DNA from: a virus
Direction: 5' to 3' (one strand)
IMG/VR virus record: IMGVR_UViG_3300046665_000384
Location: 28,974-92,973 of that record
DNA length: 64,000 nt
The notes beneath the pieces are model-generated. The model was not told where the DNA came from. It saw only the letters and a list, made by a program, of their open reading frames with translations, and did not search any database. Made by a program: the position numbers and the translations under genes. This document shows positions 1-64,000 of the stretch, in pieces. Numbering within the stretch: position 1 is the stretch's first letter; the number at the start of each line of letters is the position of its first letter.

Positions 1-14
1 AAGTAGTTGGTCGC

Positions 15-173
15 ATGATCCCGGTAGAGCACATCGTAACCGCTACAGCTCTGATCAAACGCGGATACCACGAAGCGATTGCCGATGACCTTTTCCAACG
101 GTTCGGAGGGCATCAGATTTTGCGTGCACATCATCATGGCGTGGACATTGAAACGGTACGGAGTGTCGTGTGA
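15..173 (+). CDS. Hypothetical protein, possibly 5'-truncated
   Basis: The reading frame is open to the left window edge and could start at the ATG at 15 (52 residues) or further upstream outside the window. It ends at TGA 171-173, overlapping the GTG start of the next gene (GTGTGA), which indicates translational coupling and supports a real gene. The product is small and histidine-rich in its middle (HHH near residue 40). No family is recognised. Confidence 0.5.
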   Translation: MIPVEHIVTATALIKRGYHEAIADDLFQRFGGHQILRAHHHGVDIETVRSVV

Positions 174-877
174 CGCTGCATTACCACGGGACGCCGATCA
201 CTCCACGCAAGGTGCTGGCAGAACTGACCGGCCGATGCTTTTGCGTCTCGTTCTGGCGGCCGGACGACGTGGAATGGCGCCATCAGTACGGGCAAAGCGT
301 CATGCTGGACAACGGGGCTTTCAGCGCATGGCAGGAGGCGATTCGGCGCGGCGCTACGCCAGATATCGACTGGACGGCTTTTTATGCGTGGTGCGACCAG
401 TGGCTCGCCTTTCGCACGACGTGGGCTGCAATCCCTGACGTGATCATGGGCGATGCAGTTGCCAATGACGCGCTGATCCAGCAATGGCCGCACGGCCAGC
501 GTGGCGCTCCTGTATGGCACATGCACGAGCCCATCGAGCGCTTGATGCGCCTGTGCGATGAGTGGGAGCGGGTCTGCATAGGCTCGTCAGCCCAATACAG
601 CGTCGTCGGCTCGGCCGAATGGCATCACCGCATGACAGAAGCGATGAACGCGATCTGCCGAACTGGTCGAGCGCCGACATGGCTACACATGTTGCGCGGG
701 ATGAATGCAGCGCGATGGGGCTACCCGTTCGCCAGCGTAGATAGCACCGACATCGCTCGCAACCATAACAGAAAGAACAACCCTCGCGAGATGGCCGACG
801 CTTGGGACGCAATTCAGTGCCCGGCCACATGGAAAAGAAAATATTTGCAAGCTGACCTATTGGAGAACGCAGCATGA
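170..877 (+). CDS. TGT/DpdA-like TIM-barrel protein (putative)
   Basis: 235 residues, starting at GTG 170 overlapped with the previous stop. Residues 46-54 read LDNGAFSAW and residues 190-198 read VDSTDIARN; between them are IPDVIMGDA and PVWHMHE. This order of motifs resembles the tRNA-guanine transglycosylase fold as used in phage DpdA proteins, which exchange guanine in DNA for a 7-deazaguanine. I infer this from motif layout only. No queuosine or preQ0 synthesis genes are in the window, so a precursor would have to come from the host or from genes outside it. It could instead be another TIM-barrel hypothetical protein. It overlaps the next gene by ATGA. Confidence 0.5.
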   Translation: MTLHYHGTPITPRKVLAELTGRCFCVSFWRPDDVEWRHQYGQSVMLDNGAFSAWQEAIRRGATPDIDWTAFYAWCDQWLAFRTTWAAIPDVIMGDAVANDALIQQWPHGQRGAPVWHMHEPIERLMRLCDEWERVCIGSSAQYSVVGSAEWHHRMTEAMNAICRTGRAPTWLHMLRGMNAARWGYPFASVDSTDIARNHNRKNNPREMADAWDAIQCPATWKRKYLQADLLENAA

Positions 878-1935
878 CCAGCACGATCAAACGACATGAA
901 CTGAAGACCGACCCGGCCGCATTCGATGCGGTGCGCCACGGCACCAAGACCCACGAAATCCGCTTCAACGACCGCGAGTTTGCAGTCGGCGACGAACTAC
1001 TGCTGCGCCAGACCGTGTTCGCTGCGGCCGACCTGAAGCCGGGCCAGACGAACAGCTACACCGGGGCCGAGCTGCTGCGCCGCGTGACGCACATTCAGGA
1101 GGGCTACGGCCTCGCGCCGGGCTGGGTCATCCTGTCTTTTGACAGCGAGCCAGCCATCCTCAAGGGCATCGGCAGGATCGATGGCGACGGCTGGAAGGAC
1201 ATCACAAAAAGAGGCGAAGTCGTGTTTGTTTGGAACACTGAAATGCCTCGTCCGCACAAGGCAGGGCAGTACCCGCGCGTCGGCAACCAATGCGAGTGGA
1301 CTGCCAGCACCGATCAATACGACTTCGCTCCTGCTACGCCGAATGAGGCCCGCGAAGTAATTGGCGGCATGATTTCCTCCGACCGCGACACAATCTCAGC
1401 GCTACAGAAGAACTACGACGACATGCGCGGCAGGCTTGAAGCCGCTCTCGAACAGCGCGGCAAAGACCTTACCCAAACCACTGCCGACTACGAGGAAATC
1501 TTGGCCGGCCATCGCCGCTTGGTGCGCGAGCTGGACGTGCTGCTGAACGGCGAAGCCGGCGCAGCGCGACAAGCCAGCCTTGCGGACATCGTAGCGCAGG
1601 TGCGGCGCGAGGGCATTGCAGCGCTGCCGCAGTCGGCACGCGACGTGATCGCCGAACGACGCGCTCAGGTGACGCGCGAAGGCTATGACCACGAGAACGA
1701 CGACGCGCATGTGCAGGGTGAGCTGGGTGCTTATGCTGCCTACTACGCTATGCCGCCGGGCGCGCGCGAGTGGCCGGCCGCCGAAACCGGCTATGGCGAG
1801 ACGTGGGGCGAGGCGATCATCCCCGAGGGCTGGACTCCGCCGAAGCCGGGCGACCGCCGCCGCGAACTGGTGAAGGCTGGCGCTCTGGTGCTGGCCGAAA
1901 TCGAACGCATCGACCGCACGGGAGAAGGGGCATGA
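874..1935 (+). CDS. DUF3850 (ASCH/PUA-like) domain phage protein
   Basis: 353 residues in three parts. Residues about 7-85 (HELKTDPAAFDAVRHGTKTH through GYGLAPGWVILSF) match the DUF3850 pattern, a small PUA/ASCH-like RNA-binding fold common in phages. A central stretch (about 165-250) is predicted helical and charged, probably coiled coil. The C-terminal part (from about 270) has an EGYDHENDD motif and EGWTPPKPGDRRRELVKA, a segment seen in many phage accessory proteins. It is coupled to both neighbours by ATGA overlaps. The function is unknown; RNA or modified-nucleotide binding would be expected from the N-terminal domain. Confidence 0.65.
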   Translation: MTSTIKRHELKTDPAAFDAVRHGTKTHEIRFNDREFAVGDELLLRQTVFAAADLKPGQTNSYTGAELLRRVTHIQEGYGLAPGWVILSFDSEPAILKGIGRIDGDGWKDITKRGEVVFVWNTEMPRPHKAGQYPRVGNQCEWTASTDQYDFAPATPNEAREVIGGMISSDRDTISALQKNYDDMRGRLEAALEQRGKDLTQTTADYEEILAGHRRLVRELDVLLNGEAGAARQASLADIVAQVRREGIAALPQSARDVIAERRAQVTREGYDHENDDAHVQGELGAYAAYYAMPPGAREWPAAETGYGETWGEAIIPEGWTPPKPGDRRRELVKAGALVLAEIERIDRTGEGA

Positions 1936-2591
1936 GCAACGTCATCAACCTGCCGGGTGCCGAGCGCGCCAACACGCTTTCCGACAGCGCCGCGCTGGCG
2001 CAGATCGCCGAGCTGCTGACGTTCAACGGCAAGACCCCGGCCGACGCGATGGAAATCGTCAAGCTGGTGGCCTCATTCGTCCGCGTGACCAAGGAACACG
2101 GCCGCATCATCCACGACATGACGGTCGCCAATCAGGCCGCATGGATCGAGTGGAAGCACGGCGGCGGCGCGGATGCCGCAATGGAGTGGGTCGAGAACGG
2201 CCTCGAAGGCCCCGGCCTGCTGCCCGGCAGCTGCGAGGACGACATCGACGAAGCCGACCCGATCCTAAAGAACCCGCAGGGCTACTACGACCGCTATTCG
2301 AGCTGGAACGGCGGCAAAACCGGCAACGCGGACCGCATCATCGGCGCGATGAACGACCGCGAACTGCTGGACTTCATGGAGGCCAATCTGGTGACGGTCA
2401 AGTGCGTGAACATTCCGACGCCGGGCGGCGATGACGCAGACACGGCTTTCGAGGTGATTCAATACCACATGGCCGCACCTCGCGAGCGCACCATCGGATA
2501 CGCCAGCACCGCACGCGAAGCGATCCGCGCGGCGATCCGCGCCACGGACCCGCAGGGCGATCTGTTCGCGCAGGAAGGAGCCCCAGCATGA
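1932..2591 (+). CDS. Hypothetical phage protein with C-terminal clamp-binding-like peptide
   Basis: 219 residues; the ATG at 1932 overlaps the previous TGA (ATGA). Longer in-frame starts exist but lie inside the upstream gene. The protein is acidic in the middle and ends with DPQGDLFAQEGAPA; QGDLF fits the loose sliding-clamp-binding pattern QxxLF. No enzymatic motif is visible and no family is recognised. It sits in the long co-directional accessory operon. Confidence 0.6.
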   Translation: MSNVINLPGAERANTLSDSAALAQIAELLTFNGKTPADAMEIVKLVASFVRVTKEHGRIIHDMTVANQAAWIEWKHGGGADAAMEWVENGLEGPGLLPGSCEDDIDEADPILKNPQGYYDRYSSWNGGKTGNADRIIGAMNDRELLDFMEANLVTVKCVNIPTPGGDDADTAFEVIQYHMAAPRERTIGYASTAREAIRAAIRATDPQGDLFAQEGAPA

Positions 2592-2872
2592 CGTCCACGC
2601 ACACGACCACCAACGACGGCATCACCATCACTACCAACGTAAAGATCGTGGCCACGATTGAACTGACCGAGGGCGACCTGCGCGCGCTCGAAGCGCTGGC
2701 CGGCTACGGTGACGACGCTTTCCTCAAGGCGTTCTACGTCAAGCTGGGCATGCACTACATGAAGCCGTTCGAGCGCGACTTGCGCGGCCTGTTCGCGCGC
2801 ATCCGCAGCACCGTGCCGAAGGCATTGCAGGCCGTTCTGGCTGCGCGCGAGGCGCTGGGAGGCAAGAAGTAA
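2588..2872 (+). CDS. Hypothetical phage protein
   Basis: 94 residues, start overlapping the previous stop by ATGA and ending directly before the next start. The Thr-rich N-terminus is followed by IELTEGDLRALEALAGYGDD and a helical C-terminal half. This looks like a small alpha-helical protein of a family common in proteobacterial phages. No function is assignable. Confidence 0.6.
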   Translation: MTSTHTTTNDGITITTNVKIVATIELTEGDLRALEALAGYGDDAFLKAFYVKLGMHYMKPFERDLRGLFARIRSTVPKALQAVLAAREALGGKK

Positions 2873-3304
2873 ATGCCAGCAGCTCCGCAGGCCGAGCACG
2901 AAATGACGACAGGGCAGCGCATCGTCGCGCTGCTGCCCGCCACATCTCGGCAACTACTCAGGAAAATCCGTATCTCGACGTCTACCCTGCATAAGTGGCT
3001 CACCCGCCTACGCGACGACGACGAAATACACATTGGGGACTGGAACCGTTCGGTAGGCAATCTGGTGGCGGTTTGGACGGCCGGGTCGGGTCCAGACGCG
3101 CCTCGCCTACCCCCGCTGACCGGCGCAAAGGTCACTGCGAACTACCGCAAGCGCAAGCGTGCCGAGGCACGGCAGCTCGCGAGGGAAAAGGCTGCGGCGC
3201 TAAAGAAGGCCGAGAAAGCACGCTTCACCAATGATCCGCTGATGGCGGCGCTATATGGGAAACCTAAGCGGAAAACGGCATCCAAACTATCGAAATCGCT
3301 ATAA
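2873..3304 (+). CDS. Winged-helix-like basic protein
   Basis: 143 residues, starting the base after the previous stop. Residues about 12-70 (TTGQRIVALLPATSRQLLRK, STSTLHKWLTRLRDDDEIH) have the shape of a winged-helix DNA-binding domain. The C-terminal third is Lys/Arg/Ala-rich (KRKRAEARQLAREKAA), likely a basic helix that contacts nucleic acid. A transcription-regulator role is inferred, without a named family. Confidence 0.6.
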   Translation: MPAAPQAEHEMTTGQRIVALLPATSRQLLRKIRISTSTLHKWLTRLRDDDEIHIGDWNRSVGNLVAVWTAGSGPDAPRLPPLTGAKVTANYRKRKRAEARQLAREKAAALKKAEKARFTNDPLMAALYGKPKRKTASKLSKSL

Positions 3305-3317
3305 AGGGATTTGAATC

Positions 3318-3740
3318 ATGAGCCAGACCCATCTACAGCAGAAAATCGCCCGGCTTGAACAGGCGAACGCGCTCATCACCGTGATTTCGACGTACGGCCG
3401 GCGCTTCTTTTACGACGCCAAGCAGAACCGCGTGGCCCGGATCGAAATCGGGAAGGGCGGCCACCTCTACCTGATCGACGACTACACCGGGCATCCGGTC
3501 TATATCGCCTACAACGGCGAATGGTCGGGCTTCTCGCACGGCGGCACGCTGCGCGATCTGGTCAAGCGGCTGGCCGAATACGTGCGCACCGGGAAGCAAC
3601 TGCACCCGCATTGGATCGGTCCAAAGCGCCACAGCGATGACTCGAACATCTGGGGCTATGCGGCCGATGAGATGGAGAAGTGCAGGGCGGCCGCGCTGGC
3701 AACCGGCGTGATCGCACAAGAGGCGGATGTTACCGCCTAG
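3318..3740 (+). CDS. Hypothetical phage protein
   Basis: 140 residues preceded by a purine-rich AAAGGGA 9 bases upstream. It has a short N-terminal helix (HLQQKIARLEQANALI) and then a beta-rich region with several aromatic residues (GRRFFYDAKQNRVARIEIG, YIAYNGEWSGFSHGGTLRDL). This resembles a family of small conserved phage proteins, but I cannot name a function. It is the last gene of the first plus-strand run before a new promoter. Confidence 0.6.
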   Translation: MSQTHLQQKIARLEQANALITVISTYGRRFFYDAKQNRVARIEIGKGGHLYLIDDYTGHPVYIAYNGEWSGFSHGGTLRDLVKRLAEYVRTGKQLHPHWIGPKRHSDDSNIWGYAADEMEKCRAAALATGVIAQEADVTA

Positions 3741-3793
3741 TACCAGTTCAATACCGGGCCGAAATCGATCCTTTCCGGACGCCTATATTTTGC

Positions 3794-3823
3794 TTGACTG
3801 CGTATTTTGTGAGCGCATACAAT
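3794..3823 (+). promoter_or_regulatory. Sigma70 promoter with shared operator (copy 1)
   Basis: TTGACT at 3794-3799 and TACAAT at 3818-3823 are separated by 18 bases. The dyad TGTGAGCGCATACA (3808-3821) overlaps the -10 box. The same dyad recurs at 10727, 11804, 14889 and, on the minus strand, 54018. Confidence 0.75.
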
Positions 3824-3873
3824 ATGCTTCATTAGAGCGGCGTGCTGGGCGCATCGAAAACTGGAGAATGAAA

Positions 3874-4113
3874 ATGCGAGCAAGATTTCCAATTGGCTTT
3901 GAATTTGAGAAAAAACGTGTCCCGAAGGAAAAGTTTTTTACCTCCTACCGGATTGATGACGTCTTGGTGACGCGTAGCGTCGCTACGGACGAAATCGTGC
4001 GCATTGAATACCGCGTGTCACATGTTTTCCTAGGCCAACGCATCCCAGAACTCATGGTTGACACCACCATTGCGCGCTCTTTGAGCAACGAAAAGTTAGC
4101 TGAATTCGCCTAA
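3874..4113 (+). CDS. Hypothetical small protein, first gene after shared-operator promoter
   Basis: 79 residues. The ATG at 3874 is preferred over ATG 3868 because GGAG at 3863-3866 lies 7 bases before it and only one base before the earlier ATG. The product is a mixed alpha/beta protein (FEFEKKRVPKEKFFTSYRID, EYRVSHVFLGQ). Base composition is more AT-rich than its neighbours, which suggests recent acquisition. The function is unknown. Confidence 0.6.
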   Translation: MRARFPIGFEFEKKRVPKEKFFTSYRIDDVLVTRSVATDEIVRIEYRVSHVFLGQRIPELMVDTTIARSLSNEKLAEFA

Positions 4114-4122
4114 CACCACCCC

Positions 4123-4174
4123 GCGCCCGCTTCGGCGGGCACTTCGCCAACAGCCCGCCACGAGCGGGCTTTCC
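4123..4174 (+). repeat. Intergenic hairpin module (UUCG hairpin plus terminator-like hairpin)
   Basis: Just after the TAA of the previous gene lies GCCCGC-TTCG-GCGGGC (4128-4143), then GCCCGC-CACGA-GCGGGC-TTT (4153-4172). Related hairpins occur at 4360 and 15085 (first type) and at 12159 and 15389 (second type). The second type is followed by a shared leader, (G)CGGCGCACTGGGCGCGG-like, ahead of the next gene. They probably act as weak terminators or mRNA-processing elements between units. Confidence 0.55.
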
Positions 4175-4222
4175 CACTGAAAGCGGCGCACTGGGCGCGG
4201 CGATTACCGGAAGGGCAGAATT

Positions 4223-4348
4223 ATGGAATTGCAGGGCACGACGGAACTCTTCGTTCAATACCTTGAATACGTGGCAGCGACTCAACGCAACGGCGTGTTC
4301 CCTCCGTACGGTTACGCGACGTGGATTCGCTGCCGCACGCAGTTCTAA
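4223..4348 (+). CDS. Small hypothetical protein (41 aa)
   Basis: Short ORF with AAGGGCAG 5 bases before its ATG and the shared leader CGGCGCACTGGGCGCGG (4185-4201) upstream. It ends directly before a UUCG hairpin of the type that follows other genes here. The protein is MELQGTTELFVQYLEY followed by an aromatic, Arg-containing tail. No homologue is recognised; the context supports translation. Confidence 0.5.
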   Translation: MELQGTTELFVQYLEYVAATQRNGVFPPYGYATWIRCRTQF

Positions 4349-4395
4349 GCCCCGACCCGCGCCCACTTCGGTGGGCCAACCTTAAGGAGAAAATA

Positions 4396-4737
4396 ATGAA
4401 GAGCATTCGCGAGCTGGTTGCGAAACTGGGTTTGACGCAACAGGAATTGGTAAGCCGGATCGTCGACGAGAACCCGCTTGCCGCTGGCGAATTGAACGCG
4501 GCTGAATTCGACACGCTGATCGCGCTCATCGAGCACGGCCCACTGGAGGATGGCCACGTGCCCAGCAAGTCCGGGCGTGACGGCCTGATTCAGCGCGGCT
4601 ACGCAATGCGCGTTCAAGCCATCGACTACTGGCGCACGGCCGCGACGCCCGCCGGCATCGCCGCGTACAAAGCGATGTTCGGCCCGGCCGAGACGCTGCG
4701 CGAGGCGCAGGCCAATCGCAAGGCGGCGAAGTCGTGA
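4396..4737 (+). CDS. Hypothetical phage protein
   Basis: 113 residues, ATG at 4396 preceded by AAGGAGA (4384-4390). The first half (KSIRELVAKLGLTQQELVSR) looks like a helix-turn-helix start, although the rest does not follow the usual XRE pattern. The second half is Ala-rich and helical (WRTAATPAGIAAYKAMFG). It overlaps the next gene through GTGA. The function is unknown. Confidence 0.6.
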   Translation: MKSIRELVAKLGLTQQELVSRIVDENPLAAGELNAAEFDTLIALIEHGPLEDGHVPSKSGRDGLIQRGYAMRVQAIDYWRTAATPAGIAAYKAMFGPAETLREAQANRKAAKS

Positions 4738-5057
4738 GCACCTTCGACAAAGTGCAGGGTGGCCGCACGTACAGCATGTCCCTGAGCGTGCGCGGCGCGA
4801 TTGCCGAGCTGAGCAACCAGCCGCCTGAATACGAATCGTGGTTCGGCGAAAAGAGCACCGGGCGAACACTGACCAACATCGAAGCGCTGACCGCGTTGAC
4901 GCTCGACCTCGCGGCCGGGCGCGAAATGCTGCCGATGAGCGAGGAGTGCGGCAACCCCTGCGGCCACGCCGACAAGGGCTGCGCCGGCTTTAACTACGGG
5001 AAGGGCGGGGGATGCCCCGGCTACCCGACATCACAGGAACAAGGAAGTAAGGCATGA
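4734..5057 (+). CDS. Cysteine-containing hypothetical phage protein
   Basis: 107 residues, GTG start overlapping the previous TGA. The C-terminal third carries four cysteines in ECGNPCGHADKGCAGF and GGGCPGYP, a likely metal-binding or knottin-like patch. It is one of several small Cys-rich proteins in this arm. No function is known. Confidence 0.6.
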   Translation: MSTFDKVQGGRTYSMSLSVRGAIAELSNQPPEYESWFGEKSTGRTLTNIEALTALTLDLAAGREMLPMSEECGNPCGHADKGCAGFNYGKGGGCPGYPTSQEQGSKA

Positions 5058-5302
5058 GCAATTCGACTATCGCTCGCTGCATCGGCAGCAGCTACGACGG
5101 CCGCACGAACAAGTGGCGCGTGACGTGCCCGGCATGTATGTATGCATTTGAACCGCAAACAACCCGGCTCGCAACTCAGTATCTGCAATGCCCGAAGTCT
5201 AAGTGCAACGCCGAGATGGTTGCTAACTACAACGCTGAGCCGCCGACCGTAACGCTTCTCCCCGGCAAAGAAAGCGCACAGGAGAATAGGAGCGAAGCGT
5301 GA
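5054..5302 (+). CDS. Zinc-ribbon-like small protein
   Basis: 82 residues, ATGA overlap on both sides. CPACMYAFEPQ followed by CPKSKCN gives two CxxC-like knuckles about 22 residues apart, the layout of a zinc ribbon that could bind nucleic acid or a protein partner. The remainder is short and polar. The function is unknown. Confidence 0.6.
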   Translation: MSNSTIARCIGSSYDGRTNKWRVTCPACMYAFEPQTTRLATQYLQCPKSKCNAEMVANYNAEPPTVTLLPGKESAQENRSEA

Positions 5303-5679
5303 GCGATCTGTTCTACCTTCAGGACAGCCGCACCTACGTCGGCAACGACATGATGTTCTGGGCCAAGGACGGGAAGGGCTACACGACGGACATGCGGCTG
5401 GCGGAGGTTTACACGAAGGATGAAGCCCAGCGACGACACAACCACCGCGCATCGGACATCCCGTGGCCGAAGGACTACATCGATGCACGCACGCGCCCGG
5501 CCGTGGACATGCAGCACGTCAACCGCGCGGCGGCGCTGGCCGGTACGGGGATCGAGCTGGCCAAGCCCCGCCCGAAGACGCCCGACACGATCAACTGCAC
5601 CGGGTGCGGCCGCTTTATGGGCGGCACCCAGCGATACCTGCAAGATTGCGAGCACTGCGGCACCAACAACCGACCATGA
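5299..5679 (+). CDS. Hypothetical protein with C-terminal zinc ribbon
   Basis: 126 residues. The N-terminal half has FYLQDSRTYVGNDMMFWAKD, a fold seen in small phage proteins that begin by describing a short beta hairpin and helix. The C-terminus has CTGCGRFMGG and CEHCGTNN, a CxxC-x15-CxxC zinc ribbon. It is coupled to its neighbours by ATGA overlaps. Confidence 0.6.
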   Translation: MSDLFYLQDSRTYVGNDMMFWAKDGKGYTTDMRLAEVYTKDEAQRRHNHRASDIPWPKDYIDARTRPAVDMQHVNRAAALAGTGIELAKPRPKTPDTINCTGCGRFMGGTQRYLQDCEHCGTNNRP

Positions 5680-6398
5680 AAGAGACCTCGATGAAAGCCA
5701 ACGAATCCACGCCCCCGATGCTGAAGTGGGCACTGCGCGAATTGCTGGGCACGCTGCCCGAGCGACGCGACTGGTTCAACCCGGACGCCGAGAAGATCAT
5801 GCGCGAGTACGTGAACGCGCCGGCAACTCCAGCAGCGCCCGCTGCACTCCAAGCCGCGATTGATGAAGTGGCCGGCTGCTTCCGCGCGGCAGAAGTCGAG
5901 GGGCTTTCTACCGCGCTCGCTGAAACGTCCGATGAACGCCTCAAGGATTTGATCGAACGACGCCTGATGCACGCGCTCTATGCGGTACAAGGCGCAGCCA
6001 GCGCAGCAGCACCCGCTGCGCCCTCGGAATTGCCCGCGATCCTGTTCGATGGGAAGGCGGTCTATGACGAGGTGCAGGCGCACGCGGCATGCAAGACGAA
6101 GACCAGCGCAGAGAACGTTTCCGACGTCTTGGATGCAGTCGTGCGCCTGATGCGTAAGGAAGGAGCCGCACCCGCTGCGGAACAGGCGCAGGACGAGGTG
6201 CGCGACCGCGTGCGCAATGCCGTGGCGCAGGCGCTGACGTGCGTGTACTTCTGCGGCCGCAGCTGGAGCGCATGGAGCCACGGTACGATGCACGAGGATG
6301 ATTTCACGCCCGCCGGCGAGGTCGACGAAGTGCTCGATGAAATCGTTGACGCGGCGCTCGGCGCGATGAAGCGCCCGGCCACCGGAGGCGCAGCATGA
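5676..6398 (+). CDS. Hypothetical phage accessory protein
   Basis: 240 residues from the ATG overlapping the previous TGA; a second ATG at 5691 is possible. Ala-rich linkers (PATPAAPAAL, AASAAAPAAPSELP) separate short helical blocks, including RDRVRNAVAQALTCVYFCG and GEVDEVLDEIVDAALGAM near the end. The last block resembles C-terminal segments of mosaic phage accessory proteins built from shared modules. No activity can be inferred. Confidence 0.6.
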   Translation: MKETSMKANESTPPMLKWALRELLGTLPERRDWFNPDAEKIMREYVNAPATPAAPAALQAAIDEVAGCFRAAEVEGLSTALAETSDERLKDLIERRLMHALYAVQGAASAAAPAAPSELPAILFDGKAVYDEVQAHAACKTKTSAENVSDVLDAVVRLMRKEGAAPAAEQAQDEVRDRVRNAVAQALTCVYFCGRSWSAWSHGTMHEDDFTPAGEVDEVLDEIVDAALGAMKRPATGGAA

Positions 6399-6706
6399 AC
6401 GCAATATTCATCGTAGAAGCCGGCGTGCACTATCAAGGCTCGCGCCTACTCCGCGCGTTTGGCAGCAGGCCAGAAGCCGAAACGTTCGCCGAGCGGTGTC
6501 GCGAATACCATAAGACGCGCCCCGACTGGCCGGGCGGCGACGCCACCGAGGCCGATCTGGAAGCGTGGCGCGTTGCGGACAATGCGTGGGAAGCAGGGCA
6601 CCCCGGCGGCGACGTCGGATCGCCGGACTACTTCGACGTGACTGAGGTGCCGTTCGGCCCTGTGGCGGCCAGCGGCGAAAGCGGGGTGCGCGATGCCGAT
6701 GCGTGA
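6395..6706 (+). CDS. Hypothetical phage protein
   Basis: 103 residues, ATGA overlap with the previous gene. The N-terminus (MNAIFIVEAGVHYQGSRLLR) and the central pattern AETFAERCREY with WxVADNAWEAGHP resemble a widespread family of small phage proteins of unknown role. Its last 14 bases overlap the start of the next gene. Confidence 0.55.
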   Translation: MNAIFIVEAGVHYQGSRLLRAFGSRPEAETFAERCREYHKTRPDWPGGDATEADLEAWRVADNAWEAGHPGGDVGSPDYFDVTEVPFGPVAASGESGVRDADA

Positions 6707-6908
6707 GCCGACGAAGCAGGAAATCGCCAAGTTCAAGCGCGCATGCAAGGCGCTCGACGAGCTGGGCAAAGCAGGTTTTCACATCTACTTGGCGAACGAC
6801 ACCATGCATATGATGGTAGAAGACTCCCACACCTATGCCCTGCGGCCAAATCGGCACGCGATCCGCGAATCCGTGCACATCTGCGGCGCAGGCGGCGGCG
6901 ACTGGTAA
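6693..6908 (+). CDS. Hypothetical small protein
   Basis: 71 residues overlapping the end of the previous gene by 14 bases. It has a helical start (TKQEIAKFKRACKALDEL) followed by a short beta region (FHIYLANDTMHMMVED). It is a typical short phage accessory product with no recognised family. Confidence 0.5.
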   Translation: MPMREPTKQEIAKFKRACKALDELGKAGFHIYLANDTMHMMVEDSHTYALRPNRHAIRESVHICGAGGGDW

Positions 6909-6920
6909 CGAAAGGACATC

Positions 6921-8564
6921 ATGGAAACGAAGAACAACACCGCCAGCATCGATCTGGCCCAGCTGGAAGCACTGGCGCGAGCGGCCGATCCGAACGGCGC
7001 GTATCATCTTGTTACCCACTATCGCCACGGCGCAGACGTGAAGGCCGAGGAGGCATGGCGGCAAGCCGCGACCCCGGCCGCCGTGCGCCAGCTGATCGAC
7101 CTCGTGCGCCGCGCCCAGCCGCGCGTAACCGAGCAGGCGGACGAACGGGCGAAGTTATCGCAAGATGAGGTGATTGAGCTTCTTCGCGCAGCAGGCATCC
7201 CAGATAACCAGCTTCGCCTACTGTATGGCGGACATGGTCTGACCTTGTACCTTGAGCACTTGACCACTTTCGCCAACACGACCCGCGCCGCGCTCACCCA
7301 GCAAGCCGCGCCCGAAGCACCTACCGAGAACGCCGAACTCACCACGTTGCTAGAAAAACTCCATGAGCACTGGGGCGACTGCTTGTGGATAGACGCCAGC
7401 GAATTGATGGCATTAGAGAAAGTGATTACGTCCGCACCGGCCGCACAGCAGGCAGGAGCGGCTGTCGATGACGGCTACCGCTGGCGCGACTGCGAGGATT
7501 GCGGCGGCAGCGGTCGCATCAGCCCGAACGAACTGTGCGCGCGCTGTGAGAAAAGCGGCATTCTTCCTGCGGCCACCACGGCAAGCGCGAGCTATGAGAT
7601 GCCGGAAGGCGTCAAGAACCAGATCGAAACGCTGGGATGGAAGCTGCGCAACCACGAGCGGGCCTTAGAAATGCGCAAGCTGCACGACAAGGGCGACGTC
7701 TGGTACTGGCAGGGCGATGGCGGCGACAACTTGGAATCGATGAGCATGGGCATGGTCGTTGTGATCTGCGCTGACGACTTCCGCGCAGCCCTCGCCCGCG
7801 CCCAAGCACCCAGCCGGGATGCTGCGCCGCTGGAAGCCATCCGGACATTACGCATCGCTCTCATCAATGCTGCCGTGAAACCTCAATGGGCCGAAAGCAT
7901 CGCCCAGCGCGCACTGGAGGCGACAAAACAATTTGCAGGCGCTGATCTCGCCCAGCAGGGCGCATCCCATGCACCGCTGACCGGTGATGCCGCCGAGTTG
8001 GACGCGTGCGCTGCAATGCGCGCTCAATGCGGGCACTGCGGCGGCACGGGCGACGTACATCGTGGCGATGGCGAATACATCGGCGAATGCTGGTGCAAGG
8101 CCAGTGGGAACGACGGGCTGACCGCTGCCGAGCGCACCTTCGTAGAAGTGGTGCGCCAGCGCCCCGGCCACAAGCTGAATTCCGGCGAAGCGTGGGGCCC
8201 CGAGGGCCAAGCGCTATGGGAAGCCCCGGAAAATCTGGGCCTGATCCGATGCGTGGGCAGCTTCAAATGGGTCGTGCCGGGCGCGCAGGCGCAGAACCCG
8301 GTGGCCGATGCTGTGCGCGCCGCGATCTGGAGCGCTGACGCGCCGACCGAGCAGCGCTGGTACTGGCACTGGAGCGGCAACCCGGACGATGCTCCGTTCC
8401 CGCTGTCGGTGCTGTGGAGCGGCACCGCGAAGAAGTGCTTCGTGTCGATGAACCAGACCGAGAGCGGCACCGCTGAATGGTGCGACGAATACGGCGGTTA
8501 TTGGACGCCCATCGTGGAGCCGCGCATTCCTGAAACCCTGCCGAAGAAGGGGAAGGCCCGATGA
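6921..8564 (+). CDS. Large mosaic accessory protein with two DnaJ-like cysteine knuckles
   Basis: 547 residues, AAAGGACATC before the ATG. It is a string of modules joined by Ala-rich linkers. Two segments, CEDCGGSGRISPNELCARC (about 193-211) and CGHCGGTGDVHRGDG (about 373-387, followed by CWC), have the CxxCxGxG signature of DnaJ-type zinc fingers. Near residue 215 MPEGVKNQIETLGWKLRNHE, and near the end WYWHWSGNPDDAPFPLSVLW, resemble modules reused in other phage accessory proteins. I cannot name a function; metal binding is likely. It overlaps the next gene by ATGA. Confidence 0.6.
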   Translation: METKNNTASIDLAQLEALARAADPNGAYHLVTHYRHGADVKAEEAWRQAATPAAVRQLIDLVRRAQPRVTEQADERAKLSQDEVIELLRAAGIPDNQLRLLYGGHGLTLYLEHLTTFANTTRAALTQQAAPEAPTENAELTTLLEKLHEHWGDCLWIDASELMALEKVITSAPAAQQAGAAVDDGYRWRDCEDCGGSGRISPNELCARCEKSGILPAATTASASYEMPEGVKNQIETLGWKLRNHERALEMRKLHDKGDVWYWQGDGGDNLESMSMGMVVVICADDFRAALARAQAPSRDAAPLEAIRTLRIALINAAVKPQWAESIAQRALEATKQFAGADLAQQGASHAPLTGDAAELDACAAMRAQCGHCGGTGDVHRGDGEYIGECWCKASGNDGLTAAERTFVEVVRQRPGHKLNSGEAWGPEGQALWEAPENLGLIRCVGSFKWVVPGAQAQNPVADAVRAAIWSADAPTEQRWYWHWSGNPDDAPFPLSVLWSGTAKKCFVSMNQTESGTAEWCDEYGGYWTPIVEPRIPETLPKKGKAR

Positions 8565-8917
8565 GCGCCGAGTGGAAGCTCAAACGCACCGCGCAGTGCG
8601 CGAAATGCCCTTGGCGTAAGGACGTGGACCCGCACGACATCCCGAACGGCTACTGTGAGACGAAGCATCAGGGCCTCGCCAAGACCATCGCCAAAGGCGA
8701 CCCGCTGGAGCAGCTGCGCGGCAGCGTGCAGCACGTCATGGCATGCCACGAGATGGACGATGCCCATTGCGTCGGCTGGCTGGCCAACCAGCTCGGGCCG
8801 GGCAACAACATCGTCCTGCGCCTGCAAATGCGCACCTGCACGAACGCCAACAAGCTGCGCCTCGTCGGGGAGCAGCACGAGCGGTTCGAGGACACGCTGC
8901 CGGCCACTGAATCATGA
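8561..8917 (+). CDS. DUF6283-like cysteine-rich phage protein
   Basis: 118 residues. CAKCPWRKDVDPHDIPNGYC near the N-terminus, a CHEMD motif near residue 66 and a later cysteine match the pattern of the DUF6283 family, small proteins with a CxxCPWR signature found in phages. The cysteines and His probably bind zinc. The role is unknown. It overlaps the next small gene by ATGA. Confidence 0.6.
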   Translation: MSAEWKLKRTAQCAKCPWRKDVDPHDIPNGYCETKHQGLAKTIAKGDPLEQLRGSVQHVMACHEMDDAHCVGWLANQLGPGNNIVLRLQMRTCTNANKLRLVGEQHERFEDTLPATES

Positions 8918-9081
8918 GCCTCGTCGACTACCTCTACAAGAATCGGACCCAGATGGAACTGGCAAAAGAACTGGCGGCCAAAGCGCATGAGAACGCCGCC
9001 CTGAAGAACCGCGTGCACGAGCTGGAGCACGAGCTGTTCTGGATGCGCGTGGCCGAGCGCCAGCATGGAGAAGGCATATGA
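8914..9081 (+). CDS. Small coiled-coil protein (55 aa)
   Basis: Between two annotated genes, this 56-codon frame starts with ATG overlapping the previous TGA (ATGA) and ends with TGA overlapping the next ATG (ATGA). Residues about 13-45 (MELAKELAAKAHENAALKNR, VHELEHELFWMR) are a clear heptad-patterned coiled coil. The double overlap strongly supports it as a real gene. It is probably an oligomerising accessory factor. Confidence 0.65.
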   Translation: MSLVDYLYKNRTQMELAKELAAKAHENAALKNRVHELEHELFWMRVAERQHGEGI

Positions 9082-9470
9082 TTCACACCCCCGAGCGCAT
9101 CCGGCAGCGCCGCGTCCAGATGCTCGTGCACTCGTACCTGTACTACCAGCTCGATGCGCCTATCGTGTCGGACGACACATGGCAGCGCTGGGCCGATGAG
9201 CTGAGCGCGCTCCAGCGCGAGCACCCGGCCCGCATCCGGTTCTACGATGCCGAGTTCGCCGACTGGGACGGGTCTACTGGGATGCACCTGCCGCGCGACG
9301 AATGGGTGCGCCAGAACGCGCTACGGCTGCGCGCAATCCACGAGCGCGGACATGCACGCCCCGAGCCGGAGAAAACGCCGCCAGCGCCCGATACGCGCCC
9401 GCCAGCCCTATTCGACGCGCCGCCGAAGAAAGCACCAGCGGCCCCGCCGCCGCAAATGTCGCTGTTCTGA
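9078..9470 (+). CDS. NAD-ligase Ia-domain-like protein with C-terminal clamp-binding motif
   Basis: 130 residues. Residues about 15-50 (SYLYYQLDAPIVSDDTWQRW, then ADELSALQREHP) follow the pattern of the Ia subdomain of NAD-dependent DNA ligase (YxxDxPxxSDxxYDxLxxELxxLExxHP), the part that grips nicotinamide mononucleotide. No adenylation domain follows; instead there is a Pro/Ala-rich tail ending in QMSLF at the extreme C-terminus, a near-perfect bacterial sliding-clamp-binding peptide. It may recruit or mimic ligase at the clamp. This reading is inference from motif similarity. Confidence 0.6.
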   Translation: MIHTPERIRQRRVQMLVHSYLYYQLDAPIVSDDTWQRWADELSALQREHPARIRFYDAEFADWDGSTGMHLPRDEWVRQNALRLRAIHERGHARPEPEKTPPAPDTRPPALFDAPPKKAPAAPPPQMSLF

Positions 9471-9480
9471 CCGCAGGACG

Positions 9481-9514
9481 AAAAAAAGCCCCGACTCACG
9501 GGGCTTTTTGTTTT
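9481..9514. terminator. Bidirectional rho-independent terminator
   Basis: AGCCCCG-ACTCA-CGGGGCT is flanked by A7 on the left and T5GT4 on the right, so it can end both the plus-strand accessory operon and the convergent minus-strand cassette. Confidence 0.85.
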
Positions 9515-9524
9515 GCCGGGGGCG

Positions 9525-9920
9525 TCAGTTCCAGCCGACCGGGCAGGAAATGCTCAGGGTCTCGGGACACAATCGCTCGTGCGCATTGGAGACGGGGACG
9601 TGCGAAGCGCTCATCAGGGCCGCGTAGCCCGGCAGGGCGATCACCGAGGCCATCAACATCACCGCGACAGGACTTCGTTCGATGGGCACGGCGGGCTTGA
9701 CCATGCCGGCGGCCAGCTGGGCGCGCTCGACTGCCGCGACGGCCACGACCGGGGCGGTGACAATCGCATCATTGGCGACGACCGAGACGGCGGCCTGCTC
9801 GATGCGCGGCGGGCTGGTACCGGGCGAAGCCGGGACGACCTGTGCGCACACGCTGGCGGCGAAGCCCATCAGTGCGACGGCGGCCAGCGTGACGAGCATG
9901 CGGGATCGGGATTTCAGCAT
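9525..9920 (-). CDS. Secreted/periplasmic hypothetical protein
   Basis: 131 residues with a classic Sec signal peptide: basic LKSRSR, hydrophobic core LVTLAAVALMGFAA, and a likely cleavage after SVCAQ. The mature part is Ala/Val-rich with two closely spaced cysteines near the C-terminus (RLCPETLSISCPVG). It is the last gene of a minus-strand cassette that carries a copy of the putative late promoter, so it is probably expressed during lysis or as a lysogenic-conversion factor. The function is unknown. Confidence 0.6.
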   Translation of the reverse strand: MLKSRSRMLVTLAAVALMGFAASVCAQVVPASPGTSPPRIEQAAVSVVANDAIVTAPVVAVAAVERAQLAAGMVKPAVPIERSPVAVMLMASVIALPGYAALMSASHVPVSNAHERLCPETLSISCPVGWN

Positions 9921-9956
9921 CTTGACTCCTTGGGTTGAGGTTGGACTACGAAGGGA

Positions 9957-10247
9957 TTACGCGGTCACACGGACGGCGTGGGTTGCCGAGCAGCTGATCG
10001 ACGAGGTGCTGATGACCGGCGAATCAGCCGGGCCGGACCAGCTCAGGTAGCCGCTGCACGACACGGAAACGTTCTTGGTGTCGTCGTCCGCCAACAGGTC
10101 GACGACGGCATTGACGTTGGCCAGCACGGCGTCGCGGTCGCGCGCATGCATCGGCTGGTGCGCGAGGACGATTTCATCGAATTTGGCGGCGGCGGCCGCT
10201 TTGACTCCGGCCTTATCTGCTGCTGCGACGGTGAACGAAAAGCTCAT
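9957..10247 (-). CDS. Hypothetical protein of the late-promoter cassette
   Basis: 96 residues. The protein starts MSFSFTVAAADKAGVKAAAA, has a helical region (RDRDAVLANVNAVVDLLADD) and a Ser/Thr-rich beta-like C-terminal half with two cysteines (VSVSCSGYLSWSG, SSISCSATHAV). GAAGGAACCCC stands just before the ATG on this strand. Composition fits a small virion or decoration protein, but this is only an inference from its late-type promoter. Confidence 0.6.
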   Translation of the reverse strand: MSFSFTVAAADKAGVKAAAAAKFDEIVLAHQPMHARDRDAVLANVNAVVDLLADDDTKNVSVSCSGYLSWSGPADSPVISTSSISCSATHAVRVTA

Positions 10248-10285
10248 GGGGTTCCTTCAGGTGGGTTGAACTGCGGAGAAGCCGG

Positions 10286-10432
10286 TTACGAGTGGAGCGA
10301 CAGCCAAAGCCAGAGAAATCGGCACAGGGCGTCCGAGAAGGCCCAGCCGATGGGCAGCGCGCACGCGACGAGGAGGGCGAGCCCGGCGGCGCTGATGCGT
10401 TGTCCGCCTGCACGGCGAAGTCGCATCTTCAT
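10286..10432 (-). CDS. Small membrane protein (48 aa)
   Basis: Short ORF MKMRLRRAGGQRISAAG followed by a hydrophobic span (LALLVACALPIGWAF) and an aromatic tail (LCRFLWLWLSLHS). The basic start and single transmembrane segment suggest an inner-membrane protein. GAGGGA lies 3 bases before ATG 10432. It is the first gene of the minus-strand cassette. The overlapping 66-residue frame at 10213-10413 is a shadow of it. Confidence 0.5.
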   Translation of the reverse strand: MKMRLRRAGGQRISAAGLALLVACALPIGWAFSDALCRFLWLWLSLHS

Positions 10433-10442
10433 TCCCTCATTT

Positions 10443-10456
10443 CGTGAGCGCATACG
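10443..10456. promoter_or_regulatory. Operator dyad (isolated copy)
   Basis: CGTGAGCGCATACG is the same dyad as in the shared-operator promoters but lacks a good -35 box at the right distance on the plus strand. It sits 10 bases upstream of the minus-strand start at 10432, in the leader of the 9.5-10.4 kb cassette, where binding could block transcription. Confidence 0.55.
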
Positions 10457-10512
10457 ATTTGACATAAGATAGATTATGCGAATCTAAGTCATTGATTTTA
10501 AAGGACTTTTAA

Positions 10513-10537
10513 TCGACAATACATTTTCTATTGTCGA
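10513..10537. promoter_or_regulatory. Inverted repeat, likely operator
   Basis: TCGACAATA-7-TATTGTCGA is a perfect 9-bp inverted repeat in the roughly 350-bp gap between divergent units (10433-10785). No U-run follows on either strand, so an operator is more likely than a terminator. The rest of the gap holds a late-type promoter (minus) and a shared-operator promoter (plus). Confidence 0.5.
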
Positions 10538-10651
10538 GTCCGGTTGTTGCGCGAATCCGGCCCGAGAACGTCCCGGAAAACGGTCCCAGAGTGCCTAGCG
10601 GTGATCTGCCCAGCTTCGCGCCCGGTATGGTCGCCACACACTACGGGGATG

Positions 10652-10695
10652 ACTGTACGGCTGGCCCCGGCACGCGCCCGGCGGCGTTTTCCTAA
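10652..10695 (-). promoter_or_regulatory. Putative late promoter (copy 1)
   Basis: On the minus strand TTAGGAAAACG is followed by 27 bases and TACAGT (10657-10652), the spacing found at five other sites. It would transcribe the minus cassette 10432-9525 with a leader of about 210 bases. Confidence 0.65.
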
Positions 10696-10712
10696 CCGCG
10701 CGGCGCTTTCTC

Positions 10713-10742
10713 TTGACAGTTAGTTTCGTGATCGCATACATT
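10713..10742 (+). promoter_or_regulatory. Sigma70 promoter with shared operator (copy 2)
   Basis: TTGACA 10713-10718, 18-base spacer, TACATT 10737-10742. The dyad CGTGATCGCATACA (10727-10740) overlaps the -10 box as in the other copies. Confidence 0.8.
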
Positions 10743-10785
10743 ATGCGCAGTTAAGCGCGAGACGCGGCATTACACGGAGAATTTG

Positions 10786-10995
10786 ATGGACAAGAGCAGG
10801 ATCAGGGTCGCGAGAAACACCTACGGCAATTACGTGGGCTTCATCGGCTCGAAGGCGGCCGAGCAGTTCGGCGAGGACGAGTTCCGCGCAACGCAATGGC
10901 TGAGCGACCGTCTCAACGAGGGCGGATTCGTCCTGTCGGCGAAAAGCGATGTGACCATGCGCGATGTCGAGCGCCACCGCGCGAACGTCGCATGA
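10786..10995 (+). CDS. Hypothetical small protein
   Basis: 69 residues; ATG 10786 follows ACGGAGA (10774-10780) at good distance. The sequence reads as a beta-rich start (RIRVARNTYGNYVGFIGSKA) then a helix (ATQWLSDRLNEGG), a layout common to small phage proteins that accompany shared-operator promoters. The function is unknown. It overlaps the next gene by ATGA. Confidence 0.6.
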   Translation: MDKSRIRVARNTYGNYVGFIGSKAAEQFGEDEFRATQWLSDRLNEGGFVLSAKSDVTMRDVERHRANVA

Positions 10996-11303
10996 CGAAG
11001 GCCCCTAGCACCATGCTGCTGAACCTCAGTTCCCTCATGCTCCGCCTGCTGGCGCAGCACGCACCCCTCGGCAGCTTGCTTGCGAAGATCGGCATGCAGC
11101 TGCGCCACCGCCACGACGCCGCCAGCGGGGTCCAGATCATGGCCGACGACAGCGACGCCGCGTGCATCGCCCGGTGCGCGCTGGATCGGTTCGAGGCACT
11201 GGGCCACGCCATTGCCGCCGCCGAGACTGACGCGGACAAGGAACCGCTGTTCATCGAGTACCACGCGTGGCGCGCGCTCGTGCGCCAGCTGCCGCCGGCT
11301 TGA
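10992..11303 (+). CDS. Hypothetical helical protein
   Basis: 103 residues with an N-terminal amphipathic, Leu-rich segment (MLLNLSSLMLRLLAQHAP, LGSLLAKIGMQL) and a helical remainder containing two Cys (AACIARCALDRFEALGHAIA). It may associate with membrane or form a helical bundle. The gene ends inside the -35 region of the promoter for the structured RNA that follows. Confidence 0.55.
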   Translation: MTKAPSTMLLNLSSLMLRLLAQHAPLGSLLAKIGMQLRHRHDAASGVQIMADDSDAACIARCALDRFEALGHAIAAAETDADKEPLFIEYHAWRALVRQLPPA

Positions 11304-11328
11304 GCGCCCGCCGGGTCCGTGCTAAAGT
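11300..11328 (+). promoter_or_regulatory. Sigma70 promoter of structured RNA
   Basis: TTGAGC 11300-11305 and TAAAGT 11323-11328 with a 17-base spacer. Transcription would start near 11335, directly before the first long stem of the RNA. Confidence 0.65.
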
Positions 11329-11334
11329 ACCCGG

Positions 11335-11660
11335 CAACCACACGGCTGGCATCTACCGAGGAGCGAGAACACACACAGGTAATGCTGGTGCAGTGCGCGG
11401 GCGGATAGGTGGGGTAGTCGCCAGCCGTGTGGTGATCCACGAAGAAGCGGGAGAAAGACGGCCCTTGAATCCCTCGACAAACAATAGCAGCAGTAAGTGG
11501 GCCTAGCCGGGGTGGGACCGGCAAGTAATAAGCCACTTCGCATGAAGGCTGAGCAGGCTACGAGTTAGCGCTTGCTGTCGGTAGTGGCCGGTTCGATCCC
11601 GGCAGCCGCGAAGATTGGAAACCGTCCGTAAGCCCCGGCCCCGCGCCGGGGCTTTTGTTT
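11335..11660 (+). ncRNA. Structured RNA with tRNA-like T-arm, family unassigned
   Basis: The 564-bp gap 11304-11867 has no credible protein gene but strong RNA structure. CCACACGGCTGGC (11338-11350) pairs perfectly with GCCAGCCGTGTGG (11420-11432). A second domain has AAGTGG (11495-11500)/CCACTT (11533-11538) enclosing GCCGG/CCGGC. The 3' domain pairs CTTCGC (11536-11541) and GGCTG (11547-11551) with CAGCCGCGAAG (11603-11613), around a T-arm GCCGG-TTCGATC-CCGGC (11587-11603) whose loop matches the tRNA T-loop consensus exactly. A strong promoter precedes it and a terminator ends it. No anticodon arm or CCA is present, so it is not an ordinary tRNA. A bacterial Y-RNA-like or tmRNA-like molecule is possible; a new family is also possible. 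Confidence 0.7.
11631..11660 (+). terminator. Terminator of the structured RNA
   Basis: AGCCCCGGC-CCCGC-GCCGGGGCT (11631-11653) followed by TTTGTTTT, a strong rho-independent terminator. Confidence 0.85.
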
Positions 11661-11790
11661 TCGTCCTGCGAATTCCACAGGGCGGCCGAAATCGACCGCT
11701 TGCGGCCGCCCTCGCCGGCCATGTCCAAAACCATGCCTTTCCAGTTTTGGATGCGCCCCAACTTTCGCACACCGATATTGCACAAATTGC

Positions 11791-11819
11791 TTGACAGCAG
11801 TTTTGTGAGCGCATACATT
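11791..11819 (+). promoter_or_regulatory. Sigma70 promoter with shared operator (copy 3)
   Basis: TTGACA 11791-11796, 17-base spacer, TACATT 11814-11819. The dyad TGTGAGCGCATACA lies at 11804-11817, covering most of the -10 box. Confidence 0.8.
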
Positions 11820-11867
11820 TATACCTATACGGCGCAAAGGCGTCGCAACTTTTGGAGAACAGATCAA

Positions 11868-12131
11868 ATGGCCGCGAATACCGAACTGACGAAATCGCAA
11901 CAGGCTGTGATCGATGCCATGAACGATGGCGCAAGGCTTGCCGTTGATCCGATTACGGGCGCACACCTGATCCGCTCATCCGAGCTGGCTAAAAAGCATG
12001 GCGTAGCACCAATGGAGCGGGTAAGCATCAAGACGTTCGACGCCTTGCGCAGCAAGCGTGCCATCAAGCGCCCGATCAAAGGCGGCACGGAGTTCACTTT
12101 CAACGGCTACGGAGATTTCATCGTCGCCTGA
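11868..12131 (+). CDS. Hypothetical protein with helix-turn-helix-like segment
   Basis: 87 residues; TGGAG (11853-11857) precedes ATG 11868. The segment LTKSQQAVIDAMNDGARLAV, then LIRSSELAKKHGVAPMERVS, resembles a winged-helix or MarR-like reading head, but it is short and the match is weak. It is the first gene after a shared-operator promoter and could be its autoregulator; that is speculation. Confidence 0.55.
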   Translation: MAANTELTKSQQAVIDAMNDGARLAVDPITGAHLIRSSELAKKHGVAPMERVSIKTFDALRSKRAIKRPIKGGTEFTFNGYGDFIVA

Positions 12132-12158
12132 ACATTAGCCCACCAAGTACCAGTCCAC

Positions 12159-12178
12159 GGCCGCCACGAGCGGCCTTT
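12159..12178 (+). terminator. Terminator-like hairpin of the repeated module
   Basis: GGCCGC-CACGA-GCGGCC followed by TTT. The same loop CACGA and position ahead of a GCGGCGCgC leader are found at 4153 and 15389. Confidence 0.5.
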
Positions 12179-12221
12179 GCCAGTAGAAGCGGCGCGCAGC
12201 GCTGCACAACGGAGAAACCCG

Positions 12222-12401
12222 ATGGCTACCCCAGAATCACAACTGATTGCCGCGCTAGAGCGCATCCGCGCCGGCCGCGTTGCACCGAACATGACTGACC
12301 GCCTGAGCGACACCGAAATGGCGCGCATTGCACACGAGGCCCTGACCGCTGCCGGCGTCGGGGCGAAGATCACCCCAGAAGCCCTGATGATCCTGAAGTG
12401 A
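12222..12401 (+). CDS. Small hypothetical protein (59 aa)
   Basis: ACGGAGAAACCCG ATG gives a good ribosome site. The product (ESQLIAALERIRAGRVAPNM, SDTEMARIAHEALTAAGVGA) is helical and resembles short phage proteins whose gene follows a leader hairpin. It overlaps the next gene through GTGA. Confidence 0.55.
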   Translation: MATPESQLIAALERIRAGRVAPNMTDRLSDTEMARIAHEALTAAGVGAKITPEALMILK

Positions 12402-12961
12402 TCAATATGAAGTGCGCGATCCTTTTCCCGCATCACTGCTTGGGCGATCCGCGCGACGCGGAGGGATGCCGCCTGCCGAACAACCACGCCGGGCCGCATG
12501 AATTCGTCGCCGCCGATGGCCGCGTGATGCAGTGGGAAACCGATTTGGAATGCTCCTGCGAACACTGCATGGAAGGCTACGGCGACTACTGCACCACGTA
12601 CTGGCCGAAAGTGCGCGTGTTCGCGTTCTGCCGCTCGATGCCGGGCGAGCCCTCGATGCGCACGCAGCTGGAGGCCATTCAGGCGGCCATCGGTACCGAC
12701 GTCGACGCCGACTGCATCATTGAAGACGGCTCGCCGGCCCTCTCGCCGCCATCCAAGCGCCCGGCGCTGCGCCAGCTGCTGGAGACCGCCGCGCGCGGGG
12801 ATCGCGTCATCGTCGCGGCGTCCCGGCTGCTGGCCCTGACCCGCGCGGAGGTGCGCGCCGTCATCAAGCAATTCGACCGCGCAGGCGTTCAGGTGTCGTC
12901 GCTGGACGATGGCGACCTGAACGGCCTACGCCCCAATGGAGATTTTCAAGGAACCCTATGA
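12398..12961 (+). CDS. Degenerate serine-recombinase N-domain fused to Cys-rich segment
   Basis: 187 residues from GTG 12398 (overlapping the previous TGA); ATG 12407 is an alternative. The first about 70 residues contain eight Cys/His (FPHHC, CSCEHC, DYC), a likely metal site. Residues about 72-175 (VRVFAFCRSMPGEPSMRTQL, RPALRQLLETAARGDRVIVA, QFDRAGVQVSSL) align along their length with the catalytic domain of the resolvase encoded at 14206. The key residues differ: YCRVS is FCRSM, replacing the nucleophilic serine position by Met, and LDRLGR is SRLLAL. It lacks the C-terminal DNA-binding helix. It is probably catalytically dead and may modulate the active enzyme. Confidence 0.6.
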   Translation: MINMKCAILFPHHCLGDPRDAEGCRLPNNHAGPHEFVAADGRVMQWETDLECSCEHCMEGYGDYCTTYWPKVRVFAFCRSMPGEPSMRTQLEAIQAAIGTDVDADCIIEDGSPALSPPSKRPALRQLLETAARGDRVIVAASRLLALTRAEVRAVIKQFDRAGVQVSSLDDGDLNGLRPNGDFQGTL

Positions 12962-13452
12962 CGACCAAGTCGAAGAACCTCACCGACGATAATCAACCAG
13001 AAACCGCGCAAGACGCACAGCGCGACCTGACGCACATCGCCGCCTACCTGCGCGAGACCAGCGCACCTCAAACGCTGGTCAACCGCCTGATGGCCGTGAG
13101 CCAGTTCATCAAGACAAACAGCACTGCGCCCGCGTCGACAGCCGAGCTGGCCGCCGCCCAGCGCCACACCTACGCCAGCATCGCGAACAGCATGACCGGC
13201 AAGCACCGCGACGAAAAGCACACCGAATACGTCACGCTGGCGGATGCCGAGGCGGCCGTGCGCGCGGCCTCGGATCGAAAATCCGTGCTGCTGAAGGCCG
13301 CCTATGACCTGCTGGCGAAGCAACGCGACTCCGGGTACGTGCTGAACCTGCTGCAAGAAACGGCCTTCTACGATGATGCGGACTGCGATGGCTACTGCCT
13401 CATGGAAGAAATCGCGGACGAGCTGGGCATCGACACGGATGCGCAAGCATGA
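12958..13452 (+). CDS. Hypothetical phage protein
   Basis: 164 residues, ATGA overlaps at both ends. The first 65 residues are helical (RDLTHIAAYLRETSAPQTLV); the rest (YVTLADAEAAVRAASDRKSV, LLQETAFYDDADCDGYCLME) is acidic toward the C-terminus. Modules of this type recur in phage accessory operons. The function is unknown. Confidence 0.6.
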   Translation: MTTKSKNLTDDNQPETAQDAQRDLTHIAAYLRETSAPQTLVNRLMAVSQFIKTNSTAPASTAELAAAQRHTYASIANSMTGKHRDEKHTEYVTLADAEAAVRAASDRKSVLLKAAYDLLAKQRDSGYVLNLLQETAFYDDADCDGYCLMEEIADELGIDTDAQA

Positions 13453-13997
13453 GCGCCGTCAGCGAAGCGCTGATGCGCCGCATCGGCAAGATTAAAGCGC
13501 TGGCCGAGCGTGGCGTGGATGGCGAACAGGCCGCTGCACAGGCGATGCTGGAAAACATCCTGTCGCGCCACAATCTGACGATGGCCGACATCGAGGACAC
13601 CGCGCCGGTTCGTAGCTGGGTCGAGGTGAAGTTTTCAGGCGAGCATGAGCGCACACTCATGGGCCAGATTGTGCGCAAGGTGACACAGCAGAACGACCTC
13701 TACATTAAGCGCCAAAAGGGCACGCGAGCCCGCTACTACGTCGAGCTGTCGCCGGCCGAGCATGTCGAGGTCGAATTCTTGTTCGAGGTGATGCGCCGCG
13801 CGCTTGCCGATGAATTCGACAAAGTGCTGTCCGCCTTCATCTACCGCAATGACCTCTTTGGCCCCAGTGCCGAGAGCGACGAAGACGAGGAGCACCCGGC
13901 CGCGCGGACGCCTGAGCAGGTCGCCCGCTCGCGCCAGATTGCGGCGATGGCGATGCACATGAGCCCTGTCAACGTACGGAAAGCAATCGAATCATGA
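13449..13997 (+). CDS. DUF2786 domain protein
   Basis: 182 residues. Residues about 8-48 ([32 protein letters not shown]) match DUF2786, a short helical domain found in phage and bacterial proteins. The middle ([40 protein letters not shown]) matches the companion region usually found after it. The role is not established; association with DNA metabolism has been suggested from context in other genomes. It is coupled by ATGA to both neighbours. Confidence 0.7.
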
Positions 13998-14209
13998 GCA
14001 TCGTCTATTCCGCCGATGTGTTCTGCGACGGCGAATGCGCCGGCCTCTGGACGCACGGGGCCACCGGATCGGCGGCCCCGACGAAGACCGAAGCACGCGC
14101 GAACGCCGCCCACTCGGGCTATGTCCACCACAAAGGCAAGGACTACTGCCCGGCATGCTGGAAAGCGCTCGCCGCCAAACAAAACGAACCCGAGGAGGCC
14201 CACCAGTGA
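13994..14209 (+). CDS. Small zinc-binding-like protein
   Basis: 71 residues with CDGEC near the N-terminus and YCPACW near the C-terminus, suggesting one zinc knuckle made from two separated cysteine pairs. It ends at TGA overlapping the GTG start of the resolvase gene, so its translation is coupled to the resolvase. The function is unknown. Confidence 0.6.
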
Positions 14210-14799
14210 GCCGTGTTTTTGCCTACTGCCGCGTGTCGACGACGGACCAGACCACCGACAACCAGCGCGCGGAAATCGTCACCGCTGGGTACGCCATCGA
14301 GCCCCAGCGCGTCATCACGGAGACGATCAGCGGCTCCGTTGCGGCGAAGTCGCGCCCCGGCTTCAAAAAGCTGCTGGACCGGCTGGAGCGCGACGACGTG
14401 CTGATCGTGACGAAGCTGGACCGCCTCGGGCGCAACGCGTTCGACGTGCGCGGGACAGTGGAACACCTCGCCAGCATCGGCGTGCGCGTGCACTGCCTCG
14501 CGCTGGGCGGCATCGACCTCACCAGTGCGGCCGGCAGGATGACCATGCAAGTGATCGCCGCCGTCGCCGAGTTCGAGCGCGACCTGCTCATCGAGCGCAC
14601 GAATGCTGGCCTACGCACGGCGGTCGCGAAAGGAAAGCGCCTCGGCAGGCCACCCGCCCTGAACGAAGAAGACCGGGAACAGGCCCTCGCGCTGCTGGCG
14701 GTTGGCGTGCCCGTGTCCGAGGTGGCGCGCGACCTCGGCACCTCCCGCGCGACCATCATCCGCGTGCGCGACGCCGCACAGGAAGCAGCCCCGGCGTGA
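14206..14799 (+). CDS. Serine recombinase (resolvase/invertase family)
   Basis: 197 residues, the usual length for the family. [13 protein letters not shown] at the N-terminus places the nucleophilic serine at residue 11; TKLDRLGRN carries the conserved arginines, [20 protein letters not shown] is the dimer-interface helix start, and [20 protein letters not shown] followed by [19 protein letters not shown] is the C-terminal helix-turn-helix. It should cut and rejoin DNA at a two- or three-subsite res locus. In a phage-plasmid its likely job is resolving multimers, as Cre does for P1; fibre-gene inversion is an alternative. I found no convincing res site. Confidence 0.9.
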
Positions 14800-14823
14800 T
14801 TGCCGGCGCAGCACCAGACCGAG

Positions 14824-14846
14824 GCCCGGCACGTCCGGGCTTTTTT
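14824..14846 (+). terminator. Rho-independent terminator after resolvase
   Basis: GCCCGG-CACGT-CCGGGC followed by six T residues. Confidence 0.85.
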
Positions 14847-14874
14847 CGTGTCACGTCACAGAAATAAAAGATTC

Positions 14875-14904
14875 TTGACAGCTCTATTTGTGATCGCATA
14901 CATT
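14875..14904 (+). promoter_or_regulatory. Sigma70 promoter with shared operator (copy 4)
   Basis: TTGACA 14875-14880, 18-base spacer, TACATT 14899-14904, dyad TGTGATCGCATACA 14889-14902. It is followed by the leader CGGCGCACTGGGCGCGGCG also seen before the gene at 4223. Confidence 0.8.
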
Positions 14905-14954
14905 AATGCACATTGCGGCGCACTGGGCGCGGCGAATACTGAAAGGGCAGGATC

Positions 14955-15077
14955 ATGAGCAAAAAGCAGTTCGCAAAACTGGCTGCAAAATTCGGAGGCT
15001 GGATGGAGGGCGACGTAGCGCGCTTCCCGACTGTATGGGCAAAGCAGGAATTTGAGAAGGCACTTGCTGCCGCCTAA
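14955..15077 (+). CDS. Small hypothetical protein (40 aa)
   Basis: AAAGGGCAG precedes ATG 14955. The product SKKQFAKLAAKFGGWMEGDV followed by ARFPTVWAKQEFEKAL is amphipathic and basic. It follows a strong promoter and is followed by a UUCG hairpin after TAA, the same layout as the genes at 3874 and 4223, which supports translation. No homologue is recognised. Confidence 0.55.
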   Translation: MSKKQFAKLAAKFGGWMEGDVARFPTVWAKQEFEKALAAA

Positions 15078-15124
15078 ACACCAACCCGCGCCCGCTTCGG
15101 TGGGCGCGCTTTTAGGAGCCGAGA

Positions 15125-15364
15125 ATGCCCCTCCTCAATGCCCTCGATGTCCGCCTTACGCGCGACCGCTTCGACGATCCGCTCGTCATCATCGACACTC
15201 CCCTCGGGAATGGCATGGCCGCCTCGCCGGCCCAGTTGCGCGAACTGGCGCGTACGTTCCTGCTGGTGGCGACCGCCGCCGAGGCGTACCCGACGAAGAC
15301 GAAGCACTTCACCGATGCGCCGCGCACGTTCCCAATGAACATGTACCCGGACGCGCGGAAGTAG
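15125..15364 (+). CDS. Hypothetical phage protein
   Basis: 79 residues; TAGGAGCCGAGA precedes the ATG. The sequence contains FDDPLVIIDTPLGNGMAASP and AQLRELARTFLLVATAAEAY, a pattern of short phage proteins of unknown role. It ends before another CACGA-loop hairpin (15389). Confidence 0.55.
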   Translation: MPLLNALDVRLTRDRFDDPLVIIDTPLGNGMAASPAQLRELARTFLLVATAAEAYPTKTKHFTDAPRTFPMNMYPDARK

Positions 15365-15388
15365 ACCCGCTCGCCCAGCAGCGCCCAT

Positions 15389-15408
15389 GCCCGCCACGAG
15401 CGGGCTTT
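15389..15408 (+). terminator. Terminator-like hairpin of the repeated module
   Basis: GCCCGC-CACGA-GCGGGC followed by TTTG, the third copy of this hairpin; a GCTGCGCACCGGGCGCGGC leader follows, close to those before the genes at 4223 and 14955. Confidence 0.5.
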
Positions 15409-15459
15409 GTCCATAGAAGGCTGCGCACCGGGCGCGGCCACGATTTGAAGGAGCCCCAC

Positions 15460-15732
15460 ATGAGCACCACCCCCGCGCGCGAGGCCAACGCGTGCGTCCT
15501 GCACGAGCGCCCCGGAGTGCAGACCGTGTGGCTGGTCGAAGTGCCCATTACGTCCGCTGCAACGAAGATGTATCAGGCGACGACCTACCCGCATAGCGCG
15601 CTGATCTTCCTGCAAGGCGAGCGTGGGCGCACGATCCCGCCCGGCGTTGCAACGCGGCTGCTGCCCACGGTGCGCGCCGCCATCGAGCGCGCCAAAGACA
15701 ACCACACAACCGAAGAAAGCAAGCCCAGATGA
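15460..15732 (+). CDS. Hypothetical phage protein
   Basis: 90 residues, GAAGGAGCCCC before ATG 15460. It has a beta-rich N-terminal half (VQTVWLVEVPITSAATKMYQ) and a helical end (LLPTVRAAIERAKDNH). It overlaps the next gene by ATGA. Unknown function. Confidence 0.55.
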   Translation: MSTTPAREANACVLHERPGVQTVWLVEVPITSAATKMYQATTYPHSALIFLQGERGRTIPPGVATRLLPTVRAAIERAKDNHTTEESKPR

Positions 15733-15992
15733 GAGTCGATGAGAAGTTCAATAAGCGCACGGCCAATCAGGTCGAGGTCGTCGCGCCGGTCGTTCAACAT
15801 GGCCCGAAGTACGATCTAGGCGTTCGTGTCACCCTTTACGCGACCCACGACAGCGATAAAGGCCAGCTCGGAATCAACATGACGGCCTACGAGGCGCTGG
15901 AATGGGCGCAGAAACTGACGGGCGCGGCCATCCAGCAACTGAAGTACGAAGCCGAGCGCGCGGAAGCCCTGCGCACGCGCCCCGCTGCATAA
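15729..15992 (+). CDS. Hypothetical phage protein
   Basis: 87 residues coupled by ATGA. The pattern QVEVVAPVVQHGPKYDLGVR, then GINMTAYEALEWAQKLTGAA, suggests a small alpha/beta fold with a C-terminal helix. No family is recognised. Confidence 0.55.
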   Translation: MRVDEKFNKRTANQVEVVAPVVQHGPKYDLGVRVTLYATHDSDKGQLGINMTAYEALEWAQKLTGAAIQQLKYEAERAEALRTRPAA

Positions 15993-16012
15993 CCCAACAC
16001 TGGAGAACCACA

Positions 16013-16333
16013 ATGCCACGACATCAAGCAAGCGAAGAAAGTTTGAAACAGGGTATCGCCGAAATACGCAAGCTGGCCGAAGCGCACGAGTCCCGCGTAG
16101 CGAAGGCGGCCAAGCTGGAGCAGCTGGCCCCGCTGGGGTTCCGGGACGCCGAGGATGGGGAAGCACCGGACGCCCTCTGGCACCCGGTGCTCGGCCCAAT
16201 CAACCACGGCAGCGTCAGACTGGAGAACGTGCTGGACCTCGTGTACGCCGCCGGCATGAAGCGCGGCGCGGACGACCTGCGAGCCCATCTCCGCGCTCTG
16301 CTCGACGTTCCGCAAGCGCCCCGGCCGGAGTGA
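16013..16333 (+). CDS. Hypothetical phage protein, last gene of left arm
   Basis: 106 residues; ACTGGAGAACCACA precedes ATG 16013. A charged helix (EESLKQGIAEIRKLAEAHES) is followed by HPVLGPINHGSVRLENVLDL and a helical end. It ends just before a strong terminator, so it closes the plus-strand accessory region. Confidence 0.55.
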   Translation: MPRHQASEESLKQGIAEIRKLAEAHESRVAKAAKLEQLAPLGFRDAEDGEAPDALWHPVLGPINHGSVRLENVLDLVYAAGMKRGADDLRAHLRALLDVPQAPRPE

Positions 16334-16353
16334 CCTTCCTCCAGCGCACGAGA

Positions 16354-16376
16354 GCCCGCCCAGCGGGCTTTTTTTT
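16354..16376 (+). terminator. Rho-independent terminator
   Basis: GCCCGC-CCA-GCGGGC followed by eight T residues; it ends the plus-strand operon facing the minus-strand early operon. Confidence 0.85.
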
Positions 16377-16470
16377 CGTCTACCCCAAAAGCAAAAAGCC
16401 CGACTATCTCTCGACAATCAGGCTTTCAACCGGCCGCACGGGACGACCTCACGGGCTACGCCCAAGCGAA

Positions 16471-16665
16471 TTACACCGCCCTGCGCGCATTGCGCGAGCG
16501 TGCCGGGCCTTGCGGCTGACCGGTAAGCACGCGCGGCGCTGCCGGTGGCACTGGGATGCGCTGGAACTGGCGCACATCGTACCCGGCAAGACTGAGCCCG
16601 TCGCGCTCAAACCGGGCAACGTCGGCGGGATGCACCAGCAGCACTGGCAAACTCGTTTTCTCCAT
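16471..16665 (-). CDS. Small hypothetical protein
   Basis: 64 residues. ATG 16665 is chosen because AGGAG lies 5 bases upstream, while the adjacent ATG 16668 is only 2 bases from it. MEKTSLPVLLVHPADVARFE and GYDVRQFQRIPVPPAAPRVL give a short beta-alpha start and a Pro/Arg-rich tail. It is the most distal gene of the minus early operon, separated by 122 bases from the preceding one. Confidence 0.5.
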   Translation of the reverse strand: MEKTSLPVLLVHPADVARFERDGLSLAGYDVRQFQRIPVPPAAPRVLTGQPQGPARSRNARRAV

Positions 16666-16787
16666 CATTTCTCCTGTTTTTTCGTCCAAAATCATTGTGC
16701 GGAATCATTCCCCTGTACGAAAGTCGTTTCACTAGGTTCTGGACAGCCTGTCGGGCAGATGTCCGCAAGCGAACGATTCCGGTCGCG

Positions 16788-17099
16788 CTACCGCCCGCGC
16801 TTGGTCCGCAGCTCGCGCGCACGCCGGCCGCTGCGCTGGGCACCCTGAACCGGCCAACTTGACCGTTTTGGCAAGTTCGCGACGTACGCACGCACCGGGT
16901 CAGGCCAGCGCTCCACGCGCGGCAGTGGGTCCAGACGAAACAAGCGCTCCGCATCGGCCAGCAGAGCCTCGAAATCGGGCGCAGGAGGCGCGATCTGCGT
17001 CGCGGACGAATCAAGAGCCACGGACACGCCAAGACCGCCCAAAACGCGCGCCAGCGCTTCCCCGAGGCCAGCGCCGCCACACACCAGCACGACCCTCAT
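16788..17099 (-). CDS. Hypothetical protein downstream of terminase
   Basis: 103 residues, ATG 17099 overlapping the previous gene's TGA. RVVLVCGGAGLGEALARVLG near the start resembles a beta-alpha turn with a glycine loop, but is too short for a full nucleotide-binding fold. The C-terminus is basic (SGRRARELRTKRGR). It belongs to the translationally coupled set behind the terminase genes. The function is unknown. Confidence 0.55.
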   Translation of the reverse strand: MRVVLVCGGAGLGEALARVLGGLGVSVALDSSATQIAPPAPDFEALLADAERLFRLDPLPRVERWPDPVRAYVANLPKRSSWPVQGAQRSGRRARELRTKRGR

Positions 17100-17383
17100 G
17101 CCGCGCACCCACCGGCCCGCCGGTAGGTCATTGGCTTAGCGGCGTACGCCTCGCGCATCCGACGCAACACGGCATCACGATTGCGCCAGAAATAGATGGC
17201 GGCCCTCATGCGCAACTCTAGACGATAGCGCTCGCGATACGTGGCCGTGTACTGCCTCACCTTGTCCGGGTTGTCACGCTTATACTGCGCCGACTTGGCC
17301 TTCAGCATGGCCTTGTTCGCTTGGTAATACCGGCGCTTACGCTCGCGCTCCGCCTCGGTCGTTTTCAGCTCCCGGCGCATCAT
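17096..17383 (-). CDS. Basic helical protein
   Basis: 95 residues from ATG 17383, which overlaps the TGA of the previous gene. Lys/Arg/Tyr-rich (ERERKRRYYQANKAMLKAKS, RERYRLELRMRAAIYFWRNR), a pattern seen in the N-terminal arms of phage HNH endonucleases, but no HNH motif is present. It is probably nucleic-acid binding. Confidence 0.55.
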   Translation of the reverse strand: MMRRELKTTEAERERKRRYYQANKAMLKAKSAQYKRDNPDKVRQYTATYRERYRLELRMRAAIYFWRNRDAVLRRMREAYAAKPMTYRRAGGCAA

Positions 17384-17724
17384 GCTGCCGCCTCCACGGC
17401 CGCCAGAAACTCGCGCGCATCGGCCCGCCGGTATTCCCACAGGTGGGCGTGCTGCGGGTACCGCACGACGAACACGCGGGCCAGATCGGGCACCCAGTTC
17501 CCGTTCACCTTGAACGAGCACGCGCCGGCCTCGCGCAGCCGCGTGTAATGGCGAATCTCCTCCACGATGGTGCGGGCCGAGAAATGCCGGCGGCCGGCCG
17601 CGATCAGCTCCAGCGTCTGCCGCTCGAACTGGCGGTAGATCGGCTCGTTCATCGCCAGCCACGGCAGGAAGCCGGGCCGGAAATACTCGTTGAATTGCAC
17701 CAGATCGGCGCAGGTCGATTCCAT
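17380..17724 (-). CDS. Conserved phage protein next to terminase
   Basis: 114 residues, with AAAGGAGAAACAGCC before its ATG. YIRQFERQTLELIAAGRRHF-like and RTIVEEIRHYTRLREAGACS, then NGNWVPDLARVFVVRYPQHA, follow a family of phage proteins that often sit near terminase or in early operons; no activity is known. It lies 17 bases after the large terminase gene. Confidence 0.6.
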   Translation of the reverse strand: MESTCADLVQFNEYFRPGFLPWLAMNEPIYRQFERQTLELIAAGRRHFSARTIVEEIRHYTRLREAGACSFKVNGNWVPDLARVFVVRYPQHAHLWEYRRADAREFLAAVEAAA

Positions 17725-17741
17725 GGCTGTTTCTCCTTTCG

Positions 17742-19271
17742 TTATGCCGCGTCTTGCATGCCCAGTTCGGCCAGAAGTCGTTTCTTGGCCTCGTCCTTGG
17801 CGTTGTCGTCGTTGGCGGCCACCTCGCCGCTCAGGTTGTAGTAGGCGTCTTCGAGGAAGCCGAACGCGAGCGAGTCAAACGCGTCAGGCGACGGGATGCC
17901 TTCCTTGCGCATGTCCTCTTTCTTGGCGATGTAGCGGCGGGCCTTCTCGTCGAAGTGGTACGGGATGCGCGAGCCCTCGCGGATGATCTGCTTGACGACG
18001 GCCGGGTCGATGCCCTCGTCTATGCCGAAGCGGCCCTCTTGGATCGCGCGCGCCAGCCCGCAAATAGCCTGCGCGCGCTGGTTCACATAGCGGTCCTTGT
18101 ATTCCTTCTTGAAGTTCGGCGAGCCCCAGAGAACTTTCTTGAAGGCGTGGAAATCGGCCTTCTCCAGCGCCTTGCACACCGCGAGGCCGATGCCGCCCGC
18201 GTCGATCATGGTCATGGAGTTCGGCAGCTGACCGGCCTCGGTGACGATGCGCCCCGGCAGGTCCGACACGTCCTGATCGTTCGCGCACACCGGCACGCGC
18301 ACGAGCTGCATGCGGCGCGCGTCGTCGCCGAACTCGCCATAGCCGGCCACCTTGACCGCGAACAGCGTCGTCTTGTCGCGGTACCCGCCGCCGCCCACGT
18401 CCGAGAGCTGGAGCCAGCCGTAATCCTCGCCCGGCAAGATGACCTGCCGGCCCACGCACGCCTGAATGGCCTTCGGGCCGAGCAGGTATTTGCTGGACTG
18501 CTCCGAAAACAGGCCCAGCACCTTGATATCGAATTCCTCGGGCGTGTACTGGAGCTTCTTCTCGGCGATGAACTCCTCGGACACGATGGGCGAATCGGCC
18601 GAGCTGAACGTCAGGTTGTTCCACGCGCCGCCCTCGCCCTTGGACAGCGTGTGGTGCGTGTCGTAGAAGAAGCCCGAGGCGCGGGTCGGCTGCGACGCGA
18701 TGCACATGCGGTTGCGCTTGTCCGTCAGCGCGCCCGTGATCACGCCGAAGTTCGCATCAGGCACGCCGGACGCCTCGTCGACGAGGAACAGCAGCCAGTC
18801 CCGGTGCGCACCCGCGAGGTTTTCAGGCGAGCCGCGCGGCGCGGTCTTGGCCACAACCCACCAGTTCAGCTTGTAGCCCTTGATGTACACCCGCTCGGTT
18901 TCCACCTCGTAATACTCGTCCACCCATCCGTGCGGGCCGGCGGCGATCTTGGCCTTGAGGTCGGCGAATTCCTTCCAGACACCATCTGCAACAGTGGCCT
19001 TCTTAGGCGCGGACAGGATCGTGTTCGAGTTGTAGAAGCAGAGCAGATGCCACAGGGCGATTACGGCAAAGCCGGCAGTCTTGCCGGTACCGTGGCCAGA
19101 CGCCACCGACGTGCGCGATCCGGGCGGCGCAACGCTGTCGAACATCTCGACCTGCTGGTGCGTGGGCACCATGCGGCAGACCTCGATGGCGAACCGGGTC
19201 AGGTCGAACGAATAGCGCAGCACGAAATCGCGGTAGCGCGGGTCTTCCCGGAGCGATTTTGTACGGGCCAC
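17742..19271 (-). CDS. terL: Terminase large subunit
   Basis: 509 residues, typical length. GHGTGKTAG (about residue 60) is the Walker A motif of the packaging ATPase, LFLVDEASGV the Walker B/catalytic acidic segment. In the C-terminal half, LSDVGGGGYRDKT, MTMIDAGGIGLAV and SPDAFDSLAFG give the spaced aspartates expected of the RNase-H-like nuclease. The enzyme cuts concatemeric phage DNA and drives it into the prohead through the portal. It lies directly behind the small subunit, inside the early operon rather than with the head genes, a mosaic arrangement. Confidence 0.92.
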   Translation of the reverse strand: MARTKSLREDPRYRDFVLRYSFDLTRFAIEVCRMVPTHQQVEMFDSVAPPGSRTSVASGHGTGKTAGFAVIALWHLLCFYNSNTILSAPKKATVADGVWKEFADLKAKIAAGPHGWVDEYYEVETERVYIKGYKLNWWVVAKTAPRGSPENLAGAHRDWLLFLVDEASGVPDANFGVITGALTDKRNRMCIASQPTRASGFFYDTHHTLSKGEGGAWNNLTFSSADSPIVSEEFIAEKKLQYTPEEFDIKVLGLFSEQSSKYLLGPKAIQACVGRQVILPGEDYGWLQLSDVGGGGYRDKTTLFAVKVAGYGEFGDDARRMQLVRVPVCANDQDVSDLPGRIVTEAGQLPNSMTMIDAGGIGLAVCKALEKADFHAFKKVLWGSPNFKKEYKDRYVNQRAQAICGLARAIQEGRFGIDEGIDPAVVKQIIREGSRIPYHFDEKARRYIAKKEDMRKEGIPSPDAFDSLAFGFLEDAYYNLSGEVAANDDNAKDEAKKRLLAELGMQDAA

Positions 19272-19274
19272 CCG

Positions 19275-20186
19275 TTACCCCCTGACCACCACGTCGGTGA
19301 CGGCAGCAGCGGCGGCCTTCTTGCGCGCGAGCACGCGCTGACGGTTGGCCTCCATCTGGGCCATCGCCTCGGCATACGTGTTGTCCAGCGCATCGTTGTC
19401 GATGGGCGTGATGTTGACCTCGGTTTTCGTCTCGACCTGATCCTTCCAGCCGATCAGGTTCTTCGCGGCCAGTGTGGCGAAGCGACCCTCATAGCAGCCG
19501 GACAGCCCGCCCTCGATCAGCAAGGCGTCCTGAAAATCCTTCGCGCGCGCGTATGCGTAAGCAAATTCCGGGTACTTGGGGGTGCCGTCCGCGTGCGTGA
19601 TGGTCGCCCACTCGTGCAGCGTCTGCCGCGTGACCCCGAGTTTCGAGGCGAACCGGGTGATCGTGGGGAATGTGTTGATCACGACGCGCTTGACTGTCCG
19701 CAATCCCCCGTTTCCGTCCGGCTCCTCGCTTTCGACCACCGATTGCACTGGGATGTCGAAGAACCTGATCATCTCGTCGCAATACTCGGCGCGGTATTCC
19801 GTGGGGCGGCCGACAGGTCGCTTACCCGTGAGGAGCTGCCAATCGGTGGCGGAGAGCCTGCCGGACGTACCCAGCGCGGAGGATTCATCGGAGGAGGTGC
19901 TGCCCTTGGCCGAAACTTTCGACGGCTTGTCCTTGCCCGAAACTTTCGCGGGCTTGGATGGGGCCGAAACTTTCGGCTCGGGCTTGGGTTGCGGGGGTGC
20001 TTCAGGGGCGGGCTGGGAAGATGCCGGCGCGGCCCCTCCCCTCACCCATCCGTCTTTCTCGGCCTTCTGGCCTACTGCGGGGCGGCTGCATCCGAAGATG
20101 TCGGCGATGTTCTGGAACGTGACCTCGGGATCACCTTCCCACAACTCGCGGGCCTGCGCCCATTGTTCCTTGGTCAACCGTGCCAT
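19275..20186 (-). CDS. terS: Terminase small subunit (putative)
   Basis: 303 residues ending 3 bases before terL. The N-terminus has a helix-turn-helix (MARLTKEQWAQARELWEGD, TFQNIADIFGCSRPAVGQKA). A Lys/Ser/Pro-rich linker with three 9-residue repeats (KVSAPSKPA, KVSGKDKPS, KVSAKGSTS) follows, and the C-terminal part (LGVTRQTLHEWATITHADG and a helical end) resembles other phage small terminases, which recognise the packaging site. The DNA for the repeats holds three copies of CGAAACTTTCG, possibly the pac site itself. Confidence 0.75.
   Translation of the reverse strand: MARLTKEQWAQARELWEGDPEVTFQNIADIFGCSRPAVGQKAEKDGWVRGGAAPASSQPAPEAPPQPKPEPKVSAPSKPAKVSGKDKPSKVSAKGSTSSDESSALGTSGRLSATDWQLLTGKRPVGRPTEYRAEYCDEMIRFFDIPVQSVVESEEPDGNGGLRTVKRVVINTFPTITRFASKLGVTRQTLHEWATITHADGTPKYPEFAYAYARAKDFQDALLIEGGLSGCYEGRFATLAAKNLIGWKDQVETKTEVNITPIDNDALDNTYAEAMAQMEANRQRVLARKKAAAAAVTDVVVRG
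19911..19975. repeat. Three 27-bp-spaced CGAAACTTTCG repeats (pac/operator candidate)
   Basis: The 11-bp palindrome CGAAACTTTCG occurs at 19911-19921, 19938-19948 and 19965-19975, exactly 27 bp apart, inside terS. Two further related copies, GGCGTAACTTTC, lie just upstream of the gene (20240-20251 and 20260-20271, 20 bp apart), outside any coding sequence, so the signal is not purely a coding repeat. Confidence 0.6.
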
Positions 20187-20271
20187 TCGTTCCCTTGTAC
20201 TGCCCCGAGATAGAGTTACCGCCCAGTCGCGATTATCGAGGCGTAACTTTCGGGCTCAGGGCGTAACTTTC

Positions 20272-20427
20272 CTATTTCCAGCGCTCGATGATCACGATGA
20301 GGGCAAAGGCCATTCCCCCTACGTACGCGACCATGAACCAGAACCGGCTGCTGAATGGCTCGGGGTCGACCAAGCCGGCAAGGCCGAGCGCACAGGCGGC
20401 CAGCATTCCCCACGCGGCGAGGATCAT
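20272..20427 (-). CDS. Small two-span membrane protein (51 aa)
   Basis: ATG 20427 overlaps the previous gene's TGA (ATGA). The product has two hydrophobic stretches, ILAAWGMLAACALGLAGLV and FMVAYVGGMAFALIVII, around a short polar loop, and ends ERWK. It is the size of a holin or an accessory membrane peptide, but it lies in the early operon far from the lysis cassette. The function is unknown. Confidence 0.55.
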   Translation of the reverse strand: MILAAWGMLAACALGLAGLVDPEPFSSRFWFMVAYVGGMAFALIVIIERWK

Positions 20428-21137
20428 TCGTCGAGCCCCAGCGTGTATTGGCGGTCGTCCACGTACGGCGACAGCGGGCCGGCCTTCCCCTGCGCGATGG
20501 CGAGGCAGTGCTGCTCTTGCAGCGCGCGGCGCTTCAGCGTCTCCTTGATCGGGATGGCGGTCTGCTCCAGACGCTCCACCTTGCTCACGAGTGACGAGCT
20601 GCCGCGCATCTCATCGTCGAACGACGGGTTCAGCTCGCGCAGGCGCTGCAACGAGGCGGACACGGCCTCTGCCGCGCCCACGATGGACTGGAGGTCGATC
20701 CGGGCGGCGTTCCTCTCCGCGCCGAAGCGGACAAAGGCGGTCGTCATCGCGGCGGCCTGCGCTTCCAGCAGGTGCTCGAACCCGCGCAGCATGGCGAAGT
20801 TCTCGGCGGCGACAGGATCGCGCTCCGGGTTCGGGGACAGGCCCAGCAGGTAATCCACGGATACGGAGTACACGCGGCTCATGTTCAGCAGGAACTGCCA
20901 GTCGTTCGGCACCTTGCGCCCGCCGTTCTCGATCTCGCTCAGCTGCGTGCTGTTCTTGTAGCCCAGCCGGGTAGCGGCCTCCACGGCGGTCATCCCGTTC
21001 ATCACGCGCGCCGAAATCATCCGCTCGCGCATCATCTCTTTCTGCCGGGGCACGTCCTTATTGCGCACGAAGCGCTTCGCCGGGGCGCTCGGCACGCCGT
21101 CCAGCGCAATGATCACGTCGGTGGAGTCTGTCGTCAT
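20424..21137 (-). CDS. XRE-family helix-turn-helix regulator
   Basis: 237 residues. Residues about 38-98 (ERMISARVMNGMTAVEAATR, LGYKNSTQLSEIENGGRKVP, SRVYSVSVDYLLGL) form a standard XRE/Cro-CI DNA-binding domain. The C-terminal two-thirds is helical, with no peptidase motif (LEAQAAAMTTAFVRFGAERN). It is probably a transcription regulator of late or early genes and a candidate for the late-gene activator, though nothing in the sequence proves that. It is ATGA-coupled upstream. Confidence 0.75.
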   Translation of the reverse strand: MTTDSTDVIIALDGVPSAPAKRFVRNKDVPRQKEMMRERMISARVMNGMTAVEAATRLGYKNSTQLSEIENGGRKVPNDWQFLLNMSRVYSVSVDYLLGLSPNPERDPVAAENFAMLRGFEHLLEAQAAAMTTAFVRFGAERNAARIDLQSIVGAAEAVSASLQRLRELNPSFDDEMRGSSSLVSKVERLEQTAIPIKETLKRRALQEQHCLAIAQGKAGPLSPYVDDRQYTLGLDE

Positions 21138-21595
21138 ACGAATCCCAATATCTGATTTACAACACTGTCCAAATTCGCCCGATTTTGGTACTTGATGAGC
21201 ACCCCGCGCAGCAGGACGTTCGCGACGTTGCTGTACAGGCGCTCGAAATCCTCTTGGCTCATGCGCGCGAAGCTGATCGACTTGGCGCGCACGCGGATGT
21301 CACCGTTAATGCGGAACGTGACAGTGCGGAACCCGGCTGCGATGATCACGTCCTCGCGGAACTGGTCGAAATCCTTCTCGACCGGGTAGCCCTTGTACGT
21401 CTCCTCGGGCGGGTGGAAGGCGTCGAAGCCGAGGCGCAGCAGGGCCATGAACTTCCGGTGGAACATCGGGTTGCGGGTCTGCGTCAGCTCGACCTTGACC
21501 AGCGCGCCCAGCTTGATCTTCTTGATCTTCTCGGCCTCGTGCTCGTCGGCCGGCACCAGCGCGCCCTGCGCAACCTTGATGAGATTGATTTCCAT
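21134..21595 (-). CDS. DUF1367 family phage protein
   Basis: 153 residues. LVKVELTQTRNPMFHRKFMA, LRLGFDAFHPPEE, VIIAAGFRTVTFRINGDIRV and AKSISFARMSQEDFERLYSN together match DUF1367, a protein common in lambda-like nin regions. Its role is unknown; context suggests DNA recombination or repair. It is followed by the XRE gene with an ATGA overlap. Confidence 0.75.
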   Translation of the reverse strand: MEINLIKVAQGALVPADEHEAEKIKKIKLGALVKVELTQTRNPMFHRKFMALLRLGFDAFHPPEETYKGYPVEKDFDQFREDVIIAAGFRTVTFRINGDIRVRAKSISFARMSQEDFERLYSNVANVLLRGVLIKYQNRANLDSVVNQILGFV

Positions 21596-21597
21596 GC

Positions 21598-21972
21598 TTA
21601 CGCGGCCCCCGGCTGGTCGGCGAACGGGAACAGGAGCGCGAGCATGCCCGAGCGGAATGCATGCTCACCGCGCGGCCATTCGTTCGCAGGCACGAAGCGC
21701 CGAATCACGGGCAGCTCCGGGTCCACGCCGATGATTCCGTAGACCGCGCGCCGGCCAACACCGCGTCCGCCCTGCCCATCCTCCAGCACCTCGATGCGGC
21801 CGGTCTCGCGCAGGTGCAACAGGAAGCGCATCACCGTCACCCGAGGCAGCTTGAGGGCGTCGGCCAGCTCCTGCGAATTAGCCGCGCCCCGCGCCTTCAG
21901 CTGAACCATGATGGCGTCGATCCGCTCACGGGACATCCGGGTTTCCATGTTGTACTGATCGCGGGTCGTCAC
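21598..21972 (-). CDS. Winged-helix protein
   Basis: 124 residues. ERIDAIMVQLKARGAANSQE, LADALKLPRVTVMRFLLHLR form a winged helix-turn-helix, followed by a beta hairpin (GRIEVLEDGQGGRG) and a tail with PVIRRFVPANEWPRG. It is probably DNA-binding, perhaps a regulator or replication accessory factor. It is ATGA-coupled to the nuclease gene upstream. Confidence 0.65.
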   Translation of the reverse strand: MTTRDQYNMETRMSRERIDAIMVQLKARGAANSQELADALKLPRVTVMRFLLHLRETGRIEVLEDGQGGRGVGRRAVYGIIGVDPELPVIRRFVPANEWPRGEHAFRSGMLALLFPFADQPGAA

Positions 21973-22454
21973 TTCTTCCTCGTTTCTCGGATGAGAATGC
22001 CGTGCACGGTGCGCATCAGGTGCTTCTTGATGCGGTAGACCGGCTGCTTACGCGTGATGTCGCTCTTGAAGTCCTCGACCACCAGCACGCCGTCCTCGCG
22101 GTAGGTGAAATCAGCGATGTAGCGCAGGGCTGGCTTCGTGCGGCGGATCACCTTCCCCTTGCGCACCTGCGTCTCGCCGAGGTCGCAGGCCGGGGCCAGC
22201 ACGAACGGCACGCTGCGCTTCAGGGCCGTGATCGCGCCGGCTGCTTCCAGCGCCAGCAGCTCGGCGTAACGGTCACGCTCGCCGCCGCTGTCGAACTTCT
22301 CGCCCTGCGCGTCCACCACTTTCTTGTTGCGGTACTTGGGCTTTCCCGGTTTCGCGGGAATGTTCGGCGAGGCACCAGCGCCAGCGGCCGGGATCGAGCC
22401 GTGCGAGGCGGCGATCACGTCGGCCATGGACCAGCGCTTACCCTTGCCGCGCAT
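21969..22454 (-). CDS. DUF1064 family endonuclease-like protein
   Basis: 161 residues; AAGGAG precedes the ATG. KYRNKKVVDAQGEKFDSGGE, RDRYAELLALEAAGAITALK, ALRYIADFTYREDGVLVVED and FKSDITRKQPVYRIKKHLMR match DUF1064, a PD-(D/E)XK-type family (D in YIADFTY, ExFK in VVEDFKS). Members often replace RusA-type Holliday-junction resolvases in phages, so cutting of branched DNA during recombination or packaging is the likely job. Confidence 0.8.
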   Translation of the reverse strand: MRGKGKRWSMADVIAASHGSIPAAGAGASPNIPAKPGKPKYRNKKVVDAQGEKFDSGGERDRYAELLALEAAGAITALKRSVPFVLAPACDLGETQVRKGKVIRRTKPALRYIADFTYREDGVLVVEDFKSDITRKQPVYRIKKHLMRTVHGILIRETRKK

Positions 22455-22464
22455 CGCCCGCTCC

Positions 22465-22797
22465 TTACGCCACCAGACCCGACGTCACGCCCATCAGTTC
22501 GCGCGACTTATCGATGTCCCAGCCCGTCACGTCGTAGATGCGCACCAGAATCGCGTCCGTCACCGACAGCTTCTTGTTGCGGAGCTTGCTGACGACCGGC
22601 GGCGGCAGCAGGAGGGCACGGGACAGGGCCGCGTCGTTGCGCTTTTTCTGCGGCAGCTCCATCAGCAGTTCATCGATCAGCGCGTCGAGCAGCTTGGCCG
22701 GGTCGTAGTCCGGATTTTCCAGATAGTTCTGGGTCAGGTGAATGAATTCCGGCCGGGCCTTCTCGGTGGCGATCTTGCCGTCGTTTTGCGCTGTCAT
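22465..22797 (-). CDS. Small helix-turn-helix regulator
   Basis: 110 residues. The C-terminal half (RNDAALSRALLLPPPVVSKL, RNKKLSVTDAILVRIYDVTG) has the pattern of a Cro-like helix-turn-helix seen in small phage regulators. It lies directly downstream of its own promoter and a long inverted repeat (22831-22868), so autoregulation is plausible. Confidence 0.65.
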   Translation of the reverse strand: MTAQNDGKIATEKARPEFIHLTQNYLENPDYDPAKLLDALIDELLMELPQKKRNDAALSRALLLPPPVVSKLRNKKLSVTDAILVRIYDVTGWDIDKSRELMGVTSGLVA

Positions 22798-22830
22798 TGG
22801 CTTGCTCTCCGTAGATGCAATATAAAGAAA

Positions 22831-22868
22831 AATAGGGAAATCGATATATTTCTATCGACTTCCCTATT
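22831..22868. promoter_or_regulatory. Long inverted repeat, probable operator
   Basis: AATAGGGAAATCGATA pairs with TATCGACTTCCCTATT across a short centre, with one mismatch per arm. It sits in the AT-rich 138-bp gap between two minus-strand genes and touches the -10 box of the promoter for the gene at 22797. Confidence 0.65.
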
Positions 22869-22895
22869 ACTGACAGCAAACTATAGATATGTCAA
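22866..22895 (-). promoter_or_regulatory. Promoter inside the early operon
   Basis: On the minus strand TTGACA (22895-22890), an 18-base spacer and AGTAAT (22871-22866). It would drive 22797 and the genes through terL, partly independent of the Cro-operon promoter. Confidence 0.55.
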
Positions 22896-22935
22896 TATTT
22901 CTAAACGCAAAAACGCCTTGAAAATTGCATTTGGA

Positions 22936-23187
22936 CTACTTTCCTGCCTTTCTTGCCGCGTCGTACTCGACCTTGCGCCTGTACTCCGCTGTTACATCTT
23001 TCACCAGTTGGTCCGCCACGTCGTGCCCATCTTCGCGCCGCACCCTGTTGTAGACCTCCTGCCGCCTGCCCTTTGGCATTCCTGCCAGCGCCCGGATTTC
23101 ACAACATCGCCGCCCTTTCTTCGTCCGCCCCGAGAACGTCCGGCACCATTCGCAGATCAGGTCAGGCTCGCCCATGCGTCCGGCCAT
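22936..23187 (-). CDS. DUF7696-like small protein
   Basis: 83 residues from ATG 23187 (ATG 23175 and a longer form from 23220 are also possible; none has a clear ribosome site). LICEWCRTFSGRTKKGRRCC, EIRALAGMPKGRRQEVYNRV and KDVTAEYRRKVEYDA match a small family frequent in betaproteobacterial phages; three Cys may bind metal. The function is unknown. Confidence 0.6.
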   Translation of the reverse strand: MAGRMGEPDLICEWCRTFSGRTKKGRRCCEIRALAGMPKGRRQEVYNRVRREDGHDVADQLVKDVTAEYRRKVEYDAARKAGK

Positions 23188-24341
23188 GCGATGTATGCCA
23201 TCTTGCCCATGAACTCCCACAGCTGGCGGGCATGGTCGGCCGGGATGACACGCTGCTGGCCGTCGACGGTGACGAGCAGCGAATTGTCCGACAGGAGGCC
23301 GGCAACGAACTTGTCGGCGGCGGCCTTGTCGGCGATGGCGGCGGCTGCTTTTTCCGGGGATGATCGCAAACGCCCGTTTTCGTACACCCCCGGCCGGCTG
23401 AAGTCGAGACTGTCAATTCCGGCCTCCGGTTCCGCTACGACGGGCGCGGCAGCGGTAGGGGCCGCTTCCGCAGGTGCCAGCTCTGGCACTTTCTCCGCGA
23501 CCGGGATGCAGTCGCCGCACAGCAGCTTGCGCTCGGCGGCGTCGCGCGGGTCATCGGCGTGCGGTCCGCAGTTCATCGTGCATTGCTTCGTCGCCGGGTC
23601 GAACGCGGCCAGTTCGGCGGGGTCGGCGCGCGGGAAGCTCGGCTGCGTCGGTACTAGTTCGCGCACGGTCACGACCGGCTCGGGCAGATCGACGGCGGCC
23701 GGCGCTTTCTCCTGCGGACGCACCAGCACCCAGTCACTGCCCACGCGTGCAATCTCGTTGCGCTTGATCGCACCGCGCAGGTAGCTGATCGGGTAGTGGT
23801 GCTTCGGCAGCCCCATCGCAACGGACAGGACAGCCGACGACACCGGGCCGCTGCTTTCGCGCAGGCACTGCATACCCAGCTCCGTACGGCTCGGGCCATC
23901 CGCGCGCACCACGCGCTGCAACGGAACGCTTTCCTTGCGCGTCACGGGCACGTCGATTTCCTGCGGCTTTTCCGGCTGGGCAGGCACAGGCGCGGCGGCG
24001 GTTGCTGCCGGGGCCACATCGCGTGCTGGTGCTGGTTCTGGCGAGGCGGCCGGCACGACTACCTTCCGTACTGCCGGCGGCAGCGCGCGTACCACACGGG
24101 CCGGCAGCGACTCGGGCGCGGGCGTCTGCACCTCGGCTTTGGGCTGCGCGTCCCGGTAGCGGAACGACAGCACCTCGCGGCCGTTCGGAGCGATGATCGG
24201 CTCCTCCACGATCACGAGGGCGCGAATCTCGTCCGCGATCAGCGGGCGCACGCGCTCAAGATCGATGTCCAGCTTGTCCGAAATCTCGACGGTGCGGATG
24301 TTCGGGTTCGCGCGGATCAGGTCTAGGATTTGTTGCTTCAT
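23157..24341 (-). CDS. Multi-domain regulator with two winged-helix segments
   Basis: 394 residues. The N-terminal MKQQILDLIRANPNIRTVEI, SDKLDIDLERVRPLIADEIR is a winged helix. A long Ala/Pro linker follows, then a second similar segment around residue 165-215 (SGPVSSAVLSVAMGLPKHHY), a Cys4-type patch (CTMNCGPH, LLCGDC) and an acidic C-terminus. It resembles modular phage replication or regulatory proteins. AGGAG stands before the ATG. The exact role is unknown. Confidence 0.6.
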   Translation of the reverse strand: MKQQILDLIRANPNIRTVEISDKLDIDLERVRPLIADEIRALVIVEEPIIAPNGREVLSFRYRDAQPKAEVQTPAPESLPARVVRALPPAVRKVVVPAASPEPAPARDVAPAATAAAPVPAQPEKPQEIDVPVTRKESVPLQRVVRADGPSRTELGMQCLRESSGPVSSAVLSVAMGLPKHHYPISYLRGAIKRNEIARVGSDWVLVRPQEKAPAAVDLPEPVVTVRELVPTQPSFPRADPAELAAFDPATKQCTMNCGPHADDPRDAAERKLLCGDCIPVAEKVPELAPAEAAPTAAAPVVAEPEAGIDSLDFSRPGVYENGRLRSSPEKAAAAIADKAAADKFVAGLLSDNSLLVTVDGQQRVIPADHARQLWEFMGKMAYIAWPDAWASLT

Positions 24342-25186
24342 GGCGACTCCTGTTCGTTTGTCTCGGCGTCGTCGTCGGCGCGCAGCCGGGCCAACGCCTC
24401 CTTTGCAAATGCCACCTGCGCGGGCGTGACCGGCTCGCCGGCAGCATGCCGTTCGAGGATCGTGCGCGCGCGCTTGATCGCCAGTTCACGTGACGGGGCG
24501 CGGTCGGCGAGGTCACGCATGGCGGACATCGCACTGGCCTTTGCCTCGGCCGATGTGACAAAGGCACCTTCGGCGTTACGGGCTGGAGCGGCGAGCTGGG
24601 GCTGATCCAATACTGGCACGCTCGGGCACTCCCCCGACAAGCGCTTGTCCAATAGCCGTTTCCAGCGCTCGGCGGCCTGCCCGTAGCTGGCCTGCCGCAG
24701 CTCGAACCGGCCGAAGTCCATGGCCGCCCAGTACACGGCCGGGACCGGCCAGCTGTCCTCTCCAGTGCGGCGCTTGCGCAGCTCCCGCACGGCGTAGTTG
24801 AAGGCATCCTCGTAGTCCAGCTCGGGCTTGCACAGTGCGACGAACTGCCCCTCCGTTGGCGGCCACGTCGGGAATTCGGTGCGGCACCGCTCGATGCCCT
24901 CCAGCGCCATCTGGAACGTGATGCCGCTGTTGATGAGGGCGCTCGTCCACGCCTTTTTCCAGTCCGCGATCACATCCGGGCTCGTAAAGTGCGAACTCCA
25001 CTTGTGCATGTACATCGAGGCGAATCGTGCATAGAGACGGTCGATGGCCGACAGCATCCGGCGGACTTCACGGAAGCCGCCCATGCCATCGGGCTCCTGC
25101 CCGATCACCTCACGCGGGGCGTTCCACGAATTGAGCGTCGATGGTGTAGGGGTCGACTGCTGGGTAAGCTGGTGCTGCGGGTGCAT
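24338..25186 (-). CDS. Replication protein P-like helicase loader
   Basis: 282 residues. The middle (RLYARFASMYMHKWSSHFTS, DVIADWKKAWTSALINSGIT, MALEGIERCRTEFPTWPPTE, GQFVALCKP) follows the replication protein P family, which brings the host DnaB helicase to the initiator at the phage origin. ATG 25186 has AGGAG 6 bases upstream, and the first 77 bases overlap the O-like gene in another frame. It directly follows O, as in lambda. Confidence 0.8.
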   Translation of the reverse strand: MHPQHQLTQQSTPTPSTLNSWNAPREVIGQEPDGMGGFREVRRMLSAIDRLYARFASMYMHKWSSHFTSPDVIADWKKAWTSALINSGITFQMALEGIERCRTEFPTWPPTEGQFVALCKPELDYEDAFNYAVRELRKRRTGEDSWPVPAVYWAAMDFGRFELRQASYGQAAERWKRLLDKRLSGECPSVPVLDQPQLAAPARNAEGAFVTSAEAKASAMSAMRDLADRAPSRELAIKRARTILERHAAGEPVTPAQVAFAKEALARLRADDDAETNEQESP

Positions 25187-26093
25187 AAGCGGCTCCTGAA
25201 TTCACGTAGGCATTGGGGTCGAACTTGGCCGGGCGGGATGGCGCGCTGACAGTCGGTGCTTGAGGAGCGGCTTTCAGCTCGAACAGTCCCGTCCACCCGC
25301 GCTCCACGCTGGTTTCGATGACGGCCACGGGATCATTCCCTTTGGCTCGCAGCTTTGCCAGCGTCTTCAGACACAGAGCGGCCTTGTCGTCATCCAGCGC
25401 CGAGCGTTTATCTTTGGCGCGGTGGCGGACCCACATATCCCACGTTTCTTGAGGAAGCCAGTCAGGCAAAACAACGACCGGCGTAGCCGGACTCGCCTTT
25501 GCTTTTGGCGTTTTTGGCTCCGGCGGCGCAGGTGGCGCAGGTGGCGCAGGTGGCACCGTAGGCGCAGCCGGGTTGGTTTTATCTGAGGTTACATCTGTGG
25601 TTATATCTGTACTCTTAGTAGATTTGGCAGATTTGCCAATTCCATTTGGGGTTTTCGCCAAGCCATTTGGGCTTTTTGCCAAATGGCCTTCACCGCCCTT
25701 TTCACCCCCATTTGTGGTTTTTGCCAAATGGGGTTTACCGCCGTCTTCGCCCCCATTTGGGCTTTTTGCCAAATGCTCTGGCGGGGGCAAAAACTTGGCC
25801 TCGTCGGCGAAGGCGAACCACTTCGTGCGGTCGCCCGGACGCGAACTGTAGAAGCCCGTAACCAGTACGCCCTTCTTCTCAAGGCTCTCCAGCGTGCGGC
25901 GGATTTGGTCAGCCGTCATGTACGGGAACAGGATGCCCAGCGCGCGCACGCTGTTGTACAGCCACGTACGGCCGTCGTGCTGGTGCGTGCCGTTGGCACG
26001 GTTCCGGACGATCCAGAACTGGAAGTTGGAGATGATGATCGCCTCGGAAATTCCGTACAGCTTGGCGTGATCGATGTCAAAGGAGTGGTTCAT
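25110..26093 (-). CDS. Replication initiator, O-like, containing origin iterons
   Basis: 327 residues from ATG 26093, which has GGAGG 5 bases upstream and overlaps the previous TGA. Residues 1-100 (NHSFDIDHAKLYGISEAIII, SNFQFWIVRNRANGTHQ, ADQIRRTLESLEKKGVLVTG) form the winged-helix initiator domain. Residues about 107-160 carry three 15-residue repeats (HLAKSPNGG-type) encoded by DNA iterons. A Pro-rich linker precedes a C-terminal domain (PDWLPQETWDMWVRHRAKDK) that should contact protein P. It initiates replication by binding its own coding sequence. Confidence 0.82.
   Translation of the reverse strand: MNHSFDIDHAKLYGISEAIIISNFQFWIVRNRANGTHQHDGRTWLYNSVRALGILFPYMTADQIRRTLESLEKKGVLVTGFYSSRPGDRTKWFAFADEAKFLPPPEHLAKSPNGGEDGGKPHLAKTTNGGEKGGEGHLAKSPNGLAKTPNGIGKSAKSTKSTDITTDVTSDKTNPAAPTVPPAPPAPPAPPEPKTPKAKASPATPVVVLPDWLPQETWDMWVRHRAKDKRSALDDDKAALCLKTLAKLRAKGNDPVAVIETSVERGWTGLFELKAAPQAPTVSAPSRPAKFDPNAYVNSGAAYAPAAPAYPAVDPYTIDAQFVERPA
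25571..25775. repeat. Origin of replication: iterons and AT-rich element inside O gene
   Basis: CCATTTGG occurs at 25642, 25663, 25708 (as CCATTTGT) and 25753; CCAAATGG occurs at 25679, 25724 and 25769 (last base differs). The complete units CCATTTGG-8-CCAAATGG repeat with a 45-bp period. An AT-rich stretch (25571-25640) adjoins on the side nearer the end of the gene. This is the lambda ori layout: initiator-binding repeats plus unwinding element within the initiator gene. Confidence 0.8.
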
Positions 26094-26245
26094 GCGCACC
26101 TCCACAGAGCGTGCGCATGGGCCGCCACGAGGACGGTATGTGTTTGATGTACCTCATAGGAGGCATGGAGCGCCAAAAACTTGGGCTCGACGCGCGCGAT
26201 GGCGCGCACCACAGAGTTAATCTGTGGTACTATTTTCTTACTCAT
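26090..26245 (-). CDS. Small hypothetical protein (51 aa) between DUF1364 and O genes
   Basis: The ATG at 26245 lies within the last codons of the upstream gene (8-base overlap) and its TGA overlaps the O start (ATGA). The product starts MSKKIVPQINSVVRAIARVE and ends HAHALWRCA. The tight overlaps at both ends argue that it is a true nin-type small gene. The function is unknown. Confidence 0.6.
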   Translation of the reverse strand: MSKKIVPQINSVVRAIARVEPKFLALHASYEVHQTHTVLVAAHAHALWRCA

Positions 26246-26918
26246 TAACTGCCCTATCAGTTGATTCGAGTTGAAGCCGATCCCTGTTGCGAGCAGGTAT
26301 CGGCTTTTGTTTTTCTACGTGTCCTTTGTTCGTTGCGACGGTTGCTGCAATCAGACCTTTCACTGCGAGACGGATATGCGTCAGCTCAACAGCGATGTCG
26401 AATCGCGCCAGCATCATATCTCGCGTGAACCCTTCCGGTCGAGGTGCGCGGCCGTCGAAAACCCTGTGGCACGGATCGCAACCATAAGCTGCGTCCGTGT
26501 CTTCGGCCTTCATGCCCGCGCCCGCACCGTTGCGGTGACACAACACTGTTGTGTCAGTTCGGTAATTGCAACATGGGAATCTTAACGTACATTCCTCATC
26601 TTTTGCACTGGCACGAATCGGCGTCATCTTCGGCCTCGAGGATTTGAGGCCACGTTTCCGCGCCGGAGCGGCCTTCTCGACCGGTCCCGTCTTCGCAATC
26701 TTGGGCTCGGCCGGCGCTTTCATCGACGGCGGCTTTGTCTTCAGTGGCAGGCCGCGCGACAGCTGCGACGTGCCCCGACTCATGGGCTTCGTAGTGCGCA
26801 GCGACGACGTGCCGCGATTCATCTCCGTGCGGCGCATCGGGCTCGACGAGCGTGCCAGCTGGCCGCCCTGCGTGAGCCCGGTGCTGCGCTGCATCGGCGT
26901 GCGCTGCTTCAGCGTCAT
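26238..26918 (-). CDS. DUF1364 family protein (nuclease-like, Cys/His cluster)
   Basis: 226 residues from ATG 26918 (ATGA overlap). The first 105 residues are basic, Ser/Thr/Pro-rich and disordered. The conserved part (CTLRFPCCNYRTDTTVLCHR, NGAGAGMKAEDTDAAYGCDP, CHRVFDGRAP) matches DUF1364, found in lambda-like nin regions with an HNH-like Cys/His layout. It probably acts on DNA in recombination. The long basic N-terminal extension is unusual for the family. Confidence 0.75.
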   Translation of the reverse strand: MTLKQRTPMQRSTGLTQGGQLARSSSPMRRTEMNRGTSSLRTTKPMSRGTSQLSRGLPLKTKPPSMKAPAEPKIAKTGPVEKAAPARKRGLKSSRPKMTPIRASAKDEECTLRFPCCNYRTDTTVLCHRNGAGAGMKAEDTDAAYGCDPCHRVFDGRAPRPEGFTRDMMLARFDIAVELTHIRLAVKGLIAATVATNKGHVEKQKPIPARNRDRLQLESTDRAVNE

Positions 26919-27097
26919 CGACGGCCCCCGCTCAGGCGCTGGCCGACATGCCACTCGTTGCAGAACCTGCACAGGTAGGCATGCACCGGCCGATCCTTGC
27001 GACGTCCGCGTGCGGCTGCACGCTGGGCCGTCGCTCGGTCGAGCGGAACCTTACCGCCGCATTGTGCGGCCTGTTTTGATTCCGCCATTTCACTCAT
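26915..27097 (-). CDS. Small basic protein with CxxC pair
   Basis: 60 residues; AGGAG lies 8 bases before the ATG. It contains VPLDRATAQRAAARGRRKDR and YLCRFCNEWHVG, a C-x2-C-x3-H zinc-knuckle-like motif. It is a typical nin-region protein of unknown function. Confidence 0.6.
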   Translation of the reverse strand: MSEMAESKQAAQCGGKVPLDRATAQRAAARGRRKDRPVHAYLCRFCNEWHVGQRLSGGRR

Positions 27098-27100
27098 GTA

Positions 27101-27280
27101 TCACGCTCCTTTTCTGGTCTTGTTTTTGTAGCAATCAGCGCAGCATTCGTACTGCTGAAGCTGCCGTGCCGTCACCTGTTTGCCGCAGGCGCAGCGCTTG
27201 CGCTTGAGCTGGCAATTCATGCCCCAGCCCGGACCGACACCGCCGCCGGCCACCGGTGGCCATGCAACACGTCCCGTCAT
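27101..27280 (-). CDS. Small cysteine-rich protein (59 aa)
   Basis: The C-terminal part CACGKQVTARQLQQYECCAD followed by CYKNKTRKGA has six cysteines, probably binding one zinc. The ATG at 27280 overlaps the previous gene's TGA. The much longer frame reaching 27616 is upstream read-through without support. An alternative internal ATG would give a 39-residue form. Confidence 0.55.
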   Translation of the reverse strand: MTGRVAWPPVAGGGVGPGWGMNCQLKRKRCACGKQVTARQLQQYECCADCYKNKTRKGA

Positions 27281-27531
27281 GCGCCGTCTCCGGTCAGGTC
27301 CATCCCCGGCGGATACTTGCGGGCGAGCCAGATTTGCCCTTTGCTGGTCAGCTCCACGGACACGCGCATCTCTTCCGACCCCATGACGCGGAAATAGCCA
27401 CGGTTCACATAGTCCTGATACGGGCGGCCGAACTGTTGAAGGATGCCGTCGACCCGCATGCGCAGCACCAGCTGCTGCTCGTTGTGGTTGAGCGTTGCGG
27501 CAAAGTGCGCGATGGTGCAGCCGGGCTTCAT
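27277..27531 (-). CDS. Hypothetical protein, weakly like antirepressor C-terminal domain
   Basis: 84 residues, ATGA overlaps at both ends. AHFAATLNHNEQQLVLRMRV, GYFRVMGSEEMRVSVELTSK and GQIWLARKYPP recall the C-terminal KilAC-type domain of phage antirepressors (wHTH ending in TxKGQxW). The N-terminal Bro/Ant domain is absent. A regulator of lysogeny is possible but uncertain. Confidence 0.5.
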   Translation of the reverse strand: MKPGCTIAHFAATLNHNEQQLVLRMRVDGILQQFGRPYQDYVNRGYFRVMGSEEMRVSVELTSKGQIWLARKYPPGMDLTGDGA

Positions 27532-28118
27532 GCGGCCTTCCTGTACACATCGGTATCAGCTTGCTGGCGGCGCTGAACTTCCACCACGGCCCAGATGATT
27601 TCCGCCTGCGTTGCAACTGCTATCTGTGCCTCGTGGATGTCGAGCCCGAGGTCGATTGCCTCCACGTCTCCCTTGTTATGCTCGACATCGAGCGACCACT
27701 TACCCGTCTCTTCCGCGCGCAGGTAGACAGCAAAGGCGGCGTCAAGCGCATGTTGCAGGGCCTGCGCGTGCTCCTCGCCGAGGCCGCGCTCGGTCAGCAC
27801 GAGCGACATATTCAGGGCCTGCACGACATCGCCGTAGTCGTTGATACTCGCGTTCCCGTCGCACAAGTTCTTGAAACCGATACGGCAGGCAATAGCAATC
27901 CCCTTGAGTTGCGTGTCGCTCATCGGCTCGGCCAGCCCAGCGCGACGCTTGGCCTGCTTGTTCGCCGCACTGATGATCTGGGCCTTGAGACTGTTTTTAA
28001 TCCGGAGACCAGGCGCATCGAGATTGCGCTCCATCCGCGCGACCTTTTCGTCGAAGGTCTTGGGCGCTTTATATTTTTTATCGCGCTTGGCCGGGCTGGC
28101 GTGCTTACTGCGGCCCAT
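27528..28118 (-). CDS. Hypothetical early protein after cro
   Basis: 196 residues from ATG 28118, which has AGGGAG 6 bases upstream. The basic N-terminus (GRSKHASPAKRDKKYKAPKT) precedes a helical body (KAQIISAANKQAKRRAGLAE, ALQHALDAAFAVYLRAEETG). It occupies the position of cII in lambda but shows no helix-turn-helix. It overlaps the cro-like gene by 14 bases. The function is unknown. Confidence 0.6.
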   Translation of the reverse strand: MGRSKHASPAKRDKKYKAPKTFDEKVARMERNLDAPGLRIKNSLKAQIISAANKQAKRRAGLAEPMSDTQLKGIAIACRIGFKNLCDGNASINDYGDVVQALNMSLVLTERGLGEEHAQALQHALDAAFAVYLRAEETGKWSLDVEHNKGDVEAIDLGLDIHEAQIAVATQAEIIWAVVEVQRRQQADTDVYRKAA

Positions 28119-28335
28119 GCGCGGCTCCCTGCGCAAGCGTGGCACTGTGCTTGTCCATCAACCCCCGGATTCCGTCGACGAGCTGCGCCGAGGGGCGCGC
28201 CTTCTTCGGTTTGCTGCTCATGTGGTAGGCGATGTTCGGCTGCGAACATCCGCATTCTGCGGCGATGTCTGTCTGCCGCAGACCAGCCCGCCGCGTCAGC
28301 GCTTCGAGCGCTGCCTTTACATCCATGTCACTCAT
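28105..28335 (-). CDS. cro: Cro-like helix-turn-helix repressor
   Basis: 76 residues, the usual size. VKAALEALTRRAGLRQTDIA, AECGCSQPNIAYHMS is a helix-turn-helix in which a bound helix reads DNA. AGGGA precedes the ATG. It is divergent from the CI-like gene and first in the minus-strand early operon, the position of Cro. The name is by position and fold. Confidence 0.75.
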   Translation of the reverse strand: MSDMDVKAALEALTRRAGLRQTDIAAECGCSQPNIAYHMSSKPKKARPSAQLVDGIRGLMDKHSATLAQGAAHGPQ

Positions 28336-28382
28336 GTCGATCCCTATAGAATTTATGTTGCCGGTGCGAAAACCCGCGTCCG

Positions 28383-28412
28383 ATTATAAACATCTCGATA
28401 GGCGACGGGCAA
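28383..28412 (-). promoter_or_regulatory. Early promoter (PR-like)
   Basis: On the minus strand TTGCCC (28412-28407), an 18-base spacer and TATAAT (28388-28383). It drives the cro-like gene and the replication operon. Confidence 0.7.
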
Positions 28413-28503
28413 TACAGAATATTTTTTTTTATTACATTAAGGAAAATTAATAGACTCTCCTTTATTTCCAGTAACAGATCGTGTATAAATAGCGACATAT
28501 CAG

Positions 28504-28527
28504 GTTCTTTATACAAGGTTAAAGAAC
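28504..28527. promoter_or_regulatory. Inverted repeat in immunity region, CI/Cro operator candidate
   Basis: GTTCTTTA (28504-28511) and TAAAGAAC (28520-28527) form a perfect 8-bp dyad with an 8-base centre, in the leader of the repressor gene. The surrounding 28336-28577 is AT-rich and otherwise free of genes. Confidence 0.6.
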
Positions 28528-28577
28528 AACTAAACGTAGTTATGAGTTGCCAAAGCGCAACAAATCAAGGGGATCTA

Positions 28578-29234
28578 ATGAATCGAGTAGGTGAGCGCGT
28601 TCTTACAGTACGTAAGGAACGGGGGATGAACCAAACAGAGTTGGCAACCCTCGCCGGCCTCACGCAGCCGACAATCTCGGCGCTGGAGCGCGGCGGCTCG
28701 ACGACCAGCGGCAAGCTGGCATCGATAGCGGATGCCCTGAAGGTCAGTGCACTTTGGCTGGAGACGGGCATGGGCGAGCGCGACCTGCCGACCGTGGCGG
28801 ACCCGAACGATGCGCAGGTGCATCTGGTCCCGCTGCTGGACTGTCGCGGCAGCTGCGGCAATGGCCGTGAATACTATGGCGACCCGGAGAATGCTCCCAT
28901 TGCAGTGCCTGACCGCGTGCTCAAGCGCTACCACGTCCGACCGGAAAACTTGGTTGGCCTCTACGCTGACGGCGATTCGATGAACAGCTTCATCGTGCAC
29001 GGCGATATGCTGTTCTTCGACACCACCGCGTCTGACCTGAAGGACGGCGGGATTTACCTGCTGGACACTCCGGACGGCCTGCGCGTGAAACGCGTGCACC
29101 GCCGCGCGGATGGCCGCGTCAGCCTGCGCAGCGACAACCCGGACAAGACCCGCTACCCGGACGAGGAGTACAGCGCCGAGGCCGCCGCTTTGCTCACGAT
29201 CCGGGGCCGCTTCGTATTCCGCATGGGCGGATAA
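28578..29234 (+). CDS. cI: CI-like phage repressor with S24 autocleavage domain
   Basis: 218 residues from ATG 28578 (AAGGGG upstream). Residues 1-65 (VGERVLTVRKERGMNQTELA, LAGLTQPTISALERGG) form an XRE DNA-binding domain. The C-terminal part is a LexA/UmuD-type S24 peptidase: ADGDSMNS holds the catalytic serine (about 133) and GLRVKRVHR the lysine (about 170). The repressor would hold the early operon off and be inactivated when RecA filaments form after DNA damage. It is divergent from cro. Confidence 0.9.
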   Translation: MNRVGERVLTVRKERGMNQTELATLAGLTQPTISALERGGSTTSGKLASIADALKVSALWLETGMGERDLPTVADPNDAQVHLVPLLDCRGSCGNGREYYGDPENAPIAVPDRVLKRYHVRPENLVGLYADGDSMNSFIVHGDMLFFDTTASDLKDGGIYLLDTPDGLRVKRVHRRADGRVSLRSDNPDKTRYPDEEYSAEAAALLTIRGRFVFRMGG

Positions 29235-29258
29235 AACTTAGTTTTCCCATCCCCTCTA

Positions 29259-29282
29259 AACCTGCTTCGGCAGGTTTTTTTT
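29259..29282 (+). terminator. Terminator after repressor gene
   Basis: AACCTGC-TTCG-GCAGGTT followed by six more T, a tight UUCG hairpin. Confidence 0.9.
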
Positions 29283-29430
29283 CGTCTATACGGGGCGAAT
29301 TCTCACCAATTCTAACGAACAGACACAAATTTCACACGAAAGCAATAGCAAAATCGCAATGTGGTGTTTTTGCCGTATGCGCAATTATAGGCGCCGGTTG
29401 TCTTTTCACAAAAAAATATAGAAGTACCTA

Positions 29431-29459
29431 TTGCACATCAATATTTCCATCTCTATACT
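29431..29459 (+). promoter_or_regulatory. Promoter of the recombination/partition operon
   Basis: TTGCAC 29431-29436, 17-base spacer, TATACT 29454-29459. The 362-bp gap 29235-29596 holds this promoter, the terminator above and no credible gene. Confidence 0.7.
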
Positions 29460-29596
29460 TTAACGCGTTGCAGTCGATAAATTTCATCGGCCAACCGCGA
29501 ACCTGAACGCGCACAGGTCGACTTGGATGTCCGTCAAATTCCACCAGTAACGCCGGGGCTGGCTCTTGAGCCCGGCATGTCCTGACGAGGGATCAC

Positions 29597-29740
29597 ATGC
29601 TTTCCTTTCAAGTCACCGTGCGCACCGGCAACGGCGAACCGTACCGGTTCTCGGCCATCGGCGCTACTGCTGGCGCGGTCTATGAAGCCGCCGCCGCCCG
29701 CTTCGGCTGGCTGTGCGCCGTTCTGGTTCGCCCAGCCTGA
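29597..29740 (+). CDS. Small hypothetical protein (47 aa)
   Basis: CGAGGGATCAC precedes ATG 29597. MLSFQVTVRTGNGEPYRFSA then IGATAGAVYEAAAARFGWLC, a short beta-alpha protein typical of those found before RecT-type genes. The function is unknown. Confidence 0.55.
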   Translation: MLSFQVTVRTGNGEPYRFSAIGATAGAVYEAAAARFGWLCAVLVRPA

Positions 29741-29743
29741 CCT

Positions 29744-29899
29744 ATGAGCACGACCGTACAGGCCCGCAGCCTCTTCCCGACTGACCGCCGCACGGCAGCA
29801 AAGTGGGTTTTGGCCCGTCGCTACCTCGCGCGCCGCAATCTCGCCCCGTACAAGGGGATGCCGATGGCGGCTCGCATCGTTCAACCGCGCGCCCAATAA
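29744..29899 (+). CDS. Small basic protein (51 aa)
   Basis: Starts 3 bases after the previous stop. Basic and helical (RSLFPTDRRTAAKWVLARRY, LARRNLAPYKGMPMAARIVQ). It is probably DNA-binding or a small adaptor of the recombination operon. No family is recognised. Confidence 0.5.
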   Translation: MSTTVQARSLFPTDRRTAAKWVLARRYLARRNLAPYKGMPMAARIVQPRAQ

Positions 29900-29921
29900 G
29901 CGCGCTCAACTGGAGAAGTCC

Positions 29922-31232
29922 ATGGGTGACAATTCGCCAGCCGCATTGGCTCAACTCGCCGCCACGCAAGATGCTGCGCTGGTAACGATGGGGTTCGGCA
30001 ACCTCAAGTCGTTTGAATTCACGTATCGCACCGCGACGATGTTCTCGCAGTCCACGATGGTCCCGGTGGACTATCAGGCGCAGACCCTGAAGGGCTACGG
30101 CCAGAACGCGAACTGGGTCCAGAACCCGGCCGCCATCTCGAACTGCATGATCGCGCTGGACATGGCGCACCGCATGAACATGCACCCGCTGCTGGTCATG
30201 CAAAACCTGCACGTCATCGAGGGCCGGCCGAGCTGGTCGAGCCCGTTCATCATCGCCGTCATCAACAGCTGCGGAGAATTCTCCAAGCTGCGCTTCGATC
30301 TGCAATGGTTCGACGGCGAGGTCGATGTCGAATACACCGTCTACGAATGGCAGCGCCCGGTCGGCGGCGACCGCGAGCGCACCGCAGTCAAGAAAACGGC
30401 GCGCATCCGCAACGCGAAGTGCATTGCGTGGGCCATTGAAAAAGAAACCGGCGAGCGGGTCGAGTCCGCACCGATCACGCTCGAAATGGCCGTGAAAGAA
30501 GGCTGGTACACGAAGAACGGCAGCAAGTGGCCGACCATGCCCGAGACGATGCTGCGCTACCGCTCGGCCGCGAACTTTGGCAAGGTCTACGTCCCTGAGC
30601 TGTTGATGGGCCTCCCCTCGGTCGAGGAGACGAAGGATGTGATCGACGTGGAGCGCCAGCCGGACGGCACCTACGCGGTGCCGCCGGCAGCGTCAGCCCC
30701 GGCCCCGGAGGCCGAGCCGGTGATGCCGCGCCCGCCGCGCGCTCGTGCTGCTGCGCCAGCTGCGGAGCCGGCCGCGCCGGCAGCTGCTGCGCCGGAACCT
30801 GCCCCCGCCGCTGCTGCCGCGCCGGAAGCGGCAGCGCCCACGCCGGCCGTCATTGAGGTGGCCACGGCCGAGGCCGTAACTGGCGAAGACCCGCCCTCCG
30901 ATCTGTTCGCCGGCATGGACGGCAGCGCCGAACCGGCGCAGGCCGAGCAGCCCGCAGCGGAAGCCCCGGCCCCGGAAAAGGTCACGACGCCAGCCGTGAC
31001 GCCTGAACCAGCCGTCACCGAGGCCGCCGTCGACAAGAAGAAGTCCAAGCGTAATCCGCTGTCGACGGCAAAGATCAAGTTCGTCAACGACCAGCTGGCC
31101 AAGGGGGAAAACGGCCTGACGCTGGCCCGGTTCGAGGCCGCCTACGGCATCAAGCCCGAGGGGCTGAGCGATGTCCAGTTCAAGAACGTTCTGGCGTGGC
31201 TGAAAGACCCGTCCATCGAAGCGGAGAAGTGA
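29922..31232 (+). CDS. recT: RecT-family single-strand annealing protein
   Basis: 436 residues; CTGGAG precedes the ATG. Residues about 45-230 (VPVDYQAQTLKGYGQNANWV, ISNCMIALDMAHRMNMHPLL, INSCGEFSKLRFDLQWF, WPTMPETMLRYRSAANFGKV) match the RecT annealing core, which pairs single-stranded DNA with a complementary strand. A long Ala/Pro linker (about 248-370) contains PSDLFAG, and a separate small C-terminal domain (STAKIKFVNDQLAKGENGLT) follows; such a tail is not part of the basic RecT fold. It works with the exonuclease encoded next. Confidence 0.85.
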   Translation: MGDNSPAALAQLAATQDAALVTMGFGNLKSFEFTYRTATMFSQSTMVPVDYQAQTLKGYGQNANWVQNPAAISNCMIALDMAHRMNMHPLLVMQNLHVIEGRPSWSSPFIIAVINSCGEFSKLRFDLQWFDGEVDVEYTVYEWQRPVGGDRERTAVKKTARIRNAKCIAWAIEKETGERVESAPITLEMAVKEGWYTKNGSKWPTMPETMLRYRSAANFGKVYVPELLMGLPSVEETKDVIDVERQPDGTYAVPPAASAPAPEAEPVMPRPPRARAAAPAAEPAAPAAAAPEPAPAAAAAPEAAAPTPAVIEVATAEAVTGEDPPSDLFAGMDGSAEPAQAEQPAAEAPAPEKVTTPAVTPEPAVTEAAVDKKKSKRNPLSTAKIKFVNDQLAKGENGLTLARFEAAYGIKPEGLSDVQFKNVLAWLKDPSIEAEK

Positions 31233-31810
31233 TGCTTACGTTTGACGAAGCCAAGCACGAGTACCGCTACGACGGCGTAGTGATTCCGGGTGTGACGACG
31301 ATCCTCAAGCCGCTGATCGACTACTCGCACGTCCCGGCCGACCGGCTCGCCGCCGCATCCCGGCTGGGCACGATGGTCCACAAGACCACGGAGCTATACG
31401 ACGAGGGCGTGCTCGACGAGGACGATCTGGACCCGATCCTCGTGCCATATCTGGAAGGCTGGAAGCGGTTCCGCCGCGAGGTGGAATTCGTGCCCGACAC
31501 CATCGAGCAGCGCCTGTACCACCCGGAACTCCGGTACTGCGGCACCTCCGACCGGACGGGTCGCGTGCGGGGCTACAAGTCCGTCGTGGACATCAAAAAA
31601 ATGATGACGCTCGGCCCGGTCATCGGCGTTCAGACCGCCGCATACATGGAAGCGCACAACCGGCACGGCGCGGGCATCGAGAAGCGGTACGCACTGGGCC
31701 TGCGCCCGGACGGCACGTACAGGCTTCAGGAATTCACCGACCCGACCGACTTTCCCTGCTTCGTGTCGCTTCTGACAACGTACAACTGGAGATTGAAACA
31801 TGGCACGTAA
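31232..31810 (+). CDS. PD-(D/E)XK exonuclease (RecE/Cas4-like)
   Basis: 192 residues, overlapping the recT stop (TGATG). GVVIPGVTTILKPLIDYSHV at the start, LGTMVHKTTELYDEG, TSDRTGRVRGYKSVVDIKKM (catalytic D and DxK) and GVQTAAYMEAH are the spaced motifs of this nuclease fold. It would resect DNA ends to give the strand bound by RecT. The next gene overlaps it by 11 bases. Confidence 0.8.
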   Translation: MLTFDEAKHEYRYDGVVIPGVTTILKPLIDYSHVPADRLAAASRLGTMVHKTTELYDEGVLDEDDLDPILVPYLEGWKRFRREVEFVPDTIEQRLYHPELRYCGTSDRTGRVRGYKSVVDIKKMMTLGPVIGVQTAAYMEAHNRHGAGIEKRYALGLRPDGTYRLQEFTDPTDFPCFVSLLTTYNWRLKHGT

Positions 31811-32627
31811 AAAGCCTGCCGAGCAGGCGCAAGATGCCGGCGCGGTCGCGACCCTGCCAGCGAATGCCCCCAAGGGGGCGGACCTGAACGCCGAGGTAGA
31901 CGAAGCGCTCGATGCACTGGTCGTCGAGAACATCGACTGTCCGATGATGTACGAACTGGCGGCCGCCGAACTCATCGACCTGCGCGAGATGTATAAACGA
32001 TTGGAGGAAAAGCGCTTTGCGATCACCCGCCCGATGGACGCGGCCAAGCAGCTCGTTCTGGACCTGTTCAAGCCCGCGCTGGCTCGCATTGACGCGAGGG
32101 TGCAGACCCTGAAGGCCGGCATGCTGGGCTACGAACAGTCGGAAAAGCGCAAGGCCGCCGCCAAGCAGGCCCTGCTCGACAAGATCGCGCTCGACCAGCG
32201 CGCGGCACTCGCCGCCGAGCAGGCGAAGCAAGCCGAGGAGGCTCGTTTGCAGAGCGAGCGCGCCGCGCAGCTCATGTCGGCCGGCGGTGACAGCACCGCC
32301 ATCGCCGAGGCGCTTGACCAAGCCGAACAGGCTCAGGAAATGGCGTCCGCGCTCCAGCAGACCACGATGGTTGTCAGCGCCGCCACGGCAGCGACCAACG
32401 TGCCAACGGTCGCGGGCGTCGTCTCCGCCGACGTGTGGAAGGCTCGCGTCACCGACATGGCCGCCCTCCTCCGCTTCATCGCCGACCACCCGGAACACCA
32501 CGAGTGGATCGACCTCAAGATGTCCGGCCTGCACGAGCTGGCCAAGTCCCAGCGCACGGCCATGCGCATTCCGGGCGTCGAACCGTACGAAGAACAAACC
32601 ATCGCCGCGCGCCGCCGGGCCGCATAA
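31800..32627 (+). CDS. Coiled-coil protein of the recombination operon
   Basis: 275 residues. A central coiled coil ([20 protein letters not shown] through [20 protein letters not shown], about 55-165) is flanked by Ala-rich ends; the C-terminus has [20 protein letters not shown] and [19 protein letters not shown]. Similar proteins follow RecT or exonuclease genes in other phages. A scaffold or accessory role in recombination is inferred. Confidence 0.65.
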
Positions 32628-32674
32628 CCACCCGCGCCGCGAAGGCGGCCACTACTTATAAGAGAGCCAACCCC

Positions 32675-33937
32675 ATGTGGATTAATAACGCGCAGGTCTA
32701 CCGCCTGCCCAAACGCTACGCCCTGACCTCTGCCCAGCTGATCGAAGCGCTCACGCCCCAGACGTTTGCCCCCTGCTCCAGCAACGAAGCCGAGCGCGCC
32801 GGCTGGGTACCGCCCCGTCCGGGCGGCGAACTGGTGCACGTCGTCCACGGCCAGATGATCCTCAAGCTGTGCGTGCAGAAAAAAGTCCTGCCGGGCGCGG
32901 TCGTGAACAAGGAGCTGAGGGCACGGTGCGCTCAGCTGGAAGAACAGCAGGGTTTCCCGCCCGGCAAAAAGGCGACCAAGGAACTGAAGGAGCGCGTCAC
33001 CGACGAGCTGCTGGCGAAGGCGTTCGCGAAGGACGATTTCACGATGGTGTGGATTGACTGCACCAACGGCTGGCTGGTGATTGACGCGGCCAGCGCCACC
33101 AAGGCCGACGCGGTGATCAAGCTGCTGCTCAAGGCGGTCGACCGGATGCCGCTCGAATCGCTGCGCGTGCAAAAGTCGCCGGTCGCGGTGATGACGGGCT
33201 GGCTGGAGTCCGACGAGGCCCCGCATGGCTTTACCGTGGATCAGGATGTGACGTTGCGCGCAAGCGGGACGAGCGACGCCACGGTGACGTACAAGCGCCA
33301 CAGCTTGGACCCCGAAGACATGCGCCGCCACATCGCCAACGGCAAGCAGTGCGTACGCCTCGCCCTGACGTGGAACAGCCGCGTGTCGTTCGTGCTCGAC
33401 GAATCGCTGGCCGTCAAGCGCATCCAGCCGCTGGACGTGATCAAGGAAAACACGGCCGTCACCTACAGCGACGACGAGCGTTACGACAACGACATCATGC
33501 TCATGACCGGCGAGATGGCCAAGCTGCTCGATGGCCTCGTGGAAGCGCTGGGCGGGTTCGCCGTCGACGGCGTGGATGTCGGCCAGCAGTCCGCGCTGCC
33601 CTCCTCCGCGCACGAGGCCGCGCGCCAGCTGCACCAGACCGTTGCGCAGGCCGGCGCTACCGCCACCCTGACCTTCGGAAATCGTTCCGTGACGTTTGGC
33701 GCGCAGGACGGTGAGAACGAGCAGGACGATGACGCCCTGTATGAGCAGGCTGTCGCCGTGGTGCGCGCCAACCAACGCGCATCCATCTCGCTCGTACAGC
33801 GCCACCTGCGCATCGGCTACAACCGCGCCGCGCGCCTGCTGGAAGAGATGGAGCGCAAGGGCGTCGTGAGCCCGATGGAGAGCAACGGCAACCGCACCCT
33901 GCTCCAGACCACCAATGACCAATCGGAGGCCGCATAA
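32675..33937 (+). CDS. rdgC: RdgC recombination protein fused to FtsK gamma domain
   Basis: 420 residues. Residues 1 to about 300 follow RdgC closely ([80 protein letters not shown]). RdgC forms a ring around double-stranded DNA and limits RecA. Residues about 353-412 ([58 protein letters not shown]) match the winged-helix gamma domain of FtsK, which reads the polar KOPS sequences and activates XerD. Bacterial RdgC is about 300 residues with no such tail. The fusion suggests sequence-directed loading. It is TAATGA-coupled to the ParB-like gene. Confidence 0.9.
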
Positions 33938-34905
33938 TGACCCCGCCGAAATATGCCTCCCTGAAGGTAGCTGCCGAGAGCAAGATCGAGGGCGTGAAGA
34001 AGGAGACCATTTTTCAGGTCGACCCGTTTATCGTCGAAGTTGAGCCGGGCTTCAATCGCCCCCTCAGCCGTGACCACATCGAATCGATCAAGATGTCGTT
34101 GCGTAGCGGCGCGGAACTGGACCCGATCTGGGTCCGCGTTCACCGGACCGCCGATACCAGCCGCATCGTCATGGTGGACGGTGAACATCGGCTCTGGGCA
34201 GTCCGCGAACTGGTCGAAGATTTCCGTGCCGGACGGGAAGGCGGGCGCGAAATCCCGCTCATGTCGGCCAAAGAGTTCAAGGGCAGCGACGCCGACCGGA
34301 TCGCGCACCTGCTGACCAGCGCGCAGGGCCTGTCCATCGCCCCGCTCGACCTCGGCATCCAGTACAAGCGTCTGCTGAGCCTGCACTGGACTCGCCAGCA
34401 GATTGCGGAACGCGTGGGCAAGTCGATCACGCACGTCGACGAGTGCATCATGCTGGCTGAGGCGAATACTGACGTGCAGCAGGCTGTGCGTAAGGACGAG
34501 GTGTCCGCGTCCCTTGCTGCGGAGATTCTTCGCGAGCATGGGGACGATGCCGGCAAGGTGATCCAGCAGGAACTGGTGAAGGCCAAGAGCAGTGGCAAGA
34601 GCAAGGTTACGCGCGCTGGCATGAAGGGCCGTGCCATGCCCCGCAAATTAACCGAACGCGTCACGGAATCTTTTGGCGTGTTCGCGGAGCGGATCACCCT
34701 GCCGCCATCGCTGCCCGATCTGTCGAATCTGCCACCGGAGACCGAGGTAGAGGTGCAGGTCAAAATCCCGGCATCCATGCTGGCGGAGCTGAAGGCGGCG
34801 CATGAGGAATTGCTCAAGCACCGTGCGAAGGCCGCCGCACAGCAGGAACGGAATGAGCCCGCCCCTGAAGCTGGCAATGCCGACGATAACAAGGCCGGCG
34901 AGTAA
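33937..34905 (+). CDS. ParB-like protein
   Basis: 322 residues. VEPGFNRPLSRDHIESIKMS and VMVDGEHRLWAVRELVEDF are the ParB/Srx N-terminal motifs (GEHR being the nucleotide-binding loop); WTRQQIAERVGKSITHVDEC is the following helix-turn-helix. The C-terminal region is charged and helical, possibly for dimerisation. It may be the partition adaptor, a CTP-dependent clamp, or a recombination regulator; the ribbon-helix-helix protein after ParA is a second candidate adaptor. It is coupled to the rdgC fusion. Confidence 0.8.
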   Translation: MTPPKYASLKVAAESKIEGVKKETIFQVDPFIVEVEPGFNRPLSRDHIESIKMSLRSGAELDPIWVRVHRTADTSRIVMVDGEHRLWAVRELVEDFRAGREGGREIPLMSAKEFKGSDADRIAHLLTSAQGLSIAPLDLGIQYKRLLSLHWTRQQIAERVGKSITHVDECIMLAEANTDVQQAVRKDEVSASLAAEILREHGDDAGKVIQQELVKAKSSGKSKVTRAGMKGRAMPRKLTERVTESFGVFAERITLPPSLPDLSNLPPETEVEVQVKIPASMLAELKAAHEELLKHRAKAAAQQERNEPAPEAGNADDNKAGE

Positions 34906-34923
34906 CGGCCCTTGGGGACGCTC

Positions 34924-35115
34924 ATGCAACTGTCCTTCTTTGACGAGCCCGACCAACCGCCCGTGCCGCCGGCTACGGGGACCGCCCCAACGATTGTAGC
35001 CACGCCTTATGGTCGCTGTTCGGCATGCGGGGTTACTTTCCTTGCGGTAGAATGGTTGCCTTGGAGGAAGGCCGGATTCTGCACCAAACAACACCATGCT
35101 AAATCAAACGGTTAA
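34924..35115 (+). CDS. Small zinc-finger-like protein
   Basis: 63 residues from ATG 34924. It begins MQLSFFDEP, close to the sliding-clamp peptide QLSLF, and has CSACGVTFLAVEWLPWRKAG followed by FCTKQHH, a CxxC...C..HH set likely to bind zinc. It is the last gene before the centromere-like repeats. The function is unknown. Confidence 0.6.
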   Translation: MQLSFFDEPDQPPVPPATGTAPTIVATPYGRCSACGVTFLAVEWLPWRKAGFCTKQHHAKSNG

Positions 35116-35116
35116 G

Positions 35117-35462
35117 TGTGGTTTGGTAATGTTTAGTTCAGTGCGGTTTGGTTTGGTACCACACCAAACCATGCTAAACCATCCTATCTAGATTATCTAG
35201 ACCCGGTGCGGTGCGGAACCATATAGTTTGACATGGTGTGGCATGGTGTGGTTCGGTACCAAATAGTGCGGTTTGGTGTAATGTCGTATCAGCGTTGCGC
35301 CCCGGCGCTCAGCTCGTATTGGTACCACACCGAACCACTCCGCATCTAACCGTGTGGTTTCACATCAAACCATATCGAACCAGACCGAACTAAGCCATAT
35401 GGAATAGTTTCGTGCGGTTAAAAACCAAACCGTATGCCACCGATCCATACCGCACGGTATCA
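35117..35462. repeat. Centromere-like tract with 5-bp period
   Basis: From 35117 to 35286 the sequence can be read as pentamers in one phase (TGTGG TTTGG TAATG ... TACCA CACCA AACCA), and from 35318 to 35462 in a second phase (ATTGG TACCA CACCG AACCA CTCCG ... TACCG CACGG TATCA). The core is NNCCA/NNCCG or its complement, with strand polarity switching at GGTACC palindromes (35155, 35255, 35321). A GC-rich 30-bp spacer divides the halves. No gene fits in 35116-35531. It lies directly upstream of parA, the usual place for a partition centromere. Confidence 0.8.
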
Positions 35463-35531
35463 AATTTCCCTTGCCATTAAATATAAATAACCTGATAATT
35501 GCTACATCATTACTTACTTTGGTGTAACAAC

Positions 35532-36173
35532 ATGATCATCCTCATTGGCGGCGAAAAGGGCGGTACCGGGAAGACCACCACGGCAATCAACCAAGTTGTC
35601 GTCCGCGCCCGTCAGGGTCGCGAGGTGGCGCTGGTGAACTGCGACAAGCAGGAGAGTGCGGCCCAGTGGGCGGCAATCCGGGCGAAAGAGCGCTTTACCC
35701 CGGCAATACCTTGCTTTTCGATCTATGGCGACACCGTGCACGAAAACATCCGGTCGCTGGCAACCAAGTACGAGGACATCGTGATCGATGCTGGCGGACA
35801 GGACTCCGCCGAGCTGCGCTCGGCAATGCTGGTGGCCGATGTCATCATTACGCCGGCCAAGCCATCGCAATTCGACGTGTTCACCCTGTCGAAAATGGAC
35901 AAGCTCGTCTCTCTGGCGCGCTCGTTTAACACCACCCTGAAAGCTGCCATCTTGACCAGCATCGCGCCGACCCATCCGGGGATGACGGATGTTGCTGAAA
36001 TGGCCGAGTTTGTCGAAAGCCTGCCGAACTACCACCTGCTTAAAACGGTCGTGCGTGACCGCAAGGCGTATCGCAACTGCGCACGCGACGGCAAGGGTGC
36101 TGTCGAGTACGATCGCGGGGACGAGAAAGCCGCCGCCGAGATGGCCGCCTTGGGCGAGGAGATTTGGGCATGA
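35532..36173 (+). CDS. parA: ParA-type partition ATPase
   Basis: 213 residues from ATG 35532. GGEKGGTGKTT near the N-terminus is the deviant Walker A of ParA/MinD proteins; DIVIDAGGQDSAELR is the following acidic strand and PTHPGMTDVAEMAEFVE lies in the C-terminal half. It is short and lacks an N-terminal helix-turn-helix, so it is of the small (type Ib-like) kind, which normally pairs with a ribbon-helix-helix centromere-binding protein. ATP-driven movement on nucleoid DNA segregates the plasmid prophage. Confidence 0.88.
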   Translation: MIILIGGEKGGTGKTTTAINQVVVRARQGREVALVNCDKQESAAQWAAIRAKERFTPAIPCFSIYGDTVHENIRSLATKYEDIVIDAGGQDSAELRSAMLVADVIITPAKPSQFDVFTLSKMDKLVSLARSFNTTLKAAILTSIAPTHPGMTDVAEMAEFVESLPNYHLLKTVVRDRKAYRNCARDGKGAVEYDRGDEKAAAEMAALGEEIWA

Positions 36174-36679
36174 TCCAGCCGAAAAAGGGCTTTCTCCAGC
36201 CTCAAGATTTCATAAATGGCGCCAACGAACCCAGCACCACAATGGTGATCGGGGGCGCGGAAGATGCATTGGCCGCTCTCGGAATCACGCCGCCGGCACC
36301 GGCCCCCGTGCCTGCGGTCGTACCCGAGACTCAAGCCGAAGCGGCTACACCAGAGCCTGCGGCCGCTACGGCCGACCAACCGGTGGCCGCTGCGGAAGCG
36401 CCAGCGCCAGCCCCGGCAGCAACGCCGGAAAAGACGCGCACTACCACCAAGGCGAAGGAAAAGACTGCGCCCGCCAAGCCCAAGGCCCCATGGGACGACG
36501 CCAGCGACAAGCTGATGACCGGCATCAACTGGCGGCACAGCGAGCAGCTGCACAAAAAGCTGGAGTGGGTGAAGGACAACGTGCCCAAGCACAGCTCCCT
36601 CCAGAAGATCATCGACAAGGCGGTCGAGGACTACGTGACCGCCCTGATCGCGAAACACTACGATCCGGAGGCGGAGTGA
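36170..36679 (+). CDS. Ribbon-helix-helix protein, probable ParA partner
   Basis: 169 residues, ATGA-coupled to parA. A long Ala/Pro/Lys linker (about 40-110) leads to a C-terminal domain, GINWRHSEQLHKKLEWVKDN, VPKHSSLQKIIDKAVEDYVT, with the strand-helix-helix spacing of ribbon-helix-helix DNA binders. Position and fold suggest the centromere-binding adaptor that reads the pentamer tract. Its 3' end overlaps the convergent last gene of the late operon by 22 bases. Confidence 0.72.
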   Translation: MIQPKKGFLQPQDFINGANEPSTTMVIGGAEDALAALGITPPAPAPVPAVVPETQAEAATPEPAAATADQPVAAAEAPAPAPAATPEKTRTTTKAKEKTAPAKPKAPWDDASDKLMTGINWRHSEQLHKKLEWVKDNVPKHSSLQKIIDKAVEDYVTALIAKHYDPEAE

Positions 36680-36870
36680 TCCGGTCCGCCGGCTGGCGCG
36701 CCTGCGGCCAGCTGGCGCGTCTCTTCCGCGTAATCCTGCGCGCAGCTGGTCGAGCACCAGAGCGCTTTCGGCGGCACCTTGTAGCCGCACATGTGGCAGC
36801 ACCCGACCCCGTATAACGCCCCGCCAGAGGCCCGCCGCGCCATCCTTGCCTGCGTCACCTGTTCGCTCAT
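36658..36870 (-). CDS. Small zinc-binding-like protein at end of lysis cassette
   Basis: 70 residues, ATG overlapping the Rz stop. GVGCCHMCGYKVPPKALWCS followed by TSCAQDYAEE has a CxxC...CxxxC layout typical of a treble-clef or zinc ribbon. The frame runs 22 bases into the convergent ribbon-helix-helix gene. The function is unknown. Confidence 0.6.
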   Translation of the reverse strand: MSEQVTQARMARRASGGALYGVGCCHMCGYKVPPKALWCSTSCAQDYAEETRQLAAGAPAGGPDHSASGS

Positions 36871-37400
36871 TTCGATCCTTCCGGCTCCACGTAAAACCCG
36901 TTTTCGAGCGCGAATTGCTGGTGCCCCCGTGCTACTGCGGTGGCCTTGTCTGCTTCCTTTGCCAGTCGTCCAGCGCCTTCTGTAAATCGGTCAACAGCTT
37001 GTTGTACTGCTTCTGGAAATACAACGGTTCCGGCAGCGGCTGCATCAGGTCCGCCGGCACCTGCGGCTTCGGGCGATCCGGCAGCGCCACTACAGCCGGC
37101 GAAGGCAAGGGCGGGGAGGCGCACGCTTGCAACAGGAGCCCGGTAATCGAGCACGCGAGCAACTTCTTTTTCAAATACATCGGACACCTTTCTGGCTTTC
37201 GCCTCGTTGTTCGCCCGCGCCTTGGCGTTGTCGTCCACGCGCGCCAGTACCGCGCCGATCACGGCATCCTTGCCCTTGCTCTCGACGGTTGCGGCGGCCG
37301 CGCGCTGGTCGGCGCGGCCGTAGTCATAGGCGAGGTAGTGGGTCACGCCCAGCGCCAGCACGGCGGCCACGCACAGGGCCAATTTCACTTCGCCGCTCAT
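36867..37400 (-). CDS. Rz: Rz-like inner-membrane spanin
   Basis: 177 residues from ATG 37400 (ATGA with endolysin). KLALCVAAVLALGVTHYLAY is the N-terminal membrane anchor; the periplasmic part is helical (RANNEAKARKVSDVFEKEVA, VQQAVDRFTEGAGRLAKEAD). It carries the Rz1 gene within it in another frame, as in lambda. With Rz1 it would fuse the inner and outer membranes at lysis. Confidence 0.8.
   Translation of the reverse strand: MSGEVKLALCVAAVLALGVTHYLAYDYGRADQRAAAATVESKGKDAVIGAVLARVDDNAKARANNEAKARKVSDVFEKEVARVLDYRAPVASVRLPALAFAGCSGAAGSPEAAGAGGPDAAAAGTVVFPEAVQQAVDRFTEGAGRLAKEADKATAVARGHQQFALENGFYVEPEGSK
36932..37180 (-). CDS. Rz1: Rz1-like outer-membrane lipoprotein spanin
   Basis: 82 residues, entirely inside Rz in a different frame. 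YLKKKLLACSITGLLLQACA is a lipoprotein signal with lipobox LLQAC; the mature part is Pro-rich (PPLPSPAVVALPDRPKPQVP), as in other Rz1 proteins, and ends with a helical stretch. Confidence 0.85.
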   Translation of the reverse strand: MYLKKKLLACSITGLLLQACASPPLPSPAVVALPDRPKPQVPADLMQPLPEPLYFQKQYNKLLTDLQKALDDWQRKQTRPPQ

Positions 37401-38038
37401 CCGATCACCCGCGCGGCCACATTGCGGAACGCCAGACGGTCGACGAAGCCAATGGCGTCGCCGTATTTGTCGGTTTGGTGGCCGAGGTTGATCGCGTCGG
37501 ACACGCCGTCGATGTCGTCCTTGTCGGCCAACTCGTTGCACCCGTGCGTCTTCCAGAACCACGCCGCGCTGCGGCATGCGCCCTCGGGCGTACGCAGCCA
37601 GTTGCCCACCTGATCGAGCGGGATGCCGAAGTAGCGGCCGCATTTCGCGTGATTGTCACGGAAAGTCAGGGAGATGAGGCCCGCGCCCCGGAACAGCCAG
37701 CCGTCGCCGCTGGCCTCGTTGCCGTTGCCGCCCCGGTTCGCATACACCCTATTGGCGATGGCCTCCGGGCGGTGAGCGTAGACGTCCGCAATGGCGCGGG
37801 TAGGGAAGCGCGACGGCCACACCACCATCAGGCGCTCGGCGCGGTAGTCCAATCCCTCCTGCACAGCCGTGAGCTGGGAGCTTTCGACGGCCAGCTGCGT
37901 GATGTAGTGTTCGGCGCGCAGCTCCGTCACGATGTCGAATTCGCGCATGGCCGCCTGAAGCGGGGTCACGTACAGCGCCGCGAGCTTGCCGGCGCGCGGC
38001 ATGATCTTCGCGATCTGGTCGGCGGTGACGGTCAGCAC
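37397..38038 (-). CDS. Endolysin, glycoside hydrolase family 19
   Basis: 213 residues from GTG 38038, chosen because it starts VLTVTADQIAKIMPRAGKLA as family members do and overlaps the previous stop; the longer frame upstream has no support. EHYITQLAVESSQLTAVQEG holds the catalytic glutamates and NGNEASGDGWLFRGAGLISL is the conserved substrate-cleft motif of chitinase-like GH19 muramidases. No signal peptide is visible, so it needs a holin to reach peptidoglycan. Confidence 0.88.
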   Translation of the reverse strand: MLTVTADQIAKIMPRAGKLAALYVTPLQAAMREFDIVTELRAEHYITQLAVESSQLTAVQEGLDYRAERLMVVWPSRFPTRAIADVYAHRPEAIANRVYANRGGNGNEASGDGWLFRGAGLISLTFRDNHAKCGRYFGIPLDQVGNWLRTPEGACRSAAWFWKTHGCNELADKDDIDGVSDAINLGHQTDKYGDAIGFVDRLAFRNVAARVIG

Positions 38039-38169
38039 AGGCCCACCATCGCGAGAATAGCGATCAGGGACAGCGCCAGAGTGCCCATGGTGCGGGTCGG
38101 CAGGCGCTTGTCGAGCACGCCCCATACGCACGCGCCGATGACCCCCAGCAGTGCGATATTGATGATCAT
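38032..38169 (-). CDS. Small membrane protein of lysis cassette (45 aa)
   Basis: MIINIALLGVIGACVWGVLD and MGTLALSLIAILAMVGLC are two hydrophobic spans with a short basic loop between. It overlaps the holin candidate upstream (ATGA) and the endolysin downstream. It could be a second holin, an antiholin or a pinholin-type partner. Confidence 0.65.
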   Translation of the reverse strand: MIINIALLGVIGACVWGVLDKRLPTRTMGTLALSLIAILAMVGLC

Positions 38170-38513
38170 TTTTCGCCTCCGAAGTAGCGGCGCTTCAGCG
38201 TACCGATGATGTCGGCCTCGTTGATTTCGGTGAACAGCTCGCGGCAGGTGGCCAGCGCGAACAGACCGACGAGGAATTCGACCCCGGAATGCACCTTGGG
38301 GCCGGCAATGCTGAAAAACTCGATCACGGCGGGCGCGATGAAGACCGCGCACGCGAAGCCGACCGCGAACGAAATGAGCTTCTGCGACAGGCTCAGGCCC
38401 TCGCCCAAGAACTTGAGCGAGACCGCCGCCCCGGCAGCGCCGGGGAGGTACCCGAGGGCCGCTTTTGCGAGCGCCGTCAGGATCGCGGTAATGGTTGCTA
38501 CTGGTTCTGCCAT
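38166..38513 (-). CDS. Holin candidate
   Basis: 115 residues with two or three hydrophobic stretches (ITAILTALAKAALGYLPGAA, LISFAVGFACAVFIAPAVIE, FLVGLFALATCRELF) and a charged C-terminus (IIGTLKRRYFGGEK), the usual layout of phage holins. It heads the overlapping set holin, small membrane protein, endolysin, Rz/Rz1. Confidence 0.72.
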   Translation of the reverse strand: MAEPVATITAILTALAKAALGYLPGAAGAAVSLKFLGEGLSLSQKLISFAVGFACAVFIAPAVIEFFSIAGPKVHSGVEFLVGLFALATCRELFTEINEADIIGTLKRRYFGGEK

Positions 38514-38529
38514 GTGTATCCCTTCGGCG

Positions 38530-38793
38530 CTATCGCGCGATGACCTTCCCTAAATTGACGATTGCCTTCGCTACGTTGTCGAGGCGGTCGATGATCGCGG
38601 CATCCACTTTGTGCCGGGCCTCCTGCGCTTTCTTCCAGTCGCTGTAGGCCCGGCTATCGAAGATGCTGCGCACGTCGGAACTGCGCATCGCCCGTGCATC
38701 GCTGTAGCTGACACCGAAGTGTAAAAACAAGCTGGCCAGCACTTCGCTATGCTTTTCCTGTGACTGAGAGCGCAATTGCTCCGATAGCGGCAT
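38530..38793 (-). CDS. Small protein overlapping the preceding tail gene, +1 frame
   Basis: 87 residues. LASLFLHFGVSYSDARAMRS then SDVRSIFDSRAYSDWKKAQE recalls the C-terminal extension of tail assembly chaperones. ATG 38793 has no ribosome site and lies 47 bases inside the upstream gene, whose end CAGGAAAAGCATAG is in the -1/+2 frame relative to it. It could be expressed by reinitiation or by a +1 ribosomal shift producing a fusion. Independent expression is not excluded. Confidence 0.5.
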   Translation of the reverse strand: MPLSEQLRSQSQEKHSEVLASLFLHFGVSYSDARAMRSSDVRSIFDSRAYSDWKKAQEARHKVDAAIIDRLDNVAKAIVNLGKVIAR

Positions 38794-39505
38794 GTACGTG
38801 AAATCGTGCCGGTGGCGCTACCGCCCCGGCCTCCTTTGGCAACACGACGACACCCTGCTCATCGAACCAGATCGTGAAAAACTGGCCGTCCCGGTCCAGC
38901 GCAGCGCGATAGTTCAGGTACATGCTGTCGAGCGCGGAACTCGGGAAGGAGCGCATCGTTTCCATGCGCGCCTTGAGCCATTCGGCGTACTTCGCCTCCT
39001 CGGACAGCGGGTCCGGCGTGCTTTCCCCTTCGCGCACCAGCTGCGCCGCCATGGCGCCGAGCAGCCAATAGGCGCGGCCGGGCAGGGTGCTTTCGATCTG
39101 CAACGTCTCCAGCACCTCGGCGGCGGCCCCGGTCAGTGGGCGCAGCACCCATTTGTCGCCGTGGGCCTCGAACGTGGCCGGCGTCTCCGGCAAGTCCTTG
39201 CCTGCGTCCAGATAGTCGGACAGCTTCGACGTTTCGGTGACGGAATAGTCCGGGCCGTCCTCGCGGACGTGGATGCAGTAGTGCGCCAGCGCCATCAGGC
39301 GCTCGCCCACGCTCCATGCGCGCGGATCCGCGACGTGCGCCGGGCTCGGCGTCTCGGCGCTGGCGACGGCCCGCGCAAGGAACTCCGTCAGCGCCTTCTC
39401 GTGGGCCAGCTCGGGCAGGCCGCACAGCTCGATTTCGTCGCCAATGGAAAGCTCCTGCAGGCGGACATCGAGCCGCCTGCGGCGCAGTGGAGAAAAGGTG
39501 ATCAT
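38747..39505 (-). CDS. Tail or baseplate assembly protein (putative chaperone)
   Basis: 252 residues from ATG 39505 (ATGA overlap); the longer frame has no ribosome site. RRRLDVRLQELSIGDEIELC, GLPELAHEKALTEFLARAV and ADPRAWSVGERLMALAHYCI resemble the helical chaperone-like proteins of contractile tails. Nothing is diagnostic of an enzyme. It lies between a tail gene and the lysis cassette. Confidence 0.5.
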   Translation of the reverse strand: MITFSPLRRRRLDVRLQELSIGDEIELCGLPELAHEKALTEFLARAVASAETPSPAHVADPRAWSVGERLMALAHYCIHVREDGPDYSVTETSKLSDYLDAGKDLPETPATFEAHGDKWVLRPLTGAAAEVLETLQIESTLPGRAYWLLGAMAAQLVREGESTPDPLSEEAKYAEWLKARMETMRSFPSSALDSMYLNYRAALDRDGQFFTIWFDEQGVVVLPKEAGAVAPPARFHVHAAIGAIALSVTGKA

Positions 39506-40332
39506 CGATACATCTTCCGTATGTCGCTCCGGTCGAGCGCGGTCAGCGTCGCCACCGTGATCTGGACGGAGCACGAGGTCATGACGCCCTTGTCGGAGCG
39601 GGGGTTGGTGATGGGCTTGCCGACGTTCTCAATGACCATCGGCATAAAGGTCTGGTCGCCGTATCGGATGCCGATGATCTGCGGCGTCTCGGACGGGAAA
39701 ATGGTGTCGAAAACGTTCTGGCTCAGCCCGTTCTTGAGCCCGCCCGCGACCAAGCCATCGCTGGACAGGCGCTGCGGCGCGGCCCACTCTTCCAGCTTCA
39801 GGATCGGGTCGCGCACTTCCTTGATTTCGTCCTTCAGCGCGCGAAAGTGCAGCGTGAAAGTGAGTTTGACGGGCGGCATGCCGCTGAAAATCTGCGTGCT
39901 GTTGAGCTTGGTGATGCCGGTCTTGCCTTCCAGCTTGCGGGACATCTCGGTCGCCTGATTCGACAGCTTGCCGAACGTCTCGGGCATCACGCCGCCATTG
40001 GCCACGCCCTGCAAAATCGAGGTCAGGCTGCCCGACTGGAGCATCGCCGACAGGGCAGGGGCTTTAGACTCCGCGCCGGCATTCTCGAACGGACTGTTCC
40101 ACGTCAGCGACATCTCGCTCGTGCCCTCCGTCATGGGGGCATGCACCTCAATGGTGTCGTCGGCCACGTACAGGTCGTCCGTCGTGCCGTCCTTCTTGCG
40201 ACCCTGTTCCCAGCCGGTCCCGTCCGACAGCTTGCGGACCGGGTAGAGCCGGGCAATGAGGTGCGGAGATAGGCCGGTCCAGTCGGAACTGAGGACGGTG
40301 ACGGCGCTCGATGACGTGGGCAGGTTTGGCAT
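39502..40332 (-). CDS. Tail/baseplate structural protein (putative)
   Basis: 276 residues. VTVLSSDWTGLSPHLIARLY at the start, DDTIEVHAPMTEGTSEMSLT, ILQGVANGGVMPETFGKLSN and LTFTLHFRALKDEIKEVRDP suggest a beta-rich virion protein with a tube-like C-terminal domain (MPMVIENVGKPITNP, SCSVQITVATLTAL). A terminator and a late-type promoter separate it from the previous gene, so it starts its own transcription unit. Confidence 0.55.
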   Translation of the reverse strand: MPNLPTSSSAVTVLSSDWTGLSPHLIARLYPVRKLSDGTGWEQGRKKDGTTDDLYVADDTIEVHAPMTEGTSEMSLTWNSPFENAGAESKAPALSAMLQSGSLTSILQGVANGGVMPETFGKLSNQATEMSRKLEGKTGITKLNSTQIFSGMPPVKLTFTLHFRALKDEIKEVRDPILKLEEWAAPQRLSSDGLVAGGLKNGLSQNVFDTIFPSETPQIIGIRYGDQTFMPMVIENVGKPITNPRSDKGVMTSCSVQITVATLTALDRSDIRKMYR

Positions 40333-40338
40333 GCCCGC

Positions 40339-40379
40339 AGTATCGGCCGGGCGCAGGCGCGGGCCTTGCGTCCTTTTCC
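40339..40379 (-). promoter_or_regulatory. Putative late promoter (copy 2)
   Basis: GGAAAA (40379-40374), 29 bases, GATACT (40344-40339) on the minus strand. It lies between a terminator and the gene starting at 40332. Confidence 0.65.
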
Positions 40380-40387
40380 AATGGACG

Positions 40388-40413
40388 AAAAAAAGGGCGG
40401 GGATGTCCCGCCC
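40388..40413 (-). terminator. Terminator after the 237-aa gene
   Basis: On the minus strand GGGCGGG-ACATC-CCCGCCC followed by seven T. It separates the sheath unit from the following tail genes. Confidence 0.85.
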
Positions 40414-40433
40414 TTCGGTTCAGCGCCCGAGGA

Positions 40434-41147
40434 TTACAGGCCGGCCGCTTTACGCTTGCGCATCGACTTCATGCGGCGGACCGTGGCGGCGGCCGAGTGC
40501 GACTTGCGCAGCATCTTGCGGATGCTGATTTTCTGCTTGGCCGTCAAGCGGACGTGGCCGGAGATGCGTTTGTTGATGCGCACCTTCTTGCCGTTGCGGA
40601 ACGCGATGCGCTTCTTGTACACGGCGTCGAACACCGCGCCGTCCGACTCGTCGTCGAACGCGAACGCATCGATTTCGTCGCCGGCCGCGTCTTCGCCGTC
40701 CGGCAGGGCCGCGACAATGAGGTCGTGCACGCGGTCGGCGGCGGCGGCGTCGAAGTTGTTCAGCAGCGCGTCGCAGTCGTCGTCCGAGACGCCCTTGGCC
40801 GACAGGTAGTCCCATGCGTTGTCCAGCACGGCCGTGCACACTTCCTGCTCGGCGTCATCGAGTTCGCCGTCCTTGTCGGCATCGGCCACGCCAACCACCA
40901 GCGCCAGCAGGCGGTCGGCGAGAGTTTCGCCGTCAGCCAGATCGTCCGCGCTCGTCTCCGCCCACTGCTGGACGATGGCGGCGGCCTTCAGGCGCAGGTC
41001 GGTGTCGGCGTAGGACGACGCATCGGCTGGGGCCGAATTGTCCACGCCATCGAGCACGGCCACGGTTTTCGCTTTCGACTCCGGTTTCGCGGCGGCCGGG
41101 GACGGCATCGCCGCGCGCAGCGCCATCGCGAGAGGGGTTTTCATCAT
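40434..41147 (-). CDS. Acidic hypothetical virion-region protein
   Basis: 237 residues; AAGGAAGA before the ATG. The first half is acidic and helical; VVGVADADKDGELDDAEQEV looks like an EF-hand-type acidic loop (DADKDGELDD). The C-terminal 50 residues are very basic (FRNGKKVRINKRISGHVRLT, RKMLRKSHSAAATVRRMKSM), suggesting binding to DNA or acidic surfaces. It follows the sheath gene. It could be a scaffold or head protein. Confidence 0.55.
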   Translation of the reverse strand: MMKTPLAMALRAAMPSPAAAKPESKAKTVAVLDGVDNSAPADASSYADTDLRLKAAAIVQQWAETSADDLADGETLADRLLALVVGVADADKDGELDDAEQEVCTAVLDNAWDYLSAKGVSDDDCDALLNNFDAAAADRVHDLIVAALPDGEDAAGDEIDAFAFDDESDGAVFDAVYKKRIAFRNGKKVRINKRISGHVRLTAKQKISIRKMLRKSHSAAATVRRMKSMRKRKAAGL

Positions 41148-41159
41148 GTCAGTTCTTCC

Positions 41160-42788
41160 TTATCGGGACAGGGTTTGGGTAATGTAGATCGCGCGCGCCA
41201 CGCCGTCGTAGTGCGTACCGTAGTTGATGTCGAAGCGGTCGGCCGGGCGCTGCGCGTTGCGCGTCACCGTGAACGTGTAGCCTTTGTCGCCCAGCGCTGC
41301 ATCGTTCGACGGGACCAGCCAGCCGGAGGCACGGCAACCGTCGAAGAACGACTTCAGGAACGTCTCGGTACGGCGGATCGCGACGTCCATCGGCAGCTGC
41401 TTCGTACCCTTGGCGAACTTCGCCACGGTGTCATCCACCGACGCGCTCATCTCGGCCACCGAAACCAGCTTCTTGTACGACGTGCTGACCTTGGCGCAGG
41501 TGAGCGAATCGGTGAACACGAAACGACCGCCATCTTCGTACGTCTCGAACAGCACCGGGTTGATACGCGCCTTGGCCAGATCGTTCAGCTCGGGGTCGCT
41601 CGGCGTCGTCAGCTGCTTGATGCCCGTGCGGCCCAACGGCCAGTTCTTGCCGGCGACCGGCGCATTTTTCGGCGCGATACCGTATGCGTTGGTCTGCGCG
41701 TTGCGTGCGCAGCGCAGGCCGATGTTGTAGCCCGAGGTGCCGATGACTGCCTTGCCGCCGTTCACCGGATCGTCCGACTGGAGCGGAGCCCAATAGGCCG
41801 CAACGTAGTGCGTGTCGATGTTCAGCTGGTTCACGAATGCGATGGCCGCCGCCGCGCTCAGGGTGCCGGGAACGTCGAATGCCATGGGGCGGTTCGAGCG
41901 CACCGCCAGCTGCACCAGCTTGGACAGCAGAGATACGCTGGCCGTGCCGCCGCCCATGATGTAGCCGAAGTCGTAGGAGCCTTTTTCGATCAGGTTGATG
42001 GCCTTGTCGTAATGCGTGTCCGTGTAGGCCGTGCCGCCTTCCGAGAACAGCACCAGCGGCGACGCGCCGGTCGTGGCGACCTTGGCCGTGCCGTCAGCGT
42101 TGCGGCCGTAGCAGTCGGCATTGGTCGGGATGGACGCGTTCGCGGCGACGCTGATCGTGACCGCATCGGTCTGCGCCGAGATGACCGCGCCGATGAAGTA
42201 GTCCTGCCCGTAGTCGTCCTTGGCCGCCGGATCGAGCGACCCGGTGAATTCGTACAGCAGGTTGCCGTTCGGCTCAAGGATGCTCAGGGTGATGACTTTC
42301 GCCGGGATCGCGGTCACGCCGTCCGTGTCCAGCACCTTTTCGGCCGACACCTTGATCGTGATGCCGTCGTTGAAGCATTCGAGGTGCTGGAGGTAGAACA
42401 CATACGGGGCGATGGGAACCGCTGCGCTCGCGGCGAACGAAGACGCGCCACCGGCTGCGACGTTGAACACGGCATAGCTGTTGACCGCCGCATCGGTCAC
42501 GAGGCGCGCCACGACAGCCTCGGCCGTGCCATTGTTCAGGGCTTCATACAGCTGCACGTAGGTCTCGTTGAGCGCCGACACGCGGATCGATTCCGGCGCG
42601 CCCAGCACCGAGCGCAGATTGCCGCGATTGACCCGGAACGCGGCATCGATGCGCCCGCGCTTAAAGCGGCCAACGGTGGCCGCCATCTGGTCGCTGTTGC
42701 CGGTCGCGAAGCCGTCCGTGTTGTCACGGAGCGGGTTCAGCTGAACGCCCGGTTGCGCGCCCAGCTGACGGGTATGGGGATAGAACAT
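41160..42788 (-). CDS. Tail sheath protein
   Basis: 542 residues. The start YPHTRQLGAQPGVQLNPLRD, the repeated beta-rich central region, GYNIGLRCARNAQTNAYGIA, NPVLFETYEDGGRFVFTDSL, and the C-terminal domain (KFAKGTKQLPMDVAIRRTET, SFFDGCRASGWLVPSNDAAL, ADRFDINYGTHYDGVARAIY) follow the organisation of contractile tail sheaths, whose C-terminal domain forms the inner contractile ring. AAGGA precedes the ATG. It identifies the phage as a myovirus. Confidence 0.8.
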   Translation of the reverse strand: MFYPHTRQLGAQPGVQLNPLRDNTDGFATGNSDQMAATVGRFKRGRIDAAFRVNRGNLRSVLGAPESIRVSALNETYVQLYEALNNGTAEAVVARLVTDAAVNSYAVFNVAAGGASSFAASAAVPIAPYVFYLQHLECFNDGITIKVSAEKVLDTDGVTAIPAKVITLSILEPNGNLLYEFTGSLDPAAKDDYGQDYFIGAVISAQTDAVTISVAANASIPTNADCYGRNADGTAKVATTGASPLVLFSEGGTAYTDTHYDKAINLIEKGSYDFGYIMGGGTASVSLLSKLVQLAVRSNRPMAFDVPGTLSAAAAIAFVNQLNIDTHYVAAYWAPLQSDDPVNGGKAVIGTSGYNIGLRCARNAQTNAYGIAPKNAPVAGKNWPLGRTGIKQLTTPSDPELNDLAKARINPVLFETYEDGGRFVFTDSLTCAKVSTSYKKLVSVAEMSASVDDTVAKFAKGTKQLPMDVAIRRTETFLKSFFDGCRASGWLVPSNDAALGDKGYTFTVTRNAQRPADRFDINYGTHYDGVARAIYITQTLSR

Positions 42789-42806
42789 GGATAACGTTCC
42801 TTCGCG

Positions 42807-43412
42807 TTATTCGACTTCGGCAACGCGCAGCATCGGCGGTTCCGAGTCCTTGTAATGGTCGGAAATCGACAGGATCGACGCGCACTCGAAGCGCATGCGC
42901 GCCAGCTCGTCCTCGTCATTCACCGGAACCGGCATGGTGCTGTGCGGCGCGACGTGATGACGGGCGACGACGTACGGGATCGGCGTGTCGTTCACGATTT
43001 CCACGAGGCGGGGGAATTCCAACACCGTGATCACGGACAGGGCCGACAGGCCCAGCACGGCCGCGTCATCGACATCGGCAGAGTTGCCCTTGTCTTGCAG
43101 ATCGCCTGCCGATCCGTCGTCGCCCGCTGCGCCGGGCAGCGTCGTCGTGTCGGTCGAGCCCGCCGCGCCCGCCGTAGTGGCGAAATCGGATGCTCCCGTG
43201 GCGTCGCCTGCCGAGCCATCGCCCGGCGTGCCGGCCAGCGCCAGCGCTGTCGAATCGGTCGCGCCCGTCGCACCTGCCGAAGCGGCAGAATTGGCTGCGC
43301 CCGTGGTGTCGCCTGCAACGATGCCGCTGTTCTGATCGCCTTGGGTCGGCGGGAGAGCTGCCACCACCTTTTTACGGGTAGTGGCAGCAGTGGTTTTACC
43401 CTCTGCTGCCAT
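42807..43412 (-). CDS. Low-complexity virion-region protein
   Basis: 201 residues, AAGGAG before the ATG. Residues about 25-110 are a Gly/Ala/Thr/Ser/Asp-rich low-complexity tract made of related blocks (GDTTGAANSAASAGATGATD, GDGSAGDATGASDF). The C-terminal half is ordered (VLGLSALSVITVLEFPRLVE, TPIPYVVARHHVAP). It lies between capsid and sheath genes, so it may be a head decoration, head-tail connector or terminator protein. Confidence 0.5.
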   Translation of the reverse strand: MAAEGKTTAATTRKKVVAALPPTQGDQNSGIVAGDTTGAANSAASAGATGATDSTALALAGTPGDGSAGDATGASDFATTAGAAGSTDTTTLPGAAGDDGSAGDLQDKGNSADVDDAAVLGLSALSVITVLEFPRLVEIVNDTPIPYVVARHHVAPHSTMPVPVNDEDELARMRFECASILSISDHYKDSEPPMLRVAEVE

Positions 43413-43427
43413 TGCTTCAGCTCCTTA

Positions 43428-45071
43428 TCAGAACAGGTTCGTGACCGTGATCAGCGCGCAGCCGGCCGCCGACATGTCGTGCGGGTTGGTGGCCGTGAAG
43501 CTGCGGGCGTGGAAGCCAACGCCCGAGCGCAGGTCGGTACCGGTGCCCAGCGGCTCGAACATCGGGGCCGACGCGTCGCCGAAGATGATCGGGTTGCGTG
43601 CGGTCTGCTGCGAACGGCCCACTGCGAGGATTTCGCAGGTCTTGTTGTCCGCCGACTCGTTGACCACCTTCGGGGTGTAATACACCTCGTATTTGCCGAA
43701 CAGACGGCCGACGCGGTAGATGCCCGGACGTGCGGTGACGCCGGACGGCTCGAACAGCTCGCGCGGCATGGCGAGGAACTGCGCCATGATGTTCTTGCCG
43801 ACGTACAGGTGCGTGATGCCGTGATCCGCCGTGTCTTCGGCCATCTTCTGGTCGCCCACGCCCAGCACCGCCGAGAAGTTCTGCCAGATTTGCGCCTGCG
43901 TCTTCTGCTGAATCTGGGTCGAATATTGGAAATCGAAGGTGAGCGGGTTCTGGAACTTGCCGATCATCTTGACCTTGCGCAGCGCGTCGTAGTGACGCTC
44001 CAGCGCGTACTGGGCGCGAATCGTCAGCATGGCTTCGGCGCCAGCGTCGATGCCGACTTCATTCGCGAACTGCGAACGCGATTCCGGCGTGACCTGATAG
44101 ATCACGCGGAACGGGTTGGCGAACAGCTGGTACATGGCCGCCTGCACGGACATGCGCGGCGTCACCGACGCGTCCGCTTCGTAGTCCACGTACGTTTCGC
44201 AGGTCACGACCGTGCCGGCCGGGAATGCCGTGTTCGGCGTTACGGAGACTTCGCCGCTGGCCGGCTTCACGGTGCCGGTCAGGGTGTAGTCGGTCGAGCC
44301 GAGGCGAACCGTGCCGCTCACCGGGACGGTGGCCAGCACGTTCGAGCCGTTGGTCACTTCGGTCACGGCGCGCTTGCCGTTGACGTAGACGATGGTGCGG
44401 CCGCGCAGCAGGTTCAGTACCGCGCCAGTACCGTCCGTTCGCCTCGTGAACGTGAACTTGTAGTTCGCGGTATCGTTCGGAGCTGCCAGTTCCTGCACGC
44501 GCGCGCCGGCCACGTAGCCGCCGCCGGCCGCAACGCCGTCCATCATGTCCGACACCTTGTAGTCGCCCCAGTCGCTGCCGGCGAGGTGATTGACGATGAT
44601 CAGGCGGGCTTCGTTCGAGCCTTTGTCGGCCGGCAGGTAGCCGGCGAACGGGCATGCTTCGGCCAGCGCGCCCATGACGGCGACGATGGGGGCGTTCGGG
44701 TTGATCGAAATCTGGTCGTGGTGGCTGTTGTTCACCGAGTCGAAGATGCTGCGACCCTGATGGACAGCCGACAGCAGAACGTCGCCGCTCGGGCTGACGC
44801 CATGTTCAGCCGCGTACGCTTTCACGCCGTCGAAAATCGCCTTGACAATCATTTCGCCCTGCTTGTCGGTGGCGCGGCCGAGCAGCTCGTCGAGCACGCG
44901 CGGCGTGCCCCCGGAGGCGTTCTTGATCGAGCCCATGGCCGTATCCGCCGCTGCCGCCGAATCCAGCACCATGCCGGCCGTCGATCCAGCGCCGACGATG
45001 CCGCTGACGAAATGCTCCAGCTGAATTTCGTCTTCCTTGGTGTACTTCTCTTGCGTGTTAGTTCCGCTCAT
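43428..45071 (-). CDS. Major capsid protein candidate
   Basis: 547 residues from ATG 45071 with AAGGGAAAG upstream. The long frame has MVLDSAAAADTAMGSIKNAS, HQGRSIFDSVNNSHHDQISI, an inserted Ig-like region (about 225-300, TIVYVNGKRAVTEVTNGSNV, GTVRLGSTDYTLTGTVKPAS), then EVGIDAGAEAMLTIRAQYAL and TDLRSGVGFHARSFTATNP. Size and composition match large myovirus capsid proteins, for example the P1 head protein at about the same length. It has its own late-type promoter, as expected for the most abundant virion protein. No diagnostic motif exists, so this is by size, order and composition. Confidence 0.7.
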   Translation of the reverse strand: MSGTNTQEKYTKEDEIQLEHFVSGIVGAGSTAGMVLDSAAAADTAMGSIKNASGGTPRVLDELLGRATDKQGEMIVKAIFDGVKAYAAEHGVSPSGDVLLSAVHQGRSIFDSVNNSHHDQISINPNAPIVAVMGALAEACPFAGYLPADKGSNEARLIIVNHLAGSDWGDYKVSDMMDGVAAGGGYVAGARVQELAAPNDTANYKFTFTRRTDGTGAVLNLLRGRTIVYVNGKRAVTEVTNGSNVLATVPVSGTVRLGSTDYTLTGTVKPASGEVSVTPNTAFPAGTVVTCETYVDYEADASVTPRMSVQAAMYQLFANPFRVIYQVTPESRSQFANEVGIDAGAEAMLTIRAQYALERHYDALRKVKMIGKFQNPLTFDFQYSTQIQQKTQAQIWQNFSAVLGVGDQKMAEDTADHGITHLYVGKNIMAQFLAMPRELFEPSGVTARPGIYRVGRLFGKYEVYYTPKVVNESADNKTCEILAVGRSQQTARNPIIFGDASAPMFEPLGTGTDLRSGVGFHARSFTATNPHDMSAAGCALITVTNLF

Positions 45072-45145
45072 TGCTTTCCCTTGAAAAATGGATGTTGATT
45101 GCACTTCAAACTAATGCGCGGAACCCCGCACATAACTGAGACTTC

Positions 45146-45189
45146 ATTGTCAGGCGGCGCTATGGGGCCGCCGGTCGTCGTTTTCCTAA
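45146..45189 (-). promoter_or_regulatory. Putative late promoter (copy 3) of capsid gene
   Basis: TTAGGAAAACG (45189-45179), 27 bases, GACAAT (45151-45146) on the minus strand, 75 bases before the capsid ATG. Confidence 0.7.
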
Positions 45190-45680
45190 CTCGGCACCGG
45201 TTCGCCGGTCAGGGATGCCAGCTCGTCGCGCGCGGCGCTGATGGCCTCGTCGACCGAAGCGATTTTTTCGCGCAGAACCTGCTCCATCTTTGGCGCGGCG
45301 GTGCGAATCGACTTGGGCAGCTCGACCTTCGTTTTCGCCAGCGCGGCTTGGAACTTGGCCCGGCCCTTGGTCATCGCGGCGACGATTTCGACGACCGCCT
45401 TCTGGTGATCGTCCTGCGAGCGCAGCGGCAGCAGCTTGCCGTTCACCTTGGCCTGATAAACGTCGCCGGTCTGCTTGATGCCGAAGCTCACGGTCTGGTT
45501 GTCCGCGAAGCCGAAATGCACCTCGCGGTAGCTCACGCCGGCCGTGCGGCGCACCTTGGCGTCGACGTCGACCGTTGCGACGGCGGCCCCGGCCTGCGCG
45601 AAGTAGCGCTTGGCCTTCTTGATGGATTCCTCCTTGCCGGAGAGGTTGAAGAAATCGAAAATCAGGTTTTTATCTGCCAT
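45186..45680 (-). CDS. DarA_N-like anti-restriction virion protein
   Basis: 164 residues. IFDFFNLSGKEESIKKAKRY, FAQAGAAVATVDVDAKVRRT, AGVSYREVHFGFADNQTVSF, IKQTGDVYQAKVNGKLLPLR and SQDDHQKAVVEIVAAMTKGR match my recollection of the DarA N-terminal family. DarA of phage P1 is packaged in the head and enters the cell to protect DNA from type I restriction. Here it is a stand-alone short form just upstream of the capsid gene. With the DarB-like gene at 54571 it suggests a DarAB-type defence. Confidence 0.65.
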   Translation of the reverse strand: MADKNLIFDFFNLSGKEESIKKAKRYFAQAGAAVATVDVDAKVRRTAGVSYREVHFGFADNQTVSFGIKQTGDVYQAKVNGKLLPLRSQDDHQKAVVEIVAAMTKGRAKFQAALAKTKVELPKSIRTAAPKMEQVLREKIASVDEAISAARDELASLTGEPVPS

Positions 45681-45691
45681 CTCTGCTCCAT

Positions 45692-46273
45692 TTAAGCGGG
45701 CGGTCCGGACTTCTCGCCCGGATTGCCCGGCTTGGTCTTGTCGTGCATGTGCGTGCTGCCAATGTCCTTGCCGTTGTTCTTGACGCTGCCGCTGCCCTCC
45801 AAGCCGGCGTTGTAGGTAATGAGGCCGTCGACCGTAACCGCGCCGGTAAAGTGGGAGTCGGGCGAATCCACGAGTACCTTGGGCGACGTCACCGTCGCCT
45901 GATTGCTCGCGTTCACCTCGACCTTGGGCGCATTGATCGTGACCTTTACGCCTGCGTCGATCACGAACCCCTCGTCAGCCGTGAACTGGAAGTTTGCATG
46001 CTCGAACCTGCGCCAATCGATGCCGTTTTCCTCGTTCCTCGGCCGGTACCCGACGATGACCGGGTAGCGCGTGTCGCCGCGCTCGAACGCCAGCCACACG
46101 TCATCGCCCGGCTTGACGCGGATTTCGGTGTGATAGCTCTTATCCCCAAGCGGGTTGCAGAACTGGGCCTCGGGCAGGTCGGTTGCGCCGTCCGTCAAGC
46201 CGGGGATGCGCACCTTCGCAATGCGCGCCTCGCGGTCGATGGAATCCACTACGGCAGGTAACAAACTGATCAC
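45692..46273 (-). CDS. Baseplate spike protein (gpV/gp5 OB-fold type)
   Basis: 193 residues. VVDSIDREARIAKVRIPGLT, QFCNPLGDKSYHTEIRVKPG and DDVWLAFERGDTRYPVIVGY are the OB-fold of phage baseplate assembly V/gp5-type proteins. It is followed by a repetitive beta-helix (VEVNASNQATVTSPKVLVDS, HFTGAVTVDGLITY) and a flexible tip rich in Gly/Asn/His (THMHDKTKPGNPGEKSG). It caps the tail tube and pierces the outer membrane. Confidence 0.82.
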   Translation of the reverse strand: MISLLPAVVDSIDREARIAKVRIPGLTDGATDLPEAQFCNPLGDKSYHTEIRVKPGDDVWLAFERGDTRYPVIVGYRPRNEENGIDWRRFEHANFQFTADEGFVIDAGVKVTINAPKVEVNASNQATVTSPKVLVDSPDSHFTGAVTVDGLITYNAGLEGSGSVKNNGKDIGSTHMHDKTKPGNPGEKSGPPA

Positions 46274-47148
46274 GACAAGCTCCCCAGCCAGAAGCGCGAA
46301 TACTGTTTCGCGCCCCCGCCATCCACGTTGTTTTGCATGGTGTGCGCGGCCGTCATGACGACCATCGGCACCCCGTTCATGTCGAACACGTCACCCGCGC
46401 GCACGCCGAGGCTCGGGATGCAGGCGACAACCTTGCGGCGCACCAGAACGCGCCCCATCAGGCCCAGCTCGCGGGCGTTCTTGTGCGGGGCGTACACGAC
46501 GGCCTGCGCGTCGTCGCGCCGCTCGCCGAACAGGAACTTGCCGTCCGGGCCGGTCGAGAAATACGCCGGCAGCTCGTCGTTCACGAGGAAGTCGCTGCGC
46601 ACGTCCTCCGACGCCAGCACCGCCATGGTTTCGACCGGCTTTTGCGCCATCACGTCGCGCAGGCGCATGAGCGTCACCGCGCCGCTGCGCCACATCAGCA
46701 CCGCGCCTTCCTCCTGCATCACCTGCGCCAGCTGGAACGTCGGCACGTCGCCCTTGAAGCACGCGAAGCGGCCGACGTTGATGTCGCCCTTGACGGTGGC
46801 GGTCGCGCCACAGGAGCGGTATAGGGACGCGAAGCTCGTGTTCTTCGCGATCACCGCCGTGCGCCGCCTGCGCGCCACGTTTACCAGCGCCTCCGGGAAG
46901 GCCGTGATGGACACCGCCGACATCGGGTAGGAGCCCTGCGTCAGCCCGCCGGCATTGTTCATCGGCTCGCACTTGACGATGCGGAAGTCGATTTCGTTCA
47001 CCCGGATCACGCGCCCGTCTTGGAAGTCGGTCGCGATTTCCGGTACCAGCCGGATTTGCGCCTCGAACGTCAGCGGGATCGGGGCGAGGTCGTAGCGCAG
47101 GCAGGCCGACAGCACCATGTCGCCGCGCACGCCGTTCACGTTAATCAT
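46270..47148 (-). CDS. Baseplate hub protein (putative)
   Basis: 292 residues, ATGA-coupled to the spike gene downstream. It has beta-rich halves: LAPIPLTFEAQIRLVPEIAT, RVNEIDFRIVKCEPMNNAGG, and FQLAQVMQEEGAVLMWRSGA, VTLMRLRDVMAQKPVETMAV, which recall the hub proteins (gpD/gp27 type) that sit between tube and spike. Position and size support the call. Confidence 0.65.
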   Translation of the reverse strand: MINVNGVRGDMVLSACLRYDLAPIPLTFEAQIRLVPEIATDFQDGRVIRVNEIDFRIVKCEPMNNAGGLTQGSYPMSAVSITAFPEALVNVARRRRTAVIAKNTSFASLYRSCGATATVKGDINVGRFACFKGDVPTFQLAQVMQEEGAVLMWRSGAVTLMRLRDVMAQKPVETMAVLASEDVRSDFLVNDELPAYFSTGPDGKFLFGERRDDAQAVVYAPHKNARELGLMGRVLVRRKVVACIPSLGVRAGDVFDMNGVPMVVMTAAHTMQNNVDGGGAKQYSRFWLGSLS

Positions 47149-47339
47149 GCGAGTCCTTGAAGCCTGCGATATTCGGCATAGCTGATGACGCCGCCGCAGT
47201 GGCGACAGATGTAATTCGAGTTGCGCACGCGGTCGTTCAGCGGCCGGAAGCTATGGCCACCGCAGGACGCCAGATCACTTTCGTTGCGCCACGCCGCTCC
47301 GCGCGCTTCGAGCGGGAACTCGAAATGGTGGATGCTCAT
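47145..47339 (-). CDS. Small zinc-ribbon protein (64 aa)
   Basis: ATG 47339 overlaps the previous TGA. ESDLASCGGHSFRPLNDRVR followed by YICRHCGGVISYAEYRRLQG gives C...H and CxxC positions of a zinc ribbon. It sits among baseplate genes, and its role is unknown. Confidence 0.6.
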   Translation of the reverse strand: MSIHHFEFPLEARGAAWRNESDLASCGGHSFRPLNDRVRNSNYICRHCGGVISYAEYRRLQGLA

Positions 47340-47578
47340 ACCGTGGCGTGCTGGCGGCCCTGCTGGTACCAGTGATATGCGTGCGCATCGACCTCGCCAT
47401 CGCAGTGCGCGCAGCGGTAGCGCGCCTTCAGCGGCGTGGAGCCGGGCAGCTCGGCGAACTCGTGGCGCGGGCAGGCGCGCAGCTTGACCGCGTTCGCCTT
47501 GACCTGTTCGGCGATGGCGAGCAGGGTAGGGCGGGTCAGCCCGGCCGCCTGCGCCAGCTTGTCCACGGAATCCGTCAT
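47336..47578 (-). CDS. Small zinc-binding-like protein (80 aa)
   Basis: KLAQAAGLTRPTLLAIAEQV then ACPRHEF and YRCAHCDGEVDAHAYHWYQQ. A helical start with a Cys/His zinc-ribbon-like second half. ATGA-coupled on both sides. The function is unknown. Confidence 0.6.
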   Translation of the reverse strand: MTDSVDKLAQAAGLTRPTLLAIAEQVKANAVKLRACPRHEFAELPGSTPLKARYRCAHCDGEVDAHAYHWYQQGRQHATV

Positions 47579-47952
47579 ATCGACACCGGCTCCTCGCTGA
47601 AGGCCGCGCGCGGCAGGTCCACCGTCTCGTACTGGCGGATGTCGCCCTCGATGGTGTTCGCGTCGCGGCCGTACACGTCCACGCCCATGCCGCGCGAGGC
47701 TTCAAGGGTGCGGGCGTTCTCGCGCTCGACGTAGAGCATGAACAGGGGCTTGATGACGCCCCATTCGCTCGACGTGAGCACGATGTCGCCGTTGATGGTG
47801 GCCATGTCGTCCTGATCCTCCGGGACGTTCGCCAGCTGGCCCCACGCCGAGAACTGCCGGGCGGCGGTCAGGGCCTGCTCTTTTACCTTGTCGTCGTCGA
47901 TCACGAGGCCGTGCACCCAGTTGACCGACAGGGCCAGTTCGTCAAGCTTCAC
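47575..47952 (-). CDS. Virion/tail assembly protein (hypothetical)
   Basis: 125 residues, 8 bases after the tube gene. LALSVNWVHGLVIDDDKVKE, TAARQFSAWGQLANVPEDQD and SSEWGVIKPLFMLYVERENA resemble a small structural or completion protein of contractile tails. No family is named. Confidence 0.6.
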   Translation of the reverse strand: MKLDELALSVNWVHGLVIDDDKVKEQALTAARQFSAWGQLANVPEDQDDMATINGDIVLTSSEWGVIKPLFMLYVERENARTLEASRGMGVDVYGRDANTIEGDIRQYETVDLPRAAFSEEPVSI

Positions 47953-47960
47953 GATGCGCC

Positions 47961-48452
47961 TTAGAGGTTGCCGGGCAGTTGTTCACCGAAGAAGTGGAAG
48001 AACAGGGTGCCGGAGATGGTCAGCACCTGCGAACGGTTCTCCCAGTCGCGGTCCGGATTGTCGAAGTTGAAGAAGCCATCTTCGATCTTGACGGCGCGGC
48101 TGTATTTCTCCATCGAGCCCTCGTAGACGGTCGCGCCGCTGAATTTGCCGCCGCTCGCGTTCAGGGCGTCGATGAACGCCTGCGTGTGGCCCTTCACGGT
48201 CTCATAGATCGTGACTTGGCCCTGCATGGCGGTTTCGAGCTGCTGCGGCTGCCAGCTCTTGCTGCCGTTCGGGCCGGGCACTTCGATTTCGCCAGCCGAC
48301 GAGAGGATCGGCCATGGGAATTGCTTGATCAGCAGGCGCATGTGCTCGAAGCCGTCGACGACGAACATCGAGTCCGACGATACGGCCTTGTCGCCCAGCG
48401 CCTTGGCTTGTGCGTACGATTGCGCGAGATACGCGCCGGTATTAACGGTCAT
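47961..48452 (-). CDS. Tail tube protein (putative)
   Basis: 163 residues from ATG 48452 (AAGGTGA upstream; a GTG 3 codons earlier is also in frame). VDGFEHMRLLIKQFPWPILS, QPQQLETAMQGQVTIYETVK and FFNFDNPDRDWENRSQVLTI fit a tail-tube fold: beta-sandwich with a helix and a C-terminal strand (GTLFFHFFGEQLPGN). It has its own late promoter, as an abundant tube protein would. Called by size, pattern and context. Confidence 0.65.
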   Translation of the reverse strand: MTVNTGAYLAQSYAQAKALGDKAVSSDSMFVVDGFEHMRLLIKQFPWPILSSAGEIEVPGPNGSKSWQPQQLETAMQGQVTIYETVKGHTQAFIDALNASGGKFSGATVYEGSMEKYSRAVKIEDGFFNFDNPDRDWENRSQVLTISGTLFFHFFGEQLPGNL

Positions 48453-48487
48453 GCTCGTCACCTTTTATGTGGACTTTCAACGGGTCC

Positions 48488-48531
48488 ACTGTACGGCTCG
48501 ACCTTGCCCGCTCCCGGCGGCGTTTTCCTAA
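48488..48531 (-). promoter_or_regulatory. Putative late promoter (copy 4) of tube gene
   Basis: TTAGGAAAACG (48531-48521), 27 bases, TACAGT (48493-48488) on the minus strand; nearly identical over 18 positions to the copy at 10695. Confidence 0.75.
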
Positions 48532-50459
48532 TGCCCTGCCATTCCGCCCGTTGCAATGTGCGCGAGCCTGCGGTCCTTCACGTCTTGGTTCGCGAGGGAA
48601 TCGTTCGCCACCACCACCGGCTGTGCGGGCTTGCTGTTGAGCTGCACCGGGATGTCCACGCGCGGCGCTTGCGGCGGCAGGGGCGCGGTGGCGGTGGCGC
48701 TCTGCGGGATCGACGGGACCGACTTCGCCGAGGGCATGCCCGGCGCGGCTGTCACGGACGGGATCGATGGCACCGCGTCCGACACCCGCGTCACGCCGAC
48801 CTTGTAGCCCTCGACCTTGCGCATGCCGTCGAGAAGGACGCCCAGCTCTTGGCTCGACATGTCACCGATCTTCTTGCCGCGCAGGTCGATCCCCTTGGCG
48901 TCCGCCGACTTGTAAATGCTGCTCGCGTAGGCTTGCACGTTTGCCTTGCCCGAGTAATCGGAGATGGCATACTTCGGCAGCATTTCCTCAATGGTCTTGT
49001 TGCCGTGCTTGCTCGTCAGCAGCTGCGCCTGCGCGGCGCGGCCGGCGCTTTCCGAGCTGAAGATTGCATTGCCCCACTGGTCGAGGTCGACCACTTCGTT
49101 ACCGTATGCCTTCTTCGCCGCCGCCAGCGCGTCGGCTTTCGACCGCTTCGTGTTGACGGTCTTGTCGGCGCTCCCCGCGTATCCGAATTTCAGGTTGCCG
49201 GGATTGTTGTTTCGCCACGAGACCGTGCCGCCGTCGCGCATCTCGGTCGACCCGTCCGCGCGCTCGTAGACGCGTGCGGTGCCCTTCGCCGAGAGCAGGC
49301 GGCCAATCGGCGCGACCGCGCCAGCCGCCCAGTCCTTCGCGGCGGTCAGGCCCGCGCCTGTTCGCTCCTTCGCGGCGGCCAGCCCGGCGCTGGCGCGGTC
49401 CGCCAGCTTCTGCGCCCCGCCGGCCACGTCGATGCCCGTTTTCTCCTTGATAAAGTCGTTCGCGGCCTCGCCGGCCTTTCTGACGATCCCCAGCTTGTCC
49501 GCCACCATGTCCACCAGCTTGCCGGCCAGCTCCTTTACCTTGTCGCCGACCAAGGCCCAGCCTGCGGCGATGGCGGTGACGATGGCGGCCCCCATCGGGC
49601 TGAAGATGAACTGTGCCACGTCCTTGATGATCCCGAGCATGCCGCCATCGCCACCGCCACCCGCGTGAATCCCGCCGATGGCGCGCAGCTCGGCCCGGTC
49701 GAACTCCCGATCTTCCTTGCGCATGATCTTGAGCTGGCTGAGGATGCGGCGGTACCACGGCAGCGCGTCGCTCGACTTGTCGTGCTTGACGCCCCGGCCG
49801 ATAACGGCCTTGCCGACCTCGCCAACGGCCTTCAGCGGGCCGCCGGCCAGATTGCGCAGCTCGTTCGCCGCCTCGATGGCCGGGTCGATCTTTTCCAGAT
49901 CGCCACCGCTGCCGCCATGCCCGGAGACCGCTGTTTTCAGCCTTGCAAGCAATCCATCCTTGTCGCTACGGGCCGAGCCGCTTTCCGTGCCGCCGCCGGC
50001 ACCGAAGCGCCCGCGTGCGTCGCGCACCTGCGCGGAACCGGCCGCCTGCGCGCTGCGTTCGCGGTTGGCGCGCGATGTCTCGGCGCGCTGCTCGGCCGCC
50101 GCCTGCTGGGCCTGCTGGCGCGTCAGCTGCCGCACGGCGCGTTCCACCGGGTCGCCCGCGCGCTGCGCGCTGGCGATGAACCGCCCCCGGCTGTCTCGCG
50201 CACGGTCGACCCCGCCCGCTGCGCTGCGCGTGCCGACCGGGACGGATGCGGTATTTCGCGCGCTGGCCGACGCGGCGCGCTGGCCGCCGGCATTGGGGTT
50301 GGCCGGGCGCGCGCGCTGGAGCACATTGGATCGCACCTGCCCCTTGAGCAACCGGATGACGGTTGCCGTGTCGCGCTTGATCGCCTTCAGGGTAGGCGTC
50401 GCCTCGTCGGCAGGGAGCCTATGGTCGGGGACGAGAAACCCGTATTGGTCTGCGTTCAT
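48528..50459 (-). CDS. Tape-measure / tail-associated muramidase-like protein
   Basis: 643 residues from ATG 50459 (ATGA overlap); the longer frame to 50834 is upstream read-through. The N-terminal half is Arg/Ala/Gln-rich, with RDSRGRF and RDARGRF repeats. A hydrophobic span lies near residue 295-315 (IFSPMGAAIVTAIAAGWALV). From about 415, SWRNNNPGNLKFGYAGSADK through YAISDYSGKANVQAYASSIY matches a peptidoglycan-cutting module found in phage tail proteins. The C-terminus is Pro/Ser-rich. At 643 residues it would give a short tail if it is the only tape measure. Confidence 0.65.
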   Translation of the reverse strand: MNADQYGFLVPDHRLPADEATPTLKAIKRDTATVIRLLKGQVRSNVLQRARPANPNAGGQRAASASARNTASVPVGTRSAAGGVDRARDSRGRFIASAQRAGDPVERAVRQLTRQQAQQAAAEQRAETSRANRERSAQAAGSAQVRDARGRFGAGGGTESGSARSDKDGLLARLKTAVSGHGGSGGDLEKIDPAIEAANELRNLAGGPLKAVGEVGKAVIGRGVKHDKSSDALPWYRRILSQLKIMRKEDREFDRAELRAIGGIHAGGGGDGGMLGIIKDVAQFIFSPMGAAIVTAIAAGWALVGDKVKELAGKLVDMVADKLGIVRKAGEAANDFIKEKTGIDVAGGAQKLADRASAGLAAAKERTGAGLTAAKDWAAGAVAPIGRLLSAKGTARVYERADGSTEMRDGGTVSWRNNNPGNLKFGYAGSADKTVNTKRSKADALAAAKKAYGNEVVDLDQWGNAIFSSESAGRAAQAQLLTSKHGNKTIEEMLPKYAISDYSGKANVQAYASSIYKSADAKGIDLRGKKIGDMSSQELGVLLDGMRKVEGYKVGVTRVSDAVPSIPSVTAAPGMPSAKSVPSIPQSATATAPLPPQAPRVDIPVQLNSKPAQPVVVANDSLANQDVKDRRLAHIATGGMAGH

Positions 50460-51286
50460 GGGCGTCCTTGGAACATGAATGTGTCGAATTCGGTAAATAC
50501 GAGCTGGAGCTGTTGCAGCCCTTCCTCGCCGCGCGAAAGCTCCGTTTCCAGCGACGTGACGCGCATCGCAAACTCGGTTTCGTAGCCGCCGAATGCCTGC
50601 ATGGTCGCGTCGTTCACGGCCGACTCGATCAGGCGGATTCCGATGAGGTAATCGGCCGGGAGCCCCACGGTGCCATCGGACCGCGCCACCTGTTTTGCCT
50701 TGCCGTCGAACCAGCCCCGGATCGTGCCGGCGGCGTCGTCGAACGTCGTGATGCGCATTTCCGTGCGCTCGGTGCCCGTCACCATGTCCATGACGGCGGT
50801 ACCAATCTGCTTGGCCTCGCTGCTGATCGTCCACGGCCCCAGATTCACGTCCGTGGCGAACAGGTTGAACGTCTTGGAGATGTCTTCGTAGCCCTTGGGC
50901 GGGTTCGGGTCTCGGATTTCGATGAACCAGAGATTCTTGCGCGCGTGGTTCCCGGCGCGCACCTCTGCCGCGATCCGGGCGGCCTCCTGCGGCGTCAGGC
51001 CGCCCAGAAGGGGATTCGGGCTGGCTTGGAAATACAGGTGTGCGGCGGTCGGGTTGGACAGCGGCGACTTGATGCCGAGCTTGTTCCGGATCGCGTTCAC
51101 GCCCGCGCCGAGGAGCGCATTGGCGTCACCTCGCTCGATGGCGCGCACGACACCAGCAGCCCCCGGCGCGAGCTTGCCAACAGCCGCGCCTACGATGGCG
51201 CTGCCGGCGGCGCGGCTGGCGATGGTCGAGCCGATGCTGGAGATGCTCGACGACAGCCGCTGGCTGAGCTGGTCAAACAGGCTCAT
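50456..51286 (-). CDS. Tail-tube/baseplate-fold virion protein
   Basis: 276 residues. A hydrophobic, Ala/Gly-rich N-terminus (SSISSIGSTIASRAAGSAIV) precedes LWFIEIRDPNPPKGYEDISK, FNLFATDVNLGPWTISSEAK, TEMRITTFDDAAGTIRGWFD and GLPADYLIGIRLIESAVND, which resemble tail-tube or tube-initiator domains of T4-like baseplates. It lies between the portal and the tape-measure-like gene. Probably the baseplate-proximal tube initiator. Confidence 0.6.
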   Translation of the reverse strand: MSLFDQLSQRLSSSISSIGSTIASRAAGSAIVGAAVGKLAPGAAGVVRAIERGDANALLGAGVNAIRNKLGIKSPLSNPTAAHLYFQASPNPLLGGLTPQEAARIAAEVRAGNHARKNLWFIEIRDPNPPKGYEDISKTFNLFATDVNLGPWTISSEAKQIGTAVMDMVTGTERTEMRITTFDDAAGTIRGWFDGKAKQVARSDGTVGLPADYLIGIRLIESAVNDATMQAFGGYETEFAMRVTSLETELSRGEEGLQQLQLVFTEFDTFMFQGRP

Positions 51287-52908
51287 TCGTCGTCCTCGGC
51301 ATTACCGCCCGCGCCCGGCTTGCCTGCGCCGGGGAATCCGCCCCCGTCGCCGAATCCGCCGCCACCTCCGCCACCCTCACCGAAACCGCCGCCGCCATCT
51401 TCCGCCGGGGGCTCCGTCATGTTCTCCACGATCAGGTCCGCCTGTTCCTCGTCCAGCAGCATGATCTTCGTGAGGATTTCTTTCTGGCCCGGCTTCTTCA
51501 TGCGCAGGTCGCGCAGCTGGGCGAGGGTCTGGGTCAGCATCATGCCGCTGTTCATCGCCTCGGTCTTGGTCTTCTGCTTCTCGGTTTCGAGGGCGGAAAT
51601 CGTGCCGTAGAAATTGACCACCCACGGGCGCTCGTTCGCGGCGAACACGGTCCCGTACTTGTGGTAGGTGTGGATGTCGATGATCTGGTTGAAAAACTCC
51701 GTCAGGCCCACGCGCAGCAGGCGCGAGCGCTCGGCCGCCTGCGCCGAGGTGCGGAAGAATCCGCCGTCGCCGAGGCCGCCAGACAGCAGCTCGGCAAAGC
51801 CCAGCATGGACAGGTCGATGCCCAGCGCGGCGGACAGCAGCTTTGCATAGAACATCACGTCTTCGATGCTGATCGTGCCGCTCTGGCCCCGGCCGCTGCC
51901 GCCCGTCAGGCTACCGGCAACCGCCGCGAGCTGCTTCTCGCCATACACCGGCAGCAGGTTGTAGATGCGCTGGAGGAACGGCTTGCGGTTCGCGATGGCG
52001 GCCTCGGCGCGCTGCTTCGACGCCATGAGAATTTTTTGCAGGTTCATCATGTACGACTTGCGCTGCTCCTTCGTCACGCCGTCCATGTTCACGGTGATCA
52101 GGGACTCGTCCATGGAGTCGAGGATGCGCTGCCCCGACAGGCCGACGAGGGCCGTCGACAGCATGTCGTAGGGGTCTTCCGCGCTGTCGAGGAACGAGCC
52201 GCCGACCAGCGAGGGCAACAGCGGCAGCTCGTTGATGTCGTCTTCGTCCAGCGCCAGTTTGATCGCCTTTTCCATCGCGCGCACCTGCGGGATGTAGACC
52301 ATGCGCGGCATTTTCAGGCGGGCCATCTGCATCAGGCTCAGTCGCCCGGTAAAGCGCGGGCCGGCGGCGACCACGAAGCCCACTGTGGTATTCCCCCGCT
52401 CGTACGACGTCACCATCGCGGGGTGCACGATTTCGTCCACCAGAACGTCGACCACGCCGCGCTTGCCATCGGTGTACACGCGGCCGTAGGCGTCGCCGAA
52501 GCCTGCGCCATTGAAACCTGCCGTGTAGGCGATGCGGTTGAAAATTGCGCACAGGTCGGTCCGGATTTCCTCGACCATCGCCGCCTTGGCCTTGTCGCCC
52601 TTGAAGGCCGGGTTATCCTCCAGAAAAACGACATCGCCGGATGTCTCGTGTCCGCCGAGGGCGGCCGTGACGTGCAGGCGCAGCGCAGTCGAGACAATCG
52701 GGTCAGAGACCATTTCGATGCGCTTCTGGTAAATCTGCTGCCGGTTCCGGGCGATCTGCTTGGTACTGCCCAGCAGCATCGAAATCGACAGGCCATCCGT
52801 CATGGCGTCCTGCTGCTCGCGCTCGGTGATCTGGTGGCTGGCGACGTTCTTCGCACCGAACATGCGCGAGAGGAAACCCCACGTCTTACCGTTCTCGTTG
52901 TTGGACAT
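51283..52908 (-). CDS. Portal protein (putative)
   Basis: 541 residues. MLLGSTKQIARNRQQIYQKR, IVSTALRLHVTAALGGHETS, FNGAGFGDAYGRVYTDGKRG, KLLSAALGIDLSMLGFAELL and HKYGTVFAANERPWVVNFYG fit the clip/stem/wing order of portal proteins. Near the end MLTQTLAQLRDLRMKKPGQK and LLDEEQADLIVENMTE precede a Gly/Asp-rich tail. The ring of twelve copies would be the DNA entry and tail attachment vertex. It heads the portal-tail gene block with its own late promoter. Confidence 0.75.
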   Translation of the reverse strand: MSNNENGKTWGFLSRMFGAKNVASHQITEREQQDAMTDGLSISMLLGSTKQIARNRQQIYQKRIEMVSDPIVSTALRLHVTAALGGHETSGDVVFLEDNPAFKGDKAKAAMVEEIRTDLCAIFNRIAYTAGFNGAGFGDAYGRVYTDGKRGVVDVLVDEIVHPAMVTSYERGNTTVGFVVAAGPRFTGRLSLMQMARLKMPRMVYIPQVRAMEKAIKLALDEDDINELPLLPSLVGGSFLDSAEDPYDMLSTALVGLSGQRILDSMDESLITVNMDGVTKEQRKSYMMNLQKILMASKQRAEAAIANRKPFLQRIYNLLPVYGEKQLAAVAGSLTGGSGRGQSGTISIEDVMFYAKLLSAALGIDLSMLGFAELLSGGLGDGGFFRTSAQAAERSRLLRVGLTEFFNQIIDIHTYHKYGTVFAANERPWVVNFYGTISALETEKQKTKTEAMNSGMMLTQTLAQLRDLRMKKPGQKEILTKIMLLDEEQADLIVENMTEPPAEDGGGGFGEGGGGGGGFGDGGGFPGAGKPGAGGNAEDDE

Positions 52909-52937
52909 GACGACTCACAATAATGGACTCAGCCATC

Positions 52938-52981
52938 ATTGTTGCGCCGGCTCCAGCGGTGCCCGCCCCGCGTTTTCCTCC
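52938..52981 (-). promoter_or_regulatory. Putative late promoter (copy 5) of portal gene
   Basis: GGAGGAAAACG (52981-52971), 27 bases, AACAAT (52943-52938) on the minus strand, 30 bases before the portal ATG. Confidence 0.7.
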
Positions 52982-52984
52982 GAT

Positions 52985-53007
52985 AAAAAAGCCCGCACAG
53001 AGCGGGC
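52985..53007 (-). terminator. Rho-independent terminator before portal unit
   Basis: On the minus strand GCCCGC-TCTGT-GCGGGC followed by six T. It ends the 53.0-54.0 kb unit just upstream of the portal promoter. Confidence 0.85.
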
Positions 53008-53012
53008 ACTAT

Positions 53013-53354
53013 TTACGGGTTGATGAAATCCCACACGATTACTTGCTTAGCCTTGATTCCGTAGTGCTGGAGAAATAGGTAACGCGTCTCTTCGAGCTGC
53101 TTACGTAGATTGTCGTCCACTTCCATCTCGGCAAATTCCAAGAGTTTGCTGATGGCCCTTGAATAGTTCCTATCGAAGTCACTTGGAGTTGTCCCGAAGC
53201 CGAGGAAAGTGTGTTTCTTCCCGATCCTGACACTCAGGACGGCCCCACGAGGGTTTTTTGCTTCTGGTGTTGGCGGAAGGTAGGTGATCCCATAGATCAG
53301 ACCATTTTCGCGCAGGAGCTTAGACGGATCGGCCTGTATCGTTTCAATTTTCAT
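53013..53354 (-). CDS. Hypothetical protein, AP2-like or beta-alpha fold
   Basis: 113 residues, with ACGGAGATAA before the ATG. NGLIYGITYLPPTPEAKNPR, VLSVRIGKKHTFLGFGTTPS and NYSRAISKLLEFAEMEVDDN suggest an AP2-like three-strand-helix fold, which binds DNA in other phage proteins, but the match is weak. Base composition is clearly more AT-rich than the neighbours, suggesting recent transfer. Confidence 0.5.
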   Translation of the reverse strand: MKIETIQADPSKLLRENGLIYGITYLPPTPEAKNPRGAVLSVRIGKKHTFLGFGTTPSDFDRNYSRAISKLLEFAEMEVDDNLRKQLEETRYLFLQHYGIKAKQVIVWDFINP

Positions 53355-53379
53355 AATTTATCTCCGTAACGGCGGATAG

Positions 53380-53532
53380 TCAGGTCTTGACGCACCCGAC
53401 GAATTCGATGTCGTCGTCCTGCGCGTCCGCCCATTCCTCGAACAGCTCGATTGCCTCGCCTTCGCTTTCGGCCGTGTAGGTGCGCGAGCGGGCCGCGCCA
53501 TTGCGCGAATACGTTATGCGGTACTCATCCAT
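53380..53532 (-). CDS. Small hypothetical protein (50 aa)
   Basis: MDEYRITYSRNGAARSRTYT then AESEGEAIELFEEWADAQDD, ending DIEFVGCVKT. This short beta-alpha-beta layout (strand, helix with acidic residues, strand) is common in small phage proteins. CCGGAGACC stands upstream of the ATG. It lies in the 54.0-53.0 kb unit. Confidence 0.55.
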   Translation of the reverse strand: MDEYRITYSRNGAARSRTYTAESEGEAIELFEEWADAQDDDIEFVGCVKT

Positions 53533-53549
53533 GATGGTCTCCGGTCGCC

Positions 53550-53966
53550 TTACTGCGGCTCTTTGTCGAGCGCTTCATATCCATCGGCCGGGTCAGCGGG
53601 CAGGAGCGTTCCGGCGTCAATATCGCCGGGAATCTGCGATGCGTCTGCATCCTCGATTTCGCCGAGGTACGTTTCGACGCTCTCGATCCATTCGCGGGTC
53701 GCCTGCCCCTTGTCGCCGTCCTGCCAGCTTTCGGGCTTCCCGTCGAACTCTTCGTCGGCCTCGCGATGGATGTCCTCGATCAGCCCGCGCAGCTCCTGCA
53801 CCGCCTCATCGTGCGCCGCCACATGGACGTCCAGTGACGCGCGCGCTTTCTCCAACTCTTCGTTAAACACGGACACGCCATCCTCCAGCGCGGCGCGCAT
53901 AGCGGCCACTTTCTCCAGAGCTGCAAGGATTCGTTTGTCGTCGGTCTTGGTGATCTTCATTGCCAT
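53550..53966 (-). CDS. Acidic coiled-coil protein
   Basis: 138 residues, CCGGAGCACAAC before the ATG. DDKRILAALEKVAAMRAALE, VFNEELEKARASLDVHVAAH and VQELRGLIEDIHREADEE form a long coiled coil; the C-terminal third is acidic. It is the first gene after a shared-operator promoter, the only one of that family on this arm. The function is unknown. Confidence 0.6.
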   Translation of the reverse strand: MAMKITKTDDKRILAALEKVAAMRAALEDGVSVFNEELEKARASLDVHVAAHDEAVQELRGLIEDIHREADEEFDGKPESWQDGDKGQATREWIESVETYLGEIEDADASQIPGDIDAGTLLPADPADGYEALDKEPQ

Positions 53967-54015
53967 GTTGTGCTCCGGTGTCTGGCAGCGCCCGGCGCGC
54001 CGCCCAATGAACGAG

Positions 54016-54045
54016 ATTGTATGCGCTCACGTTTTGCGTCGTCAA
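54016..54045 (-). promoter_or_regulatory. Sigma70 promoter with shared operator (copy 5)
   Basis: On the minus strand TTGACG (54045-54040), 18-base spacer, TACAAT (54021-54016), dyad CGTGAGCGCATACA at 54031-54018. Confidence 0.8.
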
Positions 54046-54070
54046 GTGCATAATTTCTGTGACGCAAACG

Positions 54071-54093
54071 AAAAAGCCCGGACAGGCCGGGCT
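54071..54093 (-). terminator. Rho-independent terminator
   Basis: On the minus strand GCCCGG-CCTGT-CCGGGC followed by five T, ending the gene at 54113. Confidence 0.8.
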
Positions 54094-54112
54094 CGTGAGG
54101 GGAGGGCAGGCG

Positions 54113-54529
54113 TCAGGCTTGCCGCGCGCGCTGGTCCGGGTCGTCCAGCACGAACGGCCGGCCGTGGAGCGTGTATTCATTGGTCAGCACGCCCGTGGTG
54201 CCGATCACGTCGTCGCCGAACATCCAGCCGGCGAGCAGGGTCAGCTCGGGGCTGACCGAATCGCCATCCTTGACCTCGTATTCGGTCGCCCAGCTCGGCT
54301 CGTCGTACGTGCCCACCGAAAGGCCGTTCGCGCGCAGGACGCGCTTCATGGCCCACCAGTAGGGGCCGTAGCGCAGGTAGTTCTTCGGGTCTTTCGCGAG
54401 CACCTTGCGGGTTTGCTCGACGAAGATCGGCAGCAGCGGCTTGCCGCCGACCTGCGACTGGTACGTCGCGAGCTGGGCGCGCAGGTACGCCGGGTCCATC
54501 TTGTAATCTGGTTCGCCGTCATCGGCCAT
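54113..54529 (-). CDS. Hypothetical protein downstream of DarB
   Basis: 138 residues from ATG 54529 (GGAG 6 bases upstream). YKMDPAYLRAQLATYQSQVG, PLLPIFVEQTRKVLAKDPKN, YGPYWWAMKRVLRANGLSVG and VSPELTLLAGWMFGDDVIGT suggest a compact helical protein common near DarB or polyvalent-protein genes. A GC-rich hairpin (54543-54563) precedes it. The function is unknown. Confidence 0.6.
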   Translation of the reverse strand: MADDGEPDYKMDPAYLRAQLATYQSQVGGKPLLPIFVEQTRKVLAKDPKNYLRYGPYWWAMKRVLRANGLSVGTYDEPSWATEYEVKDGDSVSPELTLLAGWMFGDDVIGTTGVLTNEYTLHGRPFVLDDPDQRARQA

Positions 54530-54570
54530 TCTGTTCTCCATGCCGCCCCACGGCGGGGCGGCGTTACGGG

Positions 54571-57500
54571 TTATACGATGTAGTCTTTGATGCTCAGGTT
54601 CAGGTGCTCGAACAGGGAGGCAATCGAGGCGACCGGCTTGCCGTCGCTGAATTTCTCGCCTTCCTTGATCGTCAGTCGGAACGCCTTGCTCACGTTGTCG
54701 AACGTGCGGCCCTGAAGCCCGGCAGCACCAGCTGTTGCAATCTTCTCATGGGTCTTCGATCCGCGCACGGTTTTCAGCAGCACGTACTCGTTCGCCTTGT
54801 ACATGAAGCTGGCCGAATAGCGGTCGGTCGTCTTCATGTCGTCCATGGTGCCGACCTCCGCCGACGTCACGCCGTCGAGCGCGCGCAGCGCCTTGAGCAT
54901 GCCGTCCAGATCGATGCCTTCGGTGTCGATGCGGTTGGCGGCGCGGTAGGCGCGTGCCCAGCCCTTCATGTCGGCCCAGCGCGAGGACAGCGTGGACTCG
55001 ACCAGCGCCACGGCAGCATCCCAGCTGGACACGTACAGCCGGGCCGACGCCGGCACGTTCATGGATGCGCGCGCCTCGGTCACAGCTACCTTCAGCTCGA
55101 CACGGCCGTCCGCCTCGGCAAACAGCACGCCGGCCAGCTTCTTCCCGTTTTCGTTCTGGACCATGAAGTCAGACGGCGGGTAGTAGGCATTCGCGTAGGC
55201 GAGCACCTGATCGGCGATCAGGCCGTTCGTCACCGCGTCGCCAAGGGCAGCAACCCATGGCGCGGCCAGCGTGTACTTGCTGCCCGATTCCAGCTCGATC
55301 CAGCGCTCGGTGCCGTCGTCGATCCGGTTGGACCATTTGCGGTACTGCGCGAACGAATGCAGCAGGGCGGTTTCGAGCGTGTCCACCTGCATGAATTCCT
55401 GCTTGCTGTTGAACCAGCCCAGCGCCCATGCGTCCAGCTCCTCCGGCGTTTTCACGCTGGCGACACCCTCCGGCAGCGCGTTGAAGAATTCCTTGATGAG
55501 CCCGAGAGAATCCAACACCTTGTTCACGGTCAGGTAGTACGCGTCGATGGCTTGCAGGTCGGCCTGTGTCGCACGCATCTTGTGCGCGATGGCGTATTGC
55601 TTGATGGCCGCCGCCTTCAGCTCGCCTTGGAAATACCCGCTGCGGGCGATCACGCGCAGGTCGCGCAGCTTCACGCTGCGACCGTTGCTCGTGTACGCCT
55701 CGATCAGCGGGGCCTGCTCCGCCTTGATCTTGTCAACCAGCGCGCCACCGGATGCGCCCTGCGGCAGCACGAACAGGAAGTAGGGCGGGGTGAGCAGGAT
55801 GCTATCGAGCGCCATCGCCTGCGCCGGGATCGGCACCGACAGGGCGTCACGCACCTCGGCCACCAGCGACGAATACAGTTCGAGGGTGCCCGGCGAGAAT
55901 CCGGCGGACAGGCTGATCGCCCGTTCGTCTGCGGCGACCGCGCGCTGCACCGTGCGCCCCCATTCCTCCATGTCGCGGCCGATGAACTGCGCGCCGGTCA
56001 TGCGCAGCAGCTCGGTATCGGTCAGGTCGGCCGGATTGAAACCGACAAGACTCTTGGCGCCATTCACAGGCTTGCGTACGACCATCAGCTTTCCCTCGTG
56101 CTCGACGAACGTACCGACTACCGCGAGCGTGCCATTGACGATTTCCGCATTGCCGCTGTTGAAGGCTTCCAGATCGGACTTGCCATACCCCTCGTCTGCG
56201 CGCACGGCAAAGCTGACGGCCGCCTCCTCTTTCATGCGGTTGGCGATGTTCACGTCCTTTTGCCAGTTCTGGTACGCGGCGGTCAGCTTGTCCGCCTCGC
56301 TGAACGCGCCGCCCTCATAGGGAGTGACCGGCATGCCGAACGGGTCGACCGGCAGGCCGCCCAGCATCGACAGCTGCTCGGTACGTTTGGCTTGCAACTC
56401 GGCGATCTGCTTGCGCAGGCGCTCGGCCAGAATCGGGCCTTCGGTCGCGTCGAGACGTTCGCGGGCGTTGCTGATCGCGATGCTGGTCTGCTTCGCCACG
56501 GCGAGCTTGCTGTTCACCCATGCGGCGAAGCCAATTTTTTGCTTGTAGTTCTCCGTGGCAGCGAATTTCTCCAGCCACTTCGTCTGGGCCTCGATGATGC
56601 GCAGGCTTTGCAGCTGCGCGACCTTCACCGCCGCGCGCTTCTGGCGCTTGTTGCGCAGGGCGATTTCGTCGCTCAGGCGGCTCATGGCGTCGGCGTCCCC
56701 CACGGCGTTCGCCATCATCTCGTAGTCCTCTTTCGAGAGGTCGCCTTCGATCTTGATCGTCGCCTCGTCGCCGGACATCAGCGAGCCGATCCAATCGGCC
56801 TTGATGCCCACCAGCTTGCGCTTGTAACCGTCGAACGTGCCATCAGCGTCGTAGTGGTAGACGTTCACGCGCGCCAGCGGATTGCCTTGACGCACGCCCC
56901 GGCCGTTACGCTGGTGGATGGAGTCCGGCGTCCAGCCAATCGTCATGTGGTGGATCGCCTGCGTGCCTTTCTGGAGGTTGATGCCCACCTCGGCCTTTTT
57001 GTTGGCAATGATGACGCTGTACTTGTTGTCTTCGCCGTCCGCGTTGAAGCCGTCCTGCACCTCCTGCATGCCGGCCGTGTCGACCGCCACGGCGTTGACG
57101 ATCTTGATCTTCGATGCCGGGATGCCGACCGCCTGCGTCAGCGCCAGCTTGATCTTGTGGTGCAGGCCCAGCTCGTCACAGAAAATGATCTGCTTGGCCT
57201 GCCCCATCCAGCGCGGCGACGCGGCCTCGGCGCGGAAGTTCTCGATCACGGCGGCCAGCTTCGGGCTGATCGTCACGGTCGGGCTGACGCCGTTGGTGGC
57301 CATGATCTTGAGCAGCACGTCCTGCGTCTCGTAGTCGGTCGACAGCAGTTCCACCGCACGCCCGGTTGCCGCCGCGCGGGCGCGCACGGTGACGAGGTAC
57401 TTGGTGACGGATTCGCCCGTTTCGGTGTCCTTGACCACGCGCGTCTTGATGTCGGCCGGGTCGGCGTTCTCGTCCGGGTAGTCGCGCTCCTCGACGACGT

Positions 57501-60500
57501 TTTTCGCGTTGAATGCCTTGATGGCCTTGGCCGCCGCGTCGGCCTGCGCCGCGCTGAACTTGAACTTGATGATGCCGGCGTGCAGTTCGGGATCGTTGAT
57601 CACGCGCGTCATCTTGCGGATCAGGTTGAACGGGCTGGCCGCGAGCTTTTCTTCCGGCGTACCGCCACCCGCCCGGACCACTTCCACGGCTTCCAGATAC
57701 TCGTCCTTGAAACCGATGATCTGGCTGTAGGCGTCCGCCCCGATGTCCACCGACGTGTCGATTTCGTCGGAATCGGGCACGACGATGTTCAGGCCGTCCG
57801 CTTTTACGTCCTCGGCCGTCTTGATGACCACGGAGCTTTGCAGCAGGCGGCGCAGCAGGCTCACGTTTTGCAGGCCGTCGAACACGCGCACCGGGCGCAT
57901 GATGCCGACAATGTTCTCTTCCTCGCGCTCCTCGATGGAGCAGGCTGCTGCCATGAAGCTGTCCGCGCCGGTAACGCCGTACATCGCGTTGACCTCGCGC
58001 TCGCCCAGCGCCAGCGTCAGCATTGCGTACATCTCCAGCGGCGAATTCGTGATCGGGGTCGCAGTCAGGGACAGCACGCCGTCGTTGCGCGGGGTCAGGT
58101 TGCGGATGAACCATGCCTTTGCCTGCATGTCCATGCCGCGCTGGCTCTTGGCCGGGTCGGCGAGGTACTTCGCGCCCTTGAACTGGCTCGAAGTCATCTT
58201 GCTGTTCTTGTAGTTGTGCGCCTCGTCCAGCACGAGCGAATCGACGCCCATGTCCTCGAAGTAGGGCAGCGCGCCGGACTTCTCGCCGAGGTCGCGCACC
58301 TGCTTGGTCTTGCTGTCGGCCGCGATGCTCGCCTTTTTCTTGCTGGCGTCGTCCTCGGACAGCAGGTACGCGTCGTCGTTCTCCGACAGGTAGCTGATGT
58401 ACGCTTCCATCGTCTCGTCGCGCAGCGGGATCATCTTGAACGCTTCCAGCGTCATGAAAATCTTGCTGTGGCGATTCTCGCGGATCGCGTTCAGGTCGGC
58501 TTTGACCTGCGCGCCGTCGATCTTGTCCTTGCCGTTCTTGCCGGCCACCAGACCGACGTACAGGCAGTCTGACGTGTCCAGATACGCCTTGCCGCTTTCC
58601 TTCTTCCAGTTGGTCAGGGTCGCGTTCGGTACCACGAAGATGGTTTTGCGCTTGACGCCGATGCTCTGGCAATACTGCGTCGCGGCCAGTGCGGTCAGGG
58701 TCTTGCCGAGGCCCACGTCAAAGCCCAGCACGCCGCCGAAGTTGCGCGCGAACCGGCGCACCGCCGCGAACTGGTAGGAGTGCGGGCGGAAGTCGATCAC
58801 GTTCAGGTTCGGGATTTCGACCGGCGAGCCGTCCGGTTCTTCGATGAAGCGCAGCGCCTCGGGCGAGTTCAGGCGGTTGTTCAGGCCCACCTGAATCTCG
58901 TCGTTGGCGCGTGCCCACGCGTCGAACTGGGCTTTCGCCTTGTCGGCGATGTCCTTGATGCGGCGGATGAGCGCGGCTTCCTTGTCCGGATCAGCCTCGA
59001 CGTCGACCTGCTTGTTTTGCGTCGTGATGTTCTGGTTCTTCAGGTAGCCCTTCACGAAGCGCTGCATCGCTTTGTACTGGGCAATCTCCTCTTCCTTGGC
59101 GTAGGTACCGGGCTTTTTCTGCTTGATGTCGAACACCTCGCGGCCGTCCACATCAGTCGACAGGAAGATGTCGGGGCTGACGTATGCGCGCAGGAATTCC
59201 AGCTTTTGCAGCATCGTGATATGCGGCGTGAACAGGCTGAACTGCATCGTGGAGACGTCCACGGTCGCAAGACGCGATTTCGCCGCGTCGTGCTGGCGCA
59301 CCAGCTTGGCGCGCACGGCCGGGTCGTCGCACTGCGCCAGTTCTCCCTCGGCGTTGCGCAGGAAGTCGGCATAGCTGCCGGTGTAGTAGTCGTTGGCGTG
59401 CATGACGGCCTTGCCGTCCGCCGAGACGCACCATTCGTCGCTCTCCAGCGGGTCGAAGCCGGAGAACGTGGCCTGCAACTTCTCGACCGGGACGTAGCGG
59501 GTCTCATCCTCAGCCTCGTACTTGACCTTTTCGTACAGCTGGGAGGGCGTCAGAGACACGGCCTCCTGTGCGGCGCGAATTTCGCCCAGCCAGAACGGCG
59601 TGAACTCGCCCTTCACGCGCGCATTGCGGATCGACAGCAGGCCGTCGCGCACCAGCTTGGAGGCGCGGCCGAGGGTCTTGTTGCCGTACGCCTGCACGCG
59701 CGCCAGCTGCGCCGACAGCACCGGGTAGCCCTCGCGGTAGTTGTACGGCTCGACGCTGCTCGACTCTTGCATCAGACCCATGACGGCCAAGCCGGCGCAG
59801 ATCGCTTCCCACCAGCTGGGCACCTCGCTCACGGACACGGCGTCGAGCGCCTTGCCCACGGCATTGAGCCATGCCGGGATGCTCAGGTGGCGGCCCTTCA
59901 TGCCCTGATACTCCATCCACTGGTGCGCCTGCGCCCATGTGATGCCGTTGTTGACGCAATCGAGCGGGGTCTGCACCTTCTGGCCGAGGTCCGTCATCGA
60001 CTTGCTCTCGGCCCCATTGGAGGCCAGCGCCACCCAGCCGCCATCCTTGAATTCAAGGGTTTGGCCGTTCGCGTGGATGACGTCGCCATCCTCGTACACG
60101 ATGGGCGCGGTCTCGGTCTGCTCCAGCAGCTGCCAGTTGATGTGCGAGGCCGGGAAGCGCTTGATCATCTTGACGATGTTCGCGATGGTGTCGTCGTTGA
60201 TGACGGCGGCCACCTCGCCGTATTTGCCCTTGGTCGTGCCCTCTTCGCCGAGGATGTACTTGCGGCCCTCGCCAGCGAAGTATTTGCCGCTCAGGAATTC
60301 ATCCCACAGCACATTGGCCTCGGACAGCACGGCCGGGTTCTGCTGCTGCAATTCCTCGATCTTCAGCGCGGCCTCGCGCGAGAACTTGCGGAACACGATC
60401 AGGTCCGTCGTCACGTCGGCGGCGGCCGTCGTGAAAATGCTGTTCGGCAGGCGGTACGCGCCGACGAATTCGGCCATCAGAGACGCGCTCTGGCGCAGCT

Positions 60501-61431
60501 TGACCTCTTTGCCCGACAGGCCGCTCACGATGGACTTCGGCACGATGAAAGCGGCCAGCCCGTTTGGCTTGAGCTTTTGCAGCGAGCGCAGGACGAAGTA
60601 TTCCTGCAAATTCGCCTTCTGGAACCGGCTGTCCTTCAGCGGGTTGTCACCGCGCATGGCGAGGTCGCCAAACGGCACGTTGGTCACGATGGCGTCGTAC
60701 ATCTCGTCCGGGGTCGCGGCGGCCACCGCCTCGAACGGCGAAATGGTCGTGCTGGAGGTCGGGCCGTCGTTGATCGCGGCGTTGATGCTGCCGGAGGTCT
60801 CGTCCAGCTCGATCTGCGTCATGACGGCCGAGGTCGGGCGCGTCGCGGCGAACACGCCGGAACCCGCCGAGGGGTCGAGCACCGTGCCGCCCTTGAAGCC
60901 CAGTTCTTCCAGCAGGGACCACGCCGCGCCGGCAACCGCTTTCGGGGTGTAATACTCGTAGGGCGATCCGGTCATCCCGTTGGCGTCCACGAGGCCGCCG
61001 CCGTTGCCGCTGTACTTGGCCAGCACCTCGCGCTCGTCGTCGGTCACGGCCACCTCGCCGGCCTTGATCTTGGCCAGCAGCGCGATAGCGGCGTCGTTGT
61101 CCTTCTGGCGCTGGCCCTTGGTGCGCTTGCCCTCTTCGGGATAGAAGCGCTGCGTGTCGTGCGGCTCGGTGCCCACGAGCTTTTGCGCGGGCGCGGCCGG
61201 CACCTCGGGCGCGGGCGCGGGCTGCGGGGCCGGCTTCGGGCGTTTGCCCATCTCGATCACGATTTCACGGATGCGCACGCCGATCTTCAGCAGGCGCATG
61301 CGCGATGCCGTGTCGGTCTGCTCCCGGATCGTGTCGCGCTCTTTCTTGAGCTTCGCGAACTCGGCCGCGAGCTTGAAGTGGACCAGCTTCGCGCTGGCTG
61401 ACGATGGAGTGTCGTCCGTTGTAACAGTCAT
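54571..61431 (-). CDS. darB: DarB-like anti-restriction methylase-helicase (2286 aa)
   Basis: N-terminal coiled coil, then an N6-adenine methyltransferase: EYYTPKAVAGAAW and DPSAGSGVF (about 184) bind S-adenosylmethionine and TNVPFGDL (about 249) stands for the usual NPPF. The middle contains a superfamily-2 helicase: GFDVGLGKTLTAL (about 905), LDEAHNYKN (about 1070), LSLTATPI, and QRNGRGVRQGN (about 1505). A roughly 700-residue C-terminal region follows with no recognised motif. P1 DarB has the same methylase-helicase layout and protects incoming DNA from type I restriction. NVPF instead of NPPF may alter catalysis. Confidence 0.85.
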   Translation of the reverse strand: MTVTTDDTPSSASAKLVHFKLAAEFAKLKKERDTIREQTDTASRMRLLKIGVRIREIVIEMGKRPKPAPQPAPAPEVPAAPAQKLVGTEPHDTQRFYPEEGKRTKGQRQKDNDAAIALLAKIKAGEVAVTDDEREVLAKYSGNGGGLVDANGMTGSPYEYYTPKAVAGAAWSLLEELGFKGGTVLDPSAGSGVFAATRPTSAVMTQIELDETSGSINAAINDGPTSSTTISPFEAVAAATPDEMYDAIVTNVPFGDLAMRGDNPLKDSRFQKANLQEYFVLRSLQKLKPNGLAAFIVPKSIVSGLSGKEVKLRQSASLMAEFVGAYRLPNSIFTTAAADVTTDLIVFRKFSREAALKIEELQQQNPAVLSEANVLWDEFLSGKYFAGEGRKYILGEEGTTKGKYGEVAAVINDDTIANIVKMIKRFPASHINWQLLEQTETAPIVYEDGDVIHANGQTLEFKDGGWVALASNGAESKSMTDLGQKVQTPLDCVNNGITWAQAHQWMEYQGMKGRHLSIPAWLNAVGKALDAVSVSEVPSWWEAICAGLAVMGLMQESSSVEPYNYREGYPVLSAQLARVQAYGNKTLGRASKLVRDGLLSIRNARVKGEFTPFWLGEIRAAQEAVSLTPSQLYEKVKYEAEDETRYVPVEKLQATFSGFDPLESDEWCVSADGKAVMHANDYYTGSYADFLRNAEGELAQCDDPAVRAKLVRQHDAAKSRLATVDVSTMQFSLFTPHITMLQKLEFLRAYVSPDIFLSTDVDGREVFDIKQKKPGTYAKEEEIAQYKAMQRFVKGYLKNQNITTQNKQVDVEADPDKEAALIRRIKDIADKAKAQFDAWARANDEIQVGLNNRLNSPEALRFIEEPDGSPVEIPNLNVIDFRPHSYQFAAVRRFARNFGGVLGFDVGLGKTLTALAATQYCQSIGVKRKTIFVVPNATLTNWKKESGKAYLDTSDCLYVGLVAGKNGKDKIDGAQVKADLNAIRENRHSKIFMTLEAFKMIPLRDETMEAYISYLSENDDAYLLSEDDASKKKASIAADSKTKQVRDLGEKSGALPYFEDMGVDSLVLDEAHNYKNSKMTSSQFKGAKYLADPAKSQRGMDMQAKAWFIRNLTPRNDGVLSLTATPITNSPLEMYAMLTLALGEREVNAMYGVTGADSFMAAACSIEEREEENIVGIMRPVRVFDGLQNVSLLRRLLQSSVVIKTAEDVKADGLNIVVPDSDEIDTSVDIGADAYSQIIGFKDEYLEAVEVVRAGGGTPEEKLAASPFNLIRKMTRVINDPELHAGIIKFKFSAAQADAAAKAIKAFNAKNVVEERDYPDENADPADIKTRVVKDTETGESVTKYLVTVRARAAATGRAVELLSTDYETQDVLLKIMATNGVSPTVTISPKLAAVIENFRAEAASPRWMGQAKQIIFCDELGLHHKIKLALTQAVGIPASKIKIVNAVAVDTAGMQEVQDGFNADGEDNKYSVIIANKKAEVGINLQKGTQAIHHMTIGWTPDSIHQRNGRGVRQGNPLARVNVYHYDADGTFDGYKRKLVGIKADWIGSLMSGDEATIKIEGDLSKEDYEMMANAVGDADAMSRLSDEIALRNKRQKRAAVKVAQLQSLRIIEAQTKWLEKFAATENYKQKIGFAAWVNSKLAVAKQTSIAISNARERLDATEGPILAERLRKQIAELQAKRTEQLSMLGGLPVDPFGMPVTPYEGGAFSEADKLTAAYQNWQKDVNIANRMKEEAAVSFAVRADEGYGKSDLEAFNSGNAEIVNGTLAVVGTFVEHEGKLMVVRKPVNGAKSLVGFNPADLTDTELLRMTGAQFIGRDMEEWGRTVQRAVAADERAISLSAGFSPGTLELYSSLVAEVRDALSVPIPAQAMALDSILLTPPYFLFVLPQGASGGALVDKIKAEQAPLIEAYTSNGRSVKLRDLRVIARSGYFQGELKAAAIKQYAIAHKMRATQADLQAIDAYYLTVNKVLDSLGLIKEFFNALPEGVASVKTPEELDAWALGWFNSKQEFMQVDTLETALLHSFAQYRKWSNRIDDGTERWIELESGSKYTLAAPWVAALGDAVTNGLIADQVLAYANAYYPPSDFMVQNENGKKLAGVLFAEADGRVELKVAVTEARASMNVPASARLYVSSWDAAVALVESTLSSRWADMKGWARAYRAANRIDTEGIDLDGMLKALRALDGVTSAEVGTMDDMKTTDRYSASFMYKANEYVLLKTVRGSKTHEKIATAGAAGLQGRTFDNVSKAFRLTIKEGEKFSDGKPVASIASLFEHLNLSIKDYIV

Positions 61432-61453
61432 TCAGGTATCCCGGATTGAGGTG

Positions 61454-61489
61454 AAAAAAAGGGCCGCGTACTGGAAAGTATGCGACCCT
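61454..61489 (-). terminator. Terminator between polyvalent-protein gene and darB
   Basis: On the minus strand AGGGTCGCATACT-TTCC-AGTACGCGGCCCT followed by six T (two internal mismatches). The hairpin's first arm contains the -10 hexamer of the late-type promoter at 61477-61517, so a terminator and a promoter are nested. Confidence 0.75.
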
Positions 61490-61517
61490 GCAACCACCCG
61501 AAATCCGGGGCTTTTCC
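61477..61517 (-). promoter_or_regulatory. Putative late promoter (copy 6) of darB
   Basis: GGAAAA (61517-61512), 29 bases, CATACT (61482-61477) on the minus strand, 46 bases before the darB ATG. Confidence 0.6.
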
Positions 61518-61524
61518 TCGGCAA

Positions 61525-64000
61525 TTACGCTGCCGCCATCGCCTCCGCCATGAAGTTCGTATATGCCTCGATGGCCTGTCCCCACAGGGCTTCGACCTCG
61601 ACGTCGCCCGCGTAAGCTTCGCCGATTTTCTCGATCCGCTCGGCCAGATCGTCCGCCCACATATCGACGTTTTTGGACACTACGTCCTTCAGGAACGCGA
61701 TGTCGACGGCGCGCTGCGGGTTCGCGTCCGGGGTGACGTCGCTCGCGTCACCGCCGCCCGGCAGCTCGACCTTGGCGACCGGGGCCGGCGCATCCGGGGC
61801 CTTCCAGTTCAGGTCCGCCCATTCCTCGGCCATGACGCTCGCCACCTCGGCGGCGAGGTCCGGGCGTTTGGTCGCGATGTAGTCGGCCAGCGCCGCGCGG
61901 TGCGCGCCGGCTTCGTTCAGCACCCGGTAGACGTTGATGCGGGCCAGCTGCTCGATGGAGTCAGCGCCGACCTTGATGAAGGTTTCCATGTTCACGTTCG
62001 TGTCCTGTTGCGGTTGCGGCTCGATGGCCGGGGCAGGGGCGGGCGTCACCAGTGCTGCCAGATCGGCCGCTTCGCCATCGTTCAGGCGCTCGTCCGCGCG
62101 AATCTGTTCCAGCATGCCGGCCGGGATCGCGCGGCCTGCGGCCTGTTCCTGCTCGATGTACGCGCGGTAGCTCTCGAACTGGGCGCTACGGCCGCTGGGC
62201 GTGGGCTCGATCACTTCCGGCTCCTCGTCGTCGGCCGCGCCAATGGCCTTGCGCACCGCGCCCACGGTCTGCTTTTCCCAGTTCAGGTCCAGCTCGACGT
62301 TGTGGTCGACCAGCTCGTCGATGCTGATGTAGCCCAGCTCGGCATTCTGGCGGTCGCCGTTGAGGATCGCGAGGCCGAACGCCTGCTCGGTACCCTTGCC
62401 TTCCTTGTCGCGCTCGGTGATGTACCAGTCGGAGCTGCCCCGGAAGTAGTGCAGGGACACCACGGCCTTGTGGCCCATGCCGTCCTGCTCGTACGTCTTG
62501 GGCATCTTCGCGATGATCCCGGACATCTCGACCATCTTGTCAAAGAAATATTGCGCTTCCTCGCCGTTCATGGCGCTTTGGATGAAGCTGTACTGCATGC
62601 GCGGCATCCACGGCTTGAGCTTGGCCAGCGCGGCGCGGCCTTCTGCCTCGGTGGCCTGCGGCTCGGGCTGCACGTCGTCCTCGCCGTCCACGGTGGCCAC
62701 TTCCGGCGCTTCGCCTTCGATGAACAGGTTGAAAACCTCGCCGGATGAGCCTACACTATCGAGCAGGACTTGCTGCGCCGACGGCTCGGTGCAGAGTAGG
62801 GCGAGCAGCGAAAGACCCGTGCCATCGACGGAATCGAGTACCTCCGTGCTTCCACCCAAGTCCTCCTTATTCACGCTGTGGTCGTAGAAGAACGAGCCAT
62901 CGTCGCGTTCCTTCACGATCACACGCACCGTCAGGGCGTCGCCAGCCAACGCCACATCCGCCTTCAACACATGCACAGCCACGACGCGGGGCTCATCCCC
63001 GCGCAGCGGCAGCTTGCGCGTGCTCACGGCGTCCGCGAGGATCGTCGGCAGGGCTGGGACCAGCTTCAGCTTGCGCGGATCGGCGCTGAACGACAGCACC
63101 TTTTTCATGCCGGCGCGCTGGATTTCGATGTCTTTGTCGAGCGACTTGTTGAATACGGCAGTGCCCAGCAGCCGGTCCTTGAAGTAGGATTTCGCCGCGT
63201 CGCGCAGCTGGCGCTTTCCTTCGTCGGTCGTCTCGAACTGGCCCAGCTCGTCGCCGCTGACGGTCGCGGCCGGGGCCGGTTGCGCGAGCTGCACGTCGGC
63301 CGGGGCGGGGCGCTGGAATCCACGCTCGATGACTGCCTTGACGGCCTCCTCCTTGGTAAAGCCGAGGAAATCGTCGCTGAAGTGGCGGCCCGTATCGGCT
63401 TGGTACCACCAGCCGCTTTCCGGATCGCGGTAAATCTTGTAGGTCTTGCCGTCCGGCGCGGTCACGTCGTATTCGCCGCTGTCGGCGAAATCGTCGGCGC
63501 GCTTGACGGTTGGCTGCGGCACGGCCGGTGCCGGCGCGGCACCACCGAACAGGGGCCGGTACTGCTCCCAGTCCGGCGCGGCGCTCCACACGCCGTTGCG
63601 CGCGGTGATGGCGGGCTTTGCAAATTTGCTTTGCGCCTCGGCCAGCCACGCGAGCAGGATGGCGGCCAGCTGCGGATCGTTCTTCGCCTGCGTCTTGACC
63701 TTGTTCACGATGCTGCTGGCGAACAGCGAACGGTCCCAGCCGCGCGCCGTGCCCTCGTCCACAGCCTTGATGGTCGCGAGCGAGCCGGTAAAGTCACGCG
63801 TCAGCTTCTTGAACGTCGGATCGTTCTCGACGCGTGCGCGTGCGGTAGCCAGCGGGTCCAGCTCTCCGGTTTCCGCCGCGTTGGCTTCGGCGATCTGCCC
63901 GACGAGGGCGACGACTTCGCCCGCGATTGCCAACTCGGCCAGCGGATCCGCATTCTCGCCCAGTGCGAGCAGCGCCGCGCGGCGCGCGATCACGCGGCCT
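61525..64000 (-). CDS. Large polyvalent protein with LPD-like and DUF2958-like domains (5' end outside window)
   Basis: The frame stays open to the window edge, so the start is probably beyond it; a GTG at 63993 is the first in-window option (822 residues). DNA 62860-63220 encodes a domain (KSYFKDRLLGTAVFNKSLDK, PALPTILADAVSTRKLPLRG) like those in phage polyvalent proteins. DNA 62265-62615 encodes PWMPRMQYSFIQSAMNGEEA, SSDWYITERDKEGK and ELGYISIDELVDHNVELDLN, matching DUF2958. Such proteins are packaged or expressed early and combine several anti-host activities. It is next to darB, consistent with a defence-evasion block. Confidence 0.7.
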   Translation of the reverse strand, partial: GRVIARRAALLALGENADPLAELAIAGEVVALVGQIAEANAAETGELDPLATARARVENDPTFKKLTRDFTGSLATIKAVDEGTARGWDRSLFASSIVNKVKTQAKNDPQLAAILLAWLAEAQSKFAKPAITARNGVWSAAPDWEQYRPLFGGAAPAPAVPQPTVKRADDFADSGEYDVTAPDGKTYKIYRDPESGWWYQADTGRHFSDDFLGFTKEEAVKAVIERGFQRPAPADVQLAQPAPAATVSGDELGQFETTDEGKRQLRDAAKSYFKDRLLGTAVFNKSLDKDIEIQRAGMKKVLSFSADPRKLKLVPALPTILADAVSTRKLPLRGDEPRVVAVHVLKADVALAGDALTVRVIVKERDDGSFFYDHSVNKEDLGGSTEVLDSVDGTGLSLLALLCTEPSAQQVLLDSVGSSGEVFNLFIEGEAPEVATVDGEDDVQPEPQATEAEGRAALAKLKPWMPRMQYSFIQSAMNGEEAQYFFDKMVEMSGIIAKMPKTYEQDGMGHKAVVSLHYFRGSSDWYITERDKEGKGTEQAFGLAILNGDRQNAELGYISIDELVDHNVELDLNWEKQTVGAVRKAIGAADDEEPEVIEPTPSGRSAQFESYRAYIEQEQAAGRAIPAGMLEQIRADERLNDGEAADLAALVTPAPAPAIEPQPQQDTNVNMETFIKVGADSIEQLARINVYRVLNEAGAHRAALADYIATKRPDLAAEVASVMAEEWADLNWKAPDAPAPVAKVELPGGGDASDVTPDANPQRAVDIAFLKDVVSKNVDMWADDLAERIEKIGEAYAGDVEVEALWGQAIEAYTNFMAEAMAAA

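Follow-up and report, generated by a model that had tools for sequence, protein, structure and literature searches.

We analysed a 64,000-nucleotide stretch of DNA (hereafter the window) from the 93-kb viral record IMGVR_UViG_3300046665_000384. A non-coding tract of 345 bp (35117-35462) lies between a small ORF (34912-35115) and a parA gene, whose ATG is at 35532. The tract comprises 63 five-bp steps split between two frames, and it is followed by a predicted promoter, parA and the gene of a putative partner protein (Table 1). The -35 element of the promoter (35471) starts 16 bp past the start of the last box (35455).

Table 1 Features of the tract and the par operon in the window
Feature	Position	Strand	Description
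ParB-like gene (phrog_1033)	33937..34905	+	Upstream neighbour of the tract; probably not the tract's reader
Sub-array A	35117..35286		34 five-bp steps; cores YGG/CCR at 35119+5n; oriented unit T-D-Y-G-G
Spacer between sub-arrays	35287..35317		GC-rich, non-periodic; frame moves 1 bp across it
Sub-array B	35318..35462		29 five-bp steps; cores at 35320+5n
Predicted sigma-70 promoter of the par operon	35471..35499	+	TTGCCA-N17-GATAAT, 10/12 matches
parA	35532..36173	+	213-aa ParA ATPase of type Ib length, no N-terminal HTH; P-loop GGEKGGTGKTT
Partner gene	36170..36679	+	Overlaps the parA stop (ATGA); predicted RHH protein and predicted tract reader

The parA product is a short Walker-box ATPase without an N-terminal HTH, as found in type Ib partition systems. 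It is of the ParA/MipZ type and not actin-like, which separates it from the type II ParMRC systems. Its best match in the PDB is ParF (4dzz, E = 1.8e-12). It also matches the ParA-like family phrog_164 (7e-36) and NF041546 (2.4e-41, a match that falls below the curated cut-off of that family).

The N-terminus of the partner protein is long and rich in Pro and Ala; its C-terminal domain (36479-36676) carries a PW motif and resembles the ribbon-helix-helix (RHH) fold. An AlphaFold2 model of this domain (pLDDT 88) shows a strand-helix-helix arrangement with RHH-like helices. Performing a Foldseek search with the model, we found Arc ranked first at a non-significant level (best E 3.9), and a Pfam search of the protein gave no family above its cut-off. 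A profile of the partner subfamily matches the RHH repressor Mnt at E = 0.0026. The partner is thus predicted, from model and profile, to form an RHH dimer.

Further upstream lie RecT-like and exonuclease-like genes and an RdgC-FtsK-gamma gene. The latter (32435-33937, + strand) encodes an unusual fusion of an RdgC-like protein (PF04381, 4e-104) with a C-terminal FtsK gamma domain (PF09397, 3e-25); FtsK gamma recognises KOPS-type DNA. The record yielded no tyrosine integrase, which fits a phage-plasmid without proving one.

Periodicity and grammar of the tract

The initial annotation had read about 65 pentamers in two phases upstream of parA. This was a fair estimate against the 63 steps that we count, and both phases were correct. 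Comparing the lag-5 self-match of 35100-35470 with dinucleotide shuffles, we find a clear excess (0.445 versus 0.249 ± 0.022; z 8.7, reached by 0 of 2000 shuffles), and the claimed pentameric order survives this control. The period-5 column information, also measured against shuffles, reached z 23.9 in sub-array A and z 23.5 in sub-array B. Among periods 2 to 11, only 5 and its multiple 10 were raised. No 10-bp component was found in the tract beyond the period of 5, and 10 bp was rejected as the true period because it adds no signal.

The tract is also singular in its surroundings. Its lag-5 statistic is 0.178, while the maximum is 0.037 among 3,649 other 345-bp segments of the 93-kb record and 0.047 among 3,778 segments from other genomes. 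It stands about 14 SD above every other segment of the record. Looking for a second 5-bp tract elsewhere in the record, we found none, and an Rfam search with the tract gave no match. The tract is strongly non-random, a candidate partition site of type Ib layout.

The steps are built on the core YGG or its complement CCR. In sub-array A this core occurs in-frame in 21 of the 34 steps and off-frame at 1 of 134 places (p = 6.5e-17); the corresponding counts for sub-array B are 19 of 29 and 1 of 114 (p = 1.8e-15). The strict core is present in 40 of the 63 steps, 20 in each orientation, and only 2 cores lie off-frame. In the oriented unit, T leads 30 of the 40 boxes and a pyrimidine precedes GG in all 40. 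Since YGG and CCR fall on the same three bases of the step, a switch of orientation leaves the frame unmoved. The initial annotation had placed the polarity flips at GGTACC. The GGTACC sites are indeed at 35155, 35255 and 35321, the first two 100 bp apart, but they account for only 3 of the 12 orientation switches; the flips are in-frame exchanges of G and C. The core looks like a pseudo-palindromic Y-S-R trinucleotide with G or C as its central base, and would therefore suit a two-fold symmetric dimer.

The 5-bp step in relatives

Two close relatives, L003 and G001, have ParA proteins with 93% and 67-69% identity to that of the window, the latter over two pieces, as the G001 parA is split across the contig ends. 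Both retain the grammar of the tract despite many substitutions and indels. In L003, two frames hold 29 + 15 cores and the remaining three together hold 5; in G001, each of three sub-arrays has its own frame, with 22 + 17 + 15 cores, and 5 more cores fall outside these frames. The promoter hexamers, their spacer and the 16-bp box distance are identical in both relatives. GC-rich, non-periodic breaks with a change of frame are seen in all three sequences (35287-35317 in the window, ~1900-1920 in L003 and ~4410-4465 in G001). When the window is aligned with L003, the tract is 80% identical with 19 gaps, and parA is 86% identical with 0 gaps. Judged from this alignment, the letters and length of the tract drift between the two, and the step and frame stay. 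Some of the gaps would preserve the register (15, 5, 5, 15 and 5 bp), yet gaps of 2, 4, 7 and 14 bp also occur, and we do not rely on register-preserving indels.

For about 120 ParA relatives (30-93% identity), we searched the 400 bp preceding parA for periods 4-12; some near-threshold 5-bp labels were set after inspection. A dominant 5-bp period was found in 25 of the 118 rows of the tree (z up to 18) and an 11-bp period in 33, with 8 or 9 bp in smaller groups. Examples by lineage are L219-L221 and L225 for 8 bp, L047, L039 and L241 for 9 bp, and L036, L007 and L013 for 11 bp. On the ParA tree, the 5-bp step is clustered: it takes 9 changes versus 22.9 in shuffles (reached by 0 of 500), of which at least 2 are forced by supported branches. 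The distribution suggests that, within one ParA family, segrosomes can evolve in their repeat step, which is 5, 8, 9 or 11 bp depending on lineage.

We found 5-bp tracts both in contigs of uncultivated phages (L199, L200, L202, L205, L248 and L263) and in sequences from Myxococcota, Desulfobacterales, Rickettsia and methanotrophs. Plasmids that carry both the tract and the partner include pNHAL01, pRS11DPr3, MSZNORminor and pBVIE05. The letters differ between groups: the cores are CCA/TGG in the window clade, TCA/TGA in L199, L200, L248, L017 and the methanotrophs, and GTA/TAC or AAC/ACA in Rickettsia. We also tried a ribbon-to-core code (G-x-N-x-R with TGG cores). It is clear in only two lineages, the window clade and L263, with L016 fitting uncleanly, and we keep it as a lead only. 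In L265, a long-branch ParA relative whose partner has no PW motif, a TAGTG/CACTA 5-bp tract (z5 11) lies ~260-325 bp upstream of parA, possibly through an independent origin or a mis-set gene start.

The partner signature PW(E/D)...(N/x)-x-R... was found at 24 of 25 five-bp loci and at 13 of 88 others (Fisher p 3.5e-14), a strong association by raw count that reduces to 2 independent phylogenetic contrasts when only well-supported branches are counted. Thirteen relatives carry a PW-type partner without a clear 5-bp tract, and L202 has a 5-bp tract, yet its partner lacks the PW motif. The comparison with relatives that the initial annotation had proposed thus came out in its favour: the step recurs beside parA with its letters changed, and it tracks one partner subfamily.

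Among 72,556 plasmids, 6 encode a methanotroph-type partner and one more, pBVIE05, a window-type partner; queried against phage records, neither type gave a match. The 88-kb pBVIE05 of Burkholderia vietnamiensis G4 is a cultured relative. Its gene order runs exonuclease, RdgC, hypothetical genes, tract, parA, PW partner, RepB and a family-19 lysozyme-like gene, and its tract has ~750 bp of pentamers with an ACC/GGT core (lag-5 z 7.4). The pBVIE05 ParA that adjoins this clear pentamer tract (L278:4015-4692) has an unusual P-loop region, 'AHTKGGVTKTTT'. In Methyloprofundus pINp10 (L279:2356-3207), ParA and the PW-RHH partner stand in one reading frame of 283 aa with an altered P-loop, GGILDKTGKTT; this is either a natural fusion or a decayed gene.

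Candidate partition site and alternative readings

In the reviewed type Ib systems, the site lies upstream of the operon, with direct and inverted repeats and an RHH partner (PMC5016525). The tract, with repeats in both orientations upstream of parA, matches this layout. In our view, the tract likely serves the type Ib-like par operon of an apparent phage-plasmid as its partition site (centromere) and probably doubles as its operator. The initial annotation had already seen a centromere-like candidate next to parA with an RHH-type partner, and the recurrence of the step beside parA, together with one partner subfamily, supports it.

For known sites, longer iterons and 4-bp boxes had been named as the comparison. 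The closest counterpart is not the 4-bp boxes; it is parS of pSM19035, made of contiguous 7-bp heptads, direct and inverted, with no spacers (PMC9499535; PMC5016525). The parS/omega/delta system (type Ib) resembles the window in its contiguous short boxes of both orientations, its small ParA and its RHH reader, which is predicted in our case. Omega treats direct and inverted repeats alike, by pseudo-symmetry (PMC5016525; PMC9499535). The two differ in step and geometry, a 7-bp step with a left-handed spiral versus 5 bp, or half a turn; in the partner, since no PW motif is reported for omega whereas the window partner has one; and in position, as the window tract, unlike that of pSM19035, lies upstream of the parA-partner operon. 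Period 7 is not raised in the tract, which is thus not a heptad array of the pSM19035 type.

The TP228 parH/ParG/ParF system (type Ib) shares with the window the repeats upstream of the operon and a partner with a mobile N-terminus, and its ParF is the best structural relative of the window ParA. TP228 parH has 4-bp boxes with 4-bp spacers; the tract has contiguous 5-bp steps and no period-8 signal, and so is not of the parH type. The TP228 repeats are separated by AT-rich regions (PMC5016525), and no such spacer is present in the window tract. The 11-bp iterons of phage D6, KS14, FLC10 and Legionella go with the same ParA family, the same position and an RHH-like partner. They differ in placing one step per helical turn on one face, and their partners mostly lack the PW motif.

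Alternatively, the tract may be an operator only, through whose repeats the partner represses parA, with the true partition site elsewhere. The tract does abut the parA promoter, and in many relatives it reaches the start codon. However, 63 steps over 345 bp (~750 bp in pBVIE05) go far beyond the need of an operator, the 93-kb record offers no second tract as the site, and site and operator coincide or adjoin in the reviewed type Ib systems. We consider an operator-only role unlikely.

The ParB-like HTH protein encoded at 33937 had also been considered as a binder of the tract. Its gene lies directly upstream here, and a gene occupies that place in L003, G001 and pBVIE05 as well. However, the plasmid and chromosomal relatives with the 5-bp step and the partner have no ParB-like gene just upstream, and the sites read by HTH-type ParB proteins tend to be longer inverted repeats (PMC5016525). 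Because the plasmid relatives L190-L192 keep tract and partner without a ParB-like gene there, this protein is probably not the reader, and we give the idea very little credence.

We regard it as just as improbable that the tract consists of the iterons of a replication origin. Iterons do commonly lie in arrays next to rep genes, and RepB is encoded downstream in pBVIE05; but the tract accompanies parA and the partner across replicons with differing neighbours, it keeps a fixed frame relative to the parA promoter, and replication iterons are usually longer.

The chief look-alike of the tract is VIPR, whose vrRNAs are one-stranded tandem YNNGG repeats, 9-16 units long and hypervariable at NN, beside a RAMP gene (PMC13142463). 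The tract shares the five-base period, its forward boxes (TDYGG) formally match YNNGG, and phage contigs often carry true VIPR-type arrays. We nevertheless reject a VIPR guide-RNA array as barely conceivable here: the longest one-strand run is 5 units (mostly 8-47 in the VIPR-type loci examined), both orientations alternate within one frame, the invariable pyrimidine before GG means that NN is not hypervariable, no Vipr homologue (RAMP gene) was found in the record (the control had no match in 14 reference genomes, and the family HMM does find members in other loci), and relatives have TGA/TCA boxes, without GG, at the same place.

On a scan for GGTNY runs, the tract at first seemed to be one of a widespread class of phage arrays. 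We rejected this membership, as those arrays are one-stranded, with random NN, and lie beside phrog_4652. Unidirectional (GGTNN)n arrays of this kind were seen in L071:1575-3406, L151, L110, L158 and ~20 more viral contigs, next to the ~200-aa phrog_4652 protein, which has no Pfam family. Its AF2 model (pLDDT 90.7) matches Csm3/Cas7 (E 1.2e-8), a Cas7-like RAMP. The arrays with phrog_4652 are evidently the VIPR systems, vrRNA arrays with a Vipr RAMP, described in PMC13142463.

Proposed mechanism and segrosome geometry

Taking the tract as a partition site, we infer how binding, filament geometry, repression and segregation would come about. Each partner dimer would insert its two-stranded ribbon into the major groove at one Y-S-R core (YGG/CCR here). 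With a core each 5 bp, successive dimers would sit on nearly opposite faces of the helix, since the major groove comes round to the other side with each half turn, and would jointly tile the major groove. The bound dimers would abut the parA promoter, leading to repression of the operon as type Ib partners bring about (PMC5016525), and the flexible N-termini of the partner would be presented to ParA-ATP on the nucleoid, leading to segregation. The tract has no added 10-bp signal, and thus neither face of the DNA is favoured in the sequence. One dimer per 5 bp would be denser than any RHH-DNA array known to us. A dimer on every 5-bp core may be sterically limited, and occupancy may be partial, at every second box only.

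In a search that covered open-access literature, we found no 5-bp or pentamer centromeres. The step of the tract is, to our knowledge, the shortest contiguous repeat step for such a site. On the best reading, what is new is the half-turn (5-bp) repeat step in a candidate partition site of type Ib layout. We tentatively propose, as a possibility short of a firm expectation, that RHH dimers on pseudo-palindromic cores at each half-turn, on both faces and tiling the whole major groove, form a new centromere architecture, and that the step (5, 8, 9 or 11 bp) is a switchable, partner-tied trait by which segrosome geometry evolves.

The 5-bp signature helps to locate partition sites in phage-plasmids, and it carries the warning that a GG-bearing 5-bp array in a phage need not be a VIPR guide array. 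It also bears on how the geometry of bacterial centromeres governs ParA activation. In pSM19035, four contiguous heptads, about one turn of the spiral, are required (PMC9499535). A natural ParA family with 5-bp and 11-bp steps would make such geometry testable by swaps of partner and site, and pBVIE05 provides a culturable test case for the tract.
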